Positions 1 to 58,877 of a stretch of 58,877 nucleotides of DNA are shown one piece after another (position 1 is the stretch's first letter; every line of letters starts with the position of its first letter). The notes beneath the pieces are model-generated. The model did no database searches. It saw only the letters and a program-made list of their open reading frames with translations, and had not been told where the DNA came from. This stretch comes from Naasia sp. (lineage in GTDB: Bacteria > Actinomycetota > Actinomycetes > Actinomycetales > Microbacteriaceae): positions 1 to 58,877 of the forward strand of contig NZ_JAODMK010000043.1 in assembly GCF_025465545.1 (NCBI RefSeq), given 5' to 3'. Both the position numbers and the translations under genes were made by a program.

Positions 1-60
1 CGTAGCTTCGGCCACGAAATCCTGCTCTCACATCGTCGTGTCTGCGAATGGAGTCCTCAC

Positions 61-1539
61 ATGCCCACCAGCTCCCCTCTTGCCGACGCCGGCGCGCCTC
101 GACCGGAAGCCGGCGTGCTGGGCCGGGTCGAGACCCGATCCATCGACTACGTCCCGTTGAGGGAGCGCAAGGGCCGTCTGCTCGACCAGGCGACCGTCTG
201 GTTCGCCGGGAGCGCGCAGCTCCTCTCGCTGGCGACCGGCGCGATCGGCATCGGTCTCGGGCTCAACCTGGTGTGGACTCTGTTCGCCCTCGCGCTAGGA
301 ACCATCCTGGGCACCATCCCGGTGTCTGCCCATGCAACACAGGGCCCGCACCTCGGCTTGCCGCAGATGGTGCAGTCGCGTCCACAGTTCGGCCGTTACG
401 GGGCGCTCTTCATCTGGGCAATGGCAATCGTCGTCTACTGGGGCTACGTCGTGCTGGGGGGCAACCTCATCGGCACGACAGCCACCCAGCTCGGCTGGGG
501 GAGCGCACCCGTCTGGGCGATCGCATCCTGCGTGGCCGCCATCATCCTCGCCATCTTCGGCTACCACTACCTGCACATCGCCCAGCGGTACATCACCTTC
601 GCCCTCGTCGCGGTGATCCTCATCTACGTGATCGGACTCGCCGTGCTCGGGAGGATCCCGGCCGAGCTCTTCGACGTCACGCAGACGTTCGCAGCGGGGC
701 CCTTCCTCGTCGTGGTCTCCGCAGCGGCCGCGTATCAGCTGACCTGGGCGTTCTTCGTCTCGGACTACTCGAGGTACATGCCCCCCGGAACGAAGCGGAG
801 CAGCATCGTCGCCACCACGTCGGGCGGCCTGTTCCTCGGGCTCTTCTCGTTCATGGCGATCGGCGCCCTCTGCGCCGCCTTGCTGCCCGAGAGCGACTTC
901 ATCACTGGCCTCGCGGAGACCGGAGACTTCGTCTTCCCTGGGCTGGGCATCCTCGTGCTGATCGCCGGCGGGCTAGGGCTCATCGGCCTGATGGCGATGT
1001 GCGTCTACGGCGGCTCGCTCACGCTCATCACCGCCATCGACAGCATCCGCACCGTGCGCCCCACGCGCCGGATCCGGCTGATCACGATCCTGCTCGTCGG
1101 GGTGACCGGCGCCGTGGCGGCTGCGCTCCTGCCCACTGATTTCCTCAATGCCAACCTCGGCACCGTCCTGATTGTGCTCGCCTACCTGATGGGCCCCTGG
1201 ACGGCGGTCAACCTCACCGACTTCTTCGTCGTGCGACGAGGTCACTACTCCATCACCGAGATGTTCCGCCGCGATGGCATGTACGGGCTGTGGCACTGGC
1301 GGGGGATTGTCGCCTACCTCATCGGGATCGTCGCCATGATTCCGTTCATGAGCATCGGCGGCTACCAGGGACCGCTCTGGACGGCGCTCGGCGGGGTGGA
1401 TATCGCGTTCTTCGTCGGCATCCCCGTCGCCGGCTTCTTCTACTGGCTGTTCTGCCGCAACATCGATGTCGCCCAGGAGAAGGCGACCATCGAGCGGGCG
1501 GACAAGGACATCGACACGATGGGCAAGCCGATCGAGTGA
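61..1539 (+). CDS. NCS1-family nucleobase/cation symporter-type permease
   Basis: A 492-residue secondary transporter of the NCS1 (purine-cytosine permease) family, acting in the cytoplasmic membrane. After a hydrophilic N-terminus of about 45 residues that contains RSIDYVPLRERKGR, the protein is a run of roughly twelve hydrophobic helices, the usual length and layout for CodB/PucI-like permeases. The ATG at 61 has a GGAG box at 50-53. The substrate cannot be read from the sequence. The next gene, 272 bases on, is a dimethylglycine-oxidase-type flavoprotein, followed by a PucR-type regulator and an aldehyde dehydrogenase, so a nitrogenous small molecule (N-methylated amine, betaine-like compound or purine derivative) is the most reasonable guess. 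Family assignment is firm, substrate is inference. Confidence 0.88.
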   Translation: MPTSSPLADAGAPRPEAGVLGRVETRSIDYVPLRERKGRLLDQATVWFAGSAQLLSLATGAIGIGLGLNLVWTLFALALGTILGTIPVSAHATQGPHLGLPQMVQSRPQFGRYGALFIWAMAIVVYWGYVVLGGNLIGTTATQLGWGSAPVWAIASCVAAIILAIFGYHYLHIAQRYITFALVAVILIYVIGLAVLGRIPAELFDVTQTFAAGPFLVVVSAAAAYQLTWAFFVSDYSRYMPPGTKRSSIVATTSGGLFLGLFSFMAIGALCAALLPESDFITGLAETGDFVFPGLGILVLIAGGLGLIGLMAMCVYGGSLTLITAIDSIRTVRPTRRIRLITILLVGVTGAVAAALLPTDFLNANLGTVLIVLAYLMGPWTAVNLTDFFVVRRGHYSITEMFRRDGMYGLWHWRGIVAYLIGIVAMIPFMSIGGYQGPLWTALGGVDIAFFVGIPVAGFFYWLFCRNIDVAQEKATIERADKDIDTMGKPIE

Positions 1540-1811
1540 TCGACGGCGCTGCCGGGTCGTGCGACTGCCTGGCTCGGCCGCATCGCCCCGCGTCCGGACG
1601 GCCGGCGTGCTCCGGCGCTGACGTCAAAGCCTGAGGGCGACCCGAGCGCTCGCTTGCTACTCATCTTCAACATCGGCCCGCGTTTCCTACCGCTGGATGA
1701 TGGAGGTCCGCAACGGCCCCTCGTACGGTGAATGGCCGCCGTCTAGGATGATGCGCCGTCGCGCCCGGACCCTCGTCGTCCCCTGACCCCGCCCCCAACA
1801 AGAAGGACTCC

Positions 1812-4283
1812 ATGGAACGCGTCGTCGACAGGTCGATCAGCGCCGCTCTGTTCACCGACGCCGGACGCGGCGATCTGCCCGCCCGATCCCGCACCGTCGT
1901 GGTCGGAGGAGGCATCATCGGCGCAAGCGTCGCTCACCAGCTCGCCGAGGCAGGCGAGGAGGTGCTGCTGGTCGAGGCCAACGTGCTCGGAAGCGGAACG
2001 AGCTGGCATGCGGCGGGGCTGGTGAGCGGGTCTCGAGCGTCGTCGACCCTCACGGCTCTCGCGCGCTACAGCCGCTCGATCTACGAGGGCCTGGAGCGGC
2101 GCACGGGGATCGACGTCAACTGGCGGCGGACGGGTTCGCTGTCGATGGCCCGCATCGACGGGCGGGTGGACGAGCTCCGATACCAGCGCGACGTCGCGGT
2201 CCAGGGGGGAGTCGAGGCGATCCTGCTCGGGCCCTCGGAAATCCGTGAACATTGGTCCCTCGCGGATCCGACGGGAGTCAAGTCCGGTCTTCTCATCCCT
2301 GGTGACGGGCACGTCAATCCGGGCTATGCCGCCATCGCGTTCGCCAAGCTCGCCCACGAGAGCGGTGCCACCGTCCGGGAACATGTGAAGGTGGCCGAAG
2401 TGCTCACCTCGGGTGGCCGCGTGACCGGCGTCCGCACGGACCAGGGCGACGTGGAGGCGGAGAGGGTCGTGCTGGCCGCGGGCCTGTGGACGCGCGACCT
2501 TGCGCGCACCGCCGGCGCCCACGTCCCGTTGTACGCGGCGGAGCATGTGCATGTGCGCACGAATCCCATCGAGGGCGCTGTGGCTACCCTGCCGGTGCTG
2601 CGGGACCTCGATGCGAGCTACTACATCAGACATGAAGACGGTCGCCTCCTCGTCGGAGCGTTCGAGCCGCAGGGCAAGCCCCGACCGGTGGACCAGATCC
2701 CGACATCCGGTTTCGCCGAGTTCGCCCCCGACTGGGATCACTTCCACTCGGTGCGTGTGCAGGCGGAGCGCACCGTGCCGGCAATGCAGTCGGCCGGTTA
2801 CGACCGATTCCTCAACGCACCCGAGAGCTTCACGCCGGACGCCAACTTCATCCTGGGAGAGACCGGCGAGGTCGCGAACCTCTTCACGGCTGCGGGTATG
2901 AACTCGCAGGGCATCATCTTCGCCCCCGCCGTCGGACGCGAGCTCGCCGCGTGGATGCTTGCGGGAGCGCCGCAGTTCGATGCGTCATCGGTGGACGTCC
3001 GCCGCTTCTCTCGGCACCAGGCGAACCGTCGCTATCTCCACGACCGGACTCGCGAAGGCCTCGGGCGGCTCTATGCCATGCACTGGCCGAACCTGCAGAT
3101 GTCGACCGCCCGCAATGTGCGGCGCTCGCCGCTGCACGAGCGCGTCGCCGCGAACGGAGCCGCCTTCGGCGAGGTCAACGGCTGGGAGCGCGCCAACTGG
3201 TATGAGGAACCGGGAGCGGCCGCGGAGGTCGTCTACAGCTACCATCGCGCGAGCTGGTTCGACCGCGTCGCGGAGGAGCACCGGGCGGCGCGCGAGAACA
3301 TCGCGATCTTCGACCTCAGCCCGTTCGCCAAGGTCGAGGTGGCCGGCCCGGATGCGCTCGCGGTCGTCCAGCGCACCTTCACCTCGAACCTGGACGTGCC
3401 GATCGGCCGAGCGGTCTACACACTGCAGCTCAACAGCGCCGGGGGCATCGCGCTCGACGGCACCGTCACTCGTCTCGCTGATGACCGCTTCCTGGTGGTG
3501 ATGCCAAGTGCGACCCAGGACGCGACGCTCGCCATCCTGCGGAAGGCGGCCACCGGTGCCGCCGCCGCGGTCTTCGACGCCACCGCCGGCTTCGCCACCA
3601 TCCTCGTCACCGGTCCCCGGTCCCGCGACCTGCTCGAGAGGGTCTCCCCGGAGGACTGGTCGGACGACGCCCAGCCCCACCTGACCGGCCGGCAGATCGA
3701 GATCGCCGACGGCTTCGCCTACGCCCTACGGGTGAGCTTCACCGGCGAGCTCGCGTACGAGCTCTACGTCACGAGCGACCTCGCAGTGAACGTGTTCGAC
3801 GCCGTATGGGCAGCCGGAAAGCAGCTCGGGGCGCGGCTCGCCGGATACTACGCCTTGGACAGCCTGAGGTCCGAGAAGGGCTTCCGCCACCTCGGGCACG
3901 ACATGGGCCCGACCGACGACCCACGCTCGTCCGGTCTGTGGTTCGCCGTAGACCTCGACAAGGGTGACTTCATCGGTCGCGCTGCGGTCGCCGCCAGCAC
4001 ACCCGCCGACCTCAAGCACCGCACTGTCTACTTCTCGATCGACGACCCCCAACCGGTCCTCGTGCATGACGAGACGGTGCTGCGTGACGGCGTCGTGGTG
4101 GGGCGGGTGCTCAGCGGAAGCTTCGGCCACACCCTGGGGCGGGCTGTGGGACTCGCTGCCATCGATCCGTCCGCCGACATCGAATCCGGCAACTGGACCG
4201 TCGAGTGCGGCGGACGCCCGTACGCCGCGAGCTTCTCGCGCCGCCCCTTGTACGACCCCGCCGGAACGCGGATGCGCGGCTGA
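1812..4283 (+). CDS. FAD-dependent oxidoreductase with GcvT domain (dimethylglycine oxidase/dehydrogenase type)
   Basis: An 823-residue two-part flavoenzyme. Residues about 27-385 form a DAO-type FAD domain with the dinucleotide motif VVVGGGIIGASVA at 29-41. GTSWHAAGL follows, and its His66 sits where dimethylglycine dehydrogenase/oxidase enzymes attach FAD covalently. A linker domain follows, then a folate-binding aminomethyltransferase (GCV_T) domain from about 445 to 700 and its C-terminal barrel. Family members demethylate dimethylglycine or sarcosine-like N-methyl amines and pass the one-carbon unit to tetrahydrofolate. Length matches the bacterial dimethylglycine oxidases (about 830 residues). 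AAGGA precedes the ATG. It lies between an NCS1 permease and a PucR-type regulator. The true substrate may be another secondary or tertiary amine. Confidence 0.87.
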   Translation: MERVVDRSISAALFTDAGRGDLPARSRTVVVGGGIIGASVAHQLAEAGEEVLLVEANVLGSGTSWHAAGLVSGSRASSTLTALARYSRSIYEGLERRTGIDVNWRRTGSLSMARIDGRVDELRYQRDVAVQGGVEAILLGPSEIREHWSLADPTGVKSGLLIPGDGHVNPGYAAIAFAKLAHESGATVREHVKVAEVLTSGGRVTGVRTDQGDVEAERVVLAAGLWTRDLARTAGAHVPLYAAEHVHVRTNPIEGAVATLPVLRDLDASYYIRHEDGRLLVGAFEPQGKPRPVDQIPTSGFAEFAPDWDHFHSVRVQAERTVPAMQSAGYDRFLNAPESFTPDANFILGETGEVANLFTAAGMNSQGIIFAPAVGRELAAWMLAGAPQFDASSVDVRRFSRHQANRRYLHDRTREGLGRLYAMHWPNLQMSTARNVRRSPLHERVAANGAAFGEVNGWERANWYEEPGAAAEVVYSYHRASWFDRVAEEHRAARENIAIFDLSPFAKVEVAGPDALAVVQRTFTSNLDVPIGRAVYTLQLNSAGGIALDGTVTRLADDRFLVVMPSATQDATLAILRKAATGAAAAVFDATAGFATILVTGPRSRDLLERVSPEDWSDDAQPHLTGRQIEIADGFAYALRVSFTGELAYELYVTSDLAVNVFDAVWAAGKQLGARLAGYYALDSLRSEKGFRHLGHDMGPTDDPRSSGLWFAVDLDKGDFIGRAAVAASTPADLKHRTVYFSIDDPQPVLVHDETVLRDGVVVGRVLSGSFGHTLGRAVGLAAIDPSADIESGNWTVECGGRPYAASFSRRPLYDPAGTRMRG

Positions 4284-4306
4284 GGGCGCCAAAGCGCGCG
4301 GTCGCA

Positions 4307-5722
4307 TCAGGAGTCCCTGGTGGTCCCCCAGGCCTGGTACGCGATCCACATCGCTGCCAAGTCGGCAGACCGATTGGCGTTGAGTCCGGTCTCCTCTTCG
4401 ATGCGATGCAGCCGGTAGGACAGAGTCTGACGATGGATGCCCAACTCGTCCGCCGTCCGCTGCCAGTGCCGATCATTCCGCAGATAGGAGAACAGCGTCT
4501 GTCGAAGCCTGCCCGCCGCAGGGTCGGCGGCGACGAGCGGCCCGAGGACGGTCTCGATGATCTCCTCGGCCTCACGGCGCGATCGACTGAAGACCGCGAT
4601 CGTCGTGCCCTCGAAGACCGCCCAGAAGCGCTCTCCAGATCGCGATGCCGCCAGTACCCGATCCGCTTCCACGGCGGCCGCCGCCGTGTCGCGGTAGTCG
4701 GAGAAGCGCGACGAGACTCCGAAATGGATGGAGCACGACTCCGCCATCCGCTGCACCTGGTCGCTCACGTCACGGGGAAAGAGCGCGTGGTGATTGGTCT
4801 GCCCCGCAGCCACCAGCACCGGAAGACCGAGAATGGCGCCGCTCCTTGCGATCAGTTCTCCAGCGCTCGCCGCGAATGAGGCGACGTAGAAACCGTCCCC
4901 GGCCGTTCTTCCTCCGAGCAGGGAGTCGCTCTCCGGTGCGCTTCCGCCGGCCAGCAGAGTGGCGAGAAGGTGCTCGGACGCCCTCGCACGCAGATCGACG
5001 GCTCCGAGGACGCGGTCGATGTTGAGTTCGAGGATCTTCATCAGATGCACGAGAAGGAACCCATCCGTGATCTCGTCCGGGTACTCCGCGATATGCAGGA
5101 GCGCAGGTTGCGTCCCTCTCAGCGGGAAGGTTCGAATCGAACGCCCGGAGATGACGGCTGGATCCGTCCAGGTCTGCAGAACGGTGAGTCCCGTGAGTTC
5201 GTCACTGACGCGGAGCTCGACCCGCAGCAGCGAGGCGAACTCGGCGGCCAGTGCGTCGACGTCGGAGTCGGCATTCGCGGCGAGCTGGTACAGCTTGCTG
5301 AGTGTGAGCACGTGCAGGATCTGGGACGACGAATTGGCGGCGGCGACGTGCCGAGCTACCACGGCGTAGGGAATGTGCTCAGCGGCAAGGAGAACCGGGA
5401 ACTCTCGCCGGTCCGCCTCTTCCAGCATCTCGTGCGAGACGGGCGGCGCCGTCTCGTGGTCGCCGATCATGAGACCAGCGAGCCCTGAATCGTCCAGTCG
5501 GCGGAGGAATGCGACTTGCTCCGACGGCTCGCGCGGCACACACAGACCGACCGTCATCAACAACTCGTGCGGCCCGAGCCATCTTTCCGGCGAAGGCATC
5601 TCGCAGCTGTGCGCCCACAGCACAGCTCGCCCGAGTCCCGCTGTGCCGGCCAGCACTCGGACGCCCAGGCTGGCCGTCGAGACGAGGTCGCCCACGTTGA
5701 GGACGCTCGCCCTGTCGTCCAT
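4307..5722 (-). CDS. PucR-family transcriptional regulator
   Basis: A 471-residue regulator. The N-terminal part (about residues 5-120, beginning LNVGDLVSTASLGVRVLAG) is a PucR-type sensory domain. The C-terminal 60 residues hold the PucR helix-turn-helix, with the sequence WQRTADELGIHRQTLSYRL typical of the CdaR/PucR group. The frame stays open to 5869, but the ATG at 5722 was chosen because GGGAGGA lies 7-8 bases upstream on the minus strand, and the longer version would run into the divergent aldehyde dehydrogenase gene. It is transcribed against the upstream flavoprotein gene (24-base convergent gap) and away from the aldehyde dehydrogenase. PucR proteins usually control purine or amine catabolic genes next to them, so the 61-8836 genes are likely its regulon. 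Confidence 0.88.
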   Translation of the reverse strand: MDDRASVLNVGDLVSTASLGVRVLAGTAGLGRAVLWAHSCEMPSPERWLGPHELLMTVGLCVPREPSEQVAFLRRLDDSGLAGLMIGDHETAPPVSHEMLEEADRREFPVLLAAEHIPYAVVARHVAAANSSSQILHVLTLSKLYQLAANADSDVDALAAEFASLLRVELRVSDELTGLTVLQTWTDPAVISGRSIRTFPLRGTQPALLHIAEYPDEITDGFLLVHLMKILELNIDRVLGAVDLRARASEHLLATLLAGGSAPESDSLLGGRTAGDGFYVASFAASAGELIARSGAILGLPVLVAAGQTNHHALFPRDVSDQVQRMAESCSIHFGVSSRFSDYRDTAAAAVEADRVLAASRSGERFWAVFEGTTIAVFSRSRREAEEIIETVLGPLVAADPAAGRLRQTLFSYLRNDRHWQRTADELGIHRQTLSYRLHRIEEETGLNANRSADLAAMWIAYQAWGTTRDS

Positions 5723-5817
5723 GCCGTGAGTCCTCCCGGGTACGAGTTCAGAGGACGATACAGGACCGTGCGTCTTTTCGTATTGGAGGCGAATTGTAGC
5801 GTCAGGAACGCTCCCGC

Positions 5818-7413
5818 ATGGTGGTGAAGCCGATGTTCCGGCTTCGACCGAAAGCGACAGGTATGTCATCGCTGCTCAACTCCGACGCGACCACCCGCCC
5901 CTCGGCTGCGGCTGACGTCGCTCTCCGCGAGGTCAGCGACCGCCTGTTCGTTCGCGGTGAACTCGTCGCCGCCGACGGCACCCGCCGGACCCCGGTCGCA
6001 GACCCGGCGACGGGCCATCCACTGGGAAGCTTCACGGATCCCACAGGTGAGCAGGGCGAGCAGACCGTCGCCGCCGCCAACGATGCTCAGCGTCTCTGGA
6101 ACGCACGGACTCCACTGGTGCGGGCGGAGCTTCTCCACCAGGTCGCCACGAGGATGCGCGGGGACAGCCGGCTCATCGCAGAGCTCATGACACTGGAAAC
6201 AGGCAAGCCGTTCAAGGAGAGCGCCGACGAGATCGGCTGGGCGGCGTCCGCTCTGGACTACTACGCCGAGCTCGGCCGGCACTCGATCGGCACCATCCAT
6301 GGCACCGCGACACCAGGGCAGACCCAGTTCACCATCAAGGAGGCCATGGGGACAGTCGTCATCATCCTGCCCGCCAACTTCCCGATCCTGCTCATGATGT
6401 GGTCCGCAGCCGCAGCGCTCGCCGCCGGCAATGCCGTCATCGTGAAGCCGTCCGAGAATGCCGCGCTCACGTCGCTGGCCTTCATGCGGGCGTTCGGGGA
6501 ACTGGATGCCGGGCTCGTGCAGTGCCTCCCCGGCGGTGCCGACGTCGCGAAGCAGCTGGTCGGGCACCCGGAGACGCACATGGTGGCGTTCACGGGCAGC
6601 GTGCCAACGGGCCAGGCGGTCGCGCGCACCTGCGCGAGCAACTTCAAGCCCTTTCTCATCGAGGCATCGGGAAGCGACGCGTTCATCGTGATGCCATCCG
6701 CGGCCATCGAGGTGGCCGCGCGTGCTGCCACCTTCGCGGCCTTCCTCAACTGCGGACAGGTCTGCACCGCCGCCGAGAAGATCCTTGTCCACGAGGACGT
6801 GTACGACGAGTTCATGGCGGCATTCGTCCGCAACACCCGGCAGCTGCGGATCGGCCACGGGCTGGACCGGGTCGACATCGGCCCCATGGAGAACGCCCGG
6901 GAACGTCAGCGGATCGAGAAGCTCCTTGCGCGCGCCGTCGAGCAAGGCGCCAAGATCGTGACTGGTGGGGCGCGGCCAGACTTGGCCGGCGAGTTGTCAG
7001 ATGGATACTTCTTCATGCCCACGGTCATCGACAACTGCACGACCGAGATGGACCTGTACACCCAGGAGCTCTTCGGCCCCATCGCGGCCGTCTACAAGGT
7101 CTCGAGCTTCGACGAGGCGTTGCAGATCACCAACGCATCGCCGTTCGGGCTCGGCGCGACTCTCTACTCGACGGACATGCTGGAGGTCGACCGGGCACAG
7201 CGGGAGATCGTGACGGGCATGGTCTGGGTGAACGCTCCGCTGCTCGACAACGACGCAGGGCCGTTCGGCGGCCGCAAGCTCTCGGGAATCGGACGGCAGC
7301 TGGGAGCGGAGGGGCTGGACACCTTCCGGCACACCAAGCTCGTGATGGTGGATCCGGCCTCCAGCGAGCAGAGCTTCTGGTGGTTCCCGTACGCCGATGA
7401 TGAAGCGTGGTGA
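5818..7413 (+). CDS. NAD(P)-dependent aldehyde dehydrogenase
   Basis: A 531-residue aldehyde dehydrogenase. The catalytic glutamate is Glu282 in IEASGSDAF and the nucleophile is Cys316 in NCGQVCTAAE. The cofactor and oxyanion region FTGSVPTGQ is at 259-266. The EASGSD version of the usual ELGGKD motif is divergent but keeps the Glu. The ATG at 5818 has AGGAA nine bases upstream; ATG 5863 (MSSLL) is possible and would remove a 15-residue extension. Enzymes of this superfamily oxidise aldehydes to acids. Here it probably removes the aldehyde released by the amine oxidase (convergent, 82 bases away) or another product of the island. The 95-base gap to the divergent PucR gene should hold both promoters. 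Confidence 0.88.
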   Translation: MVVKPMFRLRPKATGMSSLLNSDATTRPSAAADVALREVSDRLFVRGELVAADGTRRTPVADPATGHPLGSFTDPTGEQGEQTVAAANDAQRLWNARTPLVRAELLHQVATRMRGDSRLIAELMTLETGKPFKESADEIGWAASALDYYAELGRHSIGTIHGTATPGQTQFTIKEAMGTVVIILPANFPILLMMWSAAAALAAGNAVIVKPSENAALTSLAFMRAFGELDAGLVQCLPGGADVAKQLVGHPETHMVAFTGSVPTGQAVARTCASNFKPFLIEASGSDAFIVMPSAAIEVAARAATFAAFLNCGQVCTAAEKILVHEDVYDEFMAAFVRNTRQLRIGHGLDRVDIGPMENARERQRIEKLLARAVEQGAKIVTGGARPDLAGELSDGYFFMPTVIDNCTTEMDLYTQELFGPIAAVYKVSSFDEALQITNASPFGLGATLYSTDMLEVDRAQREIVTGMVWVNAPLLDNDAGPFGGRKLSGIGRQLGAEGLDTFRHTKLVMVDPASSEQSFWWFPYADDEAW

Positions 7414-7495
7414 CTGGACCTGCTGCGTGATCGCGGCGGGTCCGCCAGCTCAGCCCGATCGAGGCGGGCCCTCGCGGGCGGGCGTGTCGGAGGAT

Positions 7496-8836
7496 TCAAC
7501 GAGCAGCTCTCCGATCCTTGCCCCCGCGGAGCACGGCTGCGGCTGCGGCCCTGCCAGTGCGGACGGCGCCTTCCATGTAGCCGCACACCCATTGATCGGA
7601 CCCGCAGACGTAGAAGGGCGGCTCGTGGGTGCCGTGCAGAGGTCCTACCGACATGACATCACCTGGTCGCCAGCCGGTGACATAGCCCTGCGTCCATCGG
7701 TCGCTAGCCCAATTGCGGAGGAAGAACGCGGAGTGCTCGCGCGCTTGCGTTCCCAGGATCGCGGCGAGGTCGTCGGTCAGGTCCGGTTCCCGGCGGGCCG
7801 GGGGAGTGGCGAAGTACTCACCGAGTGACGACGGCGGCAGGAGGCCGGACAGAACTCCGGGACTCTGCGCCCATGTGCCGCCGATCAGCGTGGTCTGCGA
7901 GTAGGAGGTCCCGTTCATCCCGGCCTCCTCCCAGAAGGATGAGGCGTACACGGCCGCGATCTTGACGGCAGGAGCCTGCCGCTGACGGTGCAGCGAAGCC
8001 AAGCGCTCGACGCTCACCCCAGTGATGTGGACGTCGCGCAACGGTCCCACCGGAAGCGCCGAGATGACCGAATCGGCGGAGAACTCCTCCCCGGTGCGAA
8101 GCGACACGCGAGCTCGACCGGATGCGATATGAACGGCTGCAACCGGGCTGCTGTACCGAATGCGTCCGCCGAGTTGCTCCGCCATGCGAAGCGCTACCGT
8201 CGCGGACCCCTCCAGTACCCGCTCGTTCTCCCACGCCTCGAAACTGTAGAAGCCGTCAGCTCCTGCAGCGGACTCCTTTCTCAGGTCGGCGAGGAGCGAC
8301 GTGCGTTCGATCGACTCCACGGCGAGGGCGTGCGCGGAGAGTTCCAGGGCGAGGATCACCGCCGGCGAGCCGCCCTCGGACCGGGCCCAGTCGGCGACGG
8401 AGATACTGTCGAGGCGTTGAGCGTCCGGGTGGCTCCAGGGGTCGTCCGGATCCACCGAGGCGGCGAGCCGAGAGAACTCCCGCTCGAGCCGCTCGTAGTT
8501 GCGGCGTTCCTCCTTCGACATCCAGGGGAGGTCGTCGCCGAGGGTCTCGCCGGACCCCAGCTTCCACTTCGTCTCGCCCGAACTGGCGACGAAGGTGGGG
8601 CCAAGGGTGAGTCCGAGTTCGCCGACGAGCTTCCGGTATGCCGTGTGGAAGGTGCCGACGATCTCGCCGCCCAGTTGAACCAGTCGACCGTCGGCCGTGG
8701 TCGCCTGCTCGACCCTGCCCCCCGGCCGGGCGCGCGCCTCAAGCACGAGCACGTCCGTGCCGGCAGCCGCCAGGTCGCGAGCGGCACTCAGCCCGGCGAG
8801 TCCCGCTCCCATCACGATCACGTCGCGCTTCTCCAC
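7496..8836 (-). CDS. Flavin monoamine oxidase family protein
   Basis: A 446-residue FAD-dependent amine oxidase. The N-terminus has the Rossmann motif VIVMGAGLAGLSAARDL and then GGRVEQATTADGR, the standard FAD-contact region. The C-terminus ends with FYVCGSDQWVCGYMEGAV, the family's second FAD-binding segment. The GTG start at 8836 is well placed behind AAGGAGGA. Family members oxidise primary amines or polyamines (for example putrescine oxidase) to aldehyde, ammonia and peroxide. No signal peptide is visible, so it is probably cytoplasmic. It points towards the aldehyde dehydrogenase (convergent), which fits a two-step amine to aldehyde to acid route. Substrate unknown. Confidence 0.86.
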   Translation of the reverse strand: MEKRDVIVMGAGLAGLSAARDLAAAGTDVLVLEARARPGGRVEQATTADGRLVQLGGEIVGTFHTAYRKLVGELGLTLGPTFVASSGETKWKLGSGETLGDDLPWMSKEERRNYERLEREFSRLAASVDPDDPWSHPDAQRLDSISVADWARSEGGSPAVILALELSAHALAVESIERTSLLADLRKESAAGADGFYSFEAWENERVLEGSATVALRMAEQLGGRIRYSSPVAAVHIASGRARVSLRTGEEFSADSVISALPVGPLRDVHITGVSVERLASLHRQRQAPAVKIAAVYASSFWEEAGMNGTSYSQTTLIGGTWAQSPGVLSGLLPPSSLGEYFATPPARREPDLTDDLAAILGTQAREHSAFFLRNWASDRWTQGYVTGWRPGDVMSVGPLHGTHEPPFYVCGSDQWVCGYMEGAVRTGRAAAAAVLRGGKDRRAAR

Positions 8837-9185
8837 GCGTTCCTCCTTGTGTTGTGGTCGCGGGTGCGGGGCCTACTGCTGTCTCGATCGGGTACGGCGC
8901 GAACGGACACCGAAGCATCGAGCGGACGGCGGCGGTGCCCCGATGGCCTAGAGGCGAAGGCGGCCGCTCGGTTGCGTCCTCCGCCTTGGCGACAACTCTG
9001 CGACAGGGTCGCCGAGGGGTGAACAGTACCGAAGTCTGATGGTCGTGGCACGAGTCGTACTCGGGTCAGTGTTCTGCCCGCTTGCGCCCATCGCTTCCCC
9101 GGGTGGGTCCCGAGGACTCGGGTCGGCGGCCCTGGTCGCGACGGCCTCCGGGCGCCGGCATCAGACGAAGACGCCGCCGCCGGTG
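8837..9185. other. Intergenic region without a recognisable gene
   Basis: About 350 bases between the start of the amine oxidase gene and the end of the DUF2231-like gene. It should hold the amine oxidase promoter and the end of the minus-strand cluster transcript. A small imperfect palindrome (CGAGT, three bases, ACTCG) is at 9051-9063. I see no convincing small ORF or RNA gene. Confidence 0.5.
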
Positions 9186-9680
9186 CTACCCGGCGACCCC
9201 GTGCCAGACCGCTCGCGCACCCGCGTCGCCGATCAGCACGACGTCGACGGTGGACCCGACCGCCACAGCCACGGCGACCACGGCGACGACGACGGTGATC
9301 GCGAGCCGAACCGGCGGGGCCGACAGTGCGGGCACACGGTCGCGGAATCGGAACCAGACCCACTCGAGGACACCGATGGCGAAGAGCCCGATCACCCAGG
9401 GCAGCAGGGTGTCGCCGAGCGCGATGTGCTGGTTGAGGAGCTGCGTTGCCGGCACCCGCGGCTCGAGCTTCTGCCCCGCCTGCACAGTGACGGGCACGAG
9501 CGCCACGAGGAGGAGGCCGGCGAGCGGCGTGACGATGCCGAGCCGACGTCGCGCGGCCGGCCACAGGGCGTGCAGCATCACGGCGAGCGACGCGAGAGGA
9601 ACTCCCACGACCACGGCGTGCACCAGGAGCACGTGCAGCGGGAGGCCGGCGAAGGTGTCGAGGTTCATGCTGGGGATCAC
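9186..9680 (-). CDS. DUF2231-like small membrane protein
   Basis: A 164-residue membrane protein with four hydrophobic segments, at about residues 15-37, 48-66, 90-110 and 125-150. The pattern PLHVLLVHAVVVGVPLA resembles the HP(V/L)H-type first helix of DUF2231 proteins, whose function is not established. The start may be the codon at 9680 or the ATG four codons later. It is the last gene of the minus-strand unit that starts at 13913; only 47 bases separate it from the RibD-like gene. A second DUF2231 protein sits at 40502-41008. Confidence 0.72.
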   Translation of the reverse strand: MIPSMNLDTFAGLPLHVLLVHAVVVGVPLASLAVMLHALWPAARRRLGIVTPLAGLLLVALVPVTVQAGQKLEPRVPATQLLNQHIALGDTLLPWVIGLFAIGVLEWVWFRFRDRVPALSAPPVRLAITVVVAVVAVAVAVGSTVDVVLIGDAGARAVWHGVAG

Positions 9681-9727
9681 GAGGCGGCGACGCCGATGGT
9701 TCAGACCGCGCCGCAGTGCGCCGCGCG

Positions 9728-10477
9728 TCAGCCGGGGGCGGGGGGAGCGGGGGCGCTCCCCGATGTCATGGCCAGGGGTTCACCCCGGGTGCCGTCGAAG
9801 CGATCGGAGAGGGCGTAGCGGAGCAGAGCCACGTCACCCACGGATCGGGCGGCCACGAGGTCCGCTCGATTCCCCGTCGTCCAGGGGAAACGGCCGTCGC
9901 CGACGAAGCGCGGTGCCCGCGAGTCGCCGATGAACACGGGGGCGACGGCGAGTTGGAGCTCGTCGGCGAGTCCCGCCGTGAGGAACTGGGTGAGGACGCT
10001 TCCGCCCCCCTCGACCATGAGACGTCGGATCCCGCGGCGGTGCAGGTCCTCGACCACCCCGCGCATCGTGACCCGCTGGCCCGCGTCCACGACGGTGGCG
10101 AACGTGCCGAGGCGGCGGCCGATCGCGGCGACAGCGGAGCTGGGACAGTAGACGAGCTTCTCCGCCGACCCGGTCGTCAAGAACCGGGCGTTCCGGTCGA
10201 GCGCGCCACGGGCCGTCACCGTCACCTTCACCGGCGAGGGTGACGCTCCTGCGGCCACGCGCCGCTCCTGCCGGGCCGCCGACCGCACGAGCAGCCGTGG
10301 ATCGTCGGCCCGGATCGTCTCCGCGCCCACGAGGATCGCGTCGCATCCGGCCCGGACCTCGTCGACCCGGTCGAGGTCGGCGCTGTTGGAGAGCATCAGC
10401 GGGTGGCGGTCGCCCGCGGCGAGGAAGCCGTCCATCGACATGCTGCAGCTCAGCACGGTGTACGGACGAGGACTCAT
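9728..10477 (-). CDS. RibD C-terminal/dihydrofolate-reductase-fold reductase
   Basis: A 249-residue protein of the RibD_C (dihydrofolate reductase-like) family. The N-terminus PYTVLSCSMSMDGFLAA is the substrate-side strand and loop. DAILVGAETIRADDPRL and RRLMVEGGGSVLTQFL are the NADPH-binding signatures of riboflavin-pathway pyrimidine reductases. There is no deaminase domain, so this is a stand-alone reductase and not full RibD. Its ATG overlaps the stop of the upstream flippase-like gene (ATGA). Known relatives reduce 5-amino-6-ribosylamino-uracil phosphate or its diamino precursor. Together with the PTPS-like gene in the same unit it suggests a pteridine- or pyrimidine-type intermediate. 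Exact substrate unknown. Confidence 0.85.
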   Translation of the reverse strand: MSPRPYTVLSCSMSMDGFLAAGDRHPLMLSNSADLDRVDEVRAGCDAILVGAETIRADDPRLLVRSAARQERRVAAGASPSPVKVTVTARGALDRNARFLTTGSAEKLVYCPSSAVAAIGRRLGTFATVVDAGQRVTMRGVVEDLHRRGIRRLMVEGGGSVLTQFLTAGLADELQLAVAPVFIGDSRAPRFVGDGRFPWTTGNRADLVAARSVGDVALLRYALSDRFDGTRGEPLAMTSGSAPAPPAPG

Positions 10478-11448
10478 GGTGCCGCCTTTCTCGGAGTGAG
10501 CGGTCGAGCGGCGATGGCGGACCGTGCGATCCGGTTCTGCCCATGGTTCCCGCGACCCAGGGCGAGCACAACGGCTCCGGGGAGAACGGCGATCAGGGCG
10601 AGCGCGCCATACGCGGTCGAGGCAGCCAGACCGTGGCCTGCGCCGAGACCGGCGGCCGCGAAGGCCGCCGCGGCGACCCCTTCACGCGGTCCCCAGCCGC
10701 CCAGGCTGAGGGGGAGCGCCATCGCGACCTGGACGGTCAGCGCGATCGGCAGCAGCGTGCCGGCGGCGTGCAGGGTTCCCGTGATCGATGCGGCGAGGAG
10801 GAACACGCACGAGTGAGCGAGCGTGACCAGGGTCGAGCCGGCCAGGATGGGAACCAGCACCTGCCGCGGAAGGAGCCTGATCCGCAGATCGCCGAGCACC
10901 GCCGCGAAGAACGGTGAGGGCGCCGAGTCCCGACCGCGTGCGCGCGCCAGAAGGGCGAGCCGAAGCAGCCCTGCGGCCGCCACCGCAACGCCGGCCGCTC
11001 CCACCGTCGCGACGCCGAGAGGGGTGTCGACGGCCAGCAGCGCCACGATCAGCAACGCCAGCTGAACCGCCTGGCCGCTCCCGCGGTCCCATGCGACGAT
11101 CCGGAGCCCGAGCCGCGCGCCGCCCGCCCGCGGGTCGTTCGCGAACCCGCGGTCGACGTCGCCCGCGACGCCGCCCACCAGGACGCTGTTGAGGAACTGA
11201 GATCGGTAGTAGGCGGGCACCGCCGATCGGAACGGGATGGGCGCGCCGAACGCGCGCGCGATGGCGGACCACCGCCAGGCGGCGGCGGCCGTGGCAAGAG
11301 CGGTGAGCAGGGCGGCGGCGAGCACGGCCCCGGCGGTCAGACTGGCCAGGCCGGTGAGGAACGGACCCGCGCCGAGGCGCCAGCCGAGCACGCCGAGGAT
11401 GAGGACGACCGCCGCGGGGCGGCCCCACCTTGCGATCGTTCTCGGCAT
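10474..11448 (-). CDS. Lysylphosphatidylglycerol-synthase TM-domain (UPF0104-type) membrane protein
   Basis: A 324-residue polytopic membrane protein with about eight hydrophobic helices. It resembles the flippase-like transmembrane domain of MprF/AglD proteins but has no aminoacyl-transferase domain. Family features visible are RSQFLNSVLVGGVAGDVDRG near residue 85 and the later PLSLGGWGPREG loop. Such proteins are thought to move lipid-linked products across the membrane. It overlaps the RibD-like gene by four bases and follows the glycosyltransferase gene by 48 bases, so the three are probably co-transcribed. Confidence 0.84.
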   Translation of the reverse strand: MPRTIARWGRPAAVVLILGVLGWRLGAGPFLTGLASLTAGAVLAAALLTALATAAAAWRWSAIARAFGAPIPFRSAVPAYYRSQFLNSVLVGGVAGDVDRGFANDPRAGGARLGLRIVAWDRGSGQAVQLALLIVALLAVDTPLGVATVGAAGVAVAAAGLLRLALLARARGRDSAPSPFFAAVLGDLRIRLLPRQVLVPILAGSTLVTLAHSCVFLLAASITGTLHAAGTLLPIALTVQVAMALPLSLGGWGPREGVAAAAFAAAGLGAGHGLAASTAYGALALIAVLPGAVVLALGRGNHGQNRIARSAIAARPLTPRKAAP

Positions 11449-11496
11449 CCCGTCCGCCTCTGTGCTGCCTACATCTGAAAGACGAGACAGGGGGCG

Positions 11497-12534
11497 CTAT
11501 GGTTCATCGCGCGCGGACGCCAGCACGCGGGCCGCGGTCGCCGCGGTGGTCTGCCAGGCCGGCAGCCCACGTCGCCGTTCGTGCGCCGCTGCGGTCAGCT
11601 GGGCGCGGAGGGCGGGCCGGGTCAGCCACGCCTCGAGCGCCTCAGCGAGCCCAGCCGGGTCGCCCGGAGGCACGAGCAGGCCGGGCCGCCGACTGTCGCC
11701 GGTGCCCATGGCCTCGCTGATGCCGCCCGTGTCGGCGGCGACCACCGGAATGCCGCAGGCGATCGCCTCCGTCACGACCATGCCGTAACTCTCCGTCAGG
11801 GAGGGGACGACCAGCAGGTCGGCGCCGTCGTAGAGCTCCCGGGTGCGGGTCGCCGGGCGAGGCTCGAGGAAGCGCACTCGGGGGGAGATCCCACTCGTCC
11901 GGGCCTGATCGTGGAGCCCGCGGGTGAACGCGACGTCGAGATCGGCCGCGCCGAGGAGGTCGCAGGTCCAGTCCAGGGCACGGATGCGGCGGAGCGCGTC
12001 GAGGAGCACGTCCTGGCCCTTGTGCGGCAGGAGCGCGGCGACGCAGCGCAGCCGGGCTCCCGAGGGCGAGGCGACGACAGGGAGGGCCTGATCCACTCCG
12101 GGCGGGGCGGCGACGATGCGGCCCGGCTCTGCATACCCCGTCTCCCGCAGCTGCCGGCGTGCCCACTCGCTGGTGGTGATCACGGCTCGGGCGGCGCGGA
12201 GGACGAGGGGATATCCGCTCGACTCGTCCAGGCCGGCCGGGAGCATGTGCAGGAGGATCACGATGCGCAGACGGCGAGCATGAGCTGCGACCACGGCGGG
12301 CGCTGCGGCGGCGAGCAGGCCGTCCATGAGGACCGGCTCCGCCTGCGGCAGCGCCGTCAGCTCGTCGAGAAGGGCGCGCTCATCGACTTGCCGCGCGCCG
12401 CCGATCCGCACGAGCCGCACCTGCCACCCTGCACGCACGAGCTCAGAGCGCAGCCTGCGGTCGTAGCGGTTGCCGCCGCTCGGGTGCGCCGGGTCGTCGA
12501 GGGCGCCGGGCACCAGGAAGTGCACACGGTTCAC
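11497..12534 (-). CDS. GT4-family glycosyltransferase
   Basis: A 345-residue GT-B glycosyltransferase. The C-terminal half has the GT4 donor-site pattern: [20 protein letters not shown] with the conserved E-x7-E pair, then [16 protein letters not shown]. The N-terminal half starts with [19 protein letters not shown], a glycine-rich acceptor loop. The GTG start overlaps the stop of the PTPS-like gene (GTGA), a sign of translational coupling. It would transfer a sugar from a nucleotide donor to an unknown acceptor in the cytoplasm, plausibly a lipid or a pteridine-type product made by the neighbouring enzymes. Confidence 0.87.
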
Positions 12535-12929
12535 AGCGTCCTCTCGTAGCTGGCGGAGGCGACCGGGGACTCGTGCAGCGTGACGTGGACGGCGGCCAGC
12601 GCGGCTCCGTCGGCGCCGAGGGCTCCCGCGCCGATCCGGTCGGCGAGTCGATCCGCGACGAGCTTCGCGAGCACCTCCGTCGTCGTGTTCAGCTCTGCCA
12701 GGTCGGGCACCTCATCGAGGTTCCGCAGGTCGAGCGGCTGGAGTACGGTGCGGAGCGCCGCGGCGGCGAGACCGAGGTCGGTGACGATGCCGTCCGCGTT
12801 GAGGTCCCGGCGGCGCAGCGTGACCTCCACGGCGTAGGTGGCGCCGTGCAGGCGCTGGGCAGGACCGAATGCCTCGCCCCGCAGACTGTGCGCCACCATG
12901 ACGTGGTCCCGGACCGTGATGCTGAACAT
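12531..12929 (-). CDS. 6-pyruvoyl-tetrahydropterin synthase/QueD-like protein with altered zinc site
   Basis: A 132-residue protein of the PTPS/6-carboxytetrahydropterin synthase fold. Alignable points are VAHSLRG (first zinc histidine), [11 protein letters not shown] (equivalent of LHGHNYxVxV), the [22 protein letters not shown] region and the C-terminal [14 protein letters not shown]. In known enzymes zinc is held by three histidines, two of them in HGH; here the second of that pair is alanine (HGA). Zinc binding or chemistry may therefore differ. It lies three bases after the MDR dehydrogenase gene and overlaps the glycosyltransferase start. No queC, queE or folate gene is near, so queuosine or folate synthesis is not the obvious role. 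Confidence 0.82.
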
Positions 12930-12932
12930 GGG

Positions 12933-13913
12933 TCATCCGTCCTCGTAGGTGATGGTGTGGGCGAGCGCGGGCAGGCGGCCCGCCGCGAGGTCCTGCAGGA
13001 CACGGGGCAGCTCCGGGAACGGGCTCGACCCGGTGAGCAGGACGTCGAATGCGGGATCCCGCAGGAGGGCGACGGCGAGAGCAAGGCGATCCCTCGTCGA
13101 CCGGCTGCCTCGCCGCGCCGGAGCGACCATGCCGACCTGGCTGGAGCGGATCGTGAGTCGCCGGGCGTGGAACGCCGCGCCGAGGCGCAGGGTGACCGCC
13201 TGCTCCCCGTACCAGCTGAGCTCGACCACGGTGCCCTCGGTGCGGAGCAGGTCGAGCGAGGACTGCAGCCCGGCGGCGGTGGCGCTCGCGTGGTAGACGA
13301 CGTCCTGGTCGCCGTCGGCATCGGCGGGGGAGGCGAACGAGGCGCCCAGAGCGGCCGCCACCTCCCGTCGGGCCGGATCGACGTCGACGAGGGTGATCCG
13401 AGTGCCGGGGATCCCGGTGAGAAGGCGGGTCAGGCAGCAGCCCAGGAGGCCGCCGCCGACGACGGAGATGCGGTCCCCGACCCGGGCAGGCACGTCCCAC
13501 AGCGCGTTGACCGCGGTCTCCACGATGCCGGCCAGGACCGCCCGCCGGGCGGGCACGTCGTCCGGCACCGGAGTGAGCGCGTCGACGGGGACGACATACG
13601 CGGTCTGGTGGGGGTACAGGCAGAAGACCGTCCTGCCCCGCAGCGCCTCGGGGCCGTCCTGCACGATCCCGACGCTCAGATAGCCGTATTTCACGGGGCC
13701 GGGGAACTCGCCCTCCTGGAAGGGGGCCCGCATCGTCCCGTGCTCGCTCTCGGGCACCCCGCCCCGGAACACGAGGGCCTCCGTGCCGGGGCTGACCGCC
13801 GAGAATCGCGCCCGGACCAGCGCTTCGCCCGGTCCGGGAGCCGCGAGCCGCGCCGGCCGGATCTCGCCATGTCCGGGCTCGCGGACCCAGAACGCCTGCG
13901 CTGTTTCGGTCAC
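12933..13913 (-). CDS. MDR-family (zinc-type alcohol dehydrogenase-like) oxidoreductase
   Basis: A 326-residue medium-chain dehydrogenase/reductase. The NAD(P)-binding motif is ISVVGGGLLGCCLTRLL near residue 170, and the substrate domain begins GEALVRARFSAVSPGTEALV. The usual catalytic Cys-His pair and the four structural cysteines of zinc alcohol dehydrogenases are absent, so it may be zinc-free or reductase-like. It starts with GTG and is the first gene of the minus-strand unit. A TACGGT box six bases before the GTG suggests a leaderless transcript. Role in the cluster: probably a redox step on the product of the PTPS- or RibD-like enzymes. Substrate unknown. Confidence 0.84.
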   Translation of the reverse strand: MTETAQAFWVREPGHGEIRPARLAAPGPGEALVRARFSAVSPGTEALVFRGGVPESEHGTMRAPFQEGEFPGPVKYGYLSVGIVQDGPEALRGRTVFCLYPHQTAYVVPVDALTPVPDDVPARRAVLAGIVETAVNALWDVPARVGDRISVVGGGLLGCCLTRLLTGIPGTRITLVDVDPARREVAAALGASFASPADADGDQDVVYHASATAAGLQSSLDLLRTEGTVVELSWYGEQAVTLRLGAAFHARRLTIRSSQVGMVAPARRGSRSTRDRLALAVALLRDPAFDVLLTGSSPFPELPRVLQDLAAGRLPALAHTITYEDG

Positions 13914-13919
13914 GGCGGA

Positions 13920-13925
13920 ACCGTA
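13920..13925 (-). promoter_or_regulatory. Putative -10 box for a leaderless transcript
   Basis: TACGGT on the minus strand, six bases before the GTG of the MDR gene, with no ribosome binding site between. This spacing is typical of TANNNT boxes of leaderless actinobacterial mRNAs. No convincing -35 hexamer is visible. The 93-base space to the divergent CDP-alcohol phosphatidyltransferase must also hold that gene's promoter. Confidence 0.45.
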
Positions 13926-14006
13926 CCGTGCGGAGCCGTTCTGCGCGCCGGTGAACCGGACGCGGCCGTGCCTCGTGGTACCCGGACAACGAGGAACGAG
14001 GAGCGG

Positions 14007-14744
14007 GTGGCATCGGTTCGACGTGGCGCACTGCTGCTCGCCTCGGTCCAGGTGGCGGTGATCGGCGTCCTCGCGGCCGCGGGGGCGCTCGGCGCAGCGG
14101 CGGCAGCGGCGGCGGTCGCCTACGGTGCGGCGTGCGACCTGCTCGCGCTTCGTGGTCTCCGCCGGGCGGGTGCGACCTCGGTCGGTCTCGCCAACGCGGT
14201 GACCTGGACGCGAGGCGCTCTCACGGGCGGTGCGGCGGGCCTGGCCGTGCAGGAGTACCCGGGAGCTCGGGTGGCGGGCGTGCTGGTCGCGTGCGCCGCG
14301 CTCGCACTGGCCCTGGACGCCGTGGACGGACGGCTCGCGCGCTGGACCCGGACGGCGACCCCGTTCGGAGGCCGATTCGACATGGAGGTCGACGCCTCAC
14401 TGATCCTGGTGCTCAGTGTCGCCGCTGTCCCGGTGCTCGGACCATGGGTGCTCCTCGTGGGGGCGGCGCGCTACCTGCTGCTCGGCGCCGAGCTCGCGCT
14501 GCCCCGGCTCCGCCGGGCGGTCCCGGCCACGCGGTGGCGCAAGGCGGTCGCCGGCGTGCAGGGCGCGGTCCTCGTCGTGGTGTGTGCGCGCGTGCTGCCC
14601 ATCGAGGCGGCCGAGGCGCTCGCCGGGGTGTCCGCCTCGGCACTCGCGGTCTCCTTCGGCACGCAGCTGTGGTGGGTCACCCGGGAGGGGCGCCGACCGG
14701 CGAGGGCAGGAGTGCCCGAGGTGGCGAGTGTTCCGGCACCGTGA
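14007..14744 (+). CDS. CDP-alcohol phosphatidyltransferase family protein
   Basis: A 245-residue integral membrane enzyme carrying the complete CDP-alcohol phosphotransferase motif: DAVDGRLAR, eight residues, G, three residues, D (in GGRFD), three residues, D. Both metal-binding aspartate pairs are present. Six or so hydrophobic helices surround it. The GTG at 14007 was chosen because GAGGAACGAGGAG lies directly upstream and the hydrophobic region begins at once; the frame is open for a further 1.4 kb upstream, but only as a shadow of the opposite strand. Enzymes of this family join a CDP-activated lipid to an alcohol (glycerol phosphate, inositol phosphate and others). The acceptor here is unknown. 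It overlaps the sulfatase gene. Confidence 0.86.
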   Translation: MASVRRGALLLASVQVAVIGVLAAAGALGAAAAAAAVAYGAACDLLALRGLRRAGATSVGLANAVTWTRGALTGGAAGLAVQEYPGARVAGVLVACAALALALDAVDGRLARWTRTATPFGGRFDMEVDASLILVLSVAAVPVLGPWVLLVGAARYLLLGAELALPRLRRAVPATRWRKAVAGVQGAVLVVVCARVLPIEAAEALAGVSASALAVSFGTQLWWVTREGRRPARAGVPEVASVPAP

Positions 14745-16374
14745 GGACCGCGGATCGCGCTGGCGGCCCTCGATCCCGGGGGTCGCGTCCGTCGCGGCAG
14801 TCCTCCTCGTGTGGGCCGCGCTCGTCCTGCCGGACACGTTCGGGGCCTCAGGGGCGGCCGCCAGCGTGCGCGTGCCGCTGGAAGGCATCCTGCTGGGGGC
14901 GATCCTCCTCGTCCTTCCCCGACGAGCGGCACGGGTCGTCGCCGTCGTGCTCGGGATCGCGATCGCCGTGCTCACCCTGCTGAAGGTCCTCGATCTCGGC
15001 TTCCGCGCAACGGTGAACCGTGCATTCGACCCGGCGGCCGATTGGGTCCTGCTCGGCTCCGCGGTCGGCGTCCTCGCCGACTCGACGGGACCCGCCTGGG
15101 CGGCGATCCTGGTGGGCGGGACCGTCGTCCTGAGCATCGCGGCGGTCGTCGCACTCGCGCTCGCGTCGCGGCGGATCGCCCGGATCGTGCATGCGGACCG
15201 GCGCCGGACGTCAGCGGTCCTCGGCGTCGTCGGGGCAGGGTGGTCTGTGCTCGCGCTGCTCGGTCTGCAGATCGCGCCCGGCCTCGCGGTCGCGTCTGCG
15301 GACGAGGCGTCCTTCGCCGTCGACGAGGTGAGCCGCGCCGTCGCCTCCGCCACGGCGCTCGCCTCCTTCGCCGCCCAGGTGGACGCGCCGGACCCCTACG
15401 GCCGAGCCGACCCCTCCGCCCTGCTCGGCAAGCTCCGCGGCAAGGACGTCCTGCTCGTCTTCGTGGAGAGCTACGGGCAGGTGGCGGTGCGGGGGTCCTC
15501 GTTCTCCGGCTCCATCGACGCAGCGCTTCAGGCGGACACGCGCGAGCTGTCGGCGGCCGGCTACTCGGCAGAGAGCGCGATGCTCACCTCGCCGACCTTC
15601 GGCGGGATCAGCTGGCTCGCGCATTCCACTCTTCAGTCGGGCCTGTGGGTGCCGGATCAACGCAGCTACGACCGCCTGCTGACGAGCTCCCGCTTGACGA
15701 TCTCCTCGGCGTTCTCCCGCGCCGGCTGGGGAACGGTCTCCGACGCGCCCTCGGATCGGCGGCCGTGGCCCGAGGGGCGCGCCTTCTACCGCTTCGACCG
15801 GATGTACGACGCCGACAATGTCGGGTACGCCGGGCCGCAGTTCGGCTACGCGACCATGCCCGACCAGTTCACCCTGGAGCGGTTCCGTCAACTCGAGCTC
15901 GGCGGCGGCCACCGGCCCGTCATGGCGGAGATCGACCTGGTCAGCTCCCACACCCCGTGGACGCCGCTGCCGCACCTCGTCGATGGGGACGCGCTGGGGA
16001 ACGGATCCCTCTTCGATCCCATGCCGGCCGATGGCCCGTCTCCGGAGCTCGCGTGGCAGGATCCGAGCGAGGTCCAGGCCCGCTACGCCCGCTCGATCCA
16101 GTACTCGATCGACTCCCTGGTGGGCTTCGTGACCCGATCGAAGGACCGCAGCCTGGTCGTGGTCCTGCTGGGCGACCACCAGCCTGCGACGATCGTCAGC
16201 GGGACGGAAGCGTCCCATGATGTCCCCATCACGATCATCGCCGCGGACCCCGCGGTGTTCCGCGCGATCGATTCATGGCAGTGGACCGCCGGCATGCTGC
16301 CGGACCCTGCGGGACCGGTCTGGCCGATGGACCGGTTCCGGAACCGGTTCTTCGACGCGTTCGGGTCCCGCTGA
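14728..16374 (+). CDS. Membrane-anchored sulfatase/phosphoglycerol-transferase-like protein (alkaline phosphatase superfamily)
   Basis: A 548-residue protein with about five N-terminal transmembrane helices (residues 10-190) and an extracytoplasmic sulfatase-fold domain (about 215-540). KDVLLVFVESYG is the first metal-binding strand, SPTFGGISWLAH the region of the nucleophilic Ser/Thr, and VVLLGDHQP the second metal site, as in LtaS/MdoB-type phosphoglycerol transferases. The GTG at 14728 overlaps the upstream gene by 17 bases and needs only a weak AGGTGG box. A role in transferring or trimming phospho-alcohol groups on a cell-surface glycolipid fits the CDP-alcohol phosphatidyltransferase next to it. 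Confidence 0.84.
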   Translation: MFRHREDRGSRWRPSIPGVASVAAVLLVWAALVLPDTFGASGAAASVRVPLEGILLGAILLVLPRRAARVVAVVLGIAIAVLTLLKVLDLGFRATVNRAFDPAADWVLLGSAVGVLADSTGPAWAAILVGGTVVLSIAAVVALALASRRIARIVHADRRRTSAVLGVVGAGWSVLALLGLQIAPGLAVASADEASFAVDEVSRAVASATALASFAAQVDAPDPYGRADPSALLGKLRGKDVLLVFVESYGQVAVRGSSFSGSIDAALQADTRELSAAGYSAESAMLTSPTFGGISWLAHSTLQSGLWVPDQRSYDRLLTSSRLTISSAFSRAGWGTVSDAPSDRRPWPEGRAFYRFDRMYDADNVGYAGPQFGYATMPDQFTLERFRQLELGGGHRPVMAEIDLVSSHTPWTPLPHLVDGDALGNGSLFDPMPADGPSPELAWQDPSEVQARYARSIQYSIDSLVGFVTRSKDRSLVVVLLGDHQPATIVSGTEASHDVPITIIAADPAVFRAIDSWQWTAGMLPDPAGPVWPMDRFRNRFFDAFGSR

Positions 16375-16712
16375 GCGGTCGATGCGCCGTGCGGAATTCC
16401 CCCGCGTGCTCGGATCCAGCTCCGTTCCCGATCCGCGAAGAGGAGTGCGTTGTGCGGCGTCTGAGCAGGCGCGCGGATGCCGCTTTTCATGCCCGATGAC
16501 CCGATTGCCGACCACGTCCTGCACTCCGCGGGCGGATTCTTCACCGAGCGCACCTCGTCCCAACGGGAGGAACGGAACGAGCGGCCCCCTGCGCGTGACC
16601 GATTGTGACGGACTCGTTCGGCGGCTGAGACACGGCCCGGTTAACCTGGCAGGGGCGGGCGAACGCGTTCCGCCGCGTCCTGATCACAGCAGAATCCACA
16701 AGGGGAACACCT
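16375..16712 (+). other. Promoter region of the BMP transporter operon
   Basis: About 340 bases with no supportable gene. A perfect ten-base palindrome, GAACGCGTTC, lies at 16661-16670, about 40 bases before the ATG of the lipoprotein gene, and could be an operator. AAGGGGA at about 16700-16706 is the ribosome binding site. I looked for a purine riboswitch and did not find one. Confidence 0.5.
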
Positions 16713-17771
16713 ATGACTTTCATCGCGCGCCGAGCCGGAGCGGCGGCGCTGGCCGTGGGCCTTCTCGCGACCGTGGCCGGCTGCTCCAACTCGGGTTCCA
16801 GCTCGGGAGACGCCGGCGCGAGCGCCGGCACCGCAACGAAGGCCTCGCTCATCCTCATCACCCCGACACCGATCGGCTCCAACAACTTCCTGCAGCTCGC
16901 GGCGGACGGCGCCAAGGAGGCAGGCACCAAGTACAGCGCCTCCGTCGACGTCTACGAGAGTGAGGACCCGACCAGCATCCAGCAGAACCTCGATGCCGCC
17001 ATCCGGGAGAAGCCGGACGTGATCATCGGTGTCAGCTTCAGCGTGCTCGATCAGTTCACCCAGGCGGCGGCGGACAACCCCGACCAGCAGTTCCTGCTGA
17101 TCGACACGACCCCTGCCGAACCGGCCGACAATCTGACCTCGGCGGCCTTCAAGGAGTACGAGGCCACCTATCTGACCGGCGTGGAGGCGGGCCTGCTCAG
17201 CGAGAAGGGCAATGTGGGCGTCGTCGCGGCGCTCGACACCCCGTTCATCCACCGCTGGGTCGACCCGTTCTTCGCGGGCGCGGCCAGCGTCAACGATGCC
17301 GTGAAGACCCAGGTGCAGTACGTCGGCGGCGACAACCCGTTCGGCGACCAGGCCAGGGCGAAGGCCCAGGCGACCATCCTCGGTGAGGGCGGCGCGGACT
17401 ACGTGCAGGCAGCGGCGTCAGGCGGCAACACCGGCGTCTTCGAGGCGGCCGAGCAGAGCGGGTTCAAGGCGTTCGGGGTGGATACCAACCAGTGCCCGGA
17501 GTCGCCCGGCAACGTCGTCGACAACGCCATCAAGCGCGTCGACGTCGCCCTGCTCAACTCGGTCGGCGACATTCTCGACGGCACGACCGGCGGCACCACC
17601 GAGTACGGCCTCAAGGAGGGCGGCGTCGGCCTCACCGGGCTCGAGGACGGGGTCGCCGACTCCCAGTGCCTCATCGCCGACCACCCCGACGTGATCGAGA
17701 AGGTCTCGGCAGTCCGCGACCAGATCGTGTCCGGCGAGCTCAAGGTTGAGGACCCGCTGACCGCCGGATGA
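16713..17771 (+). CDS. BMP-family substrate-binding lipoprotein (nucleoside ABC importer)
   Basis: A 352-residue lipoprotein. Residues 1-24 are a type II signal peptide with lipobox TVAGC, Cys24 being the lipid-modified residue, followed by a Ser/Gly-rich tether. The mature domain has BMP/PnrA features: repeated IREKPDVIIGVSFS-type strands, DQQFLLIDT, YLTGVEAGLLSEKGNVGVV and FGVDTNQ. It captures the ligand outside the cell for the ABC importer that follows. Members of this family bind purine nucleosides, and the nucleoside hydrolase at the end of the operon supports that. It overlaps the ATPase gene by four bases. Confidence 0.9.
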   Translation: MTFIARRAGAAALAVGLLATVAGCSNSGSSSGDAGASAGTATKASLILITPTPIGSNNFLQLAADGAKEAGTKYSASVDVYESEDPTSIQQNLDAAIREKPDVIIGVSFSVLDQFTQAAADNPDQQFLLIDTTPAEPADNLTSAAFKEYEATYLTGVEAGLLSEKGNVGVVAALDTPFIHRWVDPFFAGAASVNDAVKTQVQYVGGDNPFGDQARAKAQATILGEGGADYVQAAASGGNTGVFEAAEQSGFKAFGVDTNQCPESPGNVVDNAIKRVDVALLNSVGDILDGTTGGTTEYGLKEGGVGLTGLEDGVADSQCLIADHPDVIEKVSAVRDQIVSGELKVEDPLTAG

Positions 17772-19318
17772 CGGACGCCGCAGCAGAGCTGAGGGGCATC
17801 AGCAAGAGATTCGACGCCGTCGTGGCCAACGACGGCGTCGATCTCGTGCTCCGGCGGGGGACAATCCACGCCGTGATGGGGGAGAACGGCGCCGGAAAGT
17901 CGACGCTGATGTCCATCCTCTTCGGGCTCCTGCGGCCCGACTCCGGCCAGATCCTGGTCGGCGGCGTCGAGCGGCACTTCCGCGGGCCGCTCGACGCGAT
18001 CGCGGCGGGTCTCGGAATGGTGCACCAGCACTTCCGGCTGTTCGACTCCATGACCGTCGCCGAGAACGTCGTCTATGGAGCAGAACCCCGACGGCGCGGG
18101 CGGCTCGACCGGACGGCGGCAGCCGAGCGGGTGCGCGAGCTGAGTGACCGCTACGGGCTCGACACCGATCCCGACTCGGTGGTCGGAACGCTGTCGGCGG
18201 GCGCGAGGCAGCGGGTCGAGATCCTGAAGGCCCTGCATCGCGACGCCGAGATCCTCATCCTGGACGAGCCGACCGCTGTGCTCACCCCGGTGGAGGTCGA
18301 CTCGCTCTTCGCCGTGCTGCGGCGTGCGGCGGATGAGGGCGCCACAGTCGTGCTCGTCACCCACAAGATCCACGAGGTGCTCGCGATCAGCGACGAGGTG
18401 ACCGTGCTGCGCGACGCGCGCGTCACAGGCCGCTTCCGCACCGCGGAGGCGACTGGTTCGGCGCTCGTCCAGTCGATGACCGGGCGCGAGGTGACCGAGG
18501 TCGCCAACGCGGGCACGGGAGAGCCGGGCGACGAGGCTCTCCAGGTCACCGGGCTCACCGTCGTCGATCGCGGGGTGCACCGTGTGCGGGACGTGTCGTT
18601 CACGGTGCGTCGTGGGGAGATCGTCGGGGTCGCCGGCGTGTCCGGCAACGGGCAGCGCGAGGTCGTCGCGGCGATCCTCGGCACAGGTTCGGCTGAGTCG
18701 GGGGAGATCCGCCTCCTCGGGCGGGATGTCGCATCGCTCGACGTGCGCCGTCGGCGAGCCATCGGACTCGCCGTCGTTCCCGAGGACCGACGCGGGGAAG
18801 GCATGGCGGTCACCATGACGACCGCGGAGAACCTCGCCCTCGGTCACCACCGGACCGCGCCGATCGGGGCATCCAGGGGCTGGCGTCGCGGCTGGCTCTC
18901 CCTCCGGGCCCAGCGGGACATGGCCCGCCGGCTGATCGCCGACTACGACGTGCGCACCTCGGGCGAACGCCAGCCCGTCGGTGCTCTCTCGGGCGGCAAT
19001 GCGCAGAAGGTGGTGATCGCCAGGGAGCTGTCCCACCGCGCGCCGGTGCTGATCGCGGAGCAGCCCACCCAGGGGGTGGACATCGGCGCGATCGAGTCCA
19101 TCCACCAGCGGCTCCTCGACTACCGCCGTGATGGCGGAGCCGTGCTCCTGGTGTCGCACGAGATCGCCGAGCTCCAGGCCCTCGCCGATCGGGTCCTGGT
19201 GATGTTCGCGGGGCGGATCGTCGCGGAGTACTCGCGGGCGGACGCCACGACCGCGCGCATCGGCGCCGCGATGGCCGGCACGGGGGAGTCCTCCCGGAGC
19301 GAAGGAGGAGCCTCGTGA
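17768..19318 (+). CDS. ABC transporter ATP-binding protein with two nucleotide-binding domains (nucleoside importer)
   Basis: A 516-residue tandem ABC ATPase. The first domain has Walker A GENGAGKST near residue 40, signature LSAGARQRVEI and Walker B ILILDEPTAVL. The second has the degenerate P-loop GVSGNGQREVV and signature LSGGNAQKVVI, as in sugar- and nucleoside-type importers (YufO/NupA-like). It powers import with the two permeases encoded next. Overlaps of four bases on both sides indicate one operon with coupled translation. Cytoplasmic face of the membrane. Confidence 0.92.
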   Translation: MTDAAAELRGISKRFDAVVANDGVDLVLRRGTIHAVMGENGAGKSTLMSILFGLLRPDSGQILVGGVERHFRGPLDAIAAGLGMVHQHFRLFDSMTVAENVVYGAEPRRRGRLDRTAAAERVRELSDRYGLDTDPDSVVGTLSAGARQRVEILKALHRDAEILILDEPTAVLTPVEVDSLFAVLRRAADEGATVVLVTHKIHEVLAISDEVTVLRDARVTGRFRTAEATGSALVQSMTGREVTEVANAGTGEPGDEALQVTGLTVVDRGVHRVRDVSFTVRRGEIVGVAGVSGNGQREVVAAILGTGSAESGEIRLLGRDVASLDVRRRRAIGLAVVPEDRRGEGMAVTMTTAENLALGHHRTAPIGASRGWRRGWLSLRAQRDMARRLIADYDVRTSGERQPVGALSGGNAQKVVIARELSHRAPVLIAEQPTQGVDIGAIESIHQRLLDYRRDGGAVLLVSHEIAELQALADRVLVMFAGRIVAEYSRADATTARIGAAMAGTGESSRSEGGAS

Positions 19319-20403
19319 CAGCGGCCACCCCGACAGAGGCGCCCGAGCCGCGCGGCGCTGCAGCACGCCGGCTCTTCCGGCTCGCCGCCCGCCATCCCGG
19401 GGTGGTGCCCGTCGGTGCGGTGGTGCTGGCCGTGCTGATCGGCGCGGCGATCATCGCGGCAGCCGGGCTCGACCCGATCACGGCATACTCCGCGGTCCTG
19501 CAGGGGGCGCTGGAGCCCGACAGCCTCGACTACACGTTCTCCGTCTGGGGGTTCACCTGCGGCATGGCGCTGGCCGCCGCCATCCCGCTCCGGATGGGCG
19601 AGTTCAACCTCGGGGGCAACGGCCAGCTCGTGCTCGGGGGCCTCGCGGCGACGGTTGTCGCGGGTGCCCTTCCCGGACCGCTCGCGGTGCCCCTCGCCGT
19701 GCTCGCCGCCGCCGTCCTCGCCGCGGCCTTCGGAGCGGTGTCCGCGCCACTGGCGACCCGCTTCAAGATCCCCATCATCATCAGCACCCTGCTGCTCTCG
19801 CCCATCGCGGTCGCGGTGGTCTCCTTCCTCGTCCGCTTCCCGCTCGCCGAGGCCGGGTCCGGGGTGGCGCAGACGGCCCGCCTGCCCGAGGACGCGCGGA
19901 TGTGGTCGATCGGGGACCTCTCCTACAGCAACGTCGGTCTGCTGATCCTGGTCGCCATGATGGCCGTCTTCTGGATCGTCGACTCACGCACCGCGGTCGG
20001 CTTCGAGCTCCGGGTCGTCGGGGCCAACCGCCGCTTCGGGGCGTATGGCGGAGTCGTGGTCGGCCGCCTTGCTCTCGGGGCAATGGCCGCGGCCGGCGCA
20101 GCAGCTGGCATCGTCGGCGCGGTGATCGTGCTCTCCTCGCCGTACCGGCTGATCGACGGCGCGCTGCTCTCGCCCGGCTACACCTTCGCCGGCTTCGCGG
20201 CCGCGCTGCTCGCCGGCGGCCGTCCCCTCCTGATCCCCGTGACCTCGGTGCTGTTCGCGGTCCTCCAGGTCGGCGGCGCCGCGATGGAGCGAACCGCGGA
20301 CGTTCCCCGGCAGCTCTCCGACCTCCTGCAGGGCGTCGTCATCATCGTGCTCGCGCTGCGCACCGTGCTCGACGCCGGCCGCACCGGACGGAGCGAGCAC
20401 TGA
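19315..20403 (+). CDS. ABC transporter permease (nucleoside importer, first subunit)
   Basis: A 362-residue permease of the BPD_transp_2 type with about ten helices. RMGEFNLGGNGQLVLGG near residue 95 is the conserved loop of YufP-like permeases, and ELRVVGANRRFGAYGGV is the ATPase-contact segment. The GTG start overlaps the ATPase stop. It pairs with the next gene to make the membrane channel. Confidence 0.9.
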   Translation: MTAATPTEAPEPRGAAARRLFRLAARHPGVVPVGAVVLAVLIGAAIIAAAGLDPITAYSAVLQGALEPDSLDYTFSVWGFTCGMALAAAIPLRMGEFNLGGNGQLVLGGLAATVVAGALPGPLAVPLAVLAAAVLAAAFGAVSAPLATRFKIPIIISTLLLSPIAVAVVSFLVRFPLAEAGSGVAQTARLPEDARMWSIGDLSYSNVGLLILVAMMAVFWIVDSRTAVGFELRVVGANRRFGAYGGVVVGRLALGAMAAAGAAAGIVGAVIVLSSPYRLIDGALLSPGYTFAGFAAALLAGGRPLLIPVTSVLFAVLQVGGAAMERTADVPRQLSDLLQGVVIIVLALRTVLDAGRTGRSEH

Positions 20404-21305
20404 TGCACGTCTTCGAGTGGGGATTCGTCGCCGCAGTGCTCCTCGCCGCCACCCCGGTCCTCTATGCCGCGCTGGCGGGTGCGCTGTCGGCTCAGGTGGG
20501 CGTGTTCAACATCGCGCTCGAAGGGCAGATGCTCTGGGGCGCCTTCGCCGCCGTCGCAGGAAGCTACTACACCGGCAGCGCCTGGGCGGGCATCGGCATC
20601 GCCGTTCTGAGCAGCGCGATCTTCTCGGTCGTGCTCGCCGTCGGCGCCGCCCGGTTCCGGGCGGATCCCATCATCATCGCCATCGGAACGAACCTCCTCG
20701 CCCTCGGGCTCACCGGCTTCCTGATGCGGGTCCTGTTCGACGTGTCCGGCACGTTCTCGCCCCGTGGCCTGCAGGGCCTCCCCGCCATGTCCTTCCTCCG
20801 TGACATCCCGGTCCTCGGCCCGGTGTTCGGCGGGCAGACCGTGCTGGTGCCGCTCGCGTTCGTGCTCTGCATCGCCGCCGGTCTGTGGCTGCGGTCGAGC
20901 GTCGGCGGGCTGCGCCTCCGCGGGATCGGCGAGCACGCGGCAGCGGCGGCGAGCCTCGGCGTCAACGTCGCCCGCACCCAGACCTGGACGACCATCGTCG
21001 GCGGTGCTCTCTGCGGGCTGGCGGGAGCTCAGCTCGCGCTCGGCAACGTCACGGTCTTCACCGAGAACATGACCGCCGGTCGAGGTTGGATCGCCGTCGC
21101 TGCGGTCATGCTGGTCGGCAATCGCCCGCTGTGGGTCCCGATCGCGTGCCTCGGCTTCGGCGCGGCCGAGGCCTTCGGCTTCCGCCTGCAGGGGCTCGGC
21201 GCACCGCAGCAGCTGACCGACGCCGCGCCGTACGCCATCACCCTTCTCGTGCTCGTCGCCACCCGGATCCGCTTCGGCGCCGCCCGGCGGGCCCTCTCCT
21301 CTTGA
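20403..21305 (+). CDS. ABC transporter permease (nucleoside importer, second subunit)
   Basis: A 300-residue permease, the YufQ-like partner of the previous subunit. GVFNIALEGQMLWGAF is the conserved N-terminal loop and LRLRGIGEHAAAAASLGVNV the ATPase-contact region. The frame is open much further upstream, but the ATG at 20403 shares one base with the previous stop (TGATG) and begins exactly at the conserved N-terminus. It is 23 bases from the nucleoside hydrolase gene. Confidence 0.9.
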   Translation: MHVFEWGFVAAVLLAATPVLYAALAGALSAQVGVFNIALEGQMLWGAFAAVAGSYYTGSAWAGIGIAVLSSAIFSVVLAVGAARFRADPIIIAIGTNLLALGLTGFLMRVLFDVSGTFSPRGLQGLPAMSFLRDIPVLGPVFGGQTVLVPLAFVLCIAAGLWLRSSVGGLRLRGIGEHAAAAASLGVNVARTQTWTTIVGGALCGLAGAQLALGNVTVFTENMTAGRGWIAVAAVMLVGNRPLWVPIACLGFGAAEAFGFRLQGLGAPQQLTDAAPYAITLLVLVATRIRFGAARRALSS

Positions 21306-21328
21306 CCGCTCCCTTCCAGAAAGCCGCC

Positions 21329-22312
21329 ATGACCGACGACTCAGTCCGCCACGTCATCCTCGACACCGACACCGGCATCGACGACGCCCTCGCCCTGCTC
21401 TACCTCGCGGGTCGCTCCGATGTCGAGCTGTCCGCCATCACCAGCGTCTACGGCAACACCTCGGTCGAGTCGGCGCTCACCAACATCGCGCGGGTGCTGG
21501 AGGTCGCCGGACTCGAGGACGTGCTGGTCGCCCGAGGCGCCGCCGGCCCGCTCAGCGGGGCGCCGCGGATCGCGGCTCACGTGCACGGCAACGACGGACT
21601 CGGGGACCTCTGGTCGGCCCCGATCGCGCCGAAGAACCTCTCCACGCTGAGCTCCGCCGAGCTGATCGTCGAGATGGCTCGCGCCCGGCCGGGCTACTAC
21701 GACCTGCTTCCCGTCGGCCCGCTCACCAACATCGGCATCGCGCTCGAGATCGAGCCCAACCTGCTGACGCTCTTCCGCTCGACGGTGATCATGGGCGGCT
21801 CAGGCCCGTTCCCGCCCCTCGGCGTGGTGCAGATGGTCGATGCGAACATCCACAACGACTCGGAGGCCGCGGCGCGGGTCTTCGCCGCCCCGCGCACGGA
21901 GCTCGTGATGGTGGGCGTCAACGTGACGGCCCCGACGATCGTCGACGAGCAGGCGGTGCAGGCGCTCGCCCGCGCCGGCACCCCGTGGGGCACCTTCTCG
22001 GCGCAGATCCTCGAGGCCTACATGGACTTCTACCAGGTGGCATGGGGACGCCGGGTCTCCCCGGCCCACGACGGGCTGGCGGCCGCACTGCTGGTGCAGC
22101 CGGACTGGATCACCCGGTCCGAGCGCGGCCCGGTCAACATCACGACCGACGGATTCGCCACCCGCGCCCACCTGATGCGGACGGACACCGGGCTGCCGGT
22201 GAGCTGGACCGCGACTCCCGCGCCGGACACCCTCGTCGTGCTCGACGTCGACCGGGAGGCCTTCCTGGCCGACTTCGTCCGCGTGCTCTCCGGCGGCGGC
22301 TCGCGGGCGTGA
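21329..22312 (+). CDS. Nucleoside hydrolase (inosine-uridine preferring type)
   Basis: A 327-residue nucleoside hydrolase. The calcium- and ribose-binding aspartate cluster DTDTGIDDALAL is at residues 11-22, followed by the HGNDGLGDL loop near 87. These enzymes cleave ribonucleosides to base and ribose in the cytoplasm, which fits an intracellular step after the nucleoside importer encoded directly upstream. ATG 21329 was chosen; an in-frame TTG at 21302 overlapping the permease stop would add nine residues. It ends 31 bases before the convergent HisD-like gene. Confidence 0.9.
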   Translation: MTDDSVRHVILDTDTGIDDALALLYLAGRSDVELSAITSVYGNTSVESALTNIARVLEVAGLEDVLVARGAAGPLSGAPRIAAHVHGNDGLGDLWSAPIAPKNLSTLSSAELIVEMARARPGYYDLLPVGPLTNIGIALEIEPNLLTLFRSTVIMGGSGPFPPLGVVQMVDANIHNDSEAAARVFAAPRTELVMVGVNVTAPTIVDEQAVQALARAGTPWGTFSAQILEAYMDFYQVAWGRRVSPAHDGLAAALLVQPDWITRSERGPVNITTDGFATRAHLMRTDTGLPVSWTATPAPDTLVVLDVDREAFLADFVRVLSGGGSRA

Positions 22313-22343
22313 ACCGGTCGGGGCTCGTCGGCGGCAGGACTGG

Positions 22344-23669
22344 TCAGGCCATCGCGGCGTAGGTCTCCAGCCTGCGCACCGCGGTTGCCTCGTGGGCGGC
22401 CATGCCCTCCGACTCGGAGATGACCTGGACCGCCTCGGCCAGTTCTGGTGTGGCAGCCTGGGTCACCCGCTGGAAGGTGAGCGGCTTGAGGAAGCGGGAT
22501 ACCGAGAGACCCGCGCTGTGCTTCGCGCCGCCCGCCGTGGGCAGGACGTGGTTGGTGCCGGCCATTCCCTTGTCCGAGTAGGCGACGGTGCTCCACGGGC
22601 CGATGAAGAGGGATCCGTAGTTGCGCAGGCGCTCCAGGTAGAAGTCGTCGTCGTCCGTCATCAGCTCGAGGTGCTCGGGCGCGAGGTCGTCCATCAGCGT
22701 GATGGCGGTGTCCGGGGAATCGGCCACGGTCACCGTGCCGTAGTCGTGCCAGGCGGGTCCCGCGATGTGCGCGGTCGCCAGAGTGCTCAGCTGGCGCTCC
22801 ACCTCGTCGGCCACTGAGGCCGCGAGCGACGCCGAGGTGCTGACGAGGGCTGCGGGGGAGTTGATGCCGTGCTCGGCCTGGCCGAGGAGGTCTGCCGCGA
22901 CCAGCGCCGGGTCGGCGCTGTCGTCCGCGAGCACAGCGACCTCGGACGGCCCCGCAAGCAGATCGATCGCGACGACGCCGAACAGCTGGCGCTTCGCCTC
23001 GGCCACGAACGCGTTGCCGGCCCCGACCAGCATGTCGACCGGCGCCTCGCCCAGCAGGCCGAAGGCCATCGCGGCGAGGGCCTGCACGCCGCCGAGGCAG
23101 AACACGCGGTCCGCTCCGGAGAGGTGTGCTGCGTAGAGCACGGCGTCGTTCGGGCGGCCGTCCGGTCCTGGCGGAGTGCAGCTGATGACCCGCGGCACGC
23201 CGGCCACCTTCGCCACGCCGACCGTCATGAAGGCGCTCGCGGTCAGCGGGAAGCGCCCGGCGGGGAGGTAGGCGCCGACGGACCCGACCGGGATGTAGCG
23301 GTGGCCAGTGATGATGCCGGGCACGAGCTCGACCTCGAAGTCGGTCAGGTGCGCGCGCTGCTCGCGGGCGAAGGCCTTGGTGCGGGAGGAGCCGAGTTCG
23401 ATCGCCTCGCGCAGGGCGACCGGAAGCCGGTCGCCCGCGTCCGCCAGGCCGTCGCCGGAGACCTCGAGGTCCGCGCCGGTCCAGTGGTCGAGCTGCGCGG
23501 CGTATGCCCTGACTGCGGAGAGGCCGTCACGCTCGATCCGGGACAGCATCTCGGACACCGTTCGGATCACGTCGGGATTCCGCTGAGCCGCAGGAGCGGT
23601 CACGCCCGGCTGCTTGACGGTCGTGTAGCGCCCGCGGAGGGCTTCGAGCACGTGGGGGGAGAACAGCAT
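22344..23669 (-). CDS. Histidinol-dehydrogenase family protein, probably catabolic
   Basis: A 441-residue protein of the HisD family. Conserved elements include VGSVGAYLPAGRFPLTAS, the zinc ligands in LLGQAEHGINSPA and DDLAPEHLEL, and a C-terminal His in GMAAHEATAVRR. HisD carries out two successive NAD-linked oxidations of an amino alcohol to the acid. There are no other his genes here. The gene sits behind a LysR regulator and beside an APC permease, a Zn alcohol dehydrogenase and an aldehyde dehydrogenase. Paralogues such as the sulfopropanediol dehydrogenase HpsN share this fold, so a catabolic alcohol oxidation is more likely than histidine synthesis. Confidence 0.85.
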   Translation of the reverse strand: MLFSPHVLEALRGRYTTVKQPGVTAPAAQRNPDVIRTVSEMLSRIERDGLSAVRAYAAQLDHWTGADLEVSGDGLADAGDRLPVALREAIELGSSRTKAFAREQRAHLTDFEVELVPGIITGHRYIPVGSVGAYLPAGRFPLTASAFMTVGVAKVAGVPRVISCTPPGPDGRPNDAVLYAAHLSGADRVFCLGGVQALAAMAFGLLGEAPVDMLVGAGNAFVAEAKRQLFGVVAIDLLAGPSEVAVLADDSADPALVAADLLGQAEHGINSPAALVSTSASLAASVADEVERQLSTLATAHIAGPAWHDYGTVTVADSPDTAITLMDDLAPEHLELMTDDDDFYLERLRNYGSLFIGPWSTVAYSDKGMAGTNHVLPTAGGAKHSAGLSVSRFLKPLTFQRVTQAATPELAEAVQVISESEGMAAHEATAVRRLETYAAMA

Positions 23670-23738
23670 GCAGTCAACCTAGGAGCGACCCGATCCGCGG
23701 AGAAGACGTCAATCCGCCATCGCTGCCATCGTGTTTCC

Positions 23739-24632
23739 CTATTGCTCGGCGAGCATGGCTCGAGCCAGGCGGGAGAGCTCGGCGGTCGCAGGCGAGAGCG
23801 AACCGCCCTCGCGCTGCACGAGAGCGATCGTGTCGTAGAGGGGCGGCGAGAATGAGGCGAAGTGCAGACCCGGTGGGCAGCTGCCGTGCTCGACGACGGC
23901 CCTGGACACGAACGTGTCGCCGGCCCCCGCAGCGACGAGCGACAGGGCGGCCTCGGACTGCTCCACCTCGATGCGGGCCTCCAGGGTCACCCCCTCCAGC
24001 TGCGCGCGTTCGGCGAGCTGACGCCGGGTGGGATCCTTCCAGCCGTAGTGGGCGTCATAGAGGACGAGGTCGCGGTCGGCGAGGTCCGCGATGGTGACGG
24101 GCGCGGCGACATGGCGGGGATCGGCGCTCGCGTAGAGCACCTCATCCCGCCGGAGCGGAGTGAAGCGGAGCCCCTCCGGGTCGAGGGGAAGAACCACCAG
24201 TCCGCCCTCGAGCTCGCCCGAGCGCACCATGTTCGCGACCTCCACCGAGTTGAGACCGACGACGCGCAGTCGCACGTGCGGGTACTGCGCGTGGAAGTTG
24301 TTGAGGAGATCCGCCATCGAGTAGTAGTTGGCGTTGCGCAGCAGCCCGAAGGTCGCCGTGCCGCCGTCGAGGGACTTGACCGCCTTGAGCGCGCGCTCCG
24401 CCTCTTCCGCGGCGGCGATGGCCTTCTCGGCAAGGGGCAGCAGCTCCTCCGCCGCTCGGGTGAGCACGAGCCGCCGTCCGGTGCGGATGAACAGCGCGAT
24501 CTCGTAGCTGTCCTCGAGTCGCCGAATCACCTCCGAGACGGTGGGCTGGGCCATGTGCAGGGCGCGTGCCGCCGCGGTGAACGAGCCCAGGCGTGCGGCC
24601 GCGACGAAGACCCGGAGCTGAAGCAGTGTCAC
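23739..24632 (-). CDS. LysR-family transcriptional regulator
   Basis: A 297-residue LysR-type regulator. The N-terminal winged helix-turn-helix covers residues 1-60, with FTAAARALHMAQPTVSEVIR as recognition region. A linker helix and a periplasmic-binding-like co-inducer domain follow. It starts with GTG. It is transcribed away from the APC permease gene, leaving a 158-base divergent region with a possible -10 box TATGCT at 24748-24753 for the permease. It lies 69 bases upstream of the HisD-like gene on the same strand. It probably controls both sides. Confidence 0.9.
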   Translation of the reverse strand: MTLLQLRVFVAAARLGSFTAAARALHMAQPTVSEVIRRLEDSYEIALFIRTGRRLVLTRAAEELLPLAEKAIAAAEEAERALKAVKSLDGGTATFGLLRNANYYSMADLLNNFHAQYPHVRLRVVGLNSVEVANMVRSGELEGGLVVLPLDPEGLRFTPLRRDEVLYASADPRHVAAPVTIADLADRDLVLYDAHYGWKDPTRRQLAERAQLEGVTLEARIEVEQSEAALSLVAAGAGDTFVSRAVVEHGSCPPGLHFASFSPPLYDTIALVQREGGSLSPATAELSRLARAMLAEQ

Positions 24633-24790
24633 CCGCTCAGCGTAGGACCGAGCCCCCCGCCGAGACCCACGCGGAGCGAGTCACACATAGGGTGACGCGA
24701 TGGCAGCCAGCGGCTATTGGCTTCTGGTGCCCCCGAAAGGCGCTACCTATGCTCGGGCTACCCCGGACCCCCCGGCGGAGACAAGGACTG

Positions 24791-26287
24791 ATGATGGCGC
24801 TGACCGACGAGGACCAGAAGCTCCGTGAATTCGGCTACAAGCAGCGGCTGGACCGGTCGGTGGGGTGGCTCTCCTCATTCCTGCTCGGCTTCGCCGTCAT
24901 CAGTGCCACGACCGCGGTCTTCTCCGGCTTCGGCTTCGGCCTGGGCACTGCGGGGCCCGCCTTCGTCTGGACCTTCCCGATCGCCGTGGCCGTGTTCTTC
25001 ATCTGGGCGCTGATCGCGGGTGATCTGGTGGCGAAGATCCCGCTCTCCGGTTACGCCTATCAGTGGACGAGCCGCCTGGTGAGCCCGACCGCCGGCTGGT
25101 TCACCGGCTGGGCCGGCCTCGTGGGGTTCATCAGCGGGTTCACCGGTGTGGCGTACGTGATGGCGGGCTACGTCGGCGGCCTTCTCGGCATCGAGATGTC
25201 GACGCCCGTCCAGATCCTCATCTCGCTCGTCATCGTCCTGTTCTGCGTGATCGTCAACGTCTACGGCGTCCGCCTCGCGACGGCCCTCAACAACATCGGC
25301 GTCGGCCTCGAGCTCGTCGTCACCGTGGGTGCCACCGCGTTCGTCGCCGTCGTCGCCTTCTTCGTCAGCGGCGACCACCAGGAGGTCTCGTTCCTCTTCT
25401 CCGCGGGCGACACCGGCGTCTCGCCCTATCTCGCGGTCTGGCTGACCTCGAGCCTCGGCTGCATCTTCGGACTGCTCGGTGTCGAGGCGGCCGCGGACAT
25501 CGCCGAGGAGACGAAGGACGCGCGGCGGGTCATCCCGCGCACCATGTTCATGGCGCTCGGCGTCTCCGCGGTCGTCGAGTTCTTCATGTACATCGTCTTC
25601 CTCCTCGCGATCAAGGATCCGGCCGCCCTCACGGGCAGCGCCTCGCCCATCGCCGACATCATCGGCGCTCAGGTGTCGCCCTGGTTCGCGAAGATCGTGG
25701 TCGCTCTCGCCATCACCAACATCCTCGTCTGCGTGCTCGCCAACATGCTGGTGGCAACCCGCCTCACCTACGCGATGGCCCGCGACAACGTGCTCCCCTT
25801 CTCCCGGCAGCTGCGCCGCGTCTCCGCCAGGCACAAGACGCCGTCCTCTGCGGTCTGGGCGACGGGCATCCTCTCCTTCGCGCTCCTGCTCACCGCGTTC
25901 GTCAGCGCCGAGGCGTTCGCCTTCATCCTCGGCATGTCGGCTCTCGGCTACTTCACGGTCTACGTGATCACGACCTCGGGCCTCCTGGTGGCGAAGCGGC
26001 GGGGCCGGCTGCCCAAGGGCGACCCCGGCACGTTCGACCTCGGACGCTGGCGGACTGCCGTCTACGTCGGCGGCCTCATCGCCTTCTCCCTCGTCCTGCT
26101 CGCGCTCCTGCTCCTCCCGGCCTTCCAGGTGAACGGGATCGTCTTCGTGATCACGATGGCTGTGGCCGGCCTGTGGTGGCTGCTGGGGCTTCGGCCCCGT
26201 CTCGCCCGGGGCGACGCCGGCCCGCGCTTCGCGCTGCGGGAGAATGCCGTGGCGGACGCCCCGGAAACCGTCTCCGCCCGGGACTGA
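24791..26287 (+). CDS. APC-superfamily amino acid/amine permease
   Basis: A 498-residue membrane transporter with about twelve helices. The first helices carry SSFLLGFAVISATTAVFSGF and the sixth-helix region reads GCIFGLLGVEAAADIAEETK, the motif of amino acid/polyamine/choline-type APC permeases. The ATG at 24791 (or 24794) lies behind AAGGA. The open frame continues upstream, but that part reads as low-complexity sequence. Substrate unknown; the downstream alcohol and aldehyde dehydrogenases suggest an amino alcohol or amine used as carbon or nitrogen source. Confidence 0.87.
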   Translation: MMALTDEDQKLREFGYKQRLDRSVGWLSSFLLGFAVISATTAVFSGFGFGLGTAGPAFVWTFPIAVAVFFIWALIAGDLVAKIPLSGYAYQWTSRLVSPTAGWFTGWAGLVGFISGFTGVAYVMAGYVGGLLGIEMSTPVQILISLVIVLFCVIVNVYGVRLATALNNIGVGLELVVTVGATAFVAVVAFFVSGDHQEVSFLFSAGDTGVSPYLAVWLTSSLGCIFGLLGVEAAADIAEETKDARRVIPRTMFMALGVSAVVEFFMYIVFLLAIKDPAALTGSASPIADIIGAQVSPWFAKIVVALAITNILVCVLANMLVATRLTYAMARDNVLPFSRQLRRVSARHKTPSSAVWATGILSFALLLTAFVSAEAFAFILGMSALGYFTVYVITTSGLLVAKRRGRLPKGDPGTFDLGRWRTAVYVGGLIAFSLVLLALLLLPAFQVNGIVFVITMAVAGLWWLLGLRPRLARGDAGPRFALRENAVADAPETVSARD

Positions 26288-26296
26288 GGAGCACAC

Positions 26297-27394
26297 GTGC
26301 GAGCGATCGTCTTCACCAGCAGGGACCGTCCGGTCGAGGAGCTCGACGTGGACCTGGCGTCGCCGGGACCCGAGGAGGTTCGGGTCCGGATCGCGGCAGC
26401 CGGAGTCTGCCATTCCGACCTGCACGTCCGGAACGGGGACTGGGATCTGCCTCTGCCGCTCGTGATGGGCCACGAGGGCAGCGGCGTCATCACCGAGGTC
26501 GGCAGCGACGTGCGCGGGCTGGAGATCGGGGACCACGTCGTGCTCAGCTGGGTCGCGCCCTGCGGCCGATGCCGAGCCTGCCTCCGTGGGCAGGAGGCCC
26601 GGTGCGAGGTCGCCGCGACCGTGGTGGCGCTCACCGGCAGCCTCAACGACGGCACCTCCCGGTTGAGCATCGGCGGCCAGAGGATCAACCACTACCTCGG
26701 CACATCCACCTTCGCCGAGGAAGCGGTCGTGCCGGCAGCGGGCGCCATCAAGGTGCGCCGGGATGCGCCGCTGGACGTGCTCTCGCTGGTGGGCTGCGCC
26801 GTGGCGACGGGCGTCGGGGCCGTACGGAACACGGCGCGAGTTCCTCCCGGCTCCCGGGTGGCCGTCATCGGCTGCGGGGGCGTCGGACTGTCCGCCATTC
26901 AGGGGGCGCGGATGGCCGGCGCCGACCGGATCGTGGCCGTGGACGTGCGACCGGAGAAGACCGCACTCGCGCTCCGTCTCGGTGCCACCGACGTGCTGGA
27001 CGCGAGCGCGGGCAACGCGTCGGCGCTGCTGCGGGAGCTTCTCCCTGACGGCGTCGACTTCGCCTTCGATGCGATCGGCAAGGCCCAGACCACCCGGCAG
27101 GTCATCGAGATGCTCGACATCGGGGGTGCGGCGGTGATCGTCGGAATCCCTCCCGCCGGAACCGAGGTGGCCTTTCAGCCGCAGACCCTGGTGGACCTCG
27201 ACCAGCGGATTCTCGGCTCCAACTACGGTGGCATCCGGCCCGCGCGGGACATCCCCTGGCTCGTCGACCAGTACATGGAGGGGAACCTCTTCATCGACGA
27301 GCTGGTCAGCGCGCGACGGCCGCTCAGGGAAGCGGAGGCGAGCCTCACGGAACTCGCGTCCGGCACCGCTCTGCGGCAGCTGCTCATTCCCTGA
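26297..27394 (+). CDS. Zinc-dependent alcohol dehydrogenase (MDR family)
   Basis: A 365-residue zinc alcohol dehydrogenase. Catalytic zinc ligands appear as Cys38 (AGVCHSDLH) and His59-Glu60 (MGHEGSG). The structural zinc lobe has the four cysteines at 89, 92, 95 and 103. The NAD site is VAVIGCGGVGLSAIQGA near residue 190. The GTG start lies behind TGAGGAGC, nine bases after the permease stop, so it is co-transcribed with the permease. Overall character is like class III/aryl-alcohol dehydrogenases. It would oxidise an alcohol to the aldehyde handled by the next gene. Confidence 0.89.
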   Translation: MRAIVFTSRDRPVEELDVDLASPGPEEVRVRIAAAGVCHSDLHVRNGDWDLPLPLVMGHEGSGVITEVGSDVRGLEIGDHVVLSWVAPCGRCRACLRGQEARCEVAATVVALTGSLNDGTSRLSIGGQRINHYLGTSTFAEEAVVPAAGAIKVRRDAPLDVLSLVGCAVATGVGAVRNTARVPPGSRVAVIGCGGVGLSAIQGARMAGADRIVAVDVRPEKTALALRLGATDVLDASAGNASALLRELLPDGVDFAFDAIGKAQTTRQVIEMLDIGGAAVIVGIPPAGTEVAFQPQTLVDLDQRILGSNYGGIRPARDIPWLVDQYMEGNLFIDELVSARRPLREAEASLTELASGTALRQLLIP

Positions 27395-27480
27395 CGTCCG
27401 GGGGAACACGAAGGCCCGCACGACAACTACCGTGAATCCTGCAGAGCCGTAACTCTGCCCAGCTTCAGCAAGGAGAATCC

Positions 27481-28851
27481 ATGACCCAGTACGCAGTCGT
27501 CGATCCGGCCAGCGGCGAGACCGTCCGCAACTATGACAGCATCGGCGATGACGCCCTCGACGAGGCCATCGCTGCCGCGAGCGAGGCACACGAGACGTGG
27601 TCGCGGTCGACCACGGCGGATGAGCGCGCCGAGATCATCCGGCGGGTGGCGGACCTGCACACCGAGCGCCGCGACGAGCTCGCCGCGATCATCGTCCGCG
27701 AGATGGGCAAGCCGCTCGAGCAGGCCCTCGGCGAGGTCGACTTCGCCGCGGACATCTACCGCTACTACGCCGACAACGCGACCGGCTTTCTCAAGGACGA
27801 GAAGATCGAGCTGCAGGATGCCGCAGGGGACGCGTTCATCCGCCGCTCGTCGCTCGGCGTGCTGCTCGGCATCATGCCGTGGAACTTCCCCTACTACCAG
27901 GTGGCCCGCTTCGCCGGCCCCAACATCATCATCGGCAACACGATCCTGCTCAAGCACGCCGAGCAGTGCCCCGAGTCGTCGCTCGCGATCGAGGCGATCT
28001 TCCGTGACGCCGGCGCTCCTCGCGGCGCGTACACGAACGTCTTCGCCACTCACGATCAGGTGGCGAAGATCATCGCGCATCCTCGCGTGCAGGGGATCTC
28101 GCTCACCGGTTCCGAACGGGCCGGGGCGGCGGTAGCCGAGCTGGCGGGACGGCACCTCAAGAAGGTGGTGCTCGAACTGGGCGGTTCCGACCCGTTCATC
28201 CTCTTCTCCACCGACGACCTGGATGCCACGGTCGAGTCGGCGGTCAACGCGAGACTCGACAACAACGGACAGTCCTGCAACGCGGCCAAGCGGTTCATCG
28301 TGGCGGACGAGCTCTACGACGCGTTCGTGGAGAAGTTCACCGCCGCGATCACCGCGGTGCAGCCCGCCGATCCCAACGCGCCCGGCACCGTGCTCGGACC
28401 CCTGTCATCCAAGGCAGCGGCCGAGCGGCTCCAGGAGCAGCTCGATCGAGCCGTGGCGCAGGGGGCCACCGTGCTCGCCCGGGGCGAGCGGAAGGACACC
28501 TACTTCCCGCCCGCCGTGCTGGCCGACGTCACGAGCGACATGGACGCGTATCGGGAGGAGTTCTTCGGCCCGGTCGCGCAGGTGTACCGGGTCGCCGACG
28601 AGAGCGAGGCGATCCGCATCGCGAACGACACCCAGTACGGACTCGGTTCCTACGTGTTCACGACCGACCCCGACCAGGCCATGCGTGTGGCGGACCGGAT
28701 CGACGCGGGCATGGTCTGGATCAACCTGGTGCTGGGCGACTCGCCCGAGCTGCCCTTCGGCGGCGTCAAGTCGTCGGGCTCCGGACGCGAGCTCGGCCGC
28801 TACGGTGCCGACGAGTTCGTCAACAAGAAGCTCATCCGCGTCGCCGGCTGA
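27481..28851 (+). CDS. Aldehyde dehydrogenase (succinate-semialdehyde dehydrogenase-like)
   Basis: A 456-residue aldehyde dehydrogenase of the GabD/SSADH group. Catalytic Glu232 lies in LELGGSDPF and the nucleophile Cys266 in NNGQSCNAAKRF; IMPWNFPYYQ is the substrate-channel motif. It starts with ATG behind a clear AAGGAG. It follows the alcohol dehydrogenase by 86 bases. The pair would convert an alcohol to an acid. The exact aldehyde is unknown. Its 3' end faces tatC across a repeat-rich 111-base space. Confidence 0.9.
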   Translation: MTQYAVVDPASGETVRNYDSIGDDALDEAIAAASEAHETWSRSTTADERAEIIRRVADLHTERRDELAAIIVREMGKPLEQALGEVDFAADIYRYYADNATGFLKDEKIELQDAAGDAFIRRSSLGVLLGIMPWNFPYYQVARFAGPNIIIGNTILLKHAEQCPESSLAIEAIFRDAGAPRGAYTNVFATHDQVAKIIAHPRVQGISLTGSERAGAAVAELAGRHLKKVVLELGGSDPFILFSTDDLDATVESAVNARLDNNGQSCNAAKRFIVADELYDAFVEKFTAAITAVQPADPNAPGTVLGPLSSKAAAERLQEQLDRAVAQGATVLARGERKDTYFPPAVLADVTSDMDAYREEFFGPVAQVYRVADESEAIRIANDTQYGLGSYVFTTDPDQAMRVADRIDAGMVWINLVLGDSPELPFGGVKSSGSGRELGRYGADEFVNKKLIRVAG

Positions 28852-28864
28852 CCGCTCCCGCACT

Positions 28865-28940
28865 TTCGCTCAGCAGGCAGAATTCGCTCCGCCCCGGCTT
28901 TTGGGGGCCGTCCTGCCTGCTGGGCGAAATTCTGCCTGCT
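28865..28940. repeat. Intergenic inverted/tandem repeat between convergent genes
   Basis: AGCAGGCAGAATTCGC at 28872-28887 is repeated in reverse at 28924-28940 (GCGAAATTCTGCCTGCT). A third reverse copy of the core CTGCCTGCT lies at 28913-28921. The region can fold into a long hairpin between the 3' ends of the aldehyde dehydrogenase and tatC, so it may act as a bidirectional terminator, but its multi-copy core looks more like a repeat element than a simple terminator. Confidence 0.7.
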
Positions 28941-28962
28941 CAGGGATAGGCCGGGGGAGGGA

Positions 28963-29769
28963 CTAGCGGCGGAGAGCCGCCGTCGCCTGCTGCTCCAGCT
29001 GAGCTGCCCTGCGCTCCACCTGCCGGTCGTGCAGGATCGAGACCCCCGCGGCCGCCAGGTAGAGCACGGCCATCGGCACCGCGAGCAGGAACATCGACAT
29101 CACGTCGGCGGCCGGCGTCGCGATCGCCGAGAAGATCAGGATGGCGAGCAGGGCGGTGCGCCACGCCGTGAGGATCGTCCGGCCGCTCAGGACTCCCAGG
29201 AAGTCGAGCAGCACGAGGAACACGGGCAGCACGAACCCGACGCCCACCGCCAGCACCAGCTTCAGCAGGAATGTGAAGTAGTCGTTCGCCTGGATGAGCG
29301 ACGACGACTCCGCCGGCGCGAACCCGGCGAGGATTGACACGATGTGCGGCAGCACGAACCAGCCGGCCGCGCAGCCGGCCAGGAAGATCGGCACCGCGGA
29401 GAGGAAGAAGCCGAAGGTGTAGCGCTTCTCGGTGCGGGAGAGCGCCGGCACGAAGAAGGCGAAGATCTGGTAGAGCCAGATCGGGCTCGAGACGATGATG
29501 CCCAGGGTGAACGCGATCTGGAGCTTCAGGTCGAACGCGCCGCCGAGACGGTCGAAGTTGATGCTGGCGAGCCGCCCCTGGGTCAGGGCCAGCTCGGCGA
29601 GCGGGGAGCGCATCGCCTCGAAGACGTAGTCGGCCAGGAACCACCCCGCCACGGCTCCGGCCAGAACGGCCAGGGCCGAGCGGTAGAGCCGGTTGCGGAG
29701 CTCGATCAGGTGCCGCCCGAGCGACATCCGCCGGTCCCTCGAGCGGCGCAGAGACGCTGCCGCCGTCAC
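28963..29769 (-). CDS. tatC: Twin-arginine translocase subunit TatC
   Basis: A 268-residue polytopic membrane protein with six helices, the receptor subunit of the Tat export system. LGRHLIELRNRLYRS at the N-terminus and the LPVFLVLLDFLGVLSGRT region are TatC hallmarks. The GTG at 29769 lies two bases after the tatA stop and was preferred over the much longer open frame, whose extra part is only a shadow of tatA; ATG 29727 is an alternative that removes 14 residues. The C-terminus is a short charged cytoplasmic tail. It is last in the tatB-tatA-tatC unit. Confidence 0.93.
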   Translation of the reverse strand: MTAAASLRRSRDRRMSLGRHLIELRNRLYRSALAVLAGAVAGWFLADYVFEAMRSPLAELALTQGRLASINFDRLGGAFDLKLQIAFTLGIIVSSPIWLYQIFAFFVPALSRTEKRYTFGFFLSAVPIFLAGCAAGWFVLPHIVSILAGFAPAESSSLIQANDYFTFLLKLVLAVGVGFVLPVFLVLLDFLGVLSGRTILTAWRTALLAILIFSAIATPAADVMSMFLLAVPMAVLYLAAAGVSILHDRQVERRAAQLEQQATAALRR

Positions 29770-29771
29770 CG

Positions 29772-29987
29772 TCAGACCTTCGGGGGAGTGCGCGGCACGA
29801 CGACCTCGGCGTCGACCATGTCGGCGGGCGCGGCGTCGTCGTCCTTGGCAGTCGTCATCTCGCTCTTGAAGATGCGGGTGGACTGCCCGACGCTGCGGGC
29901 GAGCGCGGGAAGCTTGGCCGCGCCGAAGAGCAGAAGCACGATGGCGAGGATGACGAGGAGGTGCCATCCTCCGAGATTTCCGAGCAT
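29772..29987 (-). CDS. tatA: Twin-arginine translocase subunit TatA
   Basis: A 71-residue Tat pore component: one transmembrane helix (WHLLVILAIVLLLF), then the amphipathic helix beginning FGAAKLPALARSVGQS and an acidic tail. The ATG at 29987 was chosen because AAAGGA sits nine to ten bases upstream and the product then begins MLGNLGGWH like other actinobacterial TatA proteins; a TTG at 29996 overlapping the tatB stop is the alternative. Confidence 0.92.
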   Translation of the reverse strand: MLGNLGGWHLLVILAIVLLLFGAAKLPALARSVGQSTRIFKSEMTTAKDDDAAPADMVDAEVVVPRTPPKV

Positions 29988-29992
29988 GGGGA

Positions 29993-30382
29993 TCAATTCC
30001 TTTCAGGCGAGCTGGACGGCTCCTCTGCAGCGGAATGCTGCTGAGAGAGCCCTGCCGGGAATTCCGCCGGCATCGGTGCAGAAGAGCGTTTCGAGGGGGA
30101 GATAGGCGGGCGTGAACCGGCCGACGGAAGTTCGTCGAGAAGGGCGTCTCGGATTATCCGGCGCGGGTCGTAGTGACGCGGGTCGAGTTTGACCCAGTCG
30201 ACCTCGTCGAATTCGGGACCCATCTCCTGCCGCATCCGGTCCTTCGCCCCGTCCGCGAGGTCGCGCGCGCTCCGCACGAACCGGGCGAGCTGGGAGGCGA
30301 ATTCCGGCAGCCGCTGCGGTCCGATCAGGAAGACCGCGATCACCGCGATGAGCACGATCTTGTCGAGAGTGAGGCCGAACAT
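29993..30382 (-). CDS. tatB: Twin-arginine translocase subunit TatB
   Basis: A 129-residue protein with one N-terminal helix (KIVLIAVIAVFLIGPQRLP), an amphipathic helix and a long polar tail. VDWVKLDPRHYDPRRIIRDA is typical of actinobacterial TatB. TatB works with TatC in recognising twin-arginine signals. It lies upstream of tatA, with five bases between stop and the preferred tatA ATG, giving the order B-A-C, whereas the common order is A-B-C or tatAC with tatB elsewhere. A strong inverted repeat separates it from the ferritin-like gene upstream. Confidence 0.9.
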   Translation of the reverse strand: MFGLTLDKIVLIAVIAVFLIGPQRLPEFASQLARFVRSARDLADGAKDRMRQEMGPEFDEVDWVKLDPRHYDPRRIIRDALLDELPSAGSRPPISPSKRSSAPMPAEFPAGLSQQHSAAEEPSSSPERN

Positions 30383-30403
30383 GGCTTCCTTCCTCGGTCG
30401 GGT

Positions 30404-30456
30404 CTCCCGCCGCGCAGTCGCCGAACTTCGGGTGATCGGCGTCCGCGCGGCGGGAG
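30404..30456 (-). terminator. Strong inverted repeat between the ferritin-like gene and tatB
   Basis: CTCCCGCCGCGC at 30404-30415 pairs perfectly with GCGCGGCGGGAG at 30445-30456. The 12-base GC-rich stem lies in the 96-base gap between the two minus-strand genes. No T-tract follows, so it may terminate weakly, attenuate or protect the upstream mRNA, letting the ferritin-like gene be expressed more than tatBAC. Confidence 0.55.
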
Positions 30457-30478
30457 GTTCTCGGGTCAGCGGAACGAA

Positions 30479-31423
30479 CTAGTCGTTGTCGCCGCTCTCG
30501 CGGAAGGTGCCGTTGACGCCGGCGGGGAAGAATCCACCCTGGGTGACCTTCGCGGGGTTGAGGTAGACGATGTTCAGGACCTGCGCCGTGCTGCGGGAGT
30601 CCACAATGCTGGCGCTGTTGTGGGTCGGAACCAGGAAAGCCGTGCCACCGTTCCTGGTGAGGGCATGATCGAGATCGCTCGGTCCGTCCAGGCTGTCGCG
30701 CGCCGCGGTGATTTTGTTCGCGGAGCTCGCAAGACCCTTCTCCAAGATCTCGGTGCGGATGATCCCGGCGTGGTACGCCTCGACCGCCAGGATGCCGGCT
30801 GCGGCCTCCAAGTAGGTCTTGTTCGAGATCAGCGGAGCAGCGCCCTTGTAGGCGGTCACTCCGACGTCCTCGAACACGAAGGCACCGAGCAGGAAGTTCT
30901 CCTCGCTGGCGTACGGGTCGAACGTCTGGCCCTTGGTGATGAGGCCGGCGGCCATCGCGGCAGCGGTGAAGCTCTCCTTGATGTTGATGGCCGGCTCCGA
31001 CACTGCCGCGCTGCCCAAGGCCGTACGGAGGAAGCTCACGTGATTCTTCTCGTCCTGCGCGATCTGAGTGGCGATCTCCTTCAGCCGATCGGTCTTGAAC
31101 GGCACGGCGTGTCCGCCGGTCACGGGTCCCTGCTTGCCCTTGCCGGTGCGCAGGGAGGCCGGGAGGCCGTGGCCGTACACGGCCTGGGAGTAGAACTCCG
31201 CCTCGAGGTATTCGAGGTTGAGGGCGAAGTTCAGGACCGCGCCGTCCGTGACCGCGCCCGACGCGGCCGCCATGGCAACGTCGCGGGATGCTCCGCCGGT
31301 GGTCAGCGCGGAGACGCCCACCCCGACTCCGGCGATGCCGGCCGCAGTGAGGAACCGACGACGGTCCCACTCACTCTCCGCGCTCCGGTCGATCGCATTC
31401 TTGATGAACCTCTTGTCAAACAT
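30479..31423 (-). CDS. Ferritin-like domain protein with twin-arginine signal
   Basis: A 314-residue exported protein. The N-terminus contains WDRRRFLTAAGIAGVGVG, a twin-arginine signal with a following hydrophobic stretch. The rest is helical with ferritin-like acidic motifs: NLEYLEAEFYSQAV, AQDEKNHVSFLR, and EAYHAGIIRTEI, which could form a di-metal site. It resembles the ferritin-like/desiccation-related (PCC13-62-type) proteins of unknown biochemical role. ATG 31423 was chosen because AAGGAG lies four bases upstream; the open frame to 31483 adds 20 unlike residues. It is immediately upstream of tatB, the machinery it should need. Confidence 0.85.
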   Translation of the reverse strand: MFDKRFIKNAIDRSAESEWDRRRFLTAAGIAGVGVGVSALTTGGASRDVAMAAASGAVTDGAVLNFALNLEYLEAEFYSQAVYGHGLPASLRTGKGKQGPVTGGHAVPFKTDRLKEIATQIAQDEKNHVSFLRTALGSAAVSEPAINIKESFTAAAMAAGLITKGQTFDPYASEENFLLGAFVFEDVGVTAYKGAAPLISNKTYLEAAAGILAVEAYHAGIIRTEILEKGLASSANKITAARDSLDGPSDLDHALTRNGGTAFLVPTHNSASIVDSRSTAQVLNIVYLNPAKVTQGGFFPAGVNGTFRESGDND

Positions 31424-31842
31424 CGTGCTCCTTGGGTGAAAGGCAGGTCGATATCGGCGGGTCCCCCCAATGCGGCGCTTCAACTATCCGCACTCGTCGC
31501 GCAGCCGGTGGCCGCGCTCCGCTGACTGTATGGGTCGATTCCGGCGGAAAAACCGCGCATTCAGCGGTTACTCAGCGGCAGAGAAGAGTGCAAAGAAAAC
31601 CATGGAGAATCGCCGCAATCCGACCATCCGGAGGCCTCCGAACTGACTACTGGGACGCATTCCCGAATTCGCTGTTCGAGGCTGGAATGGGCACTGGCGC
31701 CTCCGCTGCGGTGATGACGCAATCGGTCGACGCGGCCCGCGCTGGCACGCTCCCGGACCGACGGGCGCAAGCCTGATAGAACGGTGGGACGTCGGCGTAC
31801 GGCTCGCCGACCCAGGAGCACGACGGGGGAGGGCGGGCCACC
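31424..31842. other. Divergent intergenic region without a recognisable gene
   Basis: About 420 bases between the ferritin-like gene and the divergent DMT transporter. It is somewhat less GC-rich around 31550-31680 than its surroundings and should hold both promoters. Short open frames occur, but none has a ribosome binding site or recognisable protein character. Confidence 0.45.
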
Positions 31843-32745
31843 GTGTCACTCGACACCATCGCCATCCTCGGCGTGCTGACGGCCCTCTCGGGGACCGTGC
31901 TGCTCGCGGTCGGCGCACAGCTGCAGCATCGCGGCGTCGAATCCACGAGCCACTCGGACGGGCCGGGCGGCGGACTGAAGCTGCGGCAGCTGGCGATCCT
32001 CGTGCGCAACCGGCTCTGGCTCCTCGGCATCCTGCTCACCGGCGCGGCCATGGTCCTGAACCTGATCAGCCTCCGGCTCGCGCCGCTCATCGTGGTGCAG
32101 CCGCTCGGGGTCGTCGCTCTGGTGATCACGGCCCTGCTCAACGCGAGGGCGCACTCCTATCGGCTGTCCTGGGCGTCCATCTCCGCCATCGCGGTGTGCG
32201 TGGCGGGCATCGGCACCTTCGTGACGGTCGGAGCCCTCACAGCGCGGAACTCGGTCGTGTCGGATGCCGACCTGGGCGTGATCCTCACCGTCCTGTCGGT
32301 CGCGGTGGTCCTCATCCTGGTCGCGGTGGTCACCCTGCGGCGGCGCTTCCCGGCGATGATCAACGTCCTGTCCGCGGGGCTGCTCTCCGGGTTCGTCGTC
32401 ACGCTCGCCAAGACGGTCGTCACCCGGGTGTCGGTGGGCGAGATCGGCTGGCTCACCTTCGTGGGAGCGGTCGCCCTGGTGGCCGCAGCCACCGCGAGCG
32501 CCTACTTCGTGCAGAGCGCCTACGCGTCGGGGCCGGTCGACCTCATCGTGGCCGGCCTCACCATCCTCGACCCGCTGGTCGCGGTGACCCTGGGGGTGCT
32601 CGTGCTGGGGGAGGCGGCGCGGACGCCGCTCTGGGCGGTGCTGGCATACGGAGTCAGCGGAGCGGCGGCCATCCTGGGAGTGTTCCTGCTGGCTCGCAAC
32701 CACCCGCAGGCTGCCGAATACGAGGAGGAAGCCCGCCTCCCCTGA
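31843..32745 (+). CDS. DMT-superfamily (NIPA/EamA-like) membrane transporter
   Basis: A 300-residue membrane protein with about nine helices: TIAILGVLTALSGTVLLAVG at the start, then paired helices with LRLAPLIVVQPLGVVALVI and the mirrored LTILDPLVAVTLGVLVLGE, the internal duplication typical of DMT transporters. A GTG start lies behind GGGGGAGGG. Relatives include NIPA-type magnesium transporters and EamA exporters; the substrate is not evident. Confidence 0.82.
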   Translation: MSLDTIAILGVLTALSGTVLLAVGAQLQHRGVESTSHSDGPGGGLKLRQLAILVRNRLWLLGILLTGAAMVLNLISLRLAPLIVVQPLGVVALVITALLNARAHSYRLSWASISAIAVCVAGIGTFVTVGALTARNSVVSDADLGVILTVLSVAVVLILVAVVTLRRRFPAMINVLSAGLLSGFVVTLAKTVVTRVSVGEIGWLTFVGAVALVAAATASAYFVQSAYASGPVDLIVAGLTILDPLVAVTLGVLVLGEAARTPLWAVLAYGVSGAAAILGVFLLARNHPQAAEYEEEARLP

Positions 32746-32804
32746 GAGCGCCCGTCGTGTCAACCGGGTGGGCTTGTGCCGCCCGCCCGGGTCAAGATGT
32801 TCGG

Positions 32805-33158
32805 GTGAGGCGCATCTCCTATTCTGACGAGCACTTCGTCACCACCAACGGCATCTCCGAGAAGCTGCTCGAGTACGCCAAGCTGATGGGCCGGCGGGAC
32901 ACCGACGATGTCGTGCAGATCCCCGCGTTCGACGATTCCGGTGCGGTCTGGTCGGTCGAGGTGCTGATCGGACCAGCCAGCCAGATCACCGCGGTGCAGA
33001 CGAAGGGCGACGAGCTGGACTTCGACGATTCGGAAGTCGTGGCCGAGCTGGAGAAGCGGATCGCGGCACTGGGACCGAGCCTGCCGATGCCGGCCAGGGC
33101 CGCCGAGGACGGCGAGGCGATCACCTCGGACTTCGATCCCGACTTCAGCGACGTCTGA
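32805..33158 (+). CDS. Conserved acidic hypothetical protein
   Basis: A 117-residue soluble protein that I do not recognise. It begins VRRISYSDEHFVTTNG, has a central IPAFDDSGAVWSVEVLIGPA strand-rich part and an acidic C-terminus ending SDFDPDFSDV. The GTG at 32805 was chosen because the protein-like composition starts there; the open frame upstream is a shadow of the transporter gene. No clear ribosome binding site is visible. Function unknown; it is probably a single-domain protein. Confidence 0.68.
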   Translation: MRRISYSDEHFVTTNGISEKLLEYAKLMGRRDTDDVVQIPAFDDSGAVWSVEVLIGPASQITAVQTKGDELDFDDSEVVAELEKRIAALGPSLPMPARAAEDGEAITSDFDPDFSDV

Positions 33159-33251
33159 CCCTGGGCGGCCCGCGATCCGGGTGGGAGGCGCGGGAGCCGA
33201 GGGCGGTACCGACGCTCAACTATCGTTGACCCTCGAGCCGGAGGGGGTCGC

Positions 33252-35249
33252 GTGGAGGCTGTGCCGCTGATCGGCGTCGTCCTCGCCGCCCTCGTGGTCG
33301 TGCTGATTCCGGGCCTCGCCGTCGGCGCCGCCCTCGGTCTGCGCGGCCTTCCCCTCGCCGCCCTCGCGGGCCCGGTGACGTGTGCCGTGCTGGGCCTGGG
33401 GGCCGTGCTCCTGGAGATCCTCGGGATCCCCTTCGCCGCCTGGTCGATCGCGCTGGGCGTGCTGCTGACGGCCGCCCTCGCCCTCGGGATCGGCGTGCTC
33501 CTCCGGCGGCTGCCGAGCCGATCGCCGGAGGAGCCCCGGCTGCGCTGGCTGCTGCCGGCCTGGGCGGCCGCTGCCGTGGTGATCCTCCTCGTGGTCGCAT
33601 CAGCGCTTCCCGCGCCTGATGCGATCAGCCAGACCTACGACGCGGTCTTCCACCTGAACGCGGCCGCGTCGATCCTCGACACCGGCCATGCCTCCTCGTT
33701 CACGCTGTACCGGCTCAACAATCCCGGCGACGACATCGAGTTCTATCCGGCGGTCTGGCACGCGCTTGTGGCGCTGACGGCTCAGGTGTCGGGGGCGAGC
33801 AGCGCGCTGGCGACCAATGCGACCTGGCTCGCGGTCGCCATCGGTGTGTGGGTTCCTGCGGTCACCTGGCTCACCTCGACGGTCGCCCCCGCGCGCGCGC
33901 GGACGGCCGCGACCGTCGTCGCCCCGCTGCTGGCCTCGGGCTTCGCTGCGTTCCCCTACCTGCTGCTGGACTGGGGCACCCTGTACCCGACCGGCATCGC
34001 CTATGCGCTCATGCCGGTGGGTCTCGCCCTTGCAGTGCGGATTCTCCGGCTGACTCCGGACGGGGCCGATCGCGGAGTGGCGCGCGATCTCCTGCTGTTC
34101 GCGATCTGGCTGGGTGCGGAGGTGTTCGCCCACCCGCGGTCGATGGTGAGCTTCGCCGCGGTCGCGACGCCGCTCCTGGTCGCCTTCGTCCACCGCTGGC
34201 TCGCCGGCCGGGCCAGGCGGCCGGGCGGCCGCCGCTTCGTCACGCTCACCGTGGTCCTCGGCGGCGCGGCTCTGGTCGGGTTCGGCGTCCTCGCCGCGAT
34301 CGCCGTCCTGCGCTACTTCCACGCCGACGAGCGTCCCATCTCGGACCGGCTCAACGGGGGTCCCGCCCGAGCGAACCAGTCGCTGCTCGGCGCCGTGGTG
34401 CAGGTACTCACCCAGACCCCGGTCGTCGTCCCGGGCGCCACGATGATCGTCCCCGCGGCCGGGCTCGCTCTCCTCACGATCGCCGGCATCGTGCTCGCGC
34501 TGCGCACCAGGGGGCTGCGCTGGCTGGTCGCGTCGTTCGCCGTCCTGGGCGTCCTGTACTGCCTGGCCGCGTCGTCCGACGCCGACCTGGTGAAGGTGCT
34601 CACCGGGCTCTGGTACAAGGACAAGTACCGGCTCTTCTCGGTCCTGCCTCTGCTCGCGGTGCCGCTGGCTGCCGTGGCGGCGAGCGCAGGACGCGACTGG
34701 ATCGCGCGCCGCGTGGGACCGCGCGGCCCCGGGACAGCAGCGATCGTGGCGGGCGCGCTCGTCGTCGCGATCACCACGGTGCCGAGCCTGCTGGGGATGC
34801 AGGGCGCCATCGCGCGCACCTTCGCCCTCGAGGAGAGCGACAAGGGCGGCAGGCTCCTCGACGCCGCCGAGGTGCGACTGATCAAGCGACTCCCGGAGTT
34901 CGTGCCCCAGGGCGAGTCGGTGGTCGGCAACCCGTGGAACGGTTCGGCACTCACCTGGGCCATCGGTGGCCGGGAGTCGGTGTTCCCCCACCTGACCGGC
35001 AGCTGGGGGAAGGACCGCGCCCTCGTCGCCGAGCGGCTCGACGCGGTCTCGACCGACCCCGGCATCTGCGCGGCACTCGACCGGCTGCACGCCCACTACC
35101 TGTTCTCCTCGAAGGGCATCCAGGGCGGCGACGACAGGGCGGCCGAGTACTTCTCGGGCATCGACCGCGCCGTGGGCGCGCCCGGGTTCACCGAGGTGGC
35201 GCGGGACGGGGACAGCGTCCTCTACTTCATCGACGCCTGCGCTTCCTAG
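33252..35249 (+). CDS. Large polytopic membrane protein (DUF6541-like)
   Basis: A 665-residue membrane protein with about thirteen helices and a C-terminal extracytoplasmic region. Visible features are a first helix of LIGVVLAALVVVLIPGLAVG type, a loop LYRLNNPGDDIEFYPAVWHA after about residue 150, the motif YKDKYRLFSVLPLLAVPLAA near residue 455, and a soluble tail with GNPWNGSALTWAIGGRESVF. These resemble the actinobacterial DUF6541 family, distantly like membrane glycosyltransferases. The GTG start lies behind GGAGGGGG. The function is not established; a role in cell-envelope glycan assembly is possible. Confidence 0.75.
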   Translation: MEAVPLIGVVLAALVVVLIPGLAVGAALGLRGLPLAALAGPVTCAVLGLGAVLLEILGIPFAAWSIALGVLLTAALALGIGVLLRRLPSRSPEEPRLRWLLPAWAAAAVVILLVVASALPAPDAISQTYDAVFHLNAAASILDTGHASSFTLYRLNNPGDDIEFYPAVWHALVALTAQVSGASSALATNATWLAVAIGVWVPAVTWLTSTVAPARARTAATVVAPLLASGFAAFPYLLLDWGTLYPTGIAYALMPVGLALAVRILRLTPDGADRGVARDLLLFAIWLGAEVFAHPRSMVSFAAVATPLLVAFVHRWLAGRARRPGGRRFVTLTVVLGGAALVGFGVLAAIAVLRYFHADERPISDRLNGGPARANQSLLGAVVQVLTQTPVVVPGATMIVPAAGLALLTIAGIVLALRTRGLRWLVASFAVLGVLYCLAASSDADLVKVLTGLWYKDKYRLFSVLPLLAVPLAAVAASAGRDWIARRVGPRGPGTAAIVAGALVVAITTVPSLLGMQGAIARTFALEESDKGGRLLDAAEVRLIKRLPEFVPQGESVVGNPWNGSALTWAIGGRESVFPHLTGSWGKDRALVAERLDAVSTDPGICAALDRLHAHYLFSSKGIQGGDDRAAEYFSGIDRAVGAPGFTEVARDGDSVLYFIDACAS

Positions 35250-35313
35250 CCCCGACGGGCGGTCCGGTGAGGAACGCCCGAGGATCCACGGGGCCGCACC
35301 GGCAGGGCGGCGG

Positions 35314-36482
<1,169 letters not shown>

Positions 36483-36486
<4 letters not shown>

Positions 36487-37607
36487 GACCGTTCGATCGC
36501 CTTCCGGATGTTGTGGGCCGCCGTCTCGGGAGGCACGTCGCCGATCCACGCGCCCATCGCGGCTTCCGATCCGGCCAGGTACTTCAGGCGGTCCACCGCC
36601 CGTCGGGGTGAGGTCAGCTGGAGGTTGAGGCGCACCGTCTCCCGACCGCGGTGCACCGGGGCCTGGTGCCATGCGGCGATGTAGGGGGTGGGGGAGTCGT
36701 AGAGCGCGTCGATTCCGCGCAGCAGCCGCAGGTAGAGGCTCGCGAGCTCGTCGCGCTCCTCGGCGCTGGTCGCCGCGAAGTCCGGCACGGGGCGGTGGGG
36801 CAGCAGATGCACCTCGATCGGCCAGCGCGCCGCGAAGGGGACGAACGCGGTCCAATGCTCGCCGGCGAGCACCACGCGGTCGCCCGCCCGCTCGCTGTCG
36901 AGGATTCGCTGGAACAGATCGGGGGAGGTGCGCTCGATCGAGTCCAGCAGCCGGGTGGTGCGCGGGGTGATGTAGGGGTAGGCGTAGATCTGGCCGTGCG
37001 GATGGTGCAGGGTCACCCCGATGGCCTCGCCGCGGTTCTCGAACGGGAACACCTGTTCGATTCCCGGCAGGGCGGACAGCGCCGCAGTCCGGTCGGCCCA
37101 GGCCTCGATGACCGTCCGCGCCCTGCTGACCGTCTGGGTCCCGAAGGAGCCCTCGGTGGCGGGGCTGAAGCACACCACCTCCGTCCGGCCGACCGACGTG
37201 CGGGTGCGGCCGAGCCCGAGCTCGGCGAGGTCCTCCAGTCCACGCGGCGGGTCGAGTGCGACGGGGTAGCCGAGGTCGTTCTGGGCGAGGGCGGGACCGA
37301 ACGAGGGCGACTTGTTCTCGAAGACGGCGACGTCGTAGAGCGCGGGCACCTCCGACGGATTACCGGCGCTCTGCGGCGCGAGGGGGTCGAGGTGGGCCGG
37401 GGGCAGGAAGGCACGGTTCTGCCGCGCCGCCGCGATCGAGACCCAGTCGCCGGTCAGGACATCCAAGCGCATCGTGGCGGTGTCGGGCCGGGGGTCCAGC
37501 ACGCGTGTGTCGACCGCCCGCTCGGGGCCGAGAGTGGTGTCCGCGTCGTCGAAGTAGAACAGCTCGCGGCCGTCGGCGAGAAGCGCGGTGCGCTTGACGA
37601 TGGGCAT
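36483..37607 (-). CDS. galT: Galactose-1-phosphate uridylyltransferase
   Basis: A 374-residue HIT-superfamily transferase that exchanges UMP between UDP-glucose and galactose-1-phosphate. The active-site His triad is in LHHPHGQIYAYPYI, with the nucleophilic histidine in HPH. VEVHLLPHR-like IEVHLLPHRPVPDF marks the second half, and DWVSIAAARQNRAFLP the N-terminal substrate loop. First gene of the galT-galK unit, divergent from an ABC transporter over 189 bases. Confidence 0.94.
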
Positions 37608-37796
37608 TCAATCACCGTACCGGCCCCCACCCGCGAGGGCGATGCGGGCCTGCGGCTTTCGCCGGGCAGGCGCTCACCCGCTCTGCCGCTCGCCCGGCGG
37701 AGGGAGGGCAGTCCGCCGCGCGGCGGATGCGGCGGGAGGGCGGGTCGGCCAGAGTGGCCGTGTGCCCGGAGAATCCGGGCCGGAGGAGGAGCGGCC

Positions 37797-38705
37797 ATGC
37801 CGACCGGCGTTCCCATCGAGTTCCGCGGAGTCAGCAAGCGCTTCGGCTCCGTCCAGGCGGTCACCGATCTGGACTTCACGGTGCAGCCAGGACGGGTCAC
37901 CGGGTTCCTGGGCCCGAACGGCGCGGGCAAGACCACGTCCCTCCGCATGCTCCTCGGACTCGTCACTCCCACGTCGGGCACCGCGACGATCGGCGGCCGC
38001 GACTACCGGTCGCTGGAGCGCCCCGTCGCCGTGGTCGGCGCTGCCCTCGAGGCAGCGAGCTTCCACCCGGGACGGAGCGGTCGTGACTCCCTTCGGGTGC
38101 ACGCCCTCGCCGGAGGAGTGGACGCGGCTCGCGTGCACACGGTGCTCGACACCGTGGGGCTCACGGACTACGCCGGACGACGGGTCGGCGGCTACTCGCT
38201 CGGCATGCGGCAGCGCCTCGGACTCGCCACCGCCCTGCTCGGCGATCCGGGCGTGCTCGTGCTCGACGAGCCCATCAACGGCCTCGATCCCGAGGGCATC
38301 AAGTGGATCCGCGGCTTCCTCCGATCGCTCGCAGGGGAGGGCCGCACCGTGCTGGTCTCCTCCCACCTGCTCAGCGAGGTGCACCAGACGGTGGACGAGG
38401 TCGTCATCATCGCGAAGGGCCGGCTCGTGCACAGCGGGCCGCTGTCGAGCCTCGAGACGATGACGGGCGGCGCCGTCGTGGTCGACTCGCCCGATCGCGC
38501 GGCCCTGCTGGTCGCGCTGCACGCAGGGGGCCTTGCGGGGAAGGCGAGCCGGGACGGCATCGTCGTTCCCGGAGCGGACCCCGCCGCGATCGGCCATCTC
38601 GCCTTCCGCGCCGGAGTGGAGCTGAGCGCGCTGTACCGCGAGAGCGGCGCATCCGACCTCGAGTCGTCCTTCCTGGCACTCGTCGGAGAGGAGGGCGCCC
38701 TGTGA
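37797..38705 (+). CDS. ABC transporter ATP-binding protein (export type)
   Basis: A 302-residue ATPase of the DrrA/CcmA type. Walker A GPNGAGKTT lies near residue 40, the signature is YSLGMRQRLGLA, Walker B reads VLVLDEPINGLDPEG, and the switch His is in SSHLLSEV. The C-terminal 85 residues are a variable domain. The ATG lies behind a strong GGAGGAGGAG. It works with the membrane subunit encoded next. Family members export lipids, drugs or peptides; substrate unknown. Confidence 0.91.
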   Translation: MPTGVPIEFRGVSKRFGSVQAVTDLDFTVQPGRVTGFLGPNGAGKTTSLRMLLGLVTPTSGTATIGGRDYRSLERPVAVVGAALEAASFHPGRSGRDSLRVHALAGGVDAARVHTVLDTVGLTDYAGRRVGGYSLGMRQRLGLATALLGDPGVLVLDEPINGLDPEGIKWIRGFLRSLAGEGRTVLVSSHLLSEVHQTVDEVVIIAKGRLVHSGPLSSLETMTGGAVVVDSPDRAALLVALHAGGLAGKASRDGIVVPGADPAAIGHLAFRAGVELSALYRESGASDLESSFLALVGEEGAL

Positions 38706-39541
38706 GCCCCTTCGCCGCCGCGCTGCGGGCGGAGTTCACCAAGACCTTCACCACCCGCATCTGGTGGATCCTCCTGCTGGTGATGTTCGGCTACCTCGCG
38801 CTGCTCGCGGGGGGGATCTCGTTCGGGCTGGCCGGCCTGAACTCGGCCCGGCCAGAGCTCGCCCAGCAGGGCGGGGAGGGAAGCGTCGCAGGCCTGCCCC
38901 TCGCACTCGTGGCTCCGGTGGTCTACAGCCTGGCCACCGCGGTCGGCTACGTCTTCCCGGTGCTGCTCGGGTCGCTGGCGGTCACCAACGAATTCCGGCA
39001 CAAGACGCTGACTCCCACCTTCCTCGCGACGCCGAAGCGGGGCGCCTCGCTCGCCGCGAAGTGGGGGACCATGCTCGTGCTGGGGGCGCTCTACGGGGTG
39101 GTCGCACTGATCGGCACGGTCGGGGTCGGAGCACTCGGGTTCGCGGTGTTCGGGCTCGATTCGCAGCTCGGCGACGGCGACATCCAGGCCCTCCTCGCCC
39201 GAGCAGTCCTCGCCATGGCGCTCTGGGCGGTCGTCGGCGTCGGGCTCGGCGTGCTGGTGCCCAGCCAGGTGGGCTCGATCGTGCTGATCCTCGCGTTCAC
39301 CCAGTTCGTCGAACCGATCCTGCGCCTCGCGGGCGGATTCGCGGACTGGGCCGGCGAGGTCGCGAGGTTCCTCCCGGGCGCCGCGAGCGACTCCTTGGTG
39401 GGGGCGAGCATCTACAGCGTCATCAGCGGAAGCGGTGTCGCCGCGCTGGAGTGGTGGCAGGGCGGCCTCGTGCTCGCCGCCTACGCGATCGCTCTCGCGG
39501 CGCTCGGCTACGCCGTCAGCTGGCGGCGCGACGTGACCTGA
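38702..39541 (+). CDS. ABC transporter permease (ABC-2 type)
   Basis: A 279-residue membrane subunit with six helices: FTTRIWWILLLVMFGYLALLA first, then the VTNEFRHKTLTPTFLATPKR coupling loop typical of ABC-2 permeases such as those partnering BcrA-like ATPases. The GTG start overlaps the ATPase stop (GTGA). Its 3' end overlaps the convergent SDR gene by 26 bases. Confidence 0.87.
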   Translation: MSPFAAALRAEFTKTFTTRIWWILLLVMFGYLALLAGGISFGLAGLNSARPELAQQGGEGSVAGLPLALVAPVVYSLATAVGYVFPVLLGSLAVTNEFRHKTLTPTFLATPKRGASLAAKWGTMLVLGALYGVVALIGTVGVGALGFAVFGLDSQLGDGDIQALLARAVLAMALWAVVGVGLGVLVPSQVGSIVLILAFTQFVEPILRLAGGFADWAGEVARFLPGAASDSLVGASIYSVISGSGVAALEWWQGGLVLAAYAIALAALGYAVSWRRDVT

Positions 39542-40457
39542 TGCGCCGCCTGACGGCGACGATCGCGGCCGCCAGGACGGCGAACGGCAGCAGTCGTGCT
39601 GCGGCGGGCCAACGCCAGGAGCCGGTGACCGCCTCGAGCTCAGGCTCCGGGCGGAGCACGTTGCCTGCGGAAGGCTCGATGGAGCCGCCGCGCAGCGCCA
39701 GGAGCTTCATCGCCGGGCGCACCATGTGGGAGTAGACGCCGGGCAGGAACTCGTGCAGCGGGATGAGGCTGCCCTGCAGCCGGCCCACCACGACCGCGCG
39801 CCGCGGCCGCTTCGCCACCCGCACGACTGCTCGCGCCACCCGGTGCGGTGACACCGATGGCGGCATCGGGTGCACCCGCTGTCCGGTGAAGTTGGCGGCC
39901 GCCTGGTAGATCGGCGTGTCGATGGTGGCCGGCAGGATGGAGGAGATCCGGATGCCCGAGCCGCGCAGCTCCTGCTCGAGCACCTCGGCGAACCCGATGA
40001 GACCGTGCTTGCTCGTGATGTACCCGGACGCATACGGCGACGTCACCCGGGAGTAGATCGAGGCGACGAAGATGAGGTTGCCGCCGCCCTGGGCTCGGAA
40101 CACCGGCAGCACGGCTCGTGCGCTGCTGACCTGGCCGACGAGGTTCGTCTCGAGCTGCTGCCGGAACACCTCGGCCGGGGTGTCCTCGAAGCTGCCGTAG
40201 CTGAAGACCGACGCCGCTCCCACCCACACATCGATCCGGCCGAAGGCGGAGACCGCCTCGGCGACGAGCCGCTTCACCTGCTCCTCGTCGCTCACATCGG
40301 TGGGCACCACAACCGCCGTCGCTCCGCGCACCCGGCACTCGGCGGCGACCTCCTCGAGGGCCTCACGGCTTCGCGAGGCGAGGACCAGCGACGCGCCCCG
40401 GCGCGCGAAGGCCTGCGCGCTCGCCCGGCCGATCCCGCTCGAGGCCCCGACGATCAC
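39516..40457 (-). CDS. Short-chain dehydrogenase/reductase with C-terminal hydrophobic tail
   Basis: A 313-residue SDR enzyme. The cofactor motif is VGASSGIGRASAQAF at residues 3-17, then VDVSD-like PTDVSDEEQVKRLV, the catalytic VASIYSRVTSPYASGYITSKHG (Ser, Tyr and Lys), and a C-terminal part ending in one hydrophobic helix and RRRIRSRRAAS. The GTG at 40457 is the first usable start after an in-frame stop. It reduces or oxidises an unknown carbonyl substrate, and the tail suggests membrane association. Its stop lies inside the 3' end of the ABC permease gene on the other strand. Confidence 0.86.
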   Translation of the reverse strand: MIVGASSGIGRASAQAFARRGASLVLASRSREALEEVAAECRVRGATAVVVPTDVSDEEQVKRLVAEAVSAFGRIDVWVGAASVFSYGSFEDTPAEVFRQQLETNLVGQVSSARAVLPVFRAQGGGNLIFVASIYSRVTSPYASGYITSKHGLIGFAEVLEQELRGSGIRISSILPATIDTPIYQAAANFTGQRVHPMPPSVSPHRVARAVVRVAKRPRRAVVVGRLQGSLIPLHEFLPGVYSHMVRPAMKLLALRGGSIEPSAGNVLRPEPELEAVTGSWRWPAAARLLPFAVLAAAIVAVRRRIRSRRAAS

Positions 40458-40501
40458 GACGACTCTGCGGCGATGGTCGCGCCGCGACTGCCCTGCCGCG
40501 G

Positions 40502-41008
40502 CTATGAGTAGGCCTTGCGCTGCGTGTCCTCATCGGCGACCCGCACGCCGTGCCGGTACGTGAGCTCCCCGCCGAGCGCTCCTGAGCCGCCCACGAGGAC
40601 GAGTGCGATCCAGCTGCAGGCGACTCCGCCGACGCTGACCTCGTCAAAGCCCGACGAGAGCCGGATCAGGAAGCTCGCGATCATCAGCCCGGTTGCTGCC
40701 AGGTTGAGCGCCATGTGCGCCGTGGCGATCTTGCGGACCCTGGTGGCCGCAGTGAGGGTGCTGTAGTCGAGGAAGCCGAAGATCATGGCACCGAGGGCGC
40801 CGACCGTGCCGATGCCGACCAGCCAGATCGCCCCGCGGACGAACGGCTCGGGATCGCTGCCGAAGATCGCGACCAGGTCGAACACGAGGCTCGCGGTCCA
40901 CGCACCGATGGGAAGGGTGATCATCGCGGCATGGACGGGGTGTCCGTACGGTCCGGCGAGAATCGAGCGCGGGCGCTTGGCCCGGCGGAGTGCGGACTCA
41001 CTGTCCAT
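40502..41008 (-). CDS. DUF2231 family membrane protein
   Basis: A 168-residue protein with four helices. GPYGHPVHAAMITLPIGAW is the DUF2231 first-helix signature with conserved histidines. ATG 41008 was chosen because GAGGAGGAA lies seven bases upstream; the open frame upstream to 41320 is a shadow of the divergent gene. Function unknown; such proteins are often redox- or heme-linked. It lies 44 bases upstream of the SDR gene and may be co-transcribed with it. Confidence 0.85.
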   Translation of the reverse strand: MDSESALRRAKRPRSILAGPYGHPVHAAMITLPIGAWTASLVFDLVAIFGSDPEPFVRGAIWLVGIGTVGALGAMIFGFLDYSTLTAATRVRKIATAHMALNLAATGLMIASFLIRLSSGFDEVSVGGVACSWIALVLVGGSGALGGELTYRHGVRVADEDTQRKAYS

Positions 41009-41225
41009 GCTGCTGTTCCTCCTCGGGCGCAGATGCGCCCCTTGGCGCAACCCTAGGAGCGCCCGAGAAGCGCCGCACAGGGGTTGCCGCGGGCCGCGTG
41101 GGCGCCTAGAAGCGCCGCCTTTCGCCCGGCGGAGACCCGGCGGAGCAGAAGGTATCCTGACCCGATCGATCAGGGTCCGCACCCCAGCAGCCGGATCCGA
41201 GCAGCGCAGCGAAAGGGGCGGGTCC

Positions 41226-42218
41226 GTGACCACCGGAACCCTGCGAGCCGCCGTCGTCCAGTTCGAGCCGGTGCCGGACCATCCGGACGCCAACCTGGCG
41301 ATCCTCCGCCGGCTCGCCACCGAGGCCGCGGGGCTCGGCGCCCAGTTCGTCGCCTTCCCCGAGATGTGCCTCCTCGGCTACTGGCACCTCCGCAGGCAGA
41401 CGGGGGAACGTCTCCAGGAGCTCGCCGAGCATGCTGACGGCCCCCACGTGTCGGCCGTGGCCGAGCTGGCCGAGGAGCTGGGCGTGGGGATCGGCGCAGG
41501 CTTCCTGGAGGCCGACGCGGACGGCAGGCTCTTCAACTCATACGCCGTCTGCCTGCCGGGCGGCGCGCTGCACGTGCACCGCAAGCTGCACGCGTTCGAG
41601 CATGAGGCCATCTCCAGCGGCGAGGGGTTCACCGTCTTCGACACCCCGTGGGGCGTGCGGATGGCGATCCTCATCTGCTGGGACAACAACCTGGTGGAGA
41701 ACGTCCGCGCGACTGCTCTCCTCGGGGCGACGGTGCTGGTGGCGCCGCATCAGACGGGCGGCACCGACTCGCGCAGCCCGCACGGCATGAAGCCCATCCC
41801 GATGGACCTGTGGGACCGGCGGGCCGCCGACCCGCTCGCCATCGAGCAGGCGTTCCGCGGGCAGAACGGCCGCGAATGGCTGCTGCGCTGGCTGCCGGCG
41901 CGCGCACACGACAACGGGCTCTTCGTGCTGTTCAGCAACGGTGTCGGGCGGGACGACGACGAGGTCCGCACCGGCAACTCGATGATCCTGGACCCGTACG
42001 GGCGCATCGTCGCCGAGACCTGGGCCGCCGGCGAGGCGGTGGTCGTCGCCGACCTGGATCTCGAGCTGCTGCCCCTCTCCACCGGGCGCCGCTGGATGCG
42101 CGGTCGCCGTCCGGAGCTCTACGACATCCTCACCGAGCGATCGGGGACCGAGCTCGACCCGCGTGCCGCGCGGTTCTCGGATGAACCGGTCGCCCTCCCG
42201 GAGTCGCCCCAGGCATAG
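41226..42218 (+). CDS. Nitrilase-superfamily carbon-nitrogen hydrolase
   Basis: A 330-residue amidohydrolase of the nitrilase fold with the complete Glu-Lys-Cys triad: Glu46 in FPEMCLLGY, Lys120 in VHRKLHAFE and Cys151 in ILICWDNN. It hydrolyses an amide or nitrile in the cytoplasm; aliphatic amidases, N-carbamoyl hydrolases and omega-amidases are possible. GTG 41226 was chosen because AAAGGGG precedes it and the family N-terminus (LRAAVVQFEP) begins there. TATCCT at 41153-41158 is a possible -10 box. Confidence 0.89.
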   Translation: MTTGTLRAAVVQFEPVPDHPDANLAILRRLATEAAGLGAQFVAFPEMCLLGYWHLRRQTGERLQELAEHADGPHVSAVAELAEELGVGIGAGFLEADADGRLFNSYAVCLPGGALHVHRKLHAFEHEAISSGEGFTVFDTPWGVRMAILICWDNNLVENVRATALLGATVLVAPHQTGGTDSRSPHGMKPIPMDLWDRRAADPLAIEQAFRGQNGREWLLRWLPARAHDNGLFVLFSNGVGRDDDEVRTGNSMILDPYGRIVAETWAAGEAVVVADLDLELLPLSTGRRWMRGRRPELYDILTERSGTELDPRAARFSDEPVALPESPQA

Positions 42219-42271
42219 GTCCGGTCAGCACTCCACCGGCGCAGGTCCGCTCAGGCCAGGACGGAGCCGGC

Positions 42272-43795
42272 CTAGTGGCCGGACAGGTGCAGGCGCAGCG
42301 CGCCCGTGCGGGTGGTGACGGCGGCAGGGTGCAGCCCTCGGAACAGCACGCCTCGGGCCCGGAGCCGGCCGAGGTGCGTGTCCAGCCGCTCCATGAAGTC
42401 CGCGAAGTCCCGCGCCCGCCCCTCCTCCAGCGGCTGCCGCCAGACCGCCTCGGCGAACGCGCACAGCCGCGGGAAGGTCATGTACTGGGCGTGCTCCACC
42501 GTCGGCACGTACTCGGTCCAGAGGTGCACCTGTGCGCCCACCACCGACCCACGGGCACGAACGCCGCGGAGTGCCGCGGGCATCGGCTCGAACGCGAAGA
42601 CGCGGGCGAGGGTGAGGGGGGAGTCGGGAAAGGTGAGCGGCTCATCGGGATCCCGCGACTGCCGGTGGTCGAGGTAGACGTACTCGGACGGAGACATGAT
42701 CACGTCATAGCCGGACAGCACCGCGTTGATCCCATGGGCGGTGCTCCGCCACGCCATCACGAGGGTGTCCAGGGGCGCCTCGCCCGTGACGACCTCGTCC
42801 CAGGCGACGAGGCGACGGCCGTGCCGGCGCAGCATCCGGTCCACCTGAGCGGTGAACCAGCCCTGCAGATGCTCCTCGCTGGGAAGCCCCAGCTCCGTCT
42901 TCTTCCGCTGCACCGCGGCGGACTCCCGCCACTCGCGCTTCGGCACCTCGTCGCCCCCGCCGTGGATCCAGGTGCTGGGGAAGATGCTCATCACCTCGGT
43001 GAAGACGGCCGACACGAAGTCCAGGGTGGGGTCCTCGAGGTTGAGGATCTGCGTGCTGATGCCCCAGCGCGTCCGCACGGACCCTTCGGCGCCGTTGCCG
43101 AACTCGGGGTAGGCGGCGAGGGCGGCGCTCGCATGCCCGGGGAGGTCCACCTCGGGCACCACGTCCACGAATCGCTCGGCCGCATAGCCGACGATGTGTT
43201 CGAGCTCCTCGCGGGTGTAGGCGCCGCCGTGCGGCTCCCCGTCGTGCTCGATCTCCGGACGCTCATGGTCGAAGCCGACGGCCGTCTCGGGCCGCCAGGC
43301 GCCCACCTGGGTGAGCCGGGGGTAGCCGGGGATGGGGATGCGCCAGCCCTGATCGTCGGTGAGATGCAGGTGCAGCACGTTCATCTTGTGCGCGGCGAGC
43401 TGGTCGATCATCTTCAGCACGAAGTCGACGGGGAAGAAGTGCCGAGCGACATCGAGCATGAAGCCGCGCCAGGGGTACGCGGGCTGATCCTCGATCCGGA
43501 CGCGGGGGAGGTCGACCGGCGCGATGCGCAGGGCCGCGTCGACGTCGCCGCCGACGCGGGCGATGCGCTCCGTGGGAAGCAGCTGCAGCAGTGTCTGGCC
43601 GCCGTAGAACACGCCTGCGGCACTGCCGCCCCGGATGCGGATGCCTGCGTCGTCCACCTCCAGCACGTACGCCTCGGAGGGGAGGGACGGGTCGACTCGC
43701 CGGGTCACGGTCACGGGCGCACCGAGGGTCACCCGGCCACCGCGCAGTTCGACGGAGCGGGGTTCGGGGACAAGACCGAGTGCGGTGATCGACAT
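42272..43795 (-). CDS. Beta-N-acetylhexosaminidase (GH20)
   Basis: A 507-residue glycoside hydrolase of family GH20. The N-terminal 100 residues form the GH20b domain, followed by a TIM barrel with YPWRGFMLDVARHFFPVDF, LHLHLTDDQGWRI and the catalytic pair Asp282-Glu283 in HGGGDEV. These enzymes release terminal GlcNAc or GalNAc by substrate-assisted catalysis. No signal peptide is visible, so it probably acts on imported amino-sugar oligomers. GGAGGT precedes the ATG. A LacI-type operator-like site lies 30 bases upstream. Confidence 0.92.
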   Translation of the reverse strand: MSITALGLVPEPRSVELRGGRVTLGAPVTVTRRVDPSLPSEAYVLEVDDAGIRIRGGSAAGVFYGGQTLLQLLPTERIARVGGDVDAALRIAPVDLPRVRIEDQPAYPWRGFMLDVARHFFPVDFVLKMIDQLAAHKMNVLHLHLTDDQGWRIPIPGYPRLTQVGAWRPETAVGFDHERPEIEHDGEPHGGAYTREELEHIVGYAAERFVDVVPEVDLPGHASAALAAYPEFGNGAEGSVRTRWGISTQILNLEDPTLDFVSAVFTEVMSIFPSTWIHGGGDEVPKREWRESAAVQRKKTELGLPSEEHLQGWFTAQVDRMLRRHGRRLVAWDEVVTGEAPLDTLVMAWRSTAHGINAVLSGYDVIMSPSEYVYLDHRQSRDPDEPLTFPDSPLTLARVFAFEPMPAALRGVRARGSVVGAQVHLWTEYVPTVEHAQYMTFPRLCAFAEAVWRQPLEEGRARDFADFMERLDTHLGRLRARGVLFRGLHPAAVTTRTGALRLHLSGH

Positions 43796-43824
43796 CGTGG
43801 CGGGAACCTCCGATACAAGGGTAT

Positions 43825-43836
43825 GAAAACGTTCCC
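43825..43836. promoter_or_regulatory. Possible LacI-family operator
   Basis: GAAAACGTTCCC, an imperfect palindrome around AACGTT, the usual centre of LacI/GalR-family operators. It lies between the hexosaminidase gene and the divergent DUF72 gene, about 30 bases before the former. No LacI regulator is encoded in the window. Confidence 0.4.
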
Positions 43837-43931
43837 AGAAGAAGAAGTCGGCGCGCCAACAGGGATTCCCTCATTCCCCTCGCCGTTCGCGGGCCGGCGG
43901 TGGGGCGTGCGGAGGGCGATAGCCTCGGACC

Positions 43932-44777
43932 ATGACCGGTAGGGCCTACATCGGCATCTCCGGGTGGCGGTATGCCCGCTGGCGCGGCGACTTCTACCCG
44001 AAGGGCCTCCAGCAGAGGCGGGAACTCGAATACGCCGCCGAGCGGTTCAACTCGGTGGAGATCAACGGGTCGTTCTACTCGCTGCAGAGGCCGTCGAGCT
44101 ATCGGGCGTGGGCGGCCCAGACCCCGCCCGGCTTCGTCTTCGCCGTCAAGGGCGGGCGGTACATCACGCACATGCTGCGGCTGCAGAACGCCGACGCCGC
44201 TCTCGGCAACTTCTTCGCCTCGGGCGTGCTCGCGCTCGAGGACCGCCTCGGTCCGGTGCTCTGGCAGCTTCCCGGGCGCCAGGAGTTCGAGGCGGACCGG
44301 GTCGCCGCCTTCCTCTCGCGGCTGCCGCGCAGCACTCGAGCGGCGGAGCAGGTCGTGCTGCACCGCGACGAGAAGCTCAAGGGGGAGCCGGTGCTCGCGG
44401 CGCAGTCGGACCTGCCGATCCGGCATGCGCTGGAGGTGCGGCACGAGAGCTGGGCGACCGAGGAGGCCGAAGAGCTGCTGCGCGAGCACGACGTCTCCTT
44501 CGTGGTCTCGGACGGAGCGGGGGCGTGGCCGCTGCTCCGGCGGATCACGTCGGATCACGTGTATGTGCGGCTGCACGGCGACGAGGAGCTGTATGTCAGC
44601 GGGTACTCCCCGGCTGCGCTGGCCGGCTGGGCGGGGGAGGTGCGGGGGTGGCTGGACGGCTCCGGCTGCCCGGATGGGCGCCCGCGGGACGTGTACGTCT
44701 ACTTCGACAATGACGCCAAGGGCTACGCGCCATGGGACGCGCTCGAGCTGACCCGGCTGGTGCGGGACGGCGGCTGA
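43932..44777 (+). CDS. DUF72 domain protein (YecE-like TIM barrel)
   Basis: A 281-residue protein of the DUF72 family. The start YIGISGWRYARWRGDFYP is its signature, followed by ERFNSVEINGSFYSLQRPSS and, near the C-terminus, VYVYFDNDAKGYAPWDALEL. The family folds as a TIM barrel and its biochemical role is not established. The ATG at 43932 gives the expected N-terminus. Confidence 0.92.
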   Translation: MTGRAYIGISGWRYARWRGDFYPKGLQQRRELEYAAERFNSVEINGSFYSLQRPSSYRAWAAQTPPGFVFAVKGGRYITHMLRLQNADAALGNFFASGVLALEDRLGPVLWQLPGRQEFEADRVAAFLSRLPRSTRAAEQVVLHRDEKLKGEPVLAAQSDLPIRHALEVRHESWATEEAEELLREHDVSFVVSDGAGAWPLLRRITSDHVYVRLHGDEELYVSGYSPAALAGWAGEVRGWLDGSGCPDGRPRDVYVYFDNDAKGYAPWDALELTRLVRDGG

Positions 44778-44835
44778 CCTCGGAGCCGACCGGCGCGTCA
44801 CCGGTGACACGCCGGAGCATCGCTAATATTCAGCC

Positions 44836-47682
44836 ATGTCCGACGCGCGCGCGAATCCGGGCGCGCTCGGCGGCGGCAGCCCCGCGGAGCCCGCCGGTGA
44901 GTCCGGCGACGGCACCCACGACGACGACGAGCTGGCCGCCGCGCTCCGAGCGCAGCTCGAGCGATTCGCGCCGTCCGGATCCATCCCCATCATCACGGCG
45001 CAGCGCGCGCAGCAGTATCGGCGCGGCGAGGTTCCGCGATTCTCCGCGCCCGCGCCCGCGCCTGCCCCCTCCGTGGCTCCCGTCCCGGTGTCGGCCGCCC
45101 CCGGAACGCCCGCCGGCGCTTCGCCGGCTCCCGTGGGGTCGCCGAGGCAGCCGTCCGCTCCTGCGCCCGCGCCTCCTGTGCCTTCCGCCGTCGCTCCTCC
45201 GGCCCCGCACACCGCCCCGCCGGCGCCCCCGGCGCGGAGTGGCCGGCGGGAGGACTCCGGATCGCACCGGCGATCCGATCTCGCCCCTCGGCGCCGCCCC
45301 GAGCCGCATCAGCCGAACACCCTCTCCTTCGACCAGGTCGACCGACGCTTCACCTCCCCGGTCCCGCACTTCGCGCCGGAGCTCCCGCCCGAACCGGAAC
45401 TCGATCCGCAGCCTCTCCCGGTTCCGCCGCCCCAATCGGCTCCGCTGGCCCCCGAGTTCGACCCGGAGCAGCCTCCCGACACCGGTGCGCTGCGCCTGCT
45501 CGATCAGCTGCAGGAGCGGCTCGACCGCGTCCGCCTGGACGAGGCGACCTACCGGGAGTGGGAGCACTCCCTGCTCGCCCTAGCGGAGGAGGGCCCGGCC
45601 GACCCGCGGCCGTCCCGTCCCCACCTGCCGAGCGCGGGCACGCCCGACTTCGCGATGCCGAGCTCCGGGCCGGCGAGCTTCGGCCTGCCCGGCTTCCTGC
45701 CCGCGACGCGGCAGCTCCCGGTCGTGCCGATCGGCTCGGCGGTGCAGCCCCATCCGGACGACGCGGCGGACGACGAGGTGGTCGACGCGGAGCTCCTCGA
45801 TGAGGACGACGACTGGGGTTCGATCGGTTCCGCAGCTCAGGTGGAGCAGGCGCCCGGCGGGCCGGTGAGCGCGCACATCGCGCCGGTGCCGGCCGCGGCG
45901 TCCGCGGCGCTCGTTCCGCAGGGCCGGGGAGACGAGCCGGCCGGCGGCCTCGCCGGAGCCGATCCGGACGAGTACGCACCTCTTGACCCGGTCGCGATCT
46001 CGCCGATGACGCTCGACGAGGGCCGCCTCAACACGGGCTCGCTGCCGATTCTCTCCACCCCGCTCGACCGCGATCTCGACGACGACGTGGACGACGTCCT
46101 GGCGCCGCAGGAGGCGCTGCTCGCCGACGACGCGCAGGCCCCGGTCGCCCCGCCGCTTCCCGGCCAGGACACCGGCCAGGTCACTCCGCTGTCGAGCAGC
46201 TCGGTCCGCACCGGGGCGATCACGATCACGCCGCAGGAGCAGGCCCTGCCGGCCGCGTTCGGGGTGGAGGCGATCGACCTGGCCCCGACTCCGGAGGATC
46301 AGCGCCTGCGCCGCCCGATCGCGCAGTTCTGGCTCTGGTTCGCGCCGAACACGTCCGCGCTCACCCTCGTGCTCGGAGCGGCCACCATCGGGCTCGGACT
46401 CAGTCTGCGGCAGGCGCTGGTCGCCGCCATCCTCGGAGTCGCGCTCTCCTGCGTGCCGCTCGCGGTCAACGTGCTCGCCGCCAAGCGCAGCGGTCAGCCG
46501 GTCGCGGTCGTCTCCCGGGCCACGTTCGGCATCCGCGGCAACCTCGTCCCCGCTGCGCTCCTGCTCGTCGTGCGGCTCCTGTGGGCGGGTGTGCTGCTCT
46601 GGCTGATCGGCTCGAGCCTCGCCTCGCTGGTCGACGCGACCGGCTGGGCCCGAGCACTGCCGCCCTGGCTGCCCGGCATCGCGGCGACCGTCGTGTTCGC
46701 CGCAGTCGGGTGCATGATCGCGGTGTTCGGCAGCGGCCTGATCTCCCGAGTGCAGCTGCTGCTGAGCGCAGTCTCGGCCGTGCTCGTCGTGCTCCTGCTC
46801 GTGCTCACGGCACCGACGGTCGACCTCAGCGTCGCGCTGTCGCGCGGCGACGGGTCGATCCTCGCCGTGATCGGGGGAATCGTCGCCGTCTTCAGCGTCC
46901 TGTCCCTCGCCTGGGTCGCCATGGACGGCGAGCTCGCCCGCTACCAGCAGCAGCGTGGTTCTGGCACCAGCACGATGGCCTGGGCGGCCCTCGGCGCGGG
47001 CGTGCCCGCGCTCGTCCTCATCGCCTGGGGCGCCGTGGTGTCCGCGTCCTCGCCGGAGCTCGCGCAGGGGCTGGCCACCGATCCCGTGGCTGCGCTGCTC
47101 GGTCGCCTCCCCGACTGGTACCCGATCCCGTTGTTGCTCGTCGTCGTCCTCGGACTCACGACGGCACTGGTCACCGTCCTGTACTCCGCGGGGCTCACCC
47201 TCAGCGCCCTCGGCGTACGGCTGGGCCGCACCGTGCACACCCTGATCGCCGTCGCCGTCGCGGCGGCTGCCGCCATCGGGCTGCTCCTCGCGGGCGTCGG
47301 GTCGGGCGACGTCGTCGCCGCGCTCATCCCGGCCGCCGCCGTCCCGGTCGCGGCCTGGACCGGCATGGTGGGAACCGAGCTGCTCCTCCGCGGGCAGCCC
47401 CTCGACCGCGACGCGCTGCTGCGGCGAGGCGGCCGCTACCCTGATGCGCGCTGGACGCACGTGGGCGCGCTCGTGGTCATCGCGGTGCTCGGGATCGGGC
47501 TCGTCGGGCGCGACACGGTGACGCCGCTCACCGGATATCTCTGGCAGCTCTTCGGCGTCCCGCCCACCAGCTTGCTCGCCCAAGCGGACCTCGGGGTGCC
47601 CCTCGCCCTCCTCCTCGGCGTCGCCACCCCCCTCGTGTTCGGCTACCGCGCGCTCCGGCGGCGGGAAGAGGCGCGCTCCTGA
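44836..47682 (+). CDS. NCS1-like permease with very long disordered N-terminal region
   Basis: A 948-residue protein in two unlike parts. Residues 1 to about 485 are rich in Pro, Ala, Asp and Glu with almost no predicted structure. Two long Pro/Ala stretches lie near residues 70-135 and 170-220, and there are acidic patches such as DEVVDAELLDEDDDWG. From about 490 to 945 the protein is a membrane region of some twelve helices that starts FWLWFAPNTSALTLVLGAA and continues SGQPVAVVSRATFGIRGNLV, like the NCS1 purine-cytosine permeases. An ATG start sits just after the divergent-looking ATATTC region. Typical NCS1 proteins have only 30-60 residues before the first helix. Substrate and role of the extension are unknown. 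Confidence 0.82.
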   Translation: MSDARANPGALGGGSPAEPAGESGDGTHDDDELAAALRAQLERFAPSGSIPIITAQRAQQYRRGEVPRFSAPAPAPAPSVAPVPVSAAPGTPAGASPAPVGSPRQPSAPAPAPPVPSAVAPPAPHTAPPAPPARSGRREDSGSHRRSDLAPRRRPEPHQPNTLSFDQVDRRFTSPVPHFAPELPPEPELDPQPLPVPPPQSAPLAPEFDPEQPPDTGALRLLDQLQERLDRVRLDEATYREWEHSLLALAEEGPADPRPSRPHLPSAGTPDFAMPSSGPASFGLPGFLPATRQLPVVPIGSAVQPHPDDAADDEVVDAELLDEDDDWGSIGSAAQVEQAPGGPVSAHIAPVPAAASAALVPQGRGDEPAGGLAGADPDEYAPLDPVAISPMTLDEGRLNTGSLPILSTPLDRDLDDDVDDVLAPQEALLADDAQAPVAPPLPGQDTGQVTPLSSSSVRTGAITITPQEQALPAAFGVEAIDLAPTPEDQRLRRPIAQFWLWFAPNTSALTLVLGAATIGLGLSLRQALVAAILGVALSCVPLAVNVLAAKRSGQPVAVVSRATFGIRGNLVPAALLLVVRLLWAGVLLWLIGSSLASLVDATGWARALPPWLPGIAATVVFAAVGCMIAVFGSGLISRVQLLLSAVSAVLVVLLLVLTAPTVDLSVALSRGDGSILAVIGGIVAVFSVLSLAWVAMDGELARYQQQRGSGTSTMAWAALGAGVPALVLIAWGAVVSASSPELAQGLATDPVAALLGRLPDWYPIPLLLVVVLGLTTALVTVLYSAGLTLSALGVRLGRTVHTLIAVAVAAAAAIGLLLAGVGSGDVVAALIPAAAVPVAAWTGMVGTELLLRGQPLDRDALLRRGGRYPDARWTHVGALVVIAVLGIGLVGRDTVTPLTGYLWQLFGVPPTSLLAQADLGVPLALLLGVATPLVFGYRALRRREEARS

Positions 47683-47698
47683 TCGCTACGCTGGAGCC

Positions 47699-48439
47699 GT
47701 GACGGTTCGCGCAGTTCCCGAAGACCAGGCCCGCTTGCTCGACCTGCAGGCCCTCGACACGAGGAACCAGCAGATCGCGCACGCGAAGCGGACCCTCCCT
47801 CAGCAGGCGGAGCTCGCCACGATCGCCTCGTCGGTGGAAACACTCCGTCGCCGCATCGCGGGCGAGACGGGCGCCCTGGAGGACCTCCGCACCGAACTGC
47901 GCAGGGTGGAGTCGGACGTCGCCGTGGTCCAGACGCGGATGGCCCGGGACTCCGCCCGGATGCAGGCGAGCTCGTCCGCGAAGGACGTCACCGGACTCGA
48001 GCACGAGATCGCGTCGCTGACGCGGCGGCAGAGCGACCTCGAGGACATGCAGCTCGGGATCATGGAGCGGGTGGAGGAGCAGGAGGCCGCCGTCGCGAGA
48101 ATCGAAGCGGAGCGCAGCGGCCTCGCCGAGCGGGCCGCCACCCTGCGCGCCGAGATGGACGCGAGGGTCGCCGCTCTCGATGCAGAGGCGGCCGAACTGG
48201 TCGTCACTCGAGAGGCCCTCGTCCGGTCGCTCCCCGACGACCTCGTCGCCCTCTACGAGCGTCAGCGCTCCCGCTACGGCATCGGGGCGGCCCTCCTCCG
48301 CCGCGGAGTCTCCGGAGGCAGCAACGTGGCGCTCACCGGGTCGGACCTCGCCGCAGTCCGCGCCGCCGCGCCGGACGAGGTCGTGCTCGATCCGGAGAGC
48401 GGCTGCATCCTCGTCCGTACCGAGGAATCCGGCATCTGA
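47699..48439 (+). CDS. Coiled-coil protein of the C4-zinc-ribbon family with degenerate zinc site
   Basis: A 246-residue protein: two long antiparallel coiled coils (residues about 8-170), then a small C-terminal domain. It aligns with actinobacterial CT398-like zinc-ribbon proteins, which normally end with two CxxC-type pairs. Here the first pair reads GVSGGSNV and the second LDPESGCI, so at least three of four cysteines are missing while the surrounding TGSDLAAVRAAAPDEVV and ILVRTEESG are kept. It probably works as a structural or nucleic-acid-binding factor independent of zinc. GTG start, 16 bases after the permease stop; rnpB follows. Confidence 0.85.
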   Translation: MTVRAVPEDQARLLDLQALDTRNQQIAHAKRTLPQQAELATIASSVETLRRRIAGETGALEDLRTELRRVESDVAVVQTRMARDSARMQASSSAKDVTGLEHEIASLTRRQSDLEDMQLGIMERVEEQEAAVARIEAERSGLAERAATLRAEMDARVAALDAEAAELVVTREALVRSLPDDLVALYERQRSRYGIGAALLRRGVSGGSNVALTGSDLAAVRAAAPDEVVLDPESGCILVRTEESGI

Positions 48440-48465
48440 CGTGTTCCGTCCCAGCCGGGTAGGCT
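48437..48465 (+). promoter_or_regulatory. Putative rnpB promoter
   Basis: TGACGT at 48437-48442 and TAGGCT at 48460-48465 are separated by 17 bases and end eight bases before the inferred 5' end of rnpB. The -35 part overlaps the last codons of the upstream gene. Confidence 0.5.
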
Positions 48466-48473
48466 GGTCTGCC

Positions 48474-48839
48474 GAATGGGTCGGCAAGACGGTCACGTCA
48501 TCCGCAAGGATGCCGAGGAACGTCCGGGCTCCACAGAGCAGGACGGTGGGTAACGCCCACCCGGGGCAACCCGAGAGCTAGTGCAACAGAAAGCAGACCG
48601 CCTCACGCTTCGGCGTGCGGTAAGGGTGAAACGGTGGTGTAAGAGACCACCAGGGGCCTGGGTGACCAGGCCTGCTGGGTAAACCTCGTCCGGAGCAAGG
48701 TCAAGCAGGGAACGCTGAGGCGGCTCGTCGAGTTCCCGGGTAGACCGCTAGAGGCGTGCGGCAACGTACGCCCGAGATAGATGACCGTCCACGGTGCCTC
48801 GGCACCCGGACAGAACCCGGCGTAGCAGCCGGCCCATTC
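48474..48839 (+). ncRNA. rnpB: RNase P RNA, bacterial type A
   Basis: The catalytic RNA of RNase P, which trims tRNA 5' ends. Recognisable conserved elements are GAGGAACGTCCGGGCTCC near the 5' end, ACAGAAAGCAGACC, AGGGTGAAACGGTG, and AGATAGATGACCGTC with ACAGAACCCGGCGTA near the 3' end. The ends were set by the P1 stem: GAATGGG at 48474-48480 pairs with CCCATTC at 48833-48839. Length of about 366 bases is normal for actinobacterial type A. A Rho-independent-like terminator follows. Confidence 0.96.
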
Positions 48840-48842
48840 ACG

Positions 48843-48873
48843 AAAAGGCCACAGCGATGCGCTGTGGCCTTTT
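48843..48873 (+). terminator. Intrinsic terminator of rnpB
   Basis: AAAAGGCCACAGCG at 48843-48856 pairs perfectly with CGCTGTGGCCTTTT at 48860-48873 across a three-base loop, followed by a further T. A 14-base stem ending in a T run directly after rnpB. Confidence 0.85.
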
Positions 48874-48904
48874 TGCGAAGGGGGCCGGCTGCCGGTGCTC
48901 ATTG

Positions 48905-48966
48905 GCGCGCCGCCGCCGCCGCTGCGGCGCGCGCGAAAAGCGCCGTACACGCCGCCGCTTTTCGCG
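48905..48966. repeat. Two adjacent palindromes downstream of rnpB
   Basis: GCGCGCCGC (48905-48913) pairs with GCGGCGCGC (48924-48932). Directly after it, CGCGAAAAGCG (48932-48942) pairs with CGCTTTTCGCG (48956-48966). Both stems are perfect. They may be extra terminators for the convergent rnpB and ppgK transcripts or part of a repeat element. Confidence 0.65.
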
Positions 48967-48986
48967 ACCGGCCCATTCACACCCGT

Positions 48987-49043
48987 CGAGATGCCACTTG
49001 ATGTCGCTTCCCGGCGCGTGAAGGGACACCAAGTGGCATCTCG
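48987..49043. repeat. Long inverted repeat between rnpB and ppgK
   Basis: CGAGATGCCACTTGATGTC at 48987-49005 and GACACCAAGTGGCATCTCG at 49025-49043 are complementary over 19 bases with one mismatch. The loop holds a further CTTC/GAAG pairing. It lies just before the 3' end of ppgK and is probably a terminator for that gene or a repeat element. Confidence 0.7.
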
Positions 49044-49056
49044 GGCAGCTCCGGGG

Positions 49057-49866
49057 TCAGGAGTTGGTGGTGGCCTTCTCGATCAGGTCGCGGGCCTCGT
49101 CGGCCACCCGGATCCCCGCGGTGTGGGCCGCCAGGGCAGCGGCCCCGAGGATGCCGGCGTTGTTGCGGAAGGCTGCGGGCACGATCTCGGTCTTCAGGTG
49201 CAGGTAGGGGAAGAACTCGTCCCAGTGCTTGGAGACCCCGCCGCCGACGATGAAGAGGTCGGGGGAGAACAGCTTCTCGAGGTGCGCGTAGTACTTCTGC
49301 AGGCGACCGGCCCACTTCTTCCAGCTGATGTCGTCGCGCTCCATCGCGGCATAGGAGGCGAACCGCTCGTAGTCCTCGTGGCCGTCCAGCGCGATGTGGC
49401 CGAGCTCCGCGTTCGGCACCAGGACGCCGTTGTAGATGATGGCGCTGCCGATGCCCGTGCCGAGGGTGGTGAGCAGGATCAGTCCCTTGCGGTCCTTCGC
49501 CGCTCCGAACTGCGCCTCGGCGTAGCCGGCCGCGTCCGCGTCGTTGACGAAGGTGATGTCGCGGTCGAGCGCCTTCTCGAAGAGGCTCTCGGCCGAGAGG
49601 CCGATCCACTTGTCCGACACGTTCGCCGCCGACATCGTCCTGCCCTGCTGGACGATGGCGGGGAAGCAGACGCCCACCGGAGTGCCGTGCGGCACATCGC
49701 CGAGCTCGGCGATGATCGAGACGACCACGCCCACGATGGCGTCCGGCTCACCACCCTCAGGAGTGGGCTTCTTGATCCGGGCCGTCTGCAGCTCTCCGGT
49801 GTGGATGTCGACGATCGCGCCCTTGATGCCCGTGCCGCCGATGTCGATGCCGATCGCAGTGCTCAC
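49057..49866 (-). CDS. ppgK: Polyphosphate glucokinase
   Basis: A 269-residue ROK-type sugar kinase that phosphorylates glucose with polyphosphate (or ATP). AIGIDIGGTGIKGAIVD is the phosphate-binding N-terminus, FVNDADAAGYAEAQFG contains the catalytic Asp, TTLGTGIGSAIIYNG the second phosphate loop, and ELGHIALDGHEDYERFAS the family-specific sugar-site region. The GTG at 49866 gives the usual PpgK N-terminus; a 12-residue longer version from 49902 lacks a ribosome binding site. Divergent from the small 59-aa gene. Confidence 0.93.
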   Translation of the reverse strand: MSTAIGIDIGGTGIKGAIVDIHTGELQTARIKKPTPEGGEPDAIVGVVVSIIAELGDVPHGTPVGVCFPAIVQQGRTMSAANVSDKWIGLSAESLFEKALDRDITFVNDADAAGYAEAQFGAAKDRKGLILLTTLGTGIGSAIIYNGVLVPNAELGHIALDGHEDYERFASYAAMERDDISWKKWAGRLQKYYAHLEKLFSPDLFIVGGGVSKHWDEFFPYLHLKTEIVPAAFRNNAGILGAAALAAHTAGIRVADEARDLIEKATTNS

Positions 49867-50000
49867 GAATCCCAACCTAGTGGCCGTCGGAGCGGCCCCC
49901 ATCCGGTGTGCGCAGGCAACCCCGGCGGAGGCACAGCCGCCCGGAATAGGATTCCGACCAGGACGACGGCCCGTGCGGGGCCGGGAAGCCGGAGGACGTC

Positions 50001-50180
50001 ATGGCTGACGAGGCGCAGTACTGGTACAACTCGCGAACGGGGCAGGTCGAGCGCGGCAAGCTGTCGAACGCCATCGACCGGGTGGGCCCCTTCGCGACCC
50101 ACGAGGAGGCCGAGCGCGCTCCCGAGAAGCTGCGCCAGAACGCCGAGCGGTGGGCCGCGGAGGACGCCGCCGAGGCCTGA
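50001..50180 (+). CDS. Conserved 59-residue actinobacterial small protein
   Basis: A 59-residue protein beginning MADEAQYWYNSRTGQVERGK and continuing through VGPFATHEEAERAPEKLRQ. It resembles the short actinobacterial proteins often labelled SPOR-like or wrongly as methionine aminopeptidase; function unknown. GGAGGAC lies six to nine bases before the ATG. It has the W-Y-N aromatic start and an alpha-helical tail. Divergent from ppgK. Confidence 0.82.
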   Translation: MADEAQYWYNSRTGQVERGKLSNAIDRVGPFATHEEAERAPEKLRQNAERWAAEDAAEA

Positions 50181-50208
50181 CGCCGGCGACTGAGCCGACC
50201 ACCTCGGA

Positions 50209-50269
50209 GGGCGTGGGACCCGAGCGGGTGGGAAAGGGTGCCGAGCAAGCCGGCACGCTTCCCACGCCC
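50209..50269 (+). promoter_or_regulatory. Mutually exclusive hairpins after the 59-aa gene
   Basis: GTGGGAA and GTGCCG (50228-50243) can pair with CGGCAC and TTCCCAC (50251-50265). Alternatively GGGCGTGGGA (50209-50218) pairs perfectly with TCCCACGCCC (50260-50269). The two folds cannot form together. No T-tract follows. Either a simple terminator region for the small gene or an RNA switch; the remaining bases up to 50410 hold nothing recognisable. Confidence 0.45.
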
Positions 50270-50410
50270 ATCATGCGAGGCAACATCGAAGCAGGCGCTG
50301 CGCTGGCTGCGACAGGACGACATCGCGGTGGCGGAGCTCGCCGACCCGTTCCCGCGGTCCGCTGCGGCGGAGCCTACGCGTCCCGTAGGGAATCCCGGGA
50401 CGGGACTGGG

Positions 50411-51226
50411 TCACTCGTATTCGTGTTCCGCAGCGGGGTAGGCGCCGGAGGCGACGTCCGCCCGGTACGCCTCCACCGCGCCGCCGAGCACGGCACGGAG
50501 GTCCACGTACTTCTTGACGAAGCGCGGATAGCGTCCGCCGCTGAAGCCGGCGAAGTCGGTCCAGACCATCAGCTGCCCGCTCGTGTGCGGCCCTGCGCCG
50601 ACGCTGATGGTGGGGATCTTGACCGTCTCGGTGACGCGCTTGGCCACCGCGCTCGGCGTCATCTCGATGACCACGGCGAAGGCCCCCGCCTCCTCCACGG
50701 CGATGGCATCGGCGAGGAGCGCTGCGGCGCCGTCGCCCCGCCCCTGCACGATGTGGCCGCCGATCTGGTGCTCGCTCTGCGGGGTGAAGCCGATGTGCGC
50801 CATCACCGGGATGCCGGCGTCGACGATCCGCCGGATCTGCTCGGCGCTGCGCACGCCGCCCTCGAGCTTGACCGCCTGGGCGCCCGTCTCCTTCATGAAG
50901 CGGAACGCCGTCGACAGCGCCTGATCGGGGCCGAGCTCGTATGAACCGAACGGCATATCCGCAATCACGAACGCCCGCTGTGCCGCCTTCGCGACCGCGC
51001 GGGTGAGGGGGATCAGCTCATCCACGGTGACGGGCACGGTGGAGTCGTAGCCGAAGACGACCTGGCCGGCGGAGTCGCCGACGAGGAGGAAGTCGACGCC
51101 GGCCTGGTCGAAGATCGCGGCGGACAGCGCGTCGTAGCTGGTGAGCCCGACGATCGGCACGCCGGAGTCCCGCGCCTGCTGGAAATGGCGCTTGCGCACC
51201 CGCTTCAATCCGGTGGGCTCGCTCAT
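50411..51226 (-). CDS. panB: 3-methyl-2-oxobutanoate hydroxymethyltransferase
   Basis: A 271-residue TIM-barrel enzyme, first step of pantothenate synthesis (ketoisovalerate to ketopantoate with methylene-tetrahydrofolate). IVGLTSYDALSAAIFDQAG, FLLVGDSAGQVVFGYDSTVP with the metal-binding Asp, VIADMPFGSYELGP, and AVKLEGGV with the substrate Lys-Glu are all present. Length is typical. It lies downstream of nadE on the same strand, separated by a large inverted repeat. Confidence 0.95.
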   Translation of the reverse strand: MSEPTGLKRVRKRHFQQARDSGVPIVGLTSYDALSAAIFDQAGVDFLLVGDSAGQVVFGYDSTVPVTVDELIPLTRAVAKAAQRAFVIADMPFGSYELGPDQALSTAFRFMKETGAQAVKLEGGVRSAEQIRRIVDAGIPVMAHIGFTPQSEHQIGGHIVQGRGDGAAALLADAIAVEEAGAFAVVIEMTPSAVAKRVTETVKIPTISVGAGPHTSGQLMVWTDFAGFSGGRYPRFVKKYVDLRAVLGGAVEAYRADVASGAYPAAEHEYE

Positions 51227-51249
51227 GGCCTCATCCTAGAGCCGCCTCA

Positions 51250-51309
51250 AAGTGCCCGTTCCGGCGGGAAGTGCCCGCTGGAACGCACACTTCGCGCCGG
51301 AACGGGCAC
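51250..51309. repeat. Large inverted repeat between nadE and panB
   Basis: GTGCCCGTTCCGGCG (51252-51266) and CGCCGGAACGGGCAC (51295-51309) are perfectly complementary. Inside, GAAGTG (51268-51273) pairs with CACTTC (51288-51293). The motif AAGTGCCCG occurs twice in forward orientation (51250 and 51269). The hairpin lies just after the nadE stop and may terminate or attenuate transcription into panB. Confidence 0.75.
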
Positions 51310-51314
51310 CTGGG

Positions 51315-53045
51315 CTACTGGCTGTGGCGGTAGGTGATCGGGAGGCGGCGGTCGCGGCCGAACGCCATCTGCGAGATCTTCGGGCCGATGGCGCCCTGGC
51401 GGCGCTTCCACTCGGAGCGGTCCACCAGCTTGATCACGTCCTCGACCAGCTTCGGGTCGAAGCCCAGCCCGGCGATGTCCTCAGGACCGAAGCGCTGGCC
51501 GATGAACGCGTCGAGGATCGCGTCGAGCACTTCGTAGGGCGGCAGTGAGTCCTGGTCGGTCTGGTCGGGGCGGAGCTCCGCCGACGGCGGCTTCTCGATC
51601 GCGTTGTCGGGGATCGGCGGGGTCTCGCCGCGGTCCGCGGCGTGCTCATTGCGCCACCGGGCGAGCTCCCACACGAGCATCTTCGGCACGTCCTTGATCG
51701 GCGCGAACCCTCCCGCGGAGTCGCCGTAGATCGTCGAGTAGCCCACCGCGAGCTCCGTCTTGTTGCCGGTGGTCAGCACGAGGTGGCCCTCGGCGTTCGA
51801 CAGCCCCATCAGGATGATGCCGCGCACCCGCGCCTGCAGGTTCTCGGCCGCGAGGGCCTCGAAGTGCAGCTGGTCCTCGAACGGGGTGACGAGGTCGGCG
51901 ATCGCTTCGGTGCGGTAGTGCAGGCCGATGCGCTCGGCCAGGTCGTCGGCGTCGCTGCGGGAGTGGTCGGACGAGTACCGGCTGGGCATGGAGACCCCGT
52001 ACACCCGGTCCGGCCCGAGGGCGTCGGCCGCGATCGCCGCGCACACCGAGGAGTCGATCCCGCCGGAGAGGCCGAGGATCACCGAGCGGAACCGGTTCTT
52101 CTCCACGTAGTCGCGCAGGCCCAGCACGAGCGCGTTCCAGATCTGCTCGCGGTCATCCGGGAGGATCGCGATGTCCTCCGCGATCGGCGCGCGTCCGACG
52201 TGCCGGCGCGGCAGCTCGACCCGCGTGATGCCCTCGGAGTAGGTCGGGGGAGTCACGTCGGCCGCCTGCACATCGACGAGCAGCAGGTGCTCCTCGAACT
52301 GCGGCGCGCGGGCGAGGATCCGCCCCGCCTGGTCGACGACCACCGAGTCGCCGTCGAAGACGAGGTCGTCCTGCCCGCCGACGAGGTTGACGTACGCGAC
52401 CACGGTGTCGGTCTCCACCGCGCGCTTGCGCACGAGGGGCAGGCGCACCTCGTCCTTGTCGCGCTCGTACGGCGACGCGTTGATCACCACGAGGATTCCC
52501 GCGTCGGCGCTGGAGACCCGGCTCACCGGCCCGCCGTCGCGCCAGATGTCCTCGCAGACCGCGATCGCGATGTCGACGTCGCCCAGCCGGAGCACGGTCA
52601 GCTCGTCGCCGGGGATGAAGTTGCGGTACTCGTCGAACACCGAGTAGTTGGGCAGGTGGAACTTGGCCTGACGCGCCACCAGCTCGCCGCCGTGCAGGAC
52701 CCCCGCGCAGTTCTGGGCGATCGCCGACGGCGCGCTGGCGGTGCCGTCCTTGCGCGGCTCGAACGGCCCGTCGGGAAAGCCGACGACCACCACGATGTCG
52801 CCGAGCCCCTCCTCCTCGAGACGGGCGCCCAGCCGATGCAGCATCTCGCGGCTGTGCCGCAGGAAGCCGGGCCGGGTGGCGAGGTCCTCGATCGGGTACC
52901 CGGAGAGGGCCATCTCCCCGAACATCACGAGATCGGCCCCCGACTCGGCGGCACGCCGGGTGTAGTCGACGATGACGTCCGAGTTCTCCTCGAAGGCCCC
53001 GACGACGGGGTTGGTCTGGGCTAGCGCCAAGCGAACTCCCGGCAT
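51315..53045 (-). CDS. nadE: Glutamine-dependent NAD+ synthetase
   Basis: A 576-residue two-domain enzyme making NAD from deamido-NAD. The N-terminal nitrilase-type glutaminase domain has Glu in MFGEMALSGYP, Lys in RQAKFHLPNYSVF and Cys in IAVCEDIWRDG. The C-terminal ATP-pyrophosphatase domain has GLSGGIDSSVCAAIA and TTGNKTELAVGYST. ATG 53045 was chosen; a GTG two codons upstream (53051) is equally possible. Divergent from glnA2 over 62 bases. Confidence 0.95.
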   Translation of the reverse strand: MPGVRLALAQTNPVVGAFEENSDVIVDYTRRAAESGADLVMFGEMALSGYPIEDLATRPGFLRHSREMLHRLGARLEEEGLGDIVVVVGFPDGPFEPRKDGTASAPSAIAQNCAGVLHGGELVARQAKFHLPNYSVFDEYRNFIPGDELTVLRLGDVDIAIAVCEDIWRDGGPVSRVSSADAGILVVINASPYERDKDEVRLPLVRKRAVETDTVVAYVNLVGGQDDLVFDGDSVVVDQAGRILARAPQFEEHLLLVDVQAADVTPPTYSEGITRVELPRRHVGRAPIAEDIAILPDDREQIWNALVLGLRDYVEKNRFRSVILGLSGGIDSSVCAAIAADALGPDRVYGVSMPSRYSSDHSRSDADDLAERIGLHYRTEAIADLVTPFEDQLHFEALAAENLQARVRGIILMGLSNAEGHLVLTTGNKTELAVGYSTIYGDSAGGFAPIKDVPKMLVWELARWRNEHAADRGETPPIPDNAIEKPPSAELRPDQTDQDSLPPYEVLDAILDAFIGQRFGPEDIAGLGFDPKLVEDVIKLVDRSEWKRRQGAIGPKISQMAFGRDRRLPITYRHSQ

Positions 53046-53107
53046 GACCACTAGCCTAATAGCGCAGAAGTACGGGGCCTCGGGCCCACCTAGGGAAGGG
53101 CCCCGCC

Positions 53108-54463
53108 GTGGTCGACAAGCAGCGCGACTTCGTGCTCCGCACCATCGAGGAGCGCGGCGTCAAGTTCGTCCGCCTCTGGTTCACCGATGTCATCGGGACC
53201 CTCAAGTCGGTTGCGATCGCCCCGGCCGAGGTGGAGGGCGCCTTCGCCGAGGGGCTCGGCTTCGACGGCTCCGCGATCGAGGGGCTCACCCGCGCCTTCG
53301 AGGCCGACGTGCTCGCCAATCCGGATCCCACGACGTTCCAGATCCTGCCCTGGCGGGGCGAGATCGATCCCACCGCCCGGATGTTCTGCGACATCACCAC
53401 GCCGGACGGGCAGCCGCACGCGGCGGATCCCCGCAACGTGCTGAAGCGCACCCTGGCCAAGGCGGCGGACCGCGGCTTCACCTTCTACACGCATCCCGAG
53501 ATCGAGTTCTACCTCCTGAAGTCCAGCCAGTACGGGGCGAACGGCCCCGAGCCGGTCGACTCCGCGGGGTACTTCGACAACGTCCCCGGGGGCACGGCGC
53601 ACGACTTCCGCCGCCGCTCGGTGCGGATGCTCGAGGACATCGGCATCTCGGTGGAGTTCAGCCACCACGAGGCCGGGCCGGGCCAGAACGAGATCGATCT
53701 GCGCTACGCCGACGCCCTGACGACGGCGGACAACATCATGACCTTCCGCACCGTCATCAAGGAGGTCGCGATCGAGCAGGGCGTCTACGCCACGTTCATG
53801 CCCAAGCCGCTGCAGAGCGAGCCGGGCTCGGGCATGCACATGCACCTGTCCCTGTTCGAGGGCGACACGAACGCGTTCTTCGACGCCGGCGCCCAGTACC
53901 AGCTGTCCACGATCGGCCGTCAGTTCATCGCGGGCCTGCTGCACCACGCGCCCGAGATCACGGCCGTGACGAACCAGTTCGTCAACTCGTACAAGCGCCT
54001 CTGGGGCACCTCGGAGAGCAAGCTGGGTGAGGCGCCGAGCTTCGTCACCTGGGGCCACAACAACCGCTCTGCGCTCGTGCGCGTGCCGCTCTACAAGCCG
54101 GGCAAGGGCCAGTCCTCCCGGGTGGAGTACCGCGCCATCGACTCGGCCGCCAACCCGTACCTGTCCCTCTCGCTGCTGCTGGCGGCCGGGCTCAAGGGCA
54201 TCGAGGAGGGCTACGAGCTCCCCGCCGAGGCCGAGGACAACGTCTGGGAGCTCAGCGACTCGGAGCGCCGCGCGCTCGGCTACAAGCCCCTGCCCGCGAG
54301 CCTCGACCACGCCATCCAGTACATGGAGGAGTCGGAGCTCGTCGCGGAGACGCTCGGCGAGCAGGTCTTCAACTTCGTGCTGCTCAACAAGCGCCGCGAG
54401 TGGCGGGACTACCGGGCTCAGGTGACACCGTACGAGCTGCGGTCGAACCTCGAGGTCCTCTAG
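53108..54463 (+). CDS. glnA2: Glutamine synthetase, type I, GlnA2-like
   Basis: A 451-residue type I glutamine synthetase. Substrate and metal motifs are GLGFDGSAIEGLTRAFEADV, HPEIEFYLL, SHHEAGPGQNEIDL, GSGMHMHLSLF and RVEYRAIDSAANPYL. The adenylylation loop, NLYDLP in enzymes controlled by GlnE, reads NVWEL here: the target tyrosine is replaced by tryptophan. This, the length near 446-451 and the glnE neighbour fit the actinobacterial GlnA2 group. GTG start; glnE follows after 30 bases in the same frame. Confidence 0.94.
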   Translation: MVDKQRDFVLRTIEERGVKFVRLWFTDVIGTLKSVAIAPAEVEGAFAEGLGFDGSAIEGLTRAFEADVLANPDPTTFQILPWRGEIDPTARMFCDITTPDGQPHAADPRNVLKRTLAKAADRGFTFYTHPEIEFYLLKSSQYGANGPEPVDSAGYFDNVPGGTAHDFRRRSVRMLEDIGISVEFSHHEAGPGQNEIDLRYADALTTADNIMTFRTVIKEVAIEQGVYATFMPKPLQSEPGSGMHMHLSLFEGDTNAFFDAGAQYQLSTIGRQFIAGLLHHAPEITAVTNQFVNSYKRLWGTSESKLGEAPSFVTWGHNNRSALVRVPLYKPGKGQSSRVEYRAIDSAANPYLSLSLLLAAGLKGIEEGYELPAEAEDNVWELSDSERRALGYKPLPASLDHAIQYMEESELVAETLGEQVFNFVLLNKRREWRDYRAQVTPYELRSNLEVL

Positions 54464-54493
54464 CCGTACTCGCCGTCGCGCTCCCGGTTCCCG

Positions 54494-57400
54494 ATGCGAC
54501 GCGAGCTGACGGCTCTCAGCGAACTGGCGAAGCTGGGCTTCGCCCGGCTCGGCAGCGTGCGCGAGCGCCTCGACGAGCTCGAAGACGTGCTCGGCAGGAG
54601 TGCCGAGGCTCTGCTGCCCGAGTTCGAGGCCGTCGCCGATCCCGATGAGGCGCTCGACGCCCTCCTTCGGCTCGTCCGGCGCCACCCCGAGAGCGTCCTC
54701 CCCGCGCTCGCCTCACCGGGCTCCACCCGACGGCTGCTGCTCGTGCTCGGCGCCTCCATGGGGCTCGCCGACTACCTGAACCGGCGGCCGGAGGGCTTCG
54801 AGGCGCTGCGGGAGCCGCTCACCGAGGTGCCGGCGGCCGAGGAGCTCCGCACCGACCTGCTCGCCGCCGTCGGCGCGGCAGACGACGGGATCGCGGCGCT
54901 CACCGGCGAGGACGGCCGCAACGCCCTGCGCGCCCGCTACCGCTGGCATCTGCTGCGGCTGGCAGCCTGGGATCTCGGCCAGCAGAGACCCGTCGAGGCG
55001 GTGCCGGCGGTCACCGGGGTGCTCGCCGACCTCGCCGCGGCGGCCCTCGACGCCTCCCTCGCGGTGGCGCGCGCCGACGCCGTGCGGGCCGGCTCCGGTC
55101 CCGGCCGGTGCACGCCCGCGGAGGTGGCCGCCACCCGGCTGGCGATCATCGGCATGGGCAAGGCCGGCGCGCGCGAGCTCAACTACGTGAGCGATGTCGA
55201 CGTGATCTTCGTCGCTGAACCCGCGGAGCCGGCCGAGGGGGCCGCCCTGAGCGTCGATCGCGCCGTCGCCGTCGGCACGCGCCTGGCCATGCTCGTGATG
55301 CGCGGCATCCACGAGCTCGCCCTCGAGCCGCCGCTCTGGGAGGTGGACGCCAACCTTCGGCCGGAGGGCAAGGACGGCGCCCTCGTGCGCACCCTGGAGT
55401 CGCACCTGGCCTACTACGACCGCTGGGCGAGGGACTGGGAGTTCCAGGCGCTCATCAAGGCTCGGGCCATGGCGGGGGACCGCGAGCTCGGCGAGCTCTA
55501 CGTCGAGCGGATCGCCCCCAAGGTGTGGAGCAGCTCGGAGCGGCCCAGCTTCGTGGAGCAGGTGCAGCGGATGCGGGAGCGGGTGACGCAGCACATCCCC
55601 GCGGACGACAGCGAGTACCAGTTGAAGCTCGGGGCGGGCGGGTTGCGCGACATCGAATTCACCGTGCAGCTGCTGCAGCTGGTGCACGGACGCACCGACC
55701 CCAGTGTGCGGGAGCGCGGCACCCTGCCCGCGCTGGCCGCCCTCGCCGCGGGCGGCTACATCGGCCGGGCGGAGGCGGCGGAGTTCGCGGGGGAGTACTG
55801 CCTGCTCCGCGTGCTCGAGCACCGGCTGCAGCTCACCCGGCTGCGCCGCACCCACCTGATGCCGCGGGAGGAGGAGCAGCTGCGGGTCCTCGCCCGCGCG
55901 TCGGGGCTCGGCGGCAACGCCGCGGAGCTGCTCGAGCGCTGGCAGCGCACGAAGGTGGGCGTCCGCAGCCTGCACGAGAGGCTCTTCTACCGGCCCCTCC
56001 TGTCTGCGGTGGCCCGGATGCCCGGCCCCGAGCTGGCTCTCACGAGCGCCCAGGCGGAGGCCCGCCTCGCGGCCATCGGCTTCGTCGACCCGCGGGGAGC
56101 GCTCGCCCACATCGCCGCCCTCACCCAGGGCATGTCGCGTCGCGCGACGATCCAGCGCACGCTCCTCCCCGTGCTGCTCGGCTGGCTCGCCGAGGGCCCC
56201 GACCCCGACGGCGGCCTGCTCGCCTTCCGCCGGATCAGCGAGTCGCTCGGCGACGCCCACTGGTTCCTGCGCATGCTCCGGGACTCCAAGGAGGCGGCGT
56301 TCCGGCTCACCCAGGCGCTGTCGGGGTCCCGGTTCGTGGTGGAGCTGCTCGAGCGCTACCCGGAGGCCGCCGGATGGCTCGAGAACGAGGCGGACCTCCG
56401 GCCGCGCAGCTGGGAGGCACTCCGCGAGGAGACCAGCGCCACGGTGCTGCGGCACAGCGATCGGGACTCGGCGGCGCTCGCCCTCCGCACAGCCCGCCGC
56501 CGCGAGGTGCTCCGGCTGGCGCTGGCCGGCATCCTCGGCGTCGCCCCCATCGAGGAGCTGGGGCAGGCGCTGTCCAACGTGACGACCGCGGTGCTCACCG
56601 GCGTGCTGCGCAGCATCCGCCGCGACGAGGGGCCGTGGCCGGAATTCGCCATCATCGCGATGGGGCGCTACGGAGGAGCCGAGCTGGGCTTCGGCTCCGA
56701 CGCCGACATCATGTACGTCTACCGGCCCATCGCCGGCATGACGCCGGAGCACGCCCAGTCCCGCGCCGAGCACATCGTCGCCGAGATCAAGCGCCTGACG
56801 ACGGATCACCGGCTGCCGCTCGACCTCGACCTGGGCTTGCGCCCCGAGGGCAAGAACGGGGCGGTCGTGCGCTCCCTGCGCTCCTACGAGGCCTACTATG
56901 CCCGCTGGTCCCTCACCTGGGAGGCACAGGCCCTGCTGCGCGCTCGGGGCGTCGCCGGCGACCACGACCTCGTCCGCGACTTCGGCGAACTGGCGGACCG
57001 GGTGCGCTACCCGAAGCAGGTCGCCGAGAGCGAGGTTCGCGAGATCAAGCGGATCAAGGCACGGGTCGAGAGCGAGCGACTCCCGCAGGGCGCGGATCCG
57101 GTGCGGCACCTCAAGCTGGGCCGCGGCACGCTCAGCGACGTGGAGTGGCTCGTGCAGGTCACGCAGCTGCAGCACGCAGCTCGCGTTCCCGCGCTGCGCA
57201 CCCAGTCGACCCTGGCCGCCCTGTCCGCCGCGGTGCGCGCCAAGCTGATCGACCGCACGGACGCCGCGCAGCTGCGGGAGGCCTGGGTGCTCTCGTCGCG
57301 CCTGCGCTCGGCCATGACGCTCTGGACCAACAAGACCGGGGACCTGCTGCCGACGGAGCGCCGTCAGCTCGACGCCATCGCTCGGCTCCTCGAATACCCG

Positions 57401-57517
57401 CCCGGCTCGGCAGGCGTGCTGGAGACCGAGTACCTGCGGGTGACCCGGCACTCCCGGACCGTGTTCGAGCGCCTCTTCTACGGCGAGCCGGTGCGCGTGC
57501 GGCCCGACGAGCGCTGA
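54494..57517 (+). CDS. glnE: Glutamine-synthetase adenylyltransferase/deadenylase
   Basis: A 1007-residue enzyme with two nucleotidyltransferase domains that switch the main glutamine synthetase off and on. The first (about residues 210-480) has IIGMGKAGARELNYVSDVDV, the second (about 710-900) IIAMGRYGGAELGFGSDADI: both keep the G-S/G-x-D-x-D core, although the first reads VSDVD. A central helical region carries RMRERVTQHIPADDSEYQLK. The ATG is the first start after the glnA2 stop in the same frame and has no good ribosome binding site, which suggests coupling to glnA2 translation. Confidence 0.94.
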   Translation: MRRELTALSELAKLGFARLGSVRERLDELEDVLGRSAEALLPEFEAVADPDEALDALLRLVRRHPESVLPALASPGSTRRLLLVLGASMGLADYLNRRPEGFEALREPLTEVPAAEELRTDLLAAVGAADDGIAALTGEDGRNALRARYRWHLLRLAAWDLGQQRPVEAVPAVTGVLADLAAAALDASLAVARADAVRAGSGPGRCTPAEVAATRLAIIGMGKAGARELNYVSDVDVIFVAEPAEPAEGAALSVDRAVAVGTRLAMLVMRGIHELALEPPLWEVDANLRPEGKDGALVRTLESHLAYYDRWARDWEFQALIKARAMAGDRELGELYVERIAPKVWSSSERPSFVEQVQRMRERVTQHIPADDSEYQLKLGAGGLRDIEFTVQLLQLVHGRTDPSVRERGTLPALAALAAGGYIGRAEAAEFAGEYCLLRVLEHRLQLTRLRRTHLMPREEEQLRVLARASGLGGNAAELLERWQRTKVGVRSLHERLFYRPLLSAVARMPGPELALTSAQAEARLAAIGFVDPRGALAHIAALTQGMSRRATIQRTLLPVLLGWLAEGPDPDGGLLAFRRISESLGDAHWFLRMLRDSKEAAFRLTQALSGSRFVVELLERYPEAAGWLENEADLRPRSWEALREETSATVLRHSDRDSAALALRTARRREVLRLALAGILGVAPIEELGQALSNVTTAVLTGVLRSIRRDEGPWPEFAIIAMGRYGGAELGFGSDADIMYVYRPIAGMTPEHAQSRAEHIVAEIKRLTTDHRLPLDLDLGLRPEGKNGAVVRSLRSYEAYYARWSLTWEAQALLRARGVAGDHDLVRDFGELADRVRYPKQVAESEVREIKRIKARVESERLPQGADPVRHLKLGRGTLSDVEWLVQVTQLQHAARVPALRTQSTLAALSAAVRAKLIDRTDAAQLREAWVLSSRLRSAMTLWTNKTGDLLPTERRQLDAIARLLEYPPGSAGVLETEYLRVTRHSRTVFERLFYGEPVRVRPDER

Positions 57518-58072
57518 GCGACCGGCCGGCTGCACGAGACTGCGCGGCGGATGCAGCGGAGCCGGTCTGCTCCGAGTGCCGCCTGGAGCAGGTGCCAGGG
57601 GCGGAGCTCGTCCTAGCCTGGCGTCATGACTCCCGCGGAGATCACGGTGCGTCCCGCCGGCGAGGTGTCCGGGGACGACGTCTCTGCGGTGTTCGGCACC
57701 CGGGCGCCCCCTCAGGGTGCTGGTGCCAGGCGACTGTCAGCGCAGCCGATCGCCGAGCTCTGGAGCTCGAGGATGCCGCCGTCACGCTGACCATCGAGGA
57801 GCACAGTGCTCGCGGCGAGGGGACGGGCAGCCTCCCCTCCCTGGAGGTCGACGGATCGCATTCGCGAGCTGGAGGACCACACCCTCCTGCTGCGCGGCAG
57901 GAGCGGGCAGTTGGCGTGCGAGCGGGTCTGAGTTCCGGCCGCCCTAGTTCACCGGCTGCGGCGTCCGCAATCCCCGAGACACATCCGGCTTCCGCACGAC
58001 AGGCTGGGGGAGGGGCCATGCGGGGCCGTTCCGCCTGCGCCCTGCAGACGGACGACAGGAGCACCGAAGAAC
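57518..58072 (+). other. Decayed intergenic stretch
   Basis: About 550 bases between glnE and the DUF7882-like gene. It contains the acetyltransferase-like remnant at 57626-57860 and, after it, a short open tail (57857-57931) reading RIRELEDHTLLLRGRSGQ that has no start codon and no recognised family. The rest shows nothing supportable; the base composition stays GC-rich. Confidence 0.55.
57626..57860 (+). pseudogene. GNAT-acetyltransferase-like gene remnant, frameshifted and truncated
   Basis: The ATG at 57626 opens a frame reading EITVRPAGEVSGDDVSAVFG up to FGTRAPPQ. The matching continuation, CWCQATVSAADRRALELEDA and then EHSARGEGTGSLPSLEVDG, is in another frame from 57718. In the GNAT-like family with FGTRxxxxxCWCQ these blocks are adjacent, so one base seems lost near 57716. 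Downstream the similarity stops at about 57860, leaving some 75 of the usual 180 residues. TAGCCT lies six bases before the ATG and could be its old leaderless -10 box. Confidence 0.65.
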
Positions 58073-58396
58073 TTGGGGAAGCTGACCTACGCCTCCGGCC
58101 TGGTGGTCGATTTCGATGACCGGGTGCTGGCGCACCTGCAGCTCGTGATCGGCGCGAAGCTGCGGCGCAACGAATCGTTCTACTTCTCGTGGCGAGACCA
58201 CTCCAGCGCGGGCGACGGACGCTCGGTCATCTGGCTGCACCCGTCGATCTCGGTGACGTACAAGTTCTACGGCAGCCGCCCGCCCGCCATCAACCGGGCC
58301 TGGGTCGAGGCTCTGATGAACTCGGCGAACACGTCAGCCGGCCTGCGTCTCGTTCCGGAGCCCGAAAACCTGCCGGTGCAGGCCGCGCCCGAATAG
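58073..58396 (+). CDS. DUF7882-like small conserved protein
   Basis: A 107-residue protein starting with TTG. It reads GKLTYASGLVVDFDDRVLAH, then LQLVIGAKLRRNESFYFSW, SVIWLHPSISVTYKFYGSRP and NRAWVEALMNSANTSAGLRL, the order of conserved blocks in the small Microbacteriaceae proteins now called DUF7882 (often misnamed ATP-dependent DNA ligase). AGGAG lies about 13 bases upstream. Function unknown. Confidence 0.8.
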   Translation: MGKLTYASGLVVDFDDRVLAHLQLVIGAKLRRNESFYFSWRDHSSAGDGRSVIWLHPSISVTYKFYGSRPPAINRAWVEALMNSANTSAGLRLVPEPENLPVQAAPE

Positions 58397-58400
58397 GCGG

Positions 58401-58837
58401 TCAGCCCCTCCTCAAGTCCTCGGCGAGCATCACGATGATGCCGCTGGGACCTCGCAGGTAGGCGAGCTTGTAGACGCCCTGATAGGTGGCCAGGCCGCGA
58501 AGCGGTGGCAGCCGTGTCGAGCCGCGGTCTCCAGAGCCTCGTCGATGTCGTCGACGGAGAAGGCGACGCGATGCATGCCGATCTCATTGGGACGAGTAGG
58601 TTCCGTCTCGATCGCCTCAGGGGAGATGTACTCGAAGAGCTCGAGGCGGCCGTGACCGTCCGGCGTCTGCAGCATCGCGATCTTGGCGTGGTTTCCGTCC
58701 AGGCCGACGGCCGTGTCGGCCCATTCGCCGCTCACCGTGTCGCGCCCGAGAACGGTGAGACCGAGGTCGGTGAAGAAGGCGATCGTCGCCTCGAGGTCGC
58801 GTACTGCGATGCCGACGTTCTCCAGTCTGATGGCCAT
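58401..58837 (-). pseudogene. VOC/glyoxalase-family gene split by an apparent one-base deletion
   Basis: From ATG 58837 the protein reads MAIRLENVGIAVRDLEATIA with the VOC metal-site regions (ELFEYISPEAIE, GMHRVAFSVDDIDEALE). At HGCH near 58503 the frame runs into an unlike tail that ends at 58430. The next frame gives RGLATYQGVYKLAYLRGPSG, then IIVMLAEDLRRG and a stop at 58401, the normal VOC C-terminus with its last metal-site strand. Adding one C in the run at about 58503 restores the whole 145-residue gene, so this is either a recent frameshift or a sequencing error. Confidence 0.75.
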
Positions 58838-58877
58838 GGGACGCATCCTAGGGAACCGGGAAGGCCTGGAGACAAGC

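Follow-up and report, generated by a model that had tools for sequence, protein, structure and literature searches.

What could a bacterium make with a gene cluster in which pteridine-type enzymes lie among enzymes for glycans and lipids? The window analyzed here, a 58,877-nt stretch of Naasia sp. DNA, contains such a cluster, and all eight reading frames that an earlier note had claimed for it were found. On the reverse strand are genes for a RibD_C-type reductase with no deaminase domain (9728–10477; Pfam RibD_C, 2.8e-40), an LPG-synthase-TM flippase-like membrane protein (10474–11448; Pfam LPG_synthase_TM, 2.8e-19), a GT4 glycosyltransferase (11497–12534; Pfam GT4 models, 7.2e-30), a PTPS-fold protein of the SCO6650 type (12531–12929; Pfam PTPS, 7.2e-27, with a match to 3d7j), and a zinc-less MDR dehydrogenase (12933–13913; Pfam ADH_zinc_N, 9.8e-7, below the model cut-off). 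By gene coordinates, a 93-bp region (13914–14006), presumably the site of both promoters, separates these from a forward-strand unit encoding a CDP-alcohol phosphatidyltransferase family protein (14007–14744; Pfam CDP-OH_P_transf, 2.7e-12) and an LtaS-like membrane protein of the alkaline phosphatase superfamily (14728–16374), which was assigned from its AlphaFold model, a fold search and conserved residues and for which we chose the GTG at 14728 as the start. The two units are divergent, as had been described. However, stop/start overlaps in the window join only the RibD_C and flippase-like genes (4 nt), the GT4 and PTPS genes (4 nt) and the CDP-alcohol and LtaS-like genes (17 nt); the other three of the six junctions are one 3-nt gap and two 47–48-nt gaps, making the description of overlaps at "most" junctions generous.

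Pfam backs the RibD_C, flippase-like, GT4, PTPS, and CDP-alcohol assignments, but nothing in Pfam matched the proteins called "DUF2231" and sulfatase-like at E 0.01, and at E 10 each gave one weak, irrelevant match. The former, a small membrane protein encoded co-directionally at 9186–9680 (reverse strand), was judged to lie outside the conserved cluster, since of 147 loci scanned the window alone showed its gene. The neighboring aldehyde dehydrogenase, flavin amine oxidase, and BMP lipoprotein, which were seen in 0 of 77 loci, were likewise rejected as members. The window cluster contains no GTP cyclohydrolase II (GCH II), creatininase, or methyltransferase gene. It is rather likely, in our view, a compact version of an orphan biosynthetic cluster that is conserved elsewhere.

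Co-occurrence, which had been proposed as a check, extends well past close relatives. A search with PTPS alone gave 77 genome loci, 50 of them with full flanks, and 41 of these 50 hold at least four of nine partners: MDR and GT4 (49 each), the methyltransferase (40), CDP-alcohol (31), flippase-like (28), GCH II (26), RibD_C (25), creatininase (24), and LtaS-like (10) genes. In 43, PTPS and MDR are immediate co-directional neighbors. GCH II, for which the earlier note had proposed such a check, joins the cluster in other species, like the creatininase-family hydrolase and the methyltransferase, but at 26 of 50 loci it is not universal to the SCO6650-type cluster. All 15 fully flanked loci of the family sample have the PTPS, MDR, GT4, flippase-like, and RibD_C genes, and each of the CDP-alcohol, LtaS-like, and methyltransferase genes is present in 14 of the 15. 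The recurrence exceeds chance, as eleven of the cluster profiles had zero matches in 20 control stretches of ~19 kb each from the same genomes. Carriers include Actinomycetota (soil actinomycetes), Pseudomonadota, Myxococcota, and plasmids, with phylum labels that we took from record titles and that may err for MAG bins. Rhizobiaceae plasmids carry complete sets, including CDP-alcohol, flippase-like, and LtaS-like genes, and three streptomycete plasmids carry a SCO6650-type PTPS without any partner gene. The profile scan comprised 147 loci, 19 of them short duplicate fetches; neighborhoods covered 15 of 24 plasmid records, 20 of 25 matches in the family sample (excluding that of the window itself), and 15 of 90 matching genomes in the phylum sample. 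Residue counts leave out the duplicate rows (L131–L149), L128, L129, L150, L177, L178, and fragments. Searches of one literature library found no paper on this gene cluster.

If the cluster is conserved, what is its PTPS-fold protein? The closest solved relative is 3d7j, "Uncharacterized protein SCO6650" (E 1.2e-46, residues 1–132, full length). In the alignment columns of 122 relatives, the catalytic Cys has become Ala24 in 121 and the third Zn-His has become Ala30 in 116; Glu120, the substrate Glu, is kept in all 122. A Glu near the PTPS C terminus is the substrate anchor. Since the family lacks both the catalytic Cys and one of the Zn-His but retains the substrate Glu, we conclude that it is not QueD; judged by its residues, the window protein probably does not act as an ordinary PTPS/QueD, and on this point the earlier reading is not borne out. 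With QueD/PTPS-I, -II, and -III (COG0720) it shares the T-fold, two Zn-His, and the substrate Glu, but it differs in the two Ala replacements and in having AQRLHGA where PMC5041015 gives the signature motifs CxxxHGH, CxxxxxHGH, or ExxHGH; none of these is present in the window protein or in the columns of its relatives. The subgroup PTPS-V, left unresolved in that paper, might be the same as the SCO6650-type proteins.

We lean toward regarding the S. coelicolor SCO6650 region as a partly studied example of this cluster. The window shares with it the PTPS-fold protein, through 3d7j, and has the MDR and GT4 genes beside the PTPS-fold gene that are a trait of the SCO6650-type cluster; it differs in having RibD_C and LtaS-like genes and no GCH II, creatininase, or methyltransferase. 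The order PTPS-GT4-methyltransferase-flippase-creatininase-GCH II at another locus, L117, would fit locus numbers 6650 to 6655. In a 2008 study, SCO6650 reportedly had no zinc, no triad, and no PTPS activity, and a 2006 study is said to have found that the GCH II SCO6655 has FAPy as its product and Met at the switch position. To our knowledge, the two proteins were studied singly and no pathway was given. The 2006 paper is in the reference list of PMC3509567.

The GCH II copies themselves show a pattern. The "switch" Tyr is absent in 32 of 32 copies with a creatininase alongside (L121 and L184 have Met) and kept in 12 of 12 without one, including three Rhizobiaceae copies and L129, which lies outside any cluster. 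Because the non-Tyr copies form a single clade in the tree, this rule amounts to roughly a single evolutionary event instead of 44 independent observations, and we dropped Fisher's p (2.9e-9) as a measure of its strength. A GCH II that halts at FAPy would be explained by the dedicated deformylase adjoining it. At two creatininase loci (L048 and L050), no GCH II was seen. RibD_C is missing from 24 of the 32 creatininase loci with GCH II; in five genomes of one genus (g8), the nearest RibD_C lies elsewhere and adjoins a second, Tyr-type GCH II. At three loci (L088, L109, and L114), GCH II and RibD_C are fused in a single protein, which we count in favor of sequential steps. The window genome's own creatininase was rejected as the missing deformylase, as it scores 113 bits versus 386–419 for 32 of 35 cluster copies; the remaining three, which are fragmentary, score 124–272.

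The archaeal entry to riboflavin and F420 consists of ArfA, ArfB, and ArfC. The window RibD_C protein has the Rib7/ArfC trait of a RibD_C fold without a deaminase domain, and its solved relatives include 5xux and 6p8c. Its top NCBIfam model is TIGR01508, the archaeal 2,5-diamino-6-ribosylamino-pyrimidinone 5′-phosphate reductase, at 132 bits versus a cut-off of 186 that 0 of 7 cluster relatives scanned reached. As described in PMC9478397, the bacterial creatininase-like formamidase BrbF acts on FAPy. The Arf/BrbF route resembles the pathway proposed for our cluster in passing from GTP through FAPy, deformylation by a creatininase-family enzyme, and reduction by a deaminase-less RibD_C. It differs in that the cluster would use GCH II instead of ArfA, its gene set has no recognized deaminase and continues with many extra enzymes, and both cluster creatininases scanned score higher against MftE and creatininase models than against ArfB (NF033501, 38 bits, cut-off 180). 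Among these extra enzymes, the MDR has no Cys at the positions that 90% of 116 rows conserve, and its predicted model (pLDDT 95) is nearest in fold to polyol/secondary-alcohol dehydrogenases. Its relatives carry the database annotation zinc-binding alcohol dehydrogenase.

The flippase-like, CDP-alcohol, and LtaS-like genes are, like GT4, recurrent partners, in keeping with the surface-envelope component that had been proposed. The CDP-alcohol motif DxxDGxxAR(x8)GxxxDxxxD is complete in the window and in 69 of 69 rows. The LtaS-like AlphaFold model (pLDDT 87.9) has LtaP/LtaS as its best folds (Foldseek E 1.1e-8, TM by target 0.48); E247 and H408 are kept in 33 of 33 rows and D483 and H484 in 31 of 33, which may reflect a metal site. 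Two of three relatives scanned have a weak Pfam Sulfatase match, one above the cut-off. LtaS/LtaP lipoteichoic acid synthases likewise combine membrane helices with an alkaline-phosphatase-type domain, but their rows are 12–15% identical, and the window gene is paired with a CDP-alcohol phosphotransferase gene.

From the gene set, its recurrence, the lost residues, and the way GCH II pairs with the creatininase, we infer that the cluster probably converts a building block derived from GTP into a molecule that carries a sugar and is possibly linked to lipid. The explanation that we favor on balance for the whole is a path from GTP through a diaminopyrimidine to a reduced, glycosylated product, plus an envelope module. 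A Tyr-form GCH II would convert GTP directly to the ribosylated diaminopyrimidine; in the window species, whose cluster lacks GCH II, the housekeeping enzyme would have to be the supplier. Alternatively, a Met/His-form GCH II would yield the formylated intermediate FAPy, which the creatininase-family partner would deformylate. RibD_C would then reduce the ribosyl chain to ribityl, MDR could oxidize or reduce the polyol side chain, and the PTPS-fold protein, which is zinc-less, may bind the 2-amino-4-oxo-pyrimidine/pterin head and assist a zinc-free step, such as ring closure. Glycosylation by GT4 would follow, with the product capped by a methyltransferase in most relatives. In Actinomycetota and on some Pseudomonadota plasmids, the flippase-like, CDP-alcohol, and LtaS-like proteins might move the product or, as a phospho-alcohol, join it to lipid or cell-surface material; export of the product, and its attachment to a phospholipid, are putative. 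The earlier idea of a GTP-derived, glycosylated metabolite is thus largely upheld by the GCH II partners and the recurrence of GT4, without its PTPS activity and its DUF2231 protein. A bolder and rather doubtful version is a pterin route free of GTP cyclohydrolase I, in which RibD_C makes ribitylamine from ribosylamine and MDR oxidizes C2′ to a ketone, together equaling the Amadori step of GTP cyclohydrolase I. The PTPS-fold protein would close the ring to dihydroneopterin phosphate, and GT4 and the methyltransferase would complete a glycosylated pterin. Its 3′-phosphate would be coupled to diacylglycerol by the CDP-alcohol enzyme, and the LtaS-like enzyme would pass the resulting pterin phospholipid to a surface acceptor.

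Need the product be a lipid at all? Among 17 fully flanked non-actinobacterial genome loci, MDR and GT4 are each present in 16 and RibD_C in 15, and the CDP-alcohol and LtaS-like genes are each found in one; since envelope genes are absent from most of these loci, the core product need not be lipid. It is possible, though less likely than the pathway above, that RibD_C, MDR, the PTPS-fold protein, GT4, and the methyltransferase make a soluble pterin or pyrimidine glycoside, a redox, light-screening, or signaling compound like the cyanobacterial pterin glycosides, with the lipid genes an independent neighboring module. Those glycosides also pair a GT4-type transferase with a pterin-like head, and the solved relatives of our GT4 include tetrahydrobiopterin glucosyltransferase (9v0l, E 6.4e-8) along with PimA; however, several other GT4 enzymes match better. 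Cyanobacterial pterin glycosides start from GTP cyclohydrolase I, and we know of no envelope module for them. The CDP-alcohol gene, moreover, is present in 30 of 33 fully flanked actinobacterial loci and in nearly all of the family sample, and recurs with its envelope partners on the Rhizobiaceae plasmids. The converse, in which an envelope polymer comes first, with a polyol-phosphate glycolipid made by GT4 and the three envelope proteins (CDP-alcohol, LtaS-like, and flippase-like) and the GTP-derived part only supplying or modifying one of its groups, would suit the LtaS/LtaP folds and the complete CDP-alcohol motif, but GT4 and MDR/PTPS persist at loci where no envelope gene was found (such as L077, L094, and L110), and we consider it unlikely.

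Two more prosaic readings concern the window genome. The copy could be in decay, with its supply and methylation genes already gone, as it lacks GCH II and the genome gave no methyltransferase match in a search without a positive control. Yet every reading frame is intact, and a second locus, L157, also lacks the methyltransferase and GCH II and keeps the rest (its CDP-alcohol gene was seen in L131, a short fetch of the same place) in the genome with the nearest family-sample PTPS (72% identical); the reduced gene set is therefore shared, and decay seems quite improbable. Least probable is that the PTPS-like and RibD-like genes serve queuosine, folate, or riboflavin synthesis, although PTPS relatives are annotated as 6-carboxytetrahydropterin synthase in databases. 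QueC was not found in the window genome by a search whose control was positive in 12 of 14 genomes, the genome has a single PTPS, without the signature set out in PMC5041015, and GCH II and a stronger RibD_C match lie about 1.4 kb apart on another contig. The cluster genes are therefore not needed for queuosine or riboflavin, the two needs covered by these searches, and we rejected a housekeeping role. Neither the narrow spread nor the known queuosine or riboflavin need that the earlier note had set against its own proposal was thus found.

Our findings suggest that many genes annotated as 6-carboxytetrahydropterin synthase do not encode that enzyme. A cross-phylum set with an entry, a core, and an envelope module unites SCO6650 and SCO6655 in one testable pathway. 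Should the product prove to be a glycolipid bearing a pterin or pyrimidine, bacteria would have a surface molecule or cofactor of a new class.

The cluster at 9728–16374 of the window comprises two divergent units spaced 93 bp apart, with genes for MDR, PTPS-like, GT4, flippase-like and RibD_C proteins on the minus strand and for a CDP-alcohol phosphotransferase and an LtaS-like membrane protein on the plus strand. Stop/start overlaps, which the earlier note placed at most junctions, occur at three of six when a DUF2231-like neighbor is counted in. That neighbor does not belong to the cluster as the note had it, since it was found in 1 of 147 scanned loci, the window alone. After the cluster, at 16713–21305, lie genes for a BMP-type lipoprotein, an ABC ATPase and two permease-like frames, likely for nucleoside uptake; when tested across 77 loci, the BMP lipoprotein did not emerge as a conserved cluster member.

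Searching with only the PTPS protein returned at least 77 loci in named genomes, and profiles of twelve families were run over the 147 loci, 19 of which are short duplicate fetches. Full flanks (at least 8 kb and at least 7 kb) were reached by 50 of the 77 listed PTPS loci. Among the matches listed, these 50 contained MDR (49), GT4 (49), methyltransferase (40), CDP-alcohol (31), flippase-like (28), RibD_C (25), creatininase (24) and LtaS-like (10) genes, as well as GTP cyclohydrolase II (GCH II; 26), whose presence in some species the earlier note had proposed to check. At least four of these nine partners were present in 41 of the 50 (32/33 in Actinomycetota, 9/17 in other groups), compared with no profile matches in 20 control stretches drawn from the same genomes, bearing out the proposal that the genes co-occur beyond close relatives.

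Within the window's own family, PTPS matches occur patchily, in 25 of 249 genomes (two matches being weak), and the four further genomes of the same genus that were listed have none; the fully flanked family loci are uniform, as all 15 have at least four partners. Of 296 genomes sampled across the phylum, 90 had a PTPS match, mostly weak; 15 neighborhoods were fetched, of which 13 were fully flanked and 6 had at least four partners. PTPS matches were also detected in 24 plasmid records (15 fetched, 9 with at least four partners, 3 with PTPS alone), and Rhizobiaceae plasmids carry sulfatase, flippase, CDP-alcohol, ribA, MDR, PTPS, GT4, methyltransferase and RibD genes all together. Given this recurrence in genomes and the complete sets on plasmids, the cluster is widespread and apparently mobile. 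We found no paper describing it among the open-access papers searched; as most subscription journals lie outside that search, this is not proof of absence.

Several neighboring genes deserve mention. On three streptomycete plasmids (L150, L177, L178), a same-family PTPS gene without any cluster partner lies near cupin, MBL-fold hydrolase, sigma-70 and BTAD-regulator genes, with a MEKHLA-domain gene in two of the three. A DUF1537-type kinase gene follows GT4 or methyltransferase in L073, L075, L076, L086, L094, L097, L099 and others (19 frames), a set of loci that is largely Acetobacteraceae/Rhodospirillales; its SBD_N/NBD_C domains were assigned from one scanned kinase. A cytochrome b gene, for which a redox role is conceivable, adjoins RibD in Thiodictyon and Rhizobiaceae plasmid clusters (L151, L153, L180, L181). 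FkbM-type methyltransferase genes lie near the cluster in L153, L181 and L183, the last also having an inositol-monophosphatase-like gene.

What does the PTPS-like protein do? Its best solved relative is the S. coelicolor PTPS-fold protein SCO6650 (3d7j; E = 1.2e-46, next match 1.2e-4), for which an earlier study reportedly found no PTPS activity. Among 122 relatives, the first two zinc-binding histidines are each kept in 121 and Glu120 in all, and Ala occupies the catalytic Cys position in 121 and the third zinc-binding His position in 116 (of the other six, five have His [L124–L127, L130] and L123 lacks that part of the protein). The family matches none of the PTPS-I, -II and -III signatures given in PMC5041015. 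Since the Cys and third His are replaced and no such signature is present, a zinc-dependent PTPS or QueD reaction is unlikely; the same does not hold for head-group binding. The PTPS/QueD-like protein of the earlier note thus probably lacks normal PTPS or QueD activity.

The partner genes lend good support to an entry from GTP. A creatininase-family protein accompanies GCH II in part of the relatives' clusters. At the residue that we take to be the switch position of the S. coelicolor GCH II SCO6655 for FAPy, the formylated intermediate from GTP, all 32 GCH II beside creatininase are non-Tyr (Met 21, His 10, Gln 1), and all 12 without creatininase have Tyr (one of these, L129, is not a cluster). 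The 32 group together in one clade (support 87), which splits into a Met half and a His/Gln half, both well supported, so the association is a single event at the partner-gene level. A bacterial creatininase-like formamidase acting on FAPy has been demonstrated (PMC9478397). By profile score, the cluster creatininase is nearer MftE than ArfB, and two of the 147 loci have creatininase without detected GCH II. The window's cluster contains no GCH II, and the genome's only one is of the Tyr type; this enzyme would thus supply diaminopyrimidine in the window's species, and a deformylase would be unneeded.

Reduction by RibD_C is likely. For the window's protein, the model of the archaeal diaminopyrimidine reductase gives the highest score, though below cut-off, and a structure of that reductase (6p8c) is among its named solved relatives; of seven cluster relatives scanned, two fit that model best and five the generic RibD C-terminal model. 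GCH II and RibD_C are a single fused protein in L088, L109 and L114, and RibD_C is absent from 24 of 32 loci with GCH II and creatininase. In five genomes of genus g8 (L206–L210), taken as Streptomyces from PTPS likeness to SCO6650, the nearest RibD_C homolog (51–53% identical) lies outside the cluster, beside a second GCH II that is of the Tyr type; by eye, the homolog's C-terminal part reads like a deaminase domain.

The MDR protein has no conserved Cys among 116 rows, resembles BchC by profile and has a predicted model nearest polyol and secondary-alcohol dehydrogenases. Solved relatives of GT4 include PimA and tetrahydrobiopterin glucosyltransferase, the latter likeness being suggestive only. 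The CDP-alcohol motif is intact in 69 of 69 rows, and the predicted model of the LtaS-like protein is nearest LtaP and LtaS. Glycosylation and methylation of the product are likely in kind. We infer an order and chemistry for the MDR and PTPS-fold protein steps, as well as lipid attachment or surface transfer, which is not universal among clusters. The boldest reading consistent with these data, which we consider improbable, is that the cluster would encode a route, free of GTP cyclohydrolase I, to a glycosylated, lipid-linked pterin.
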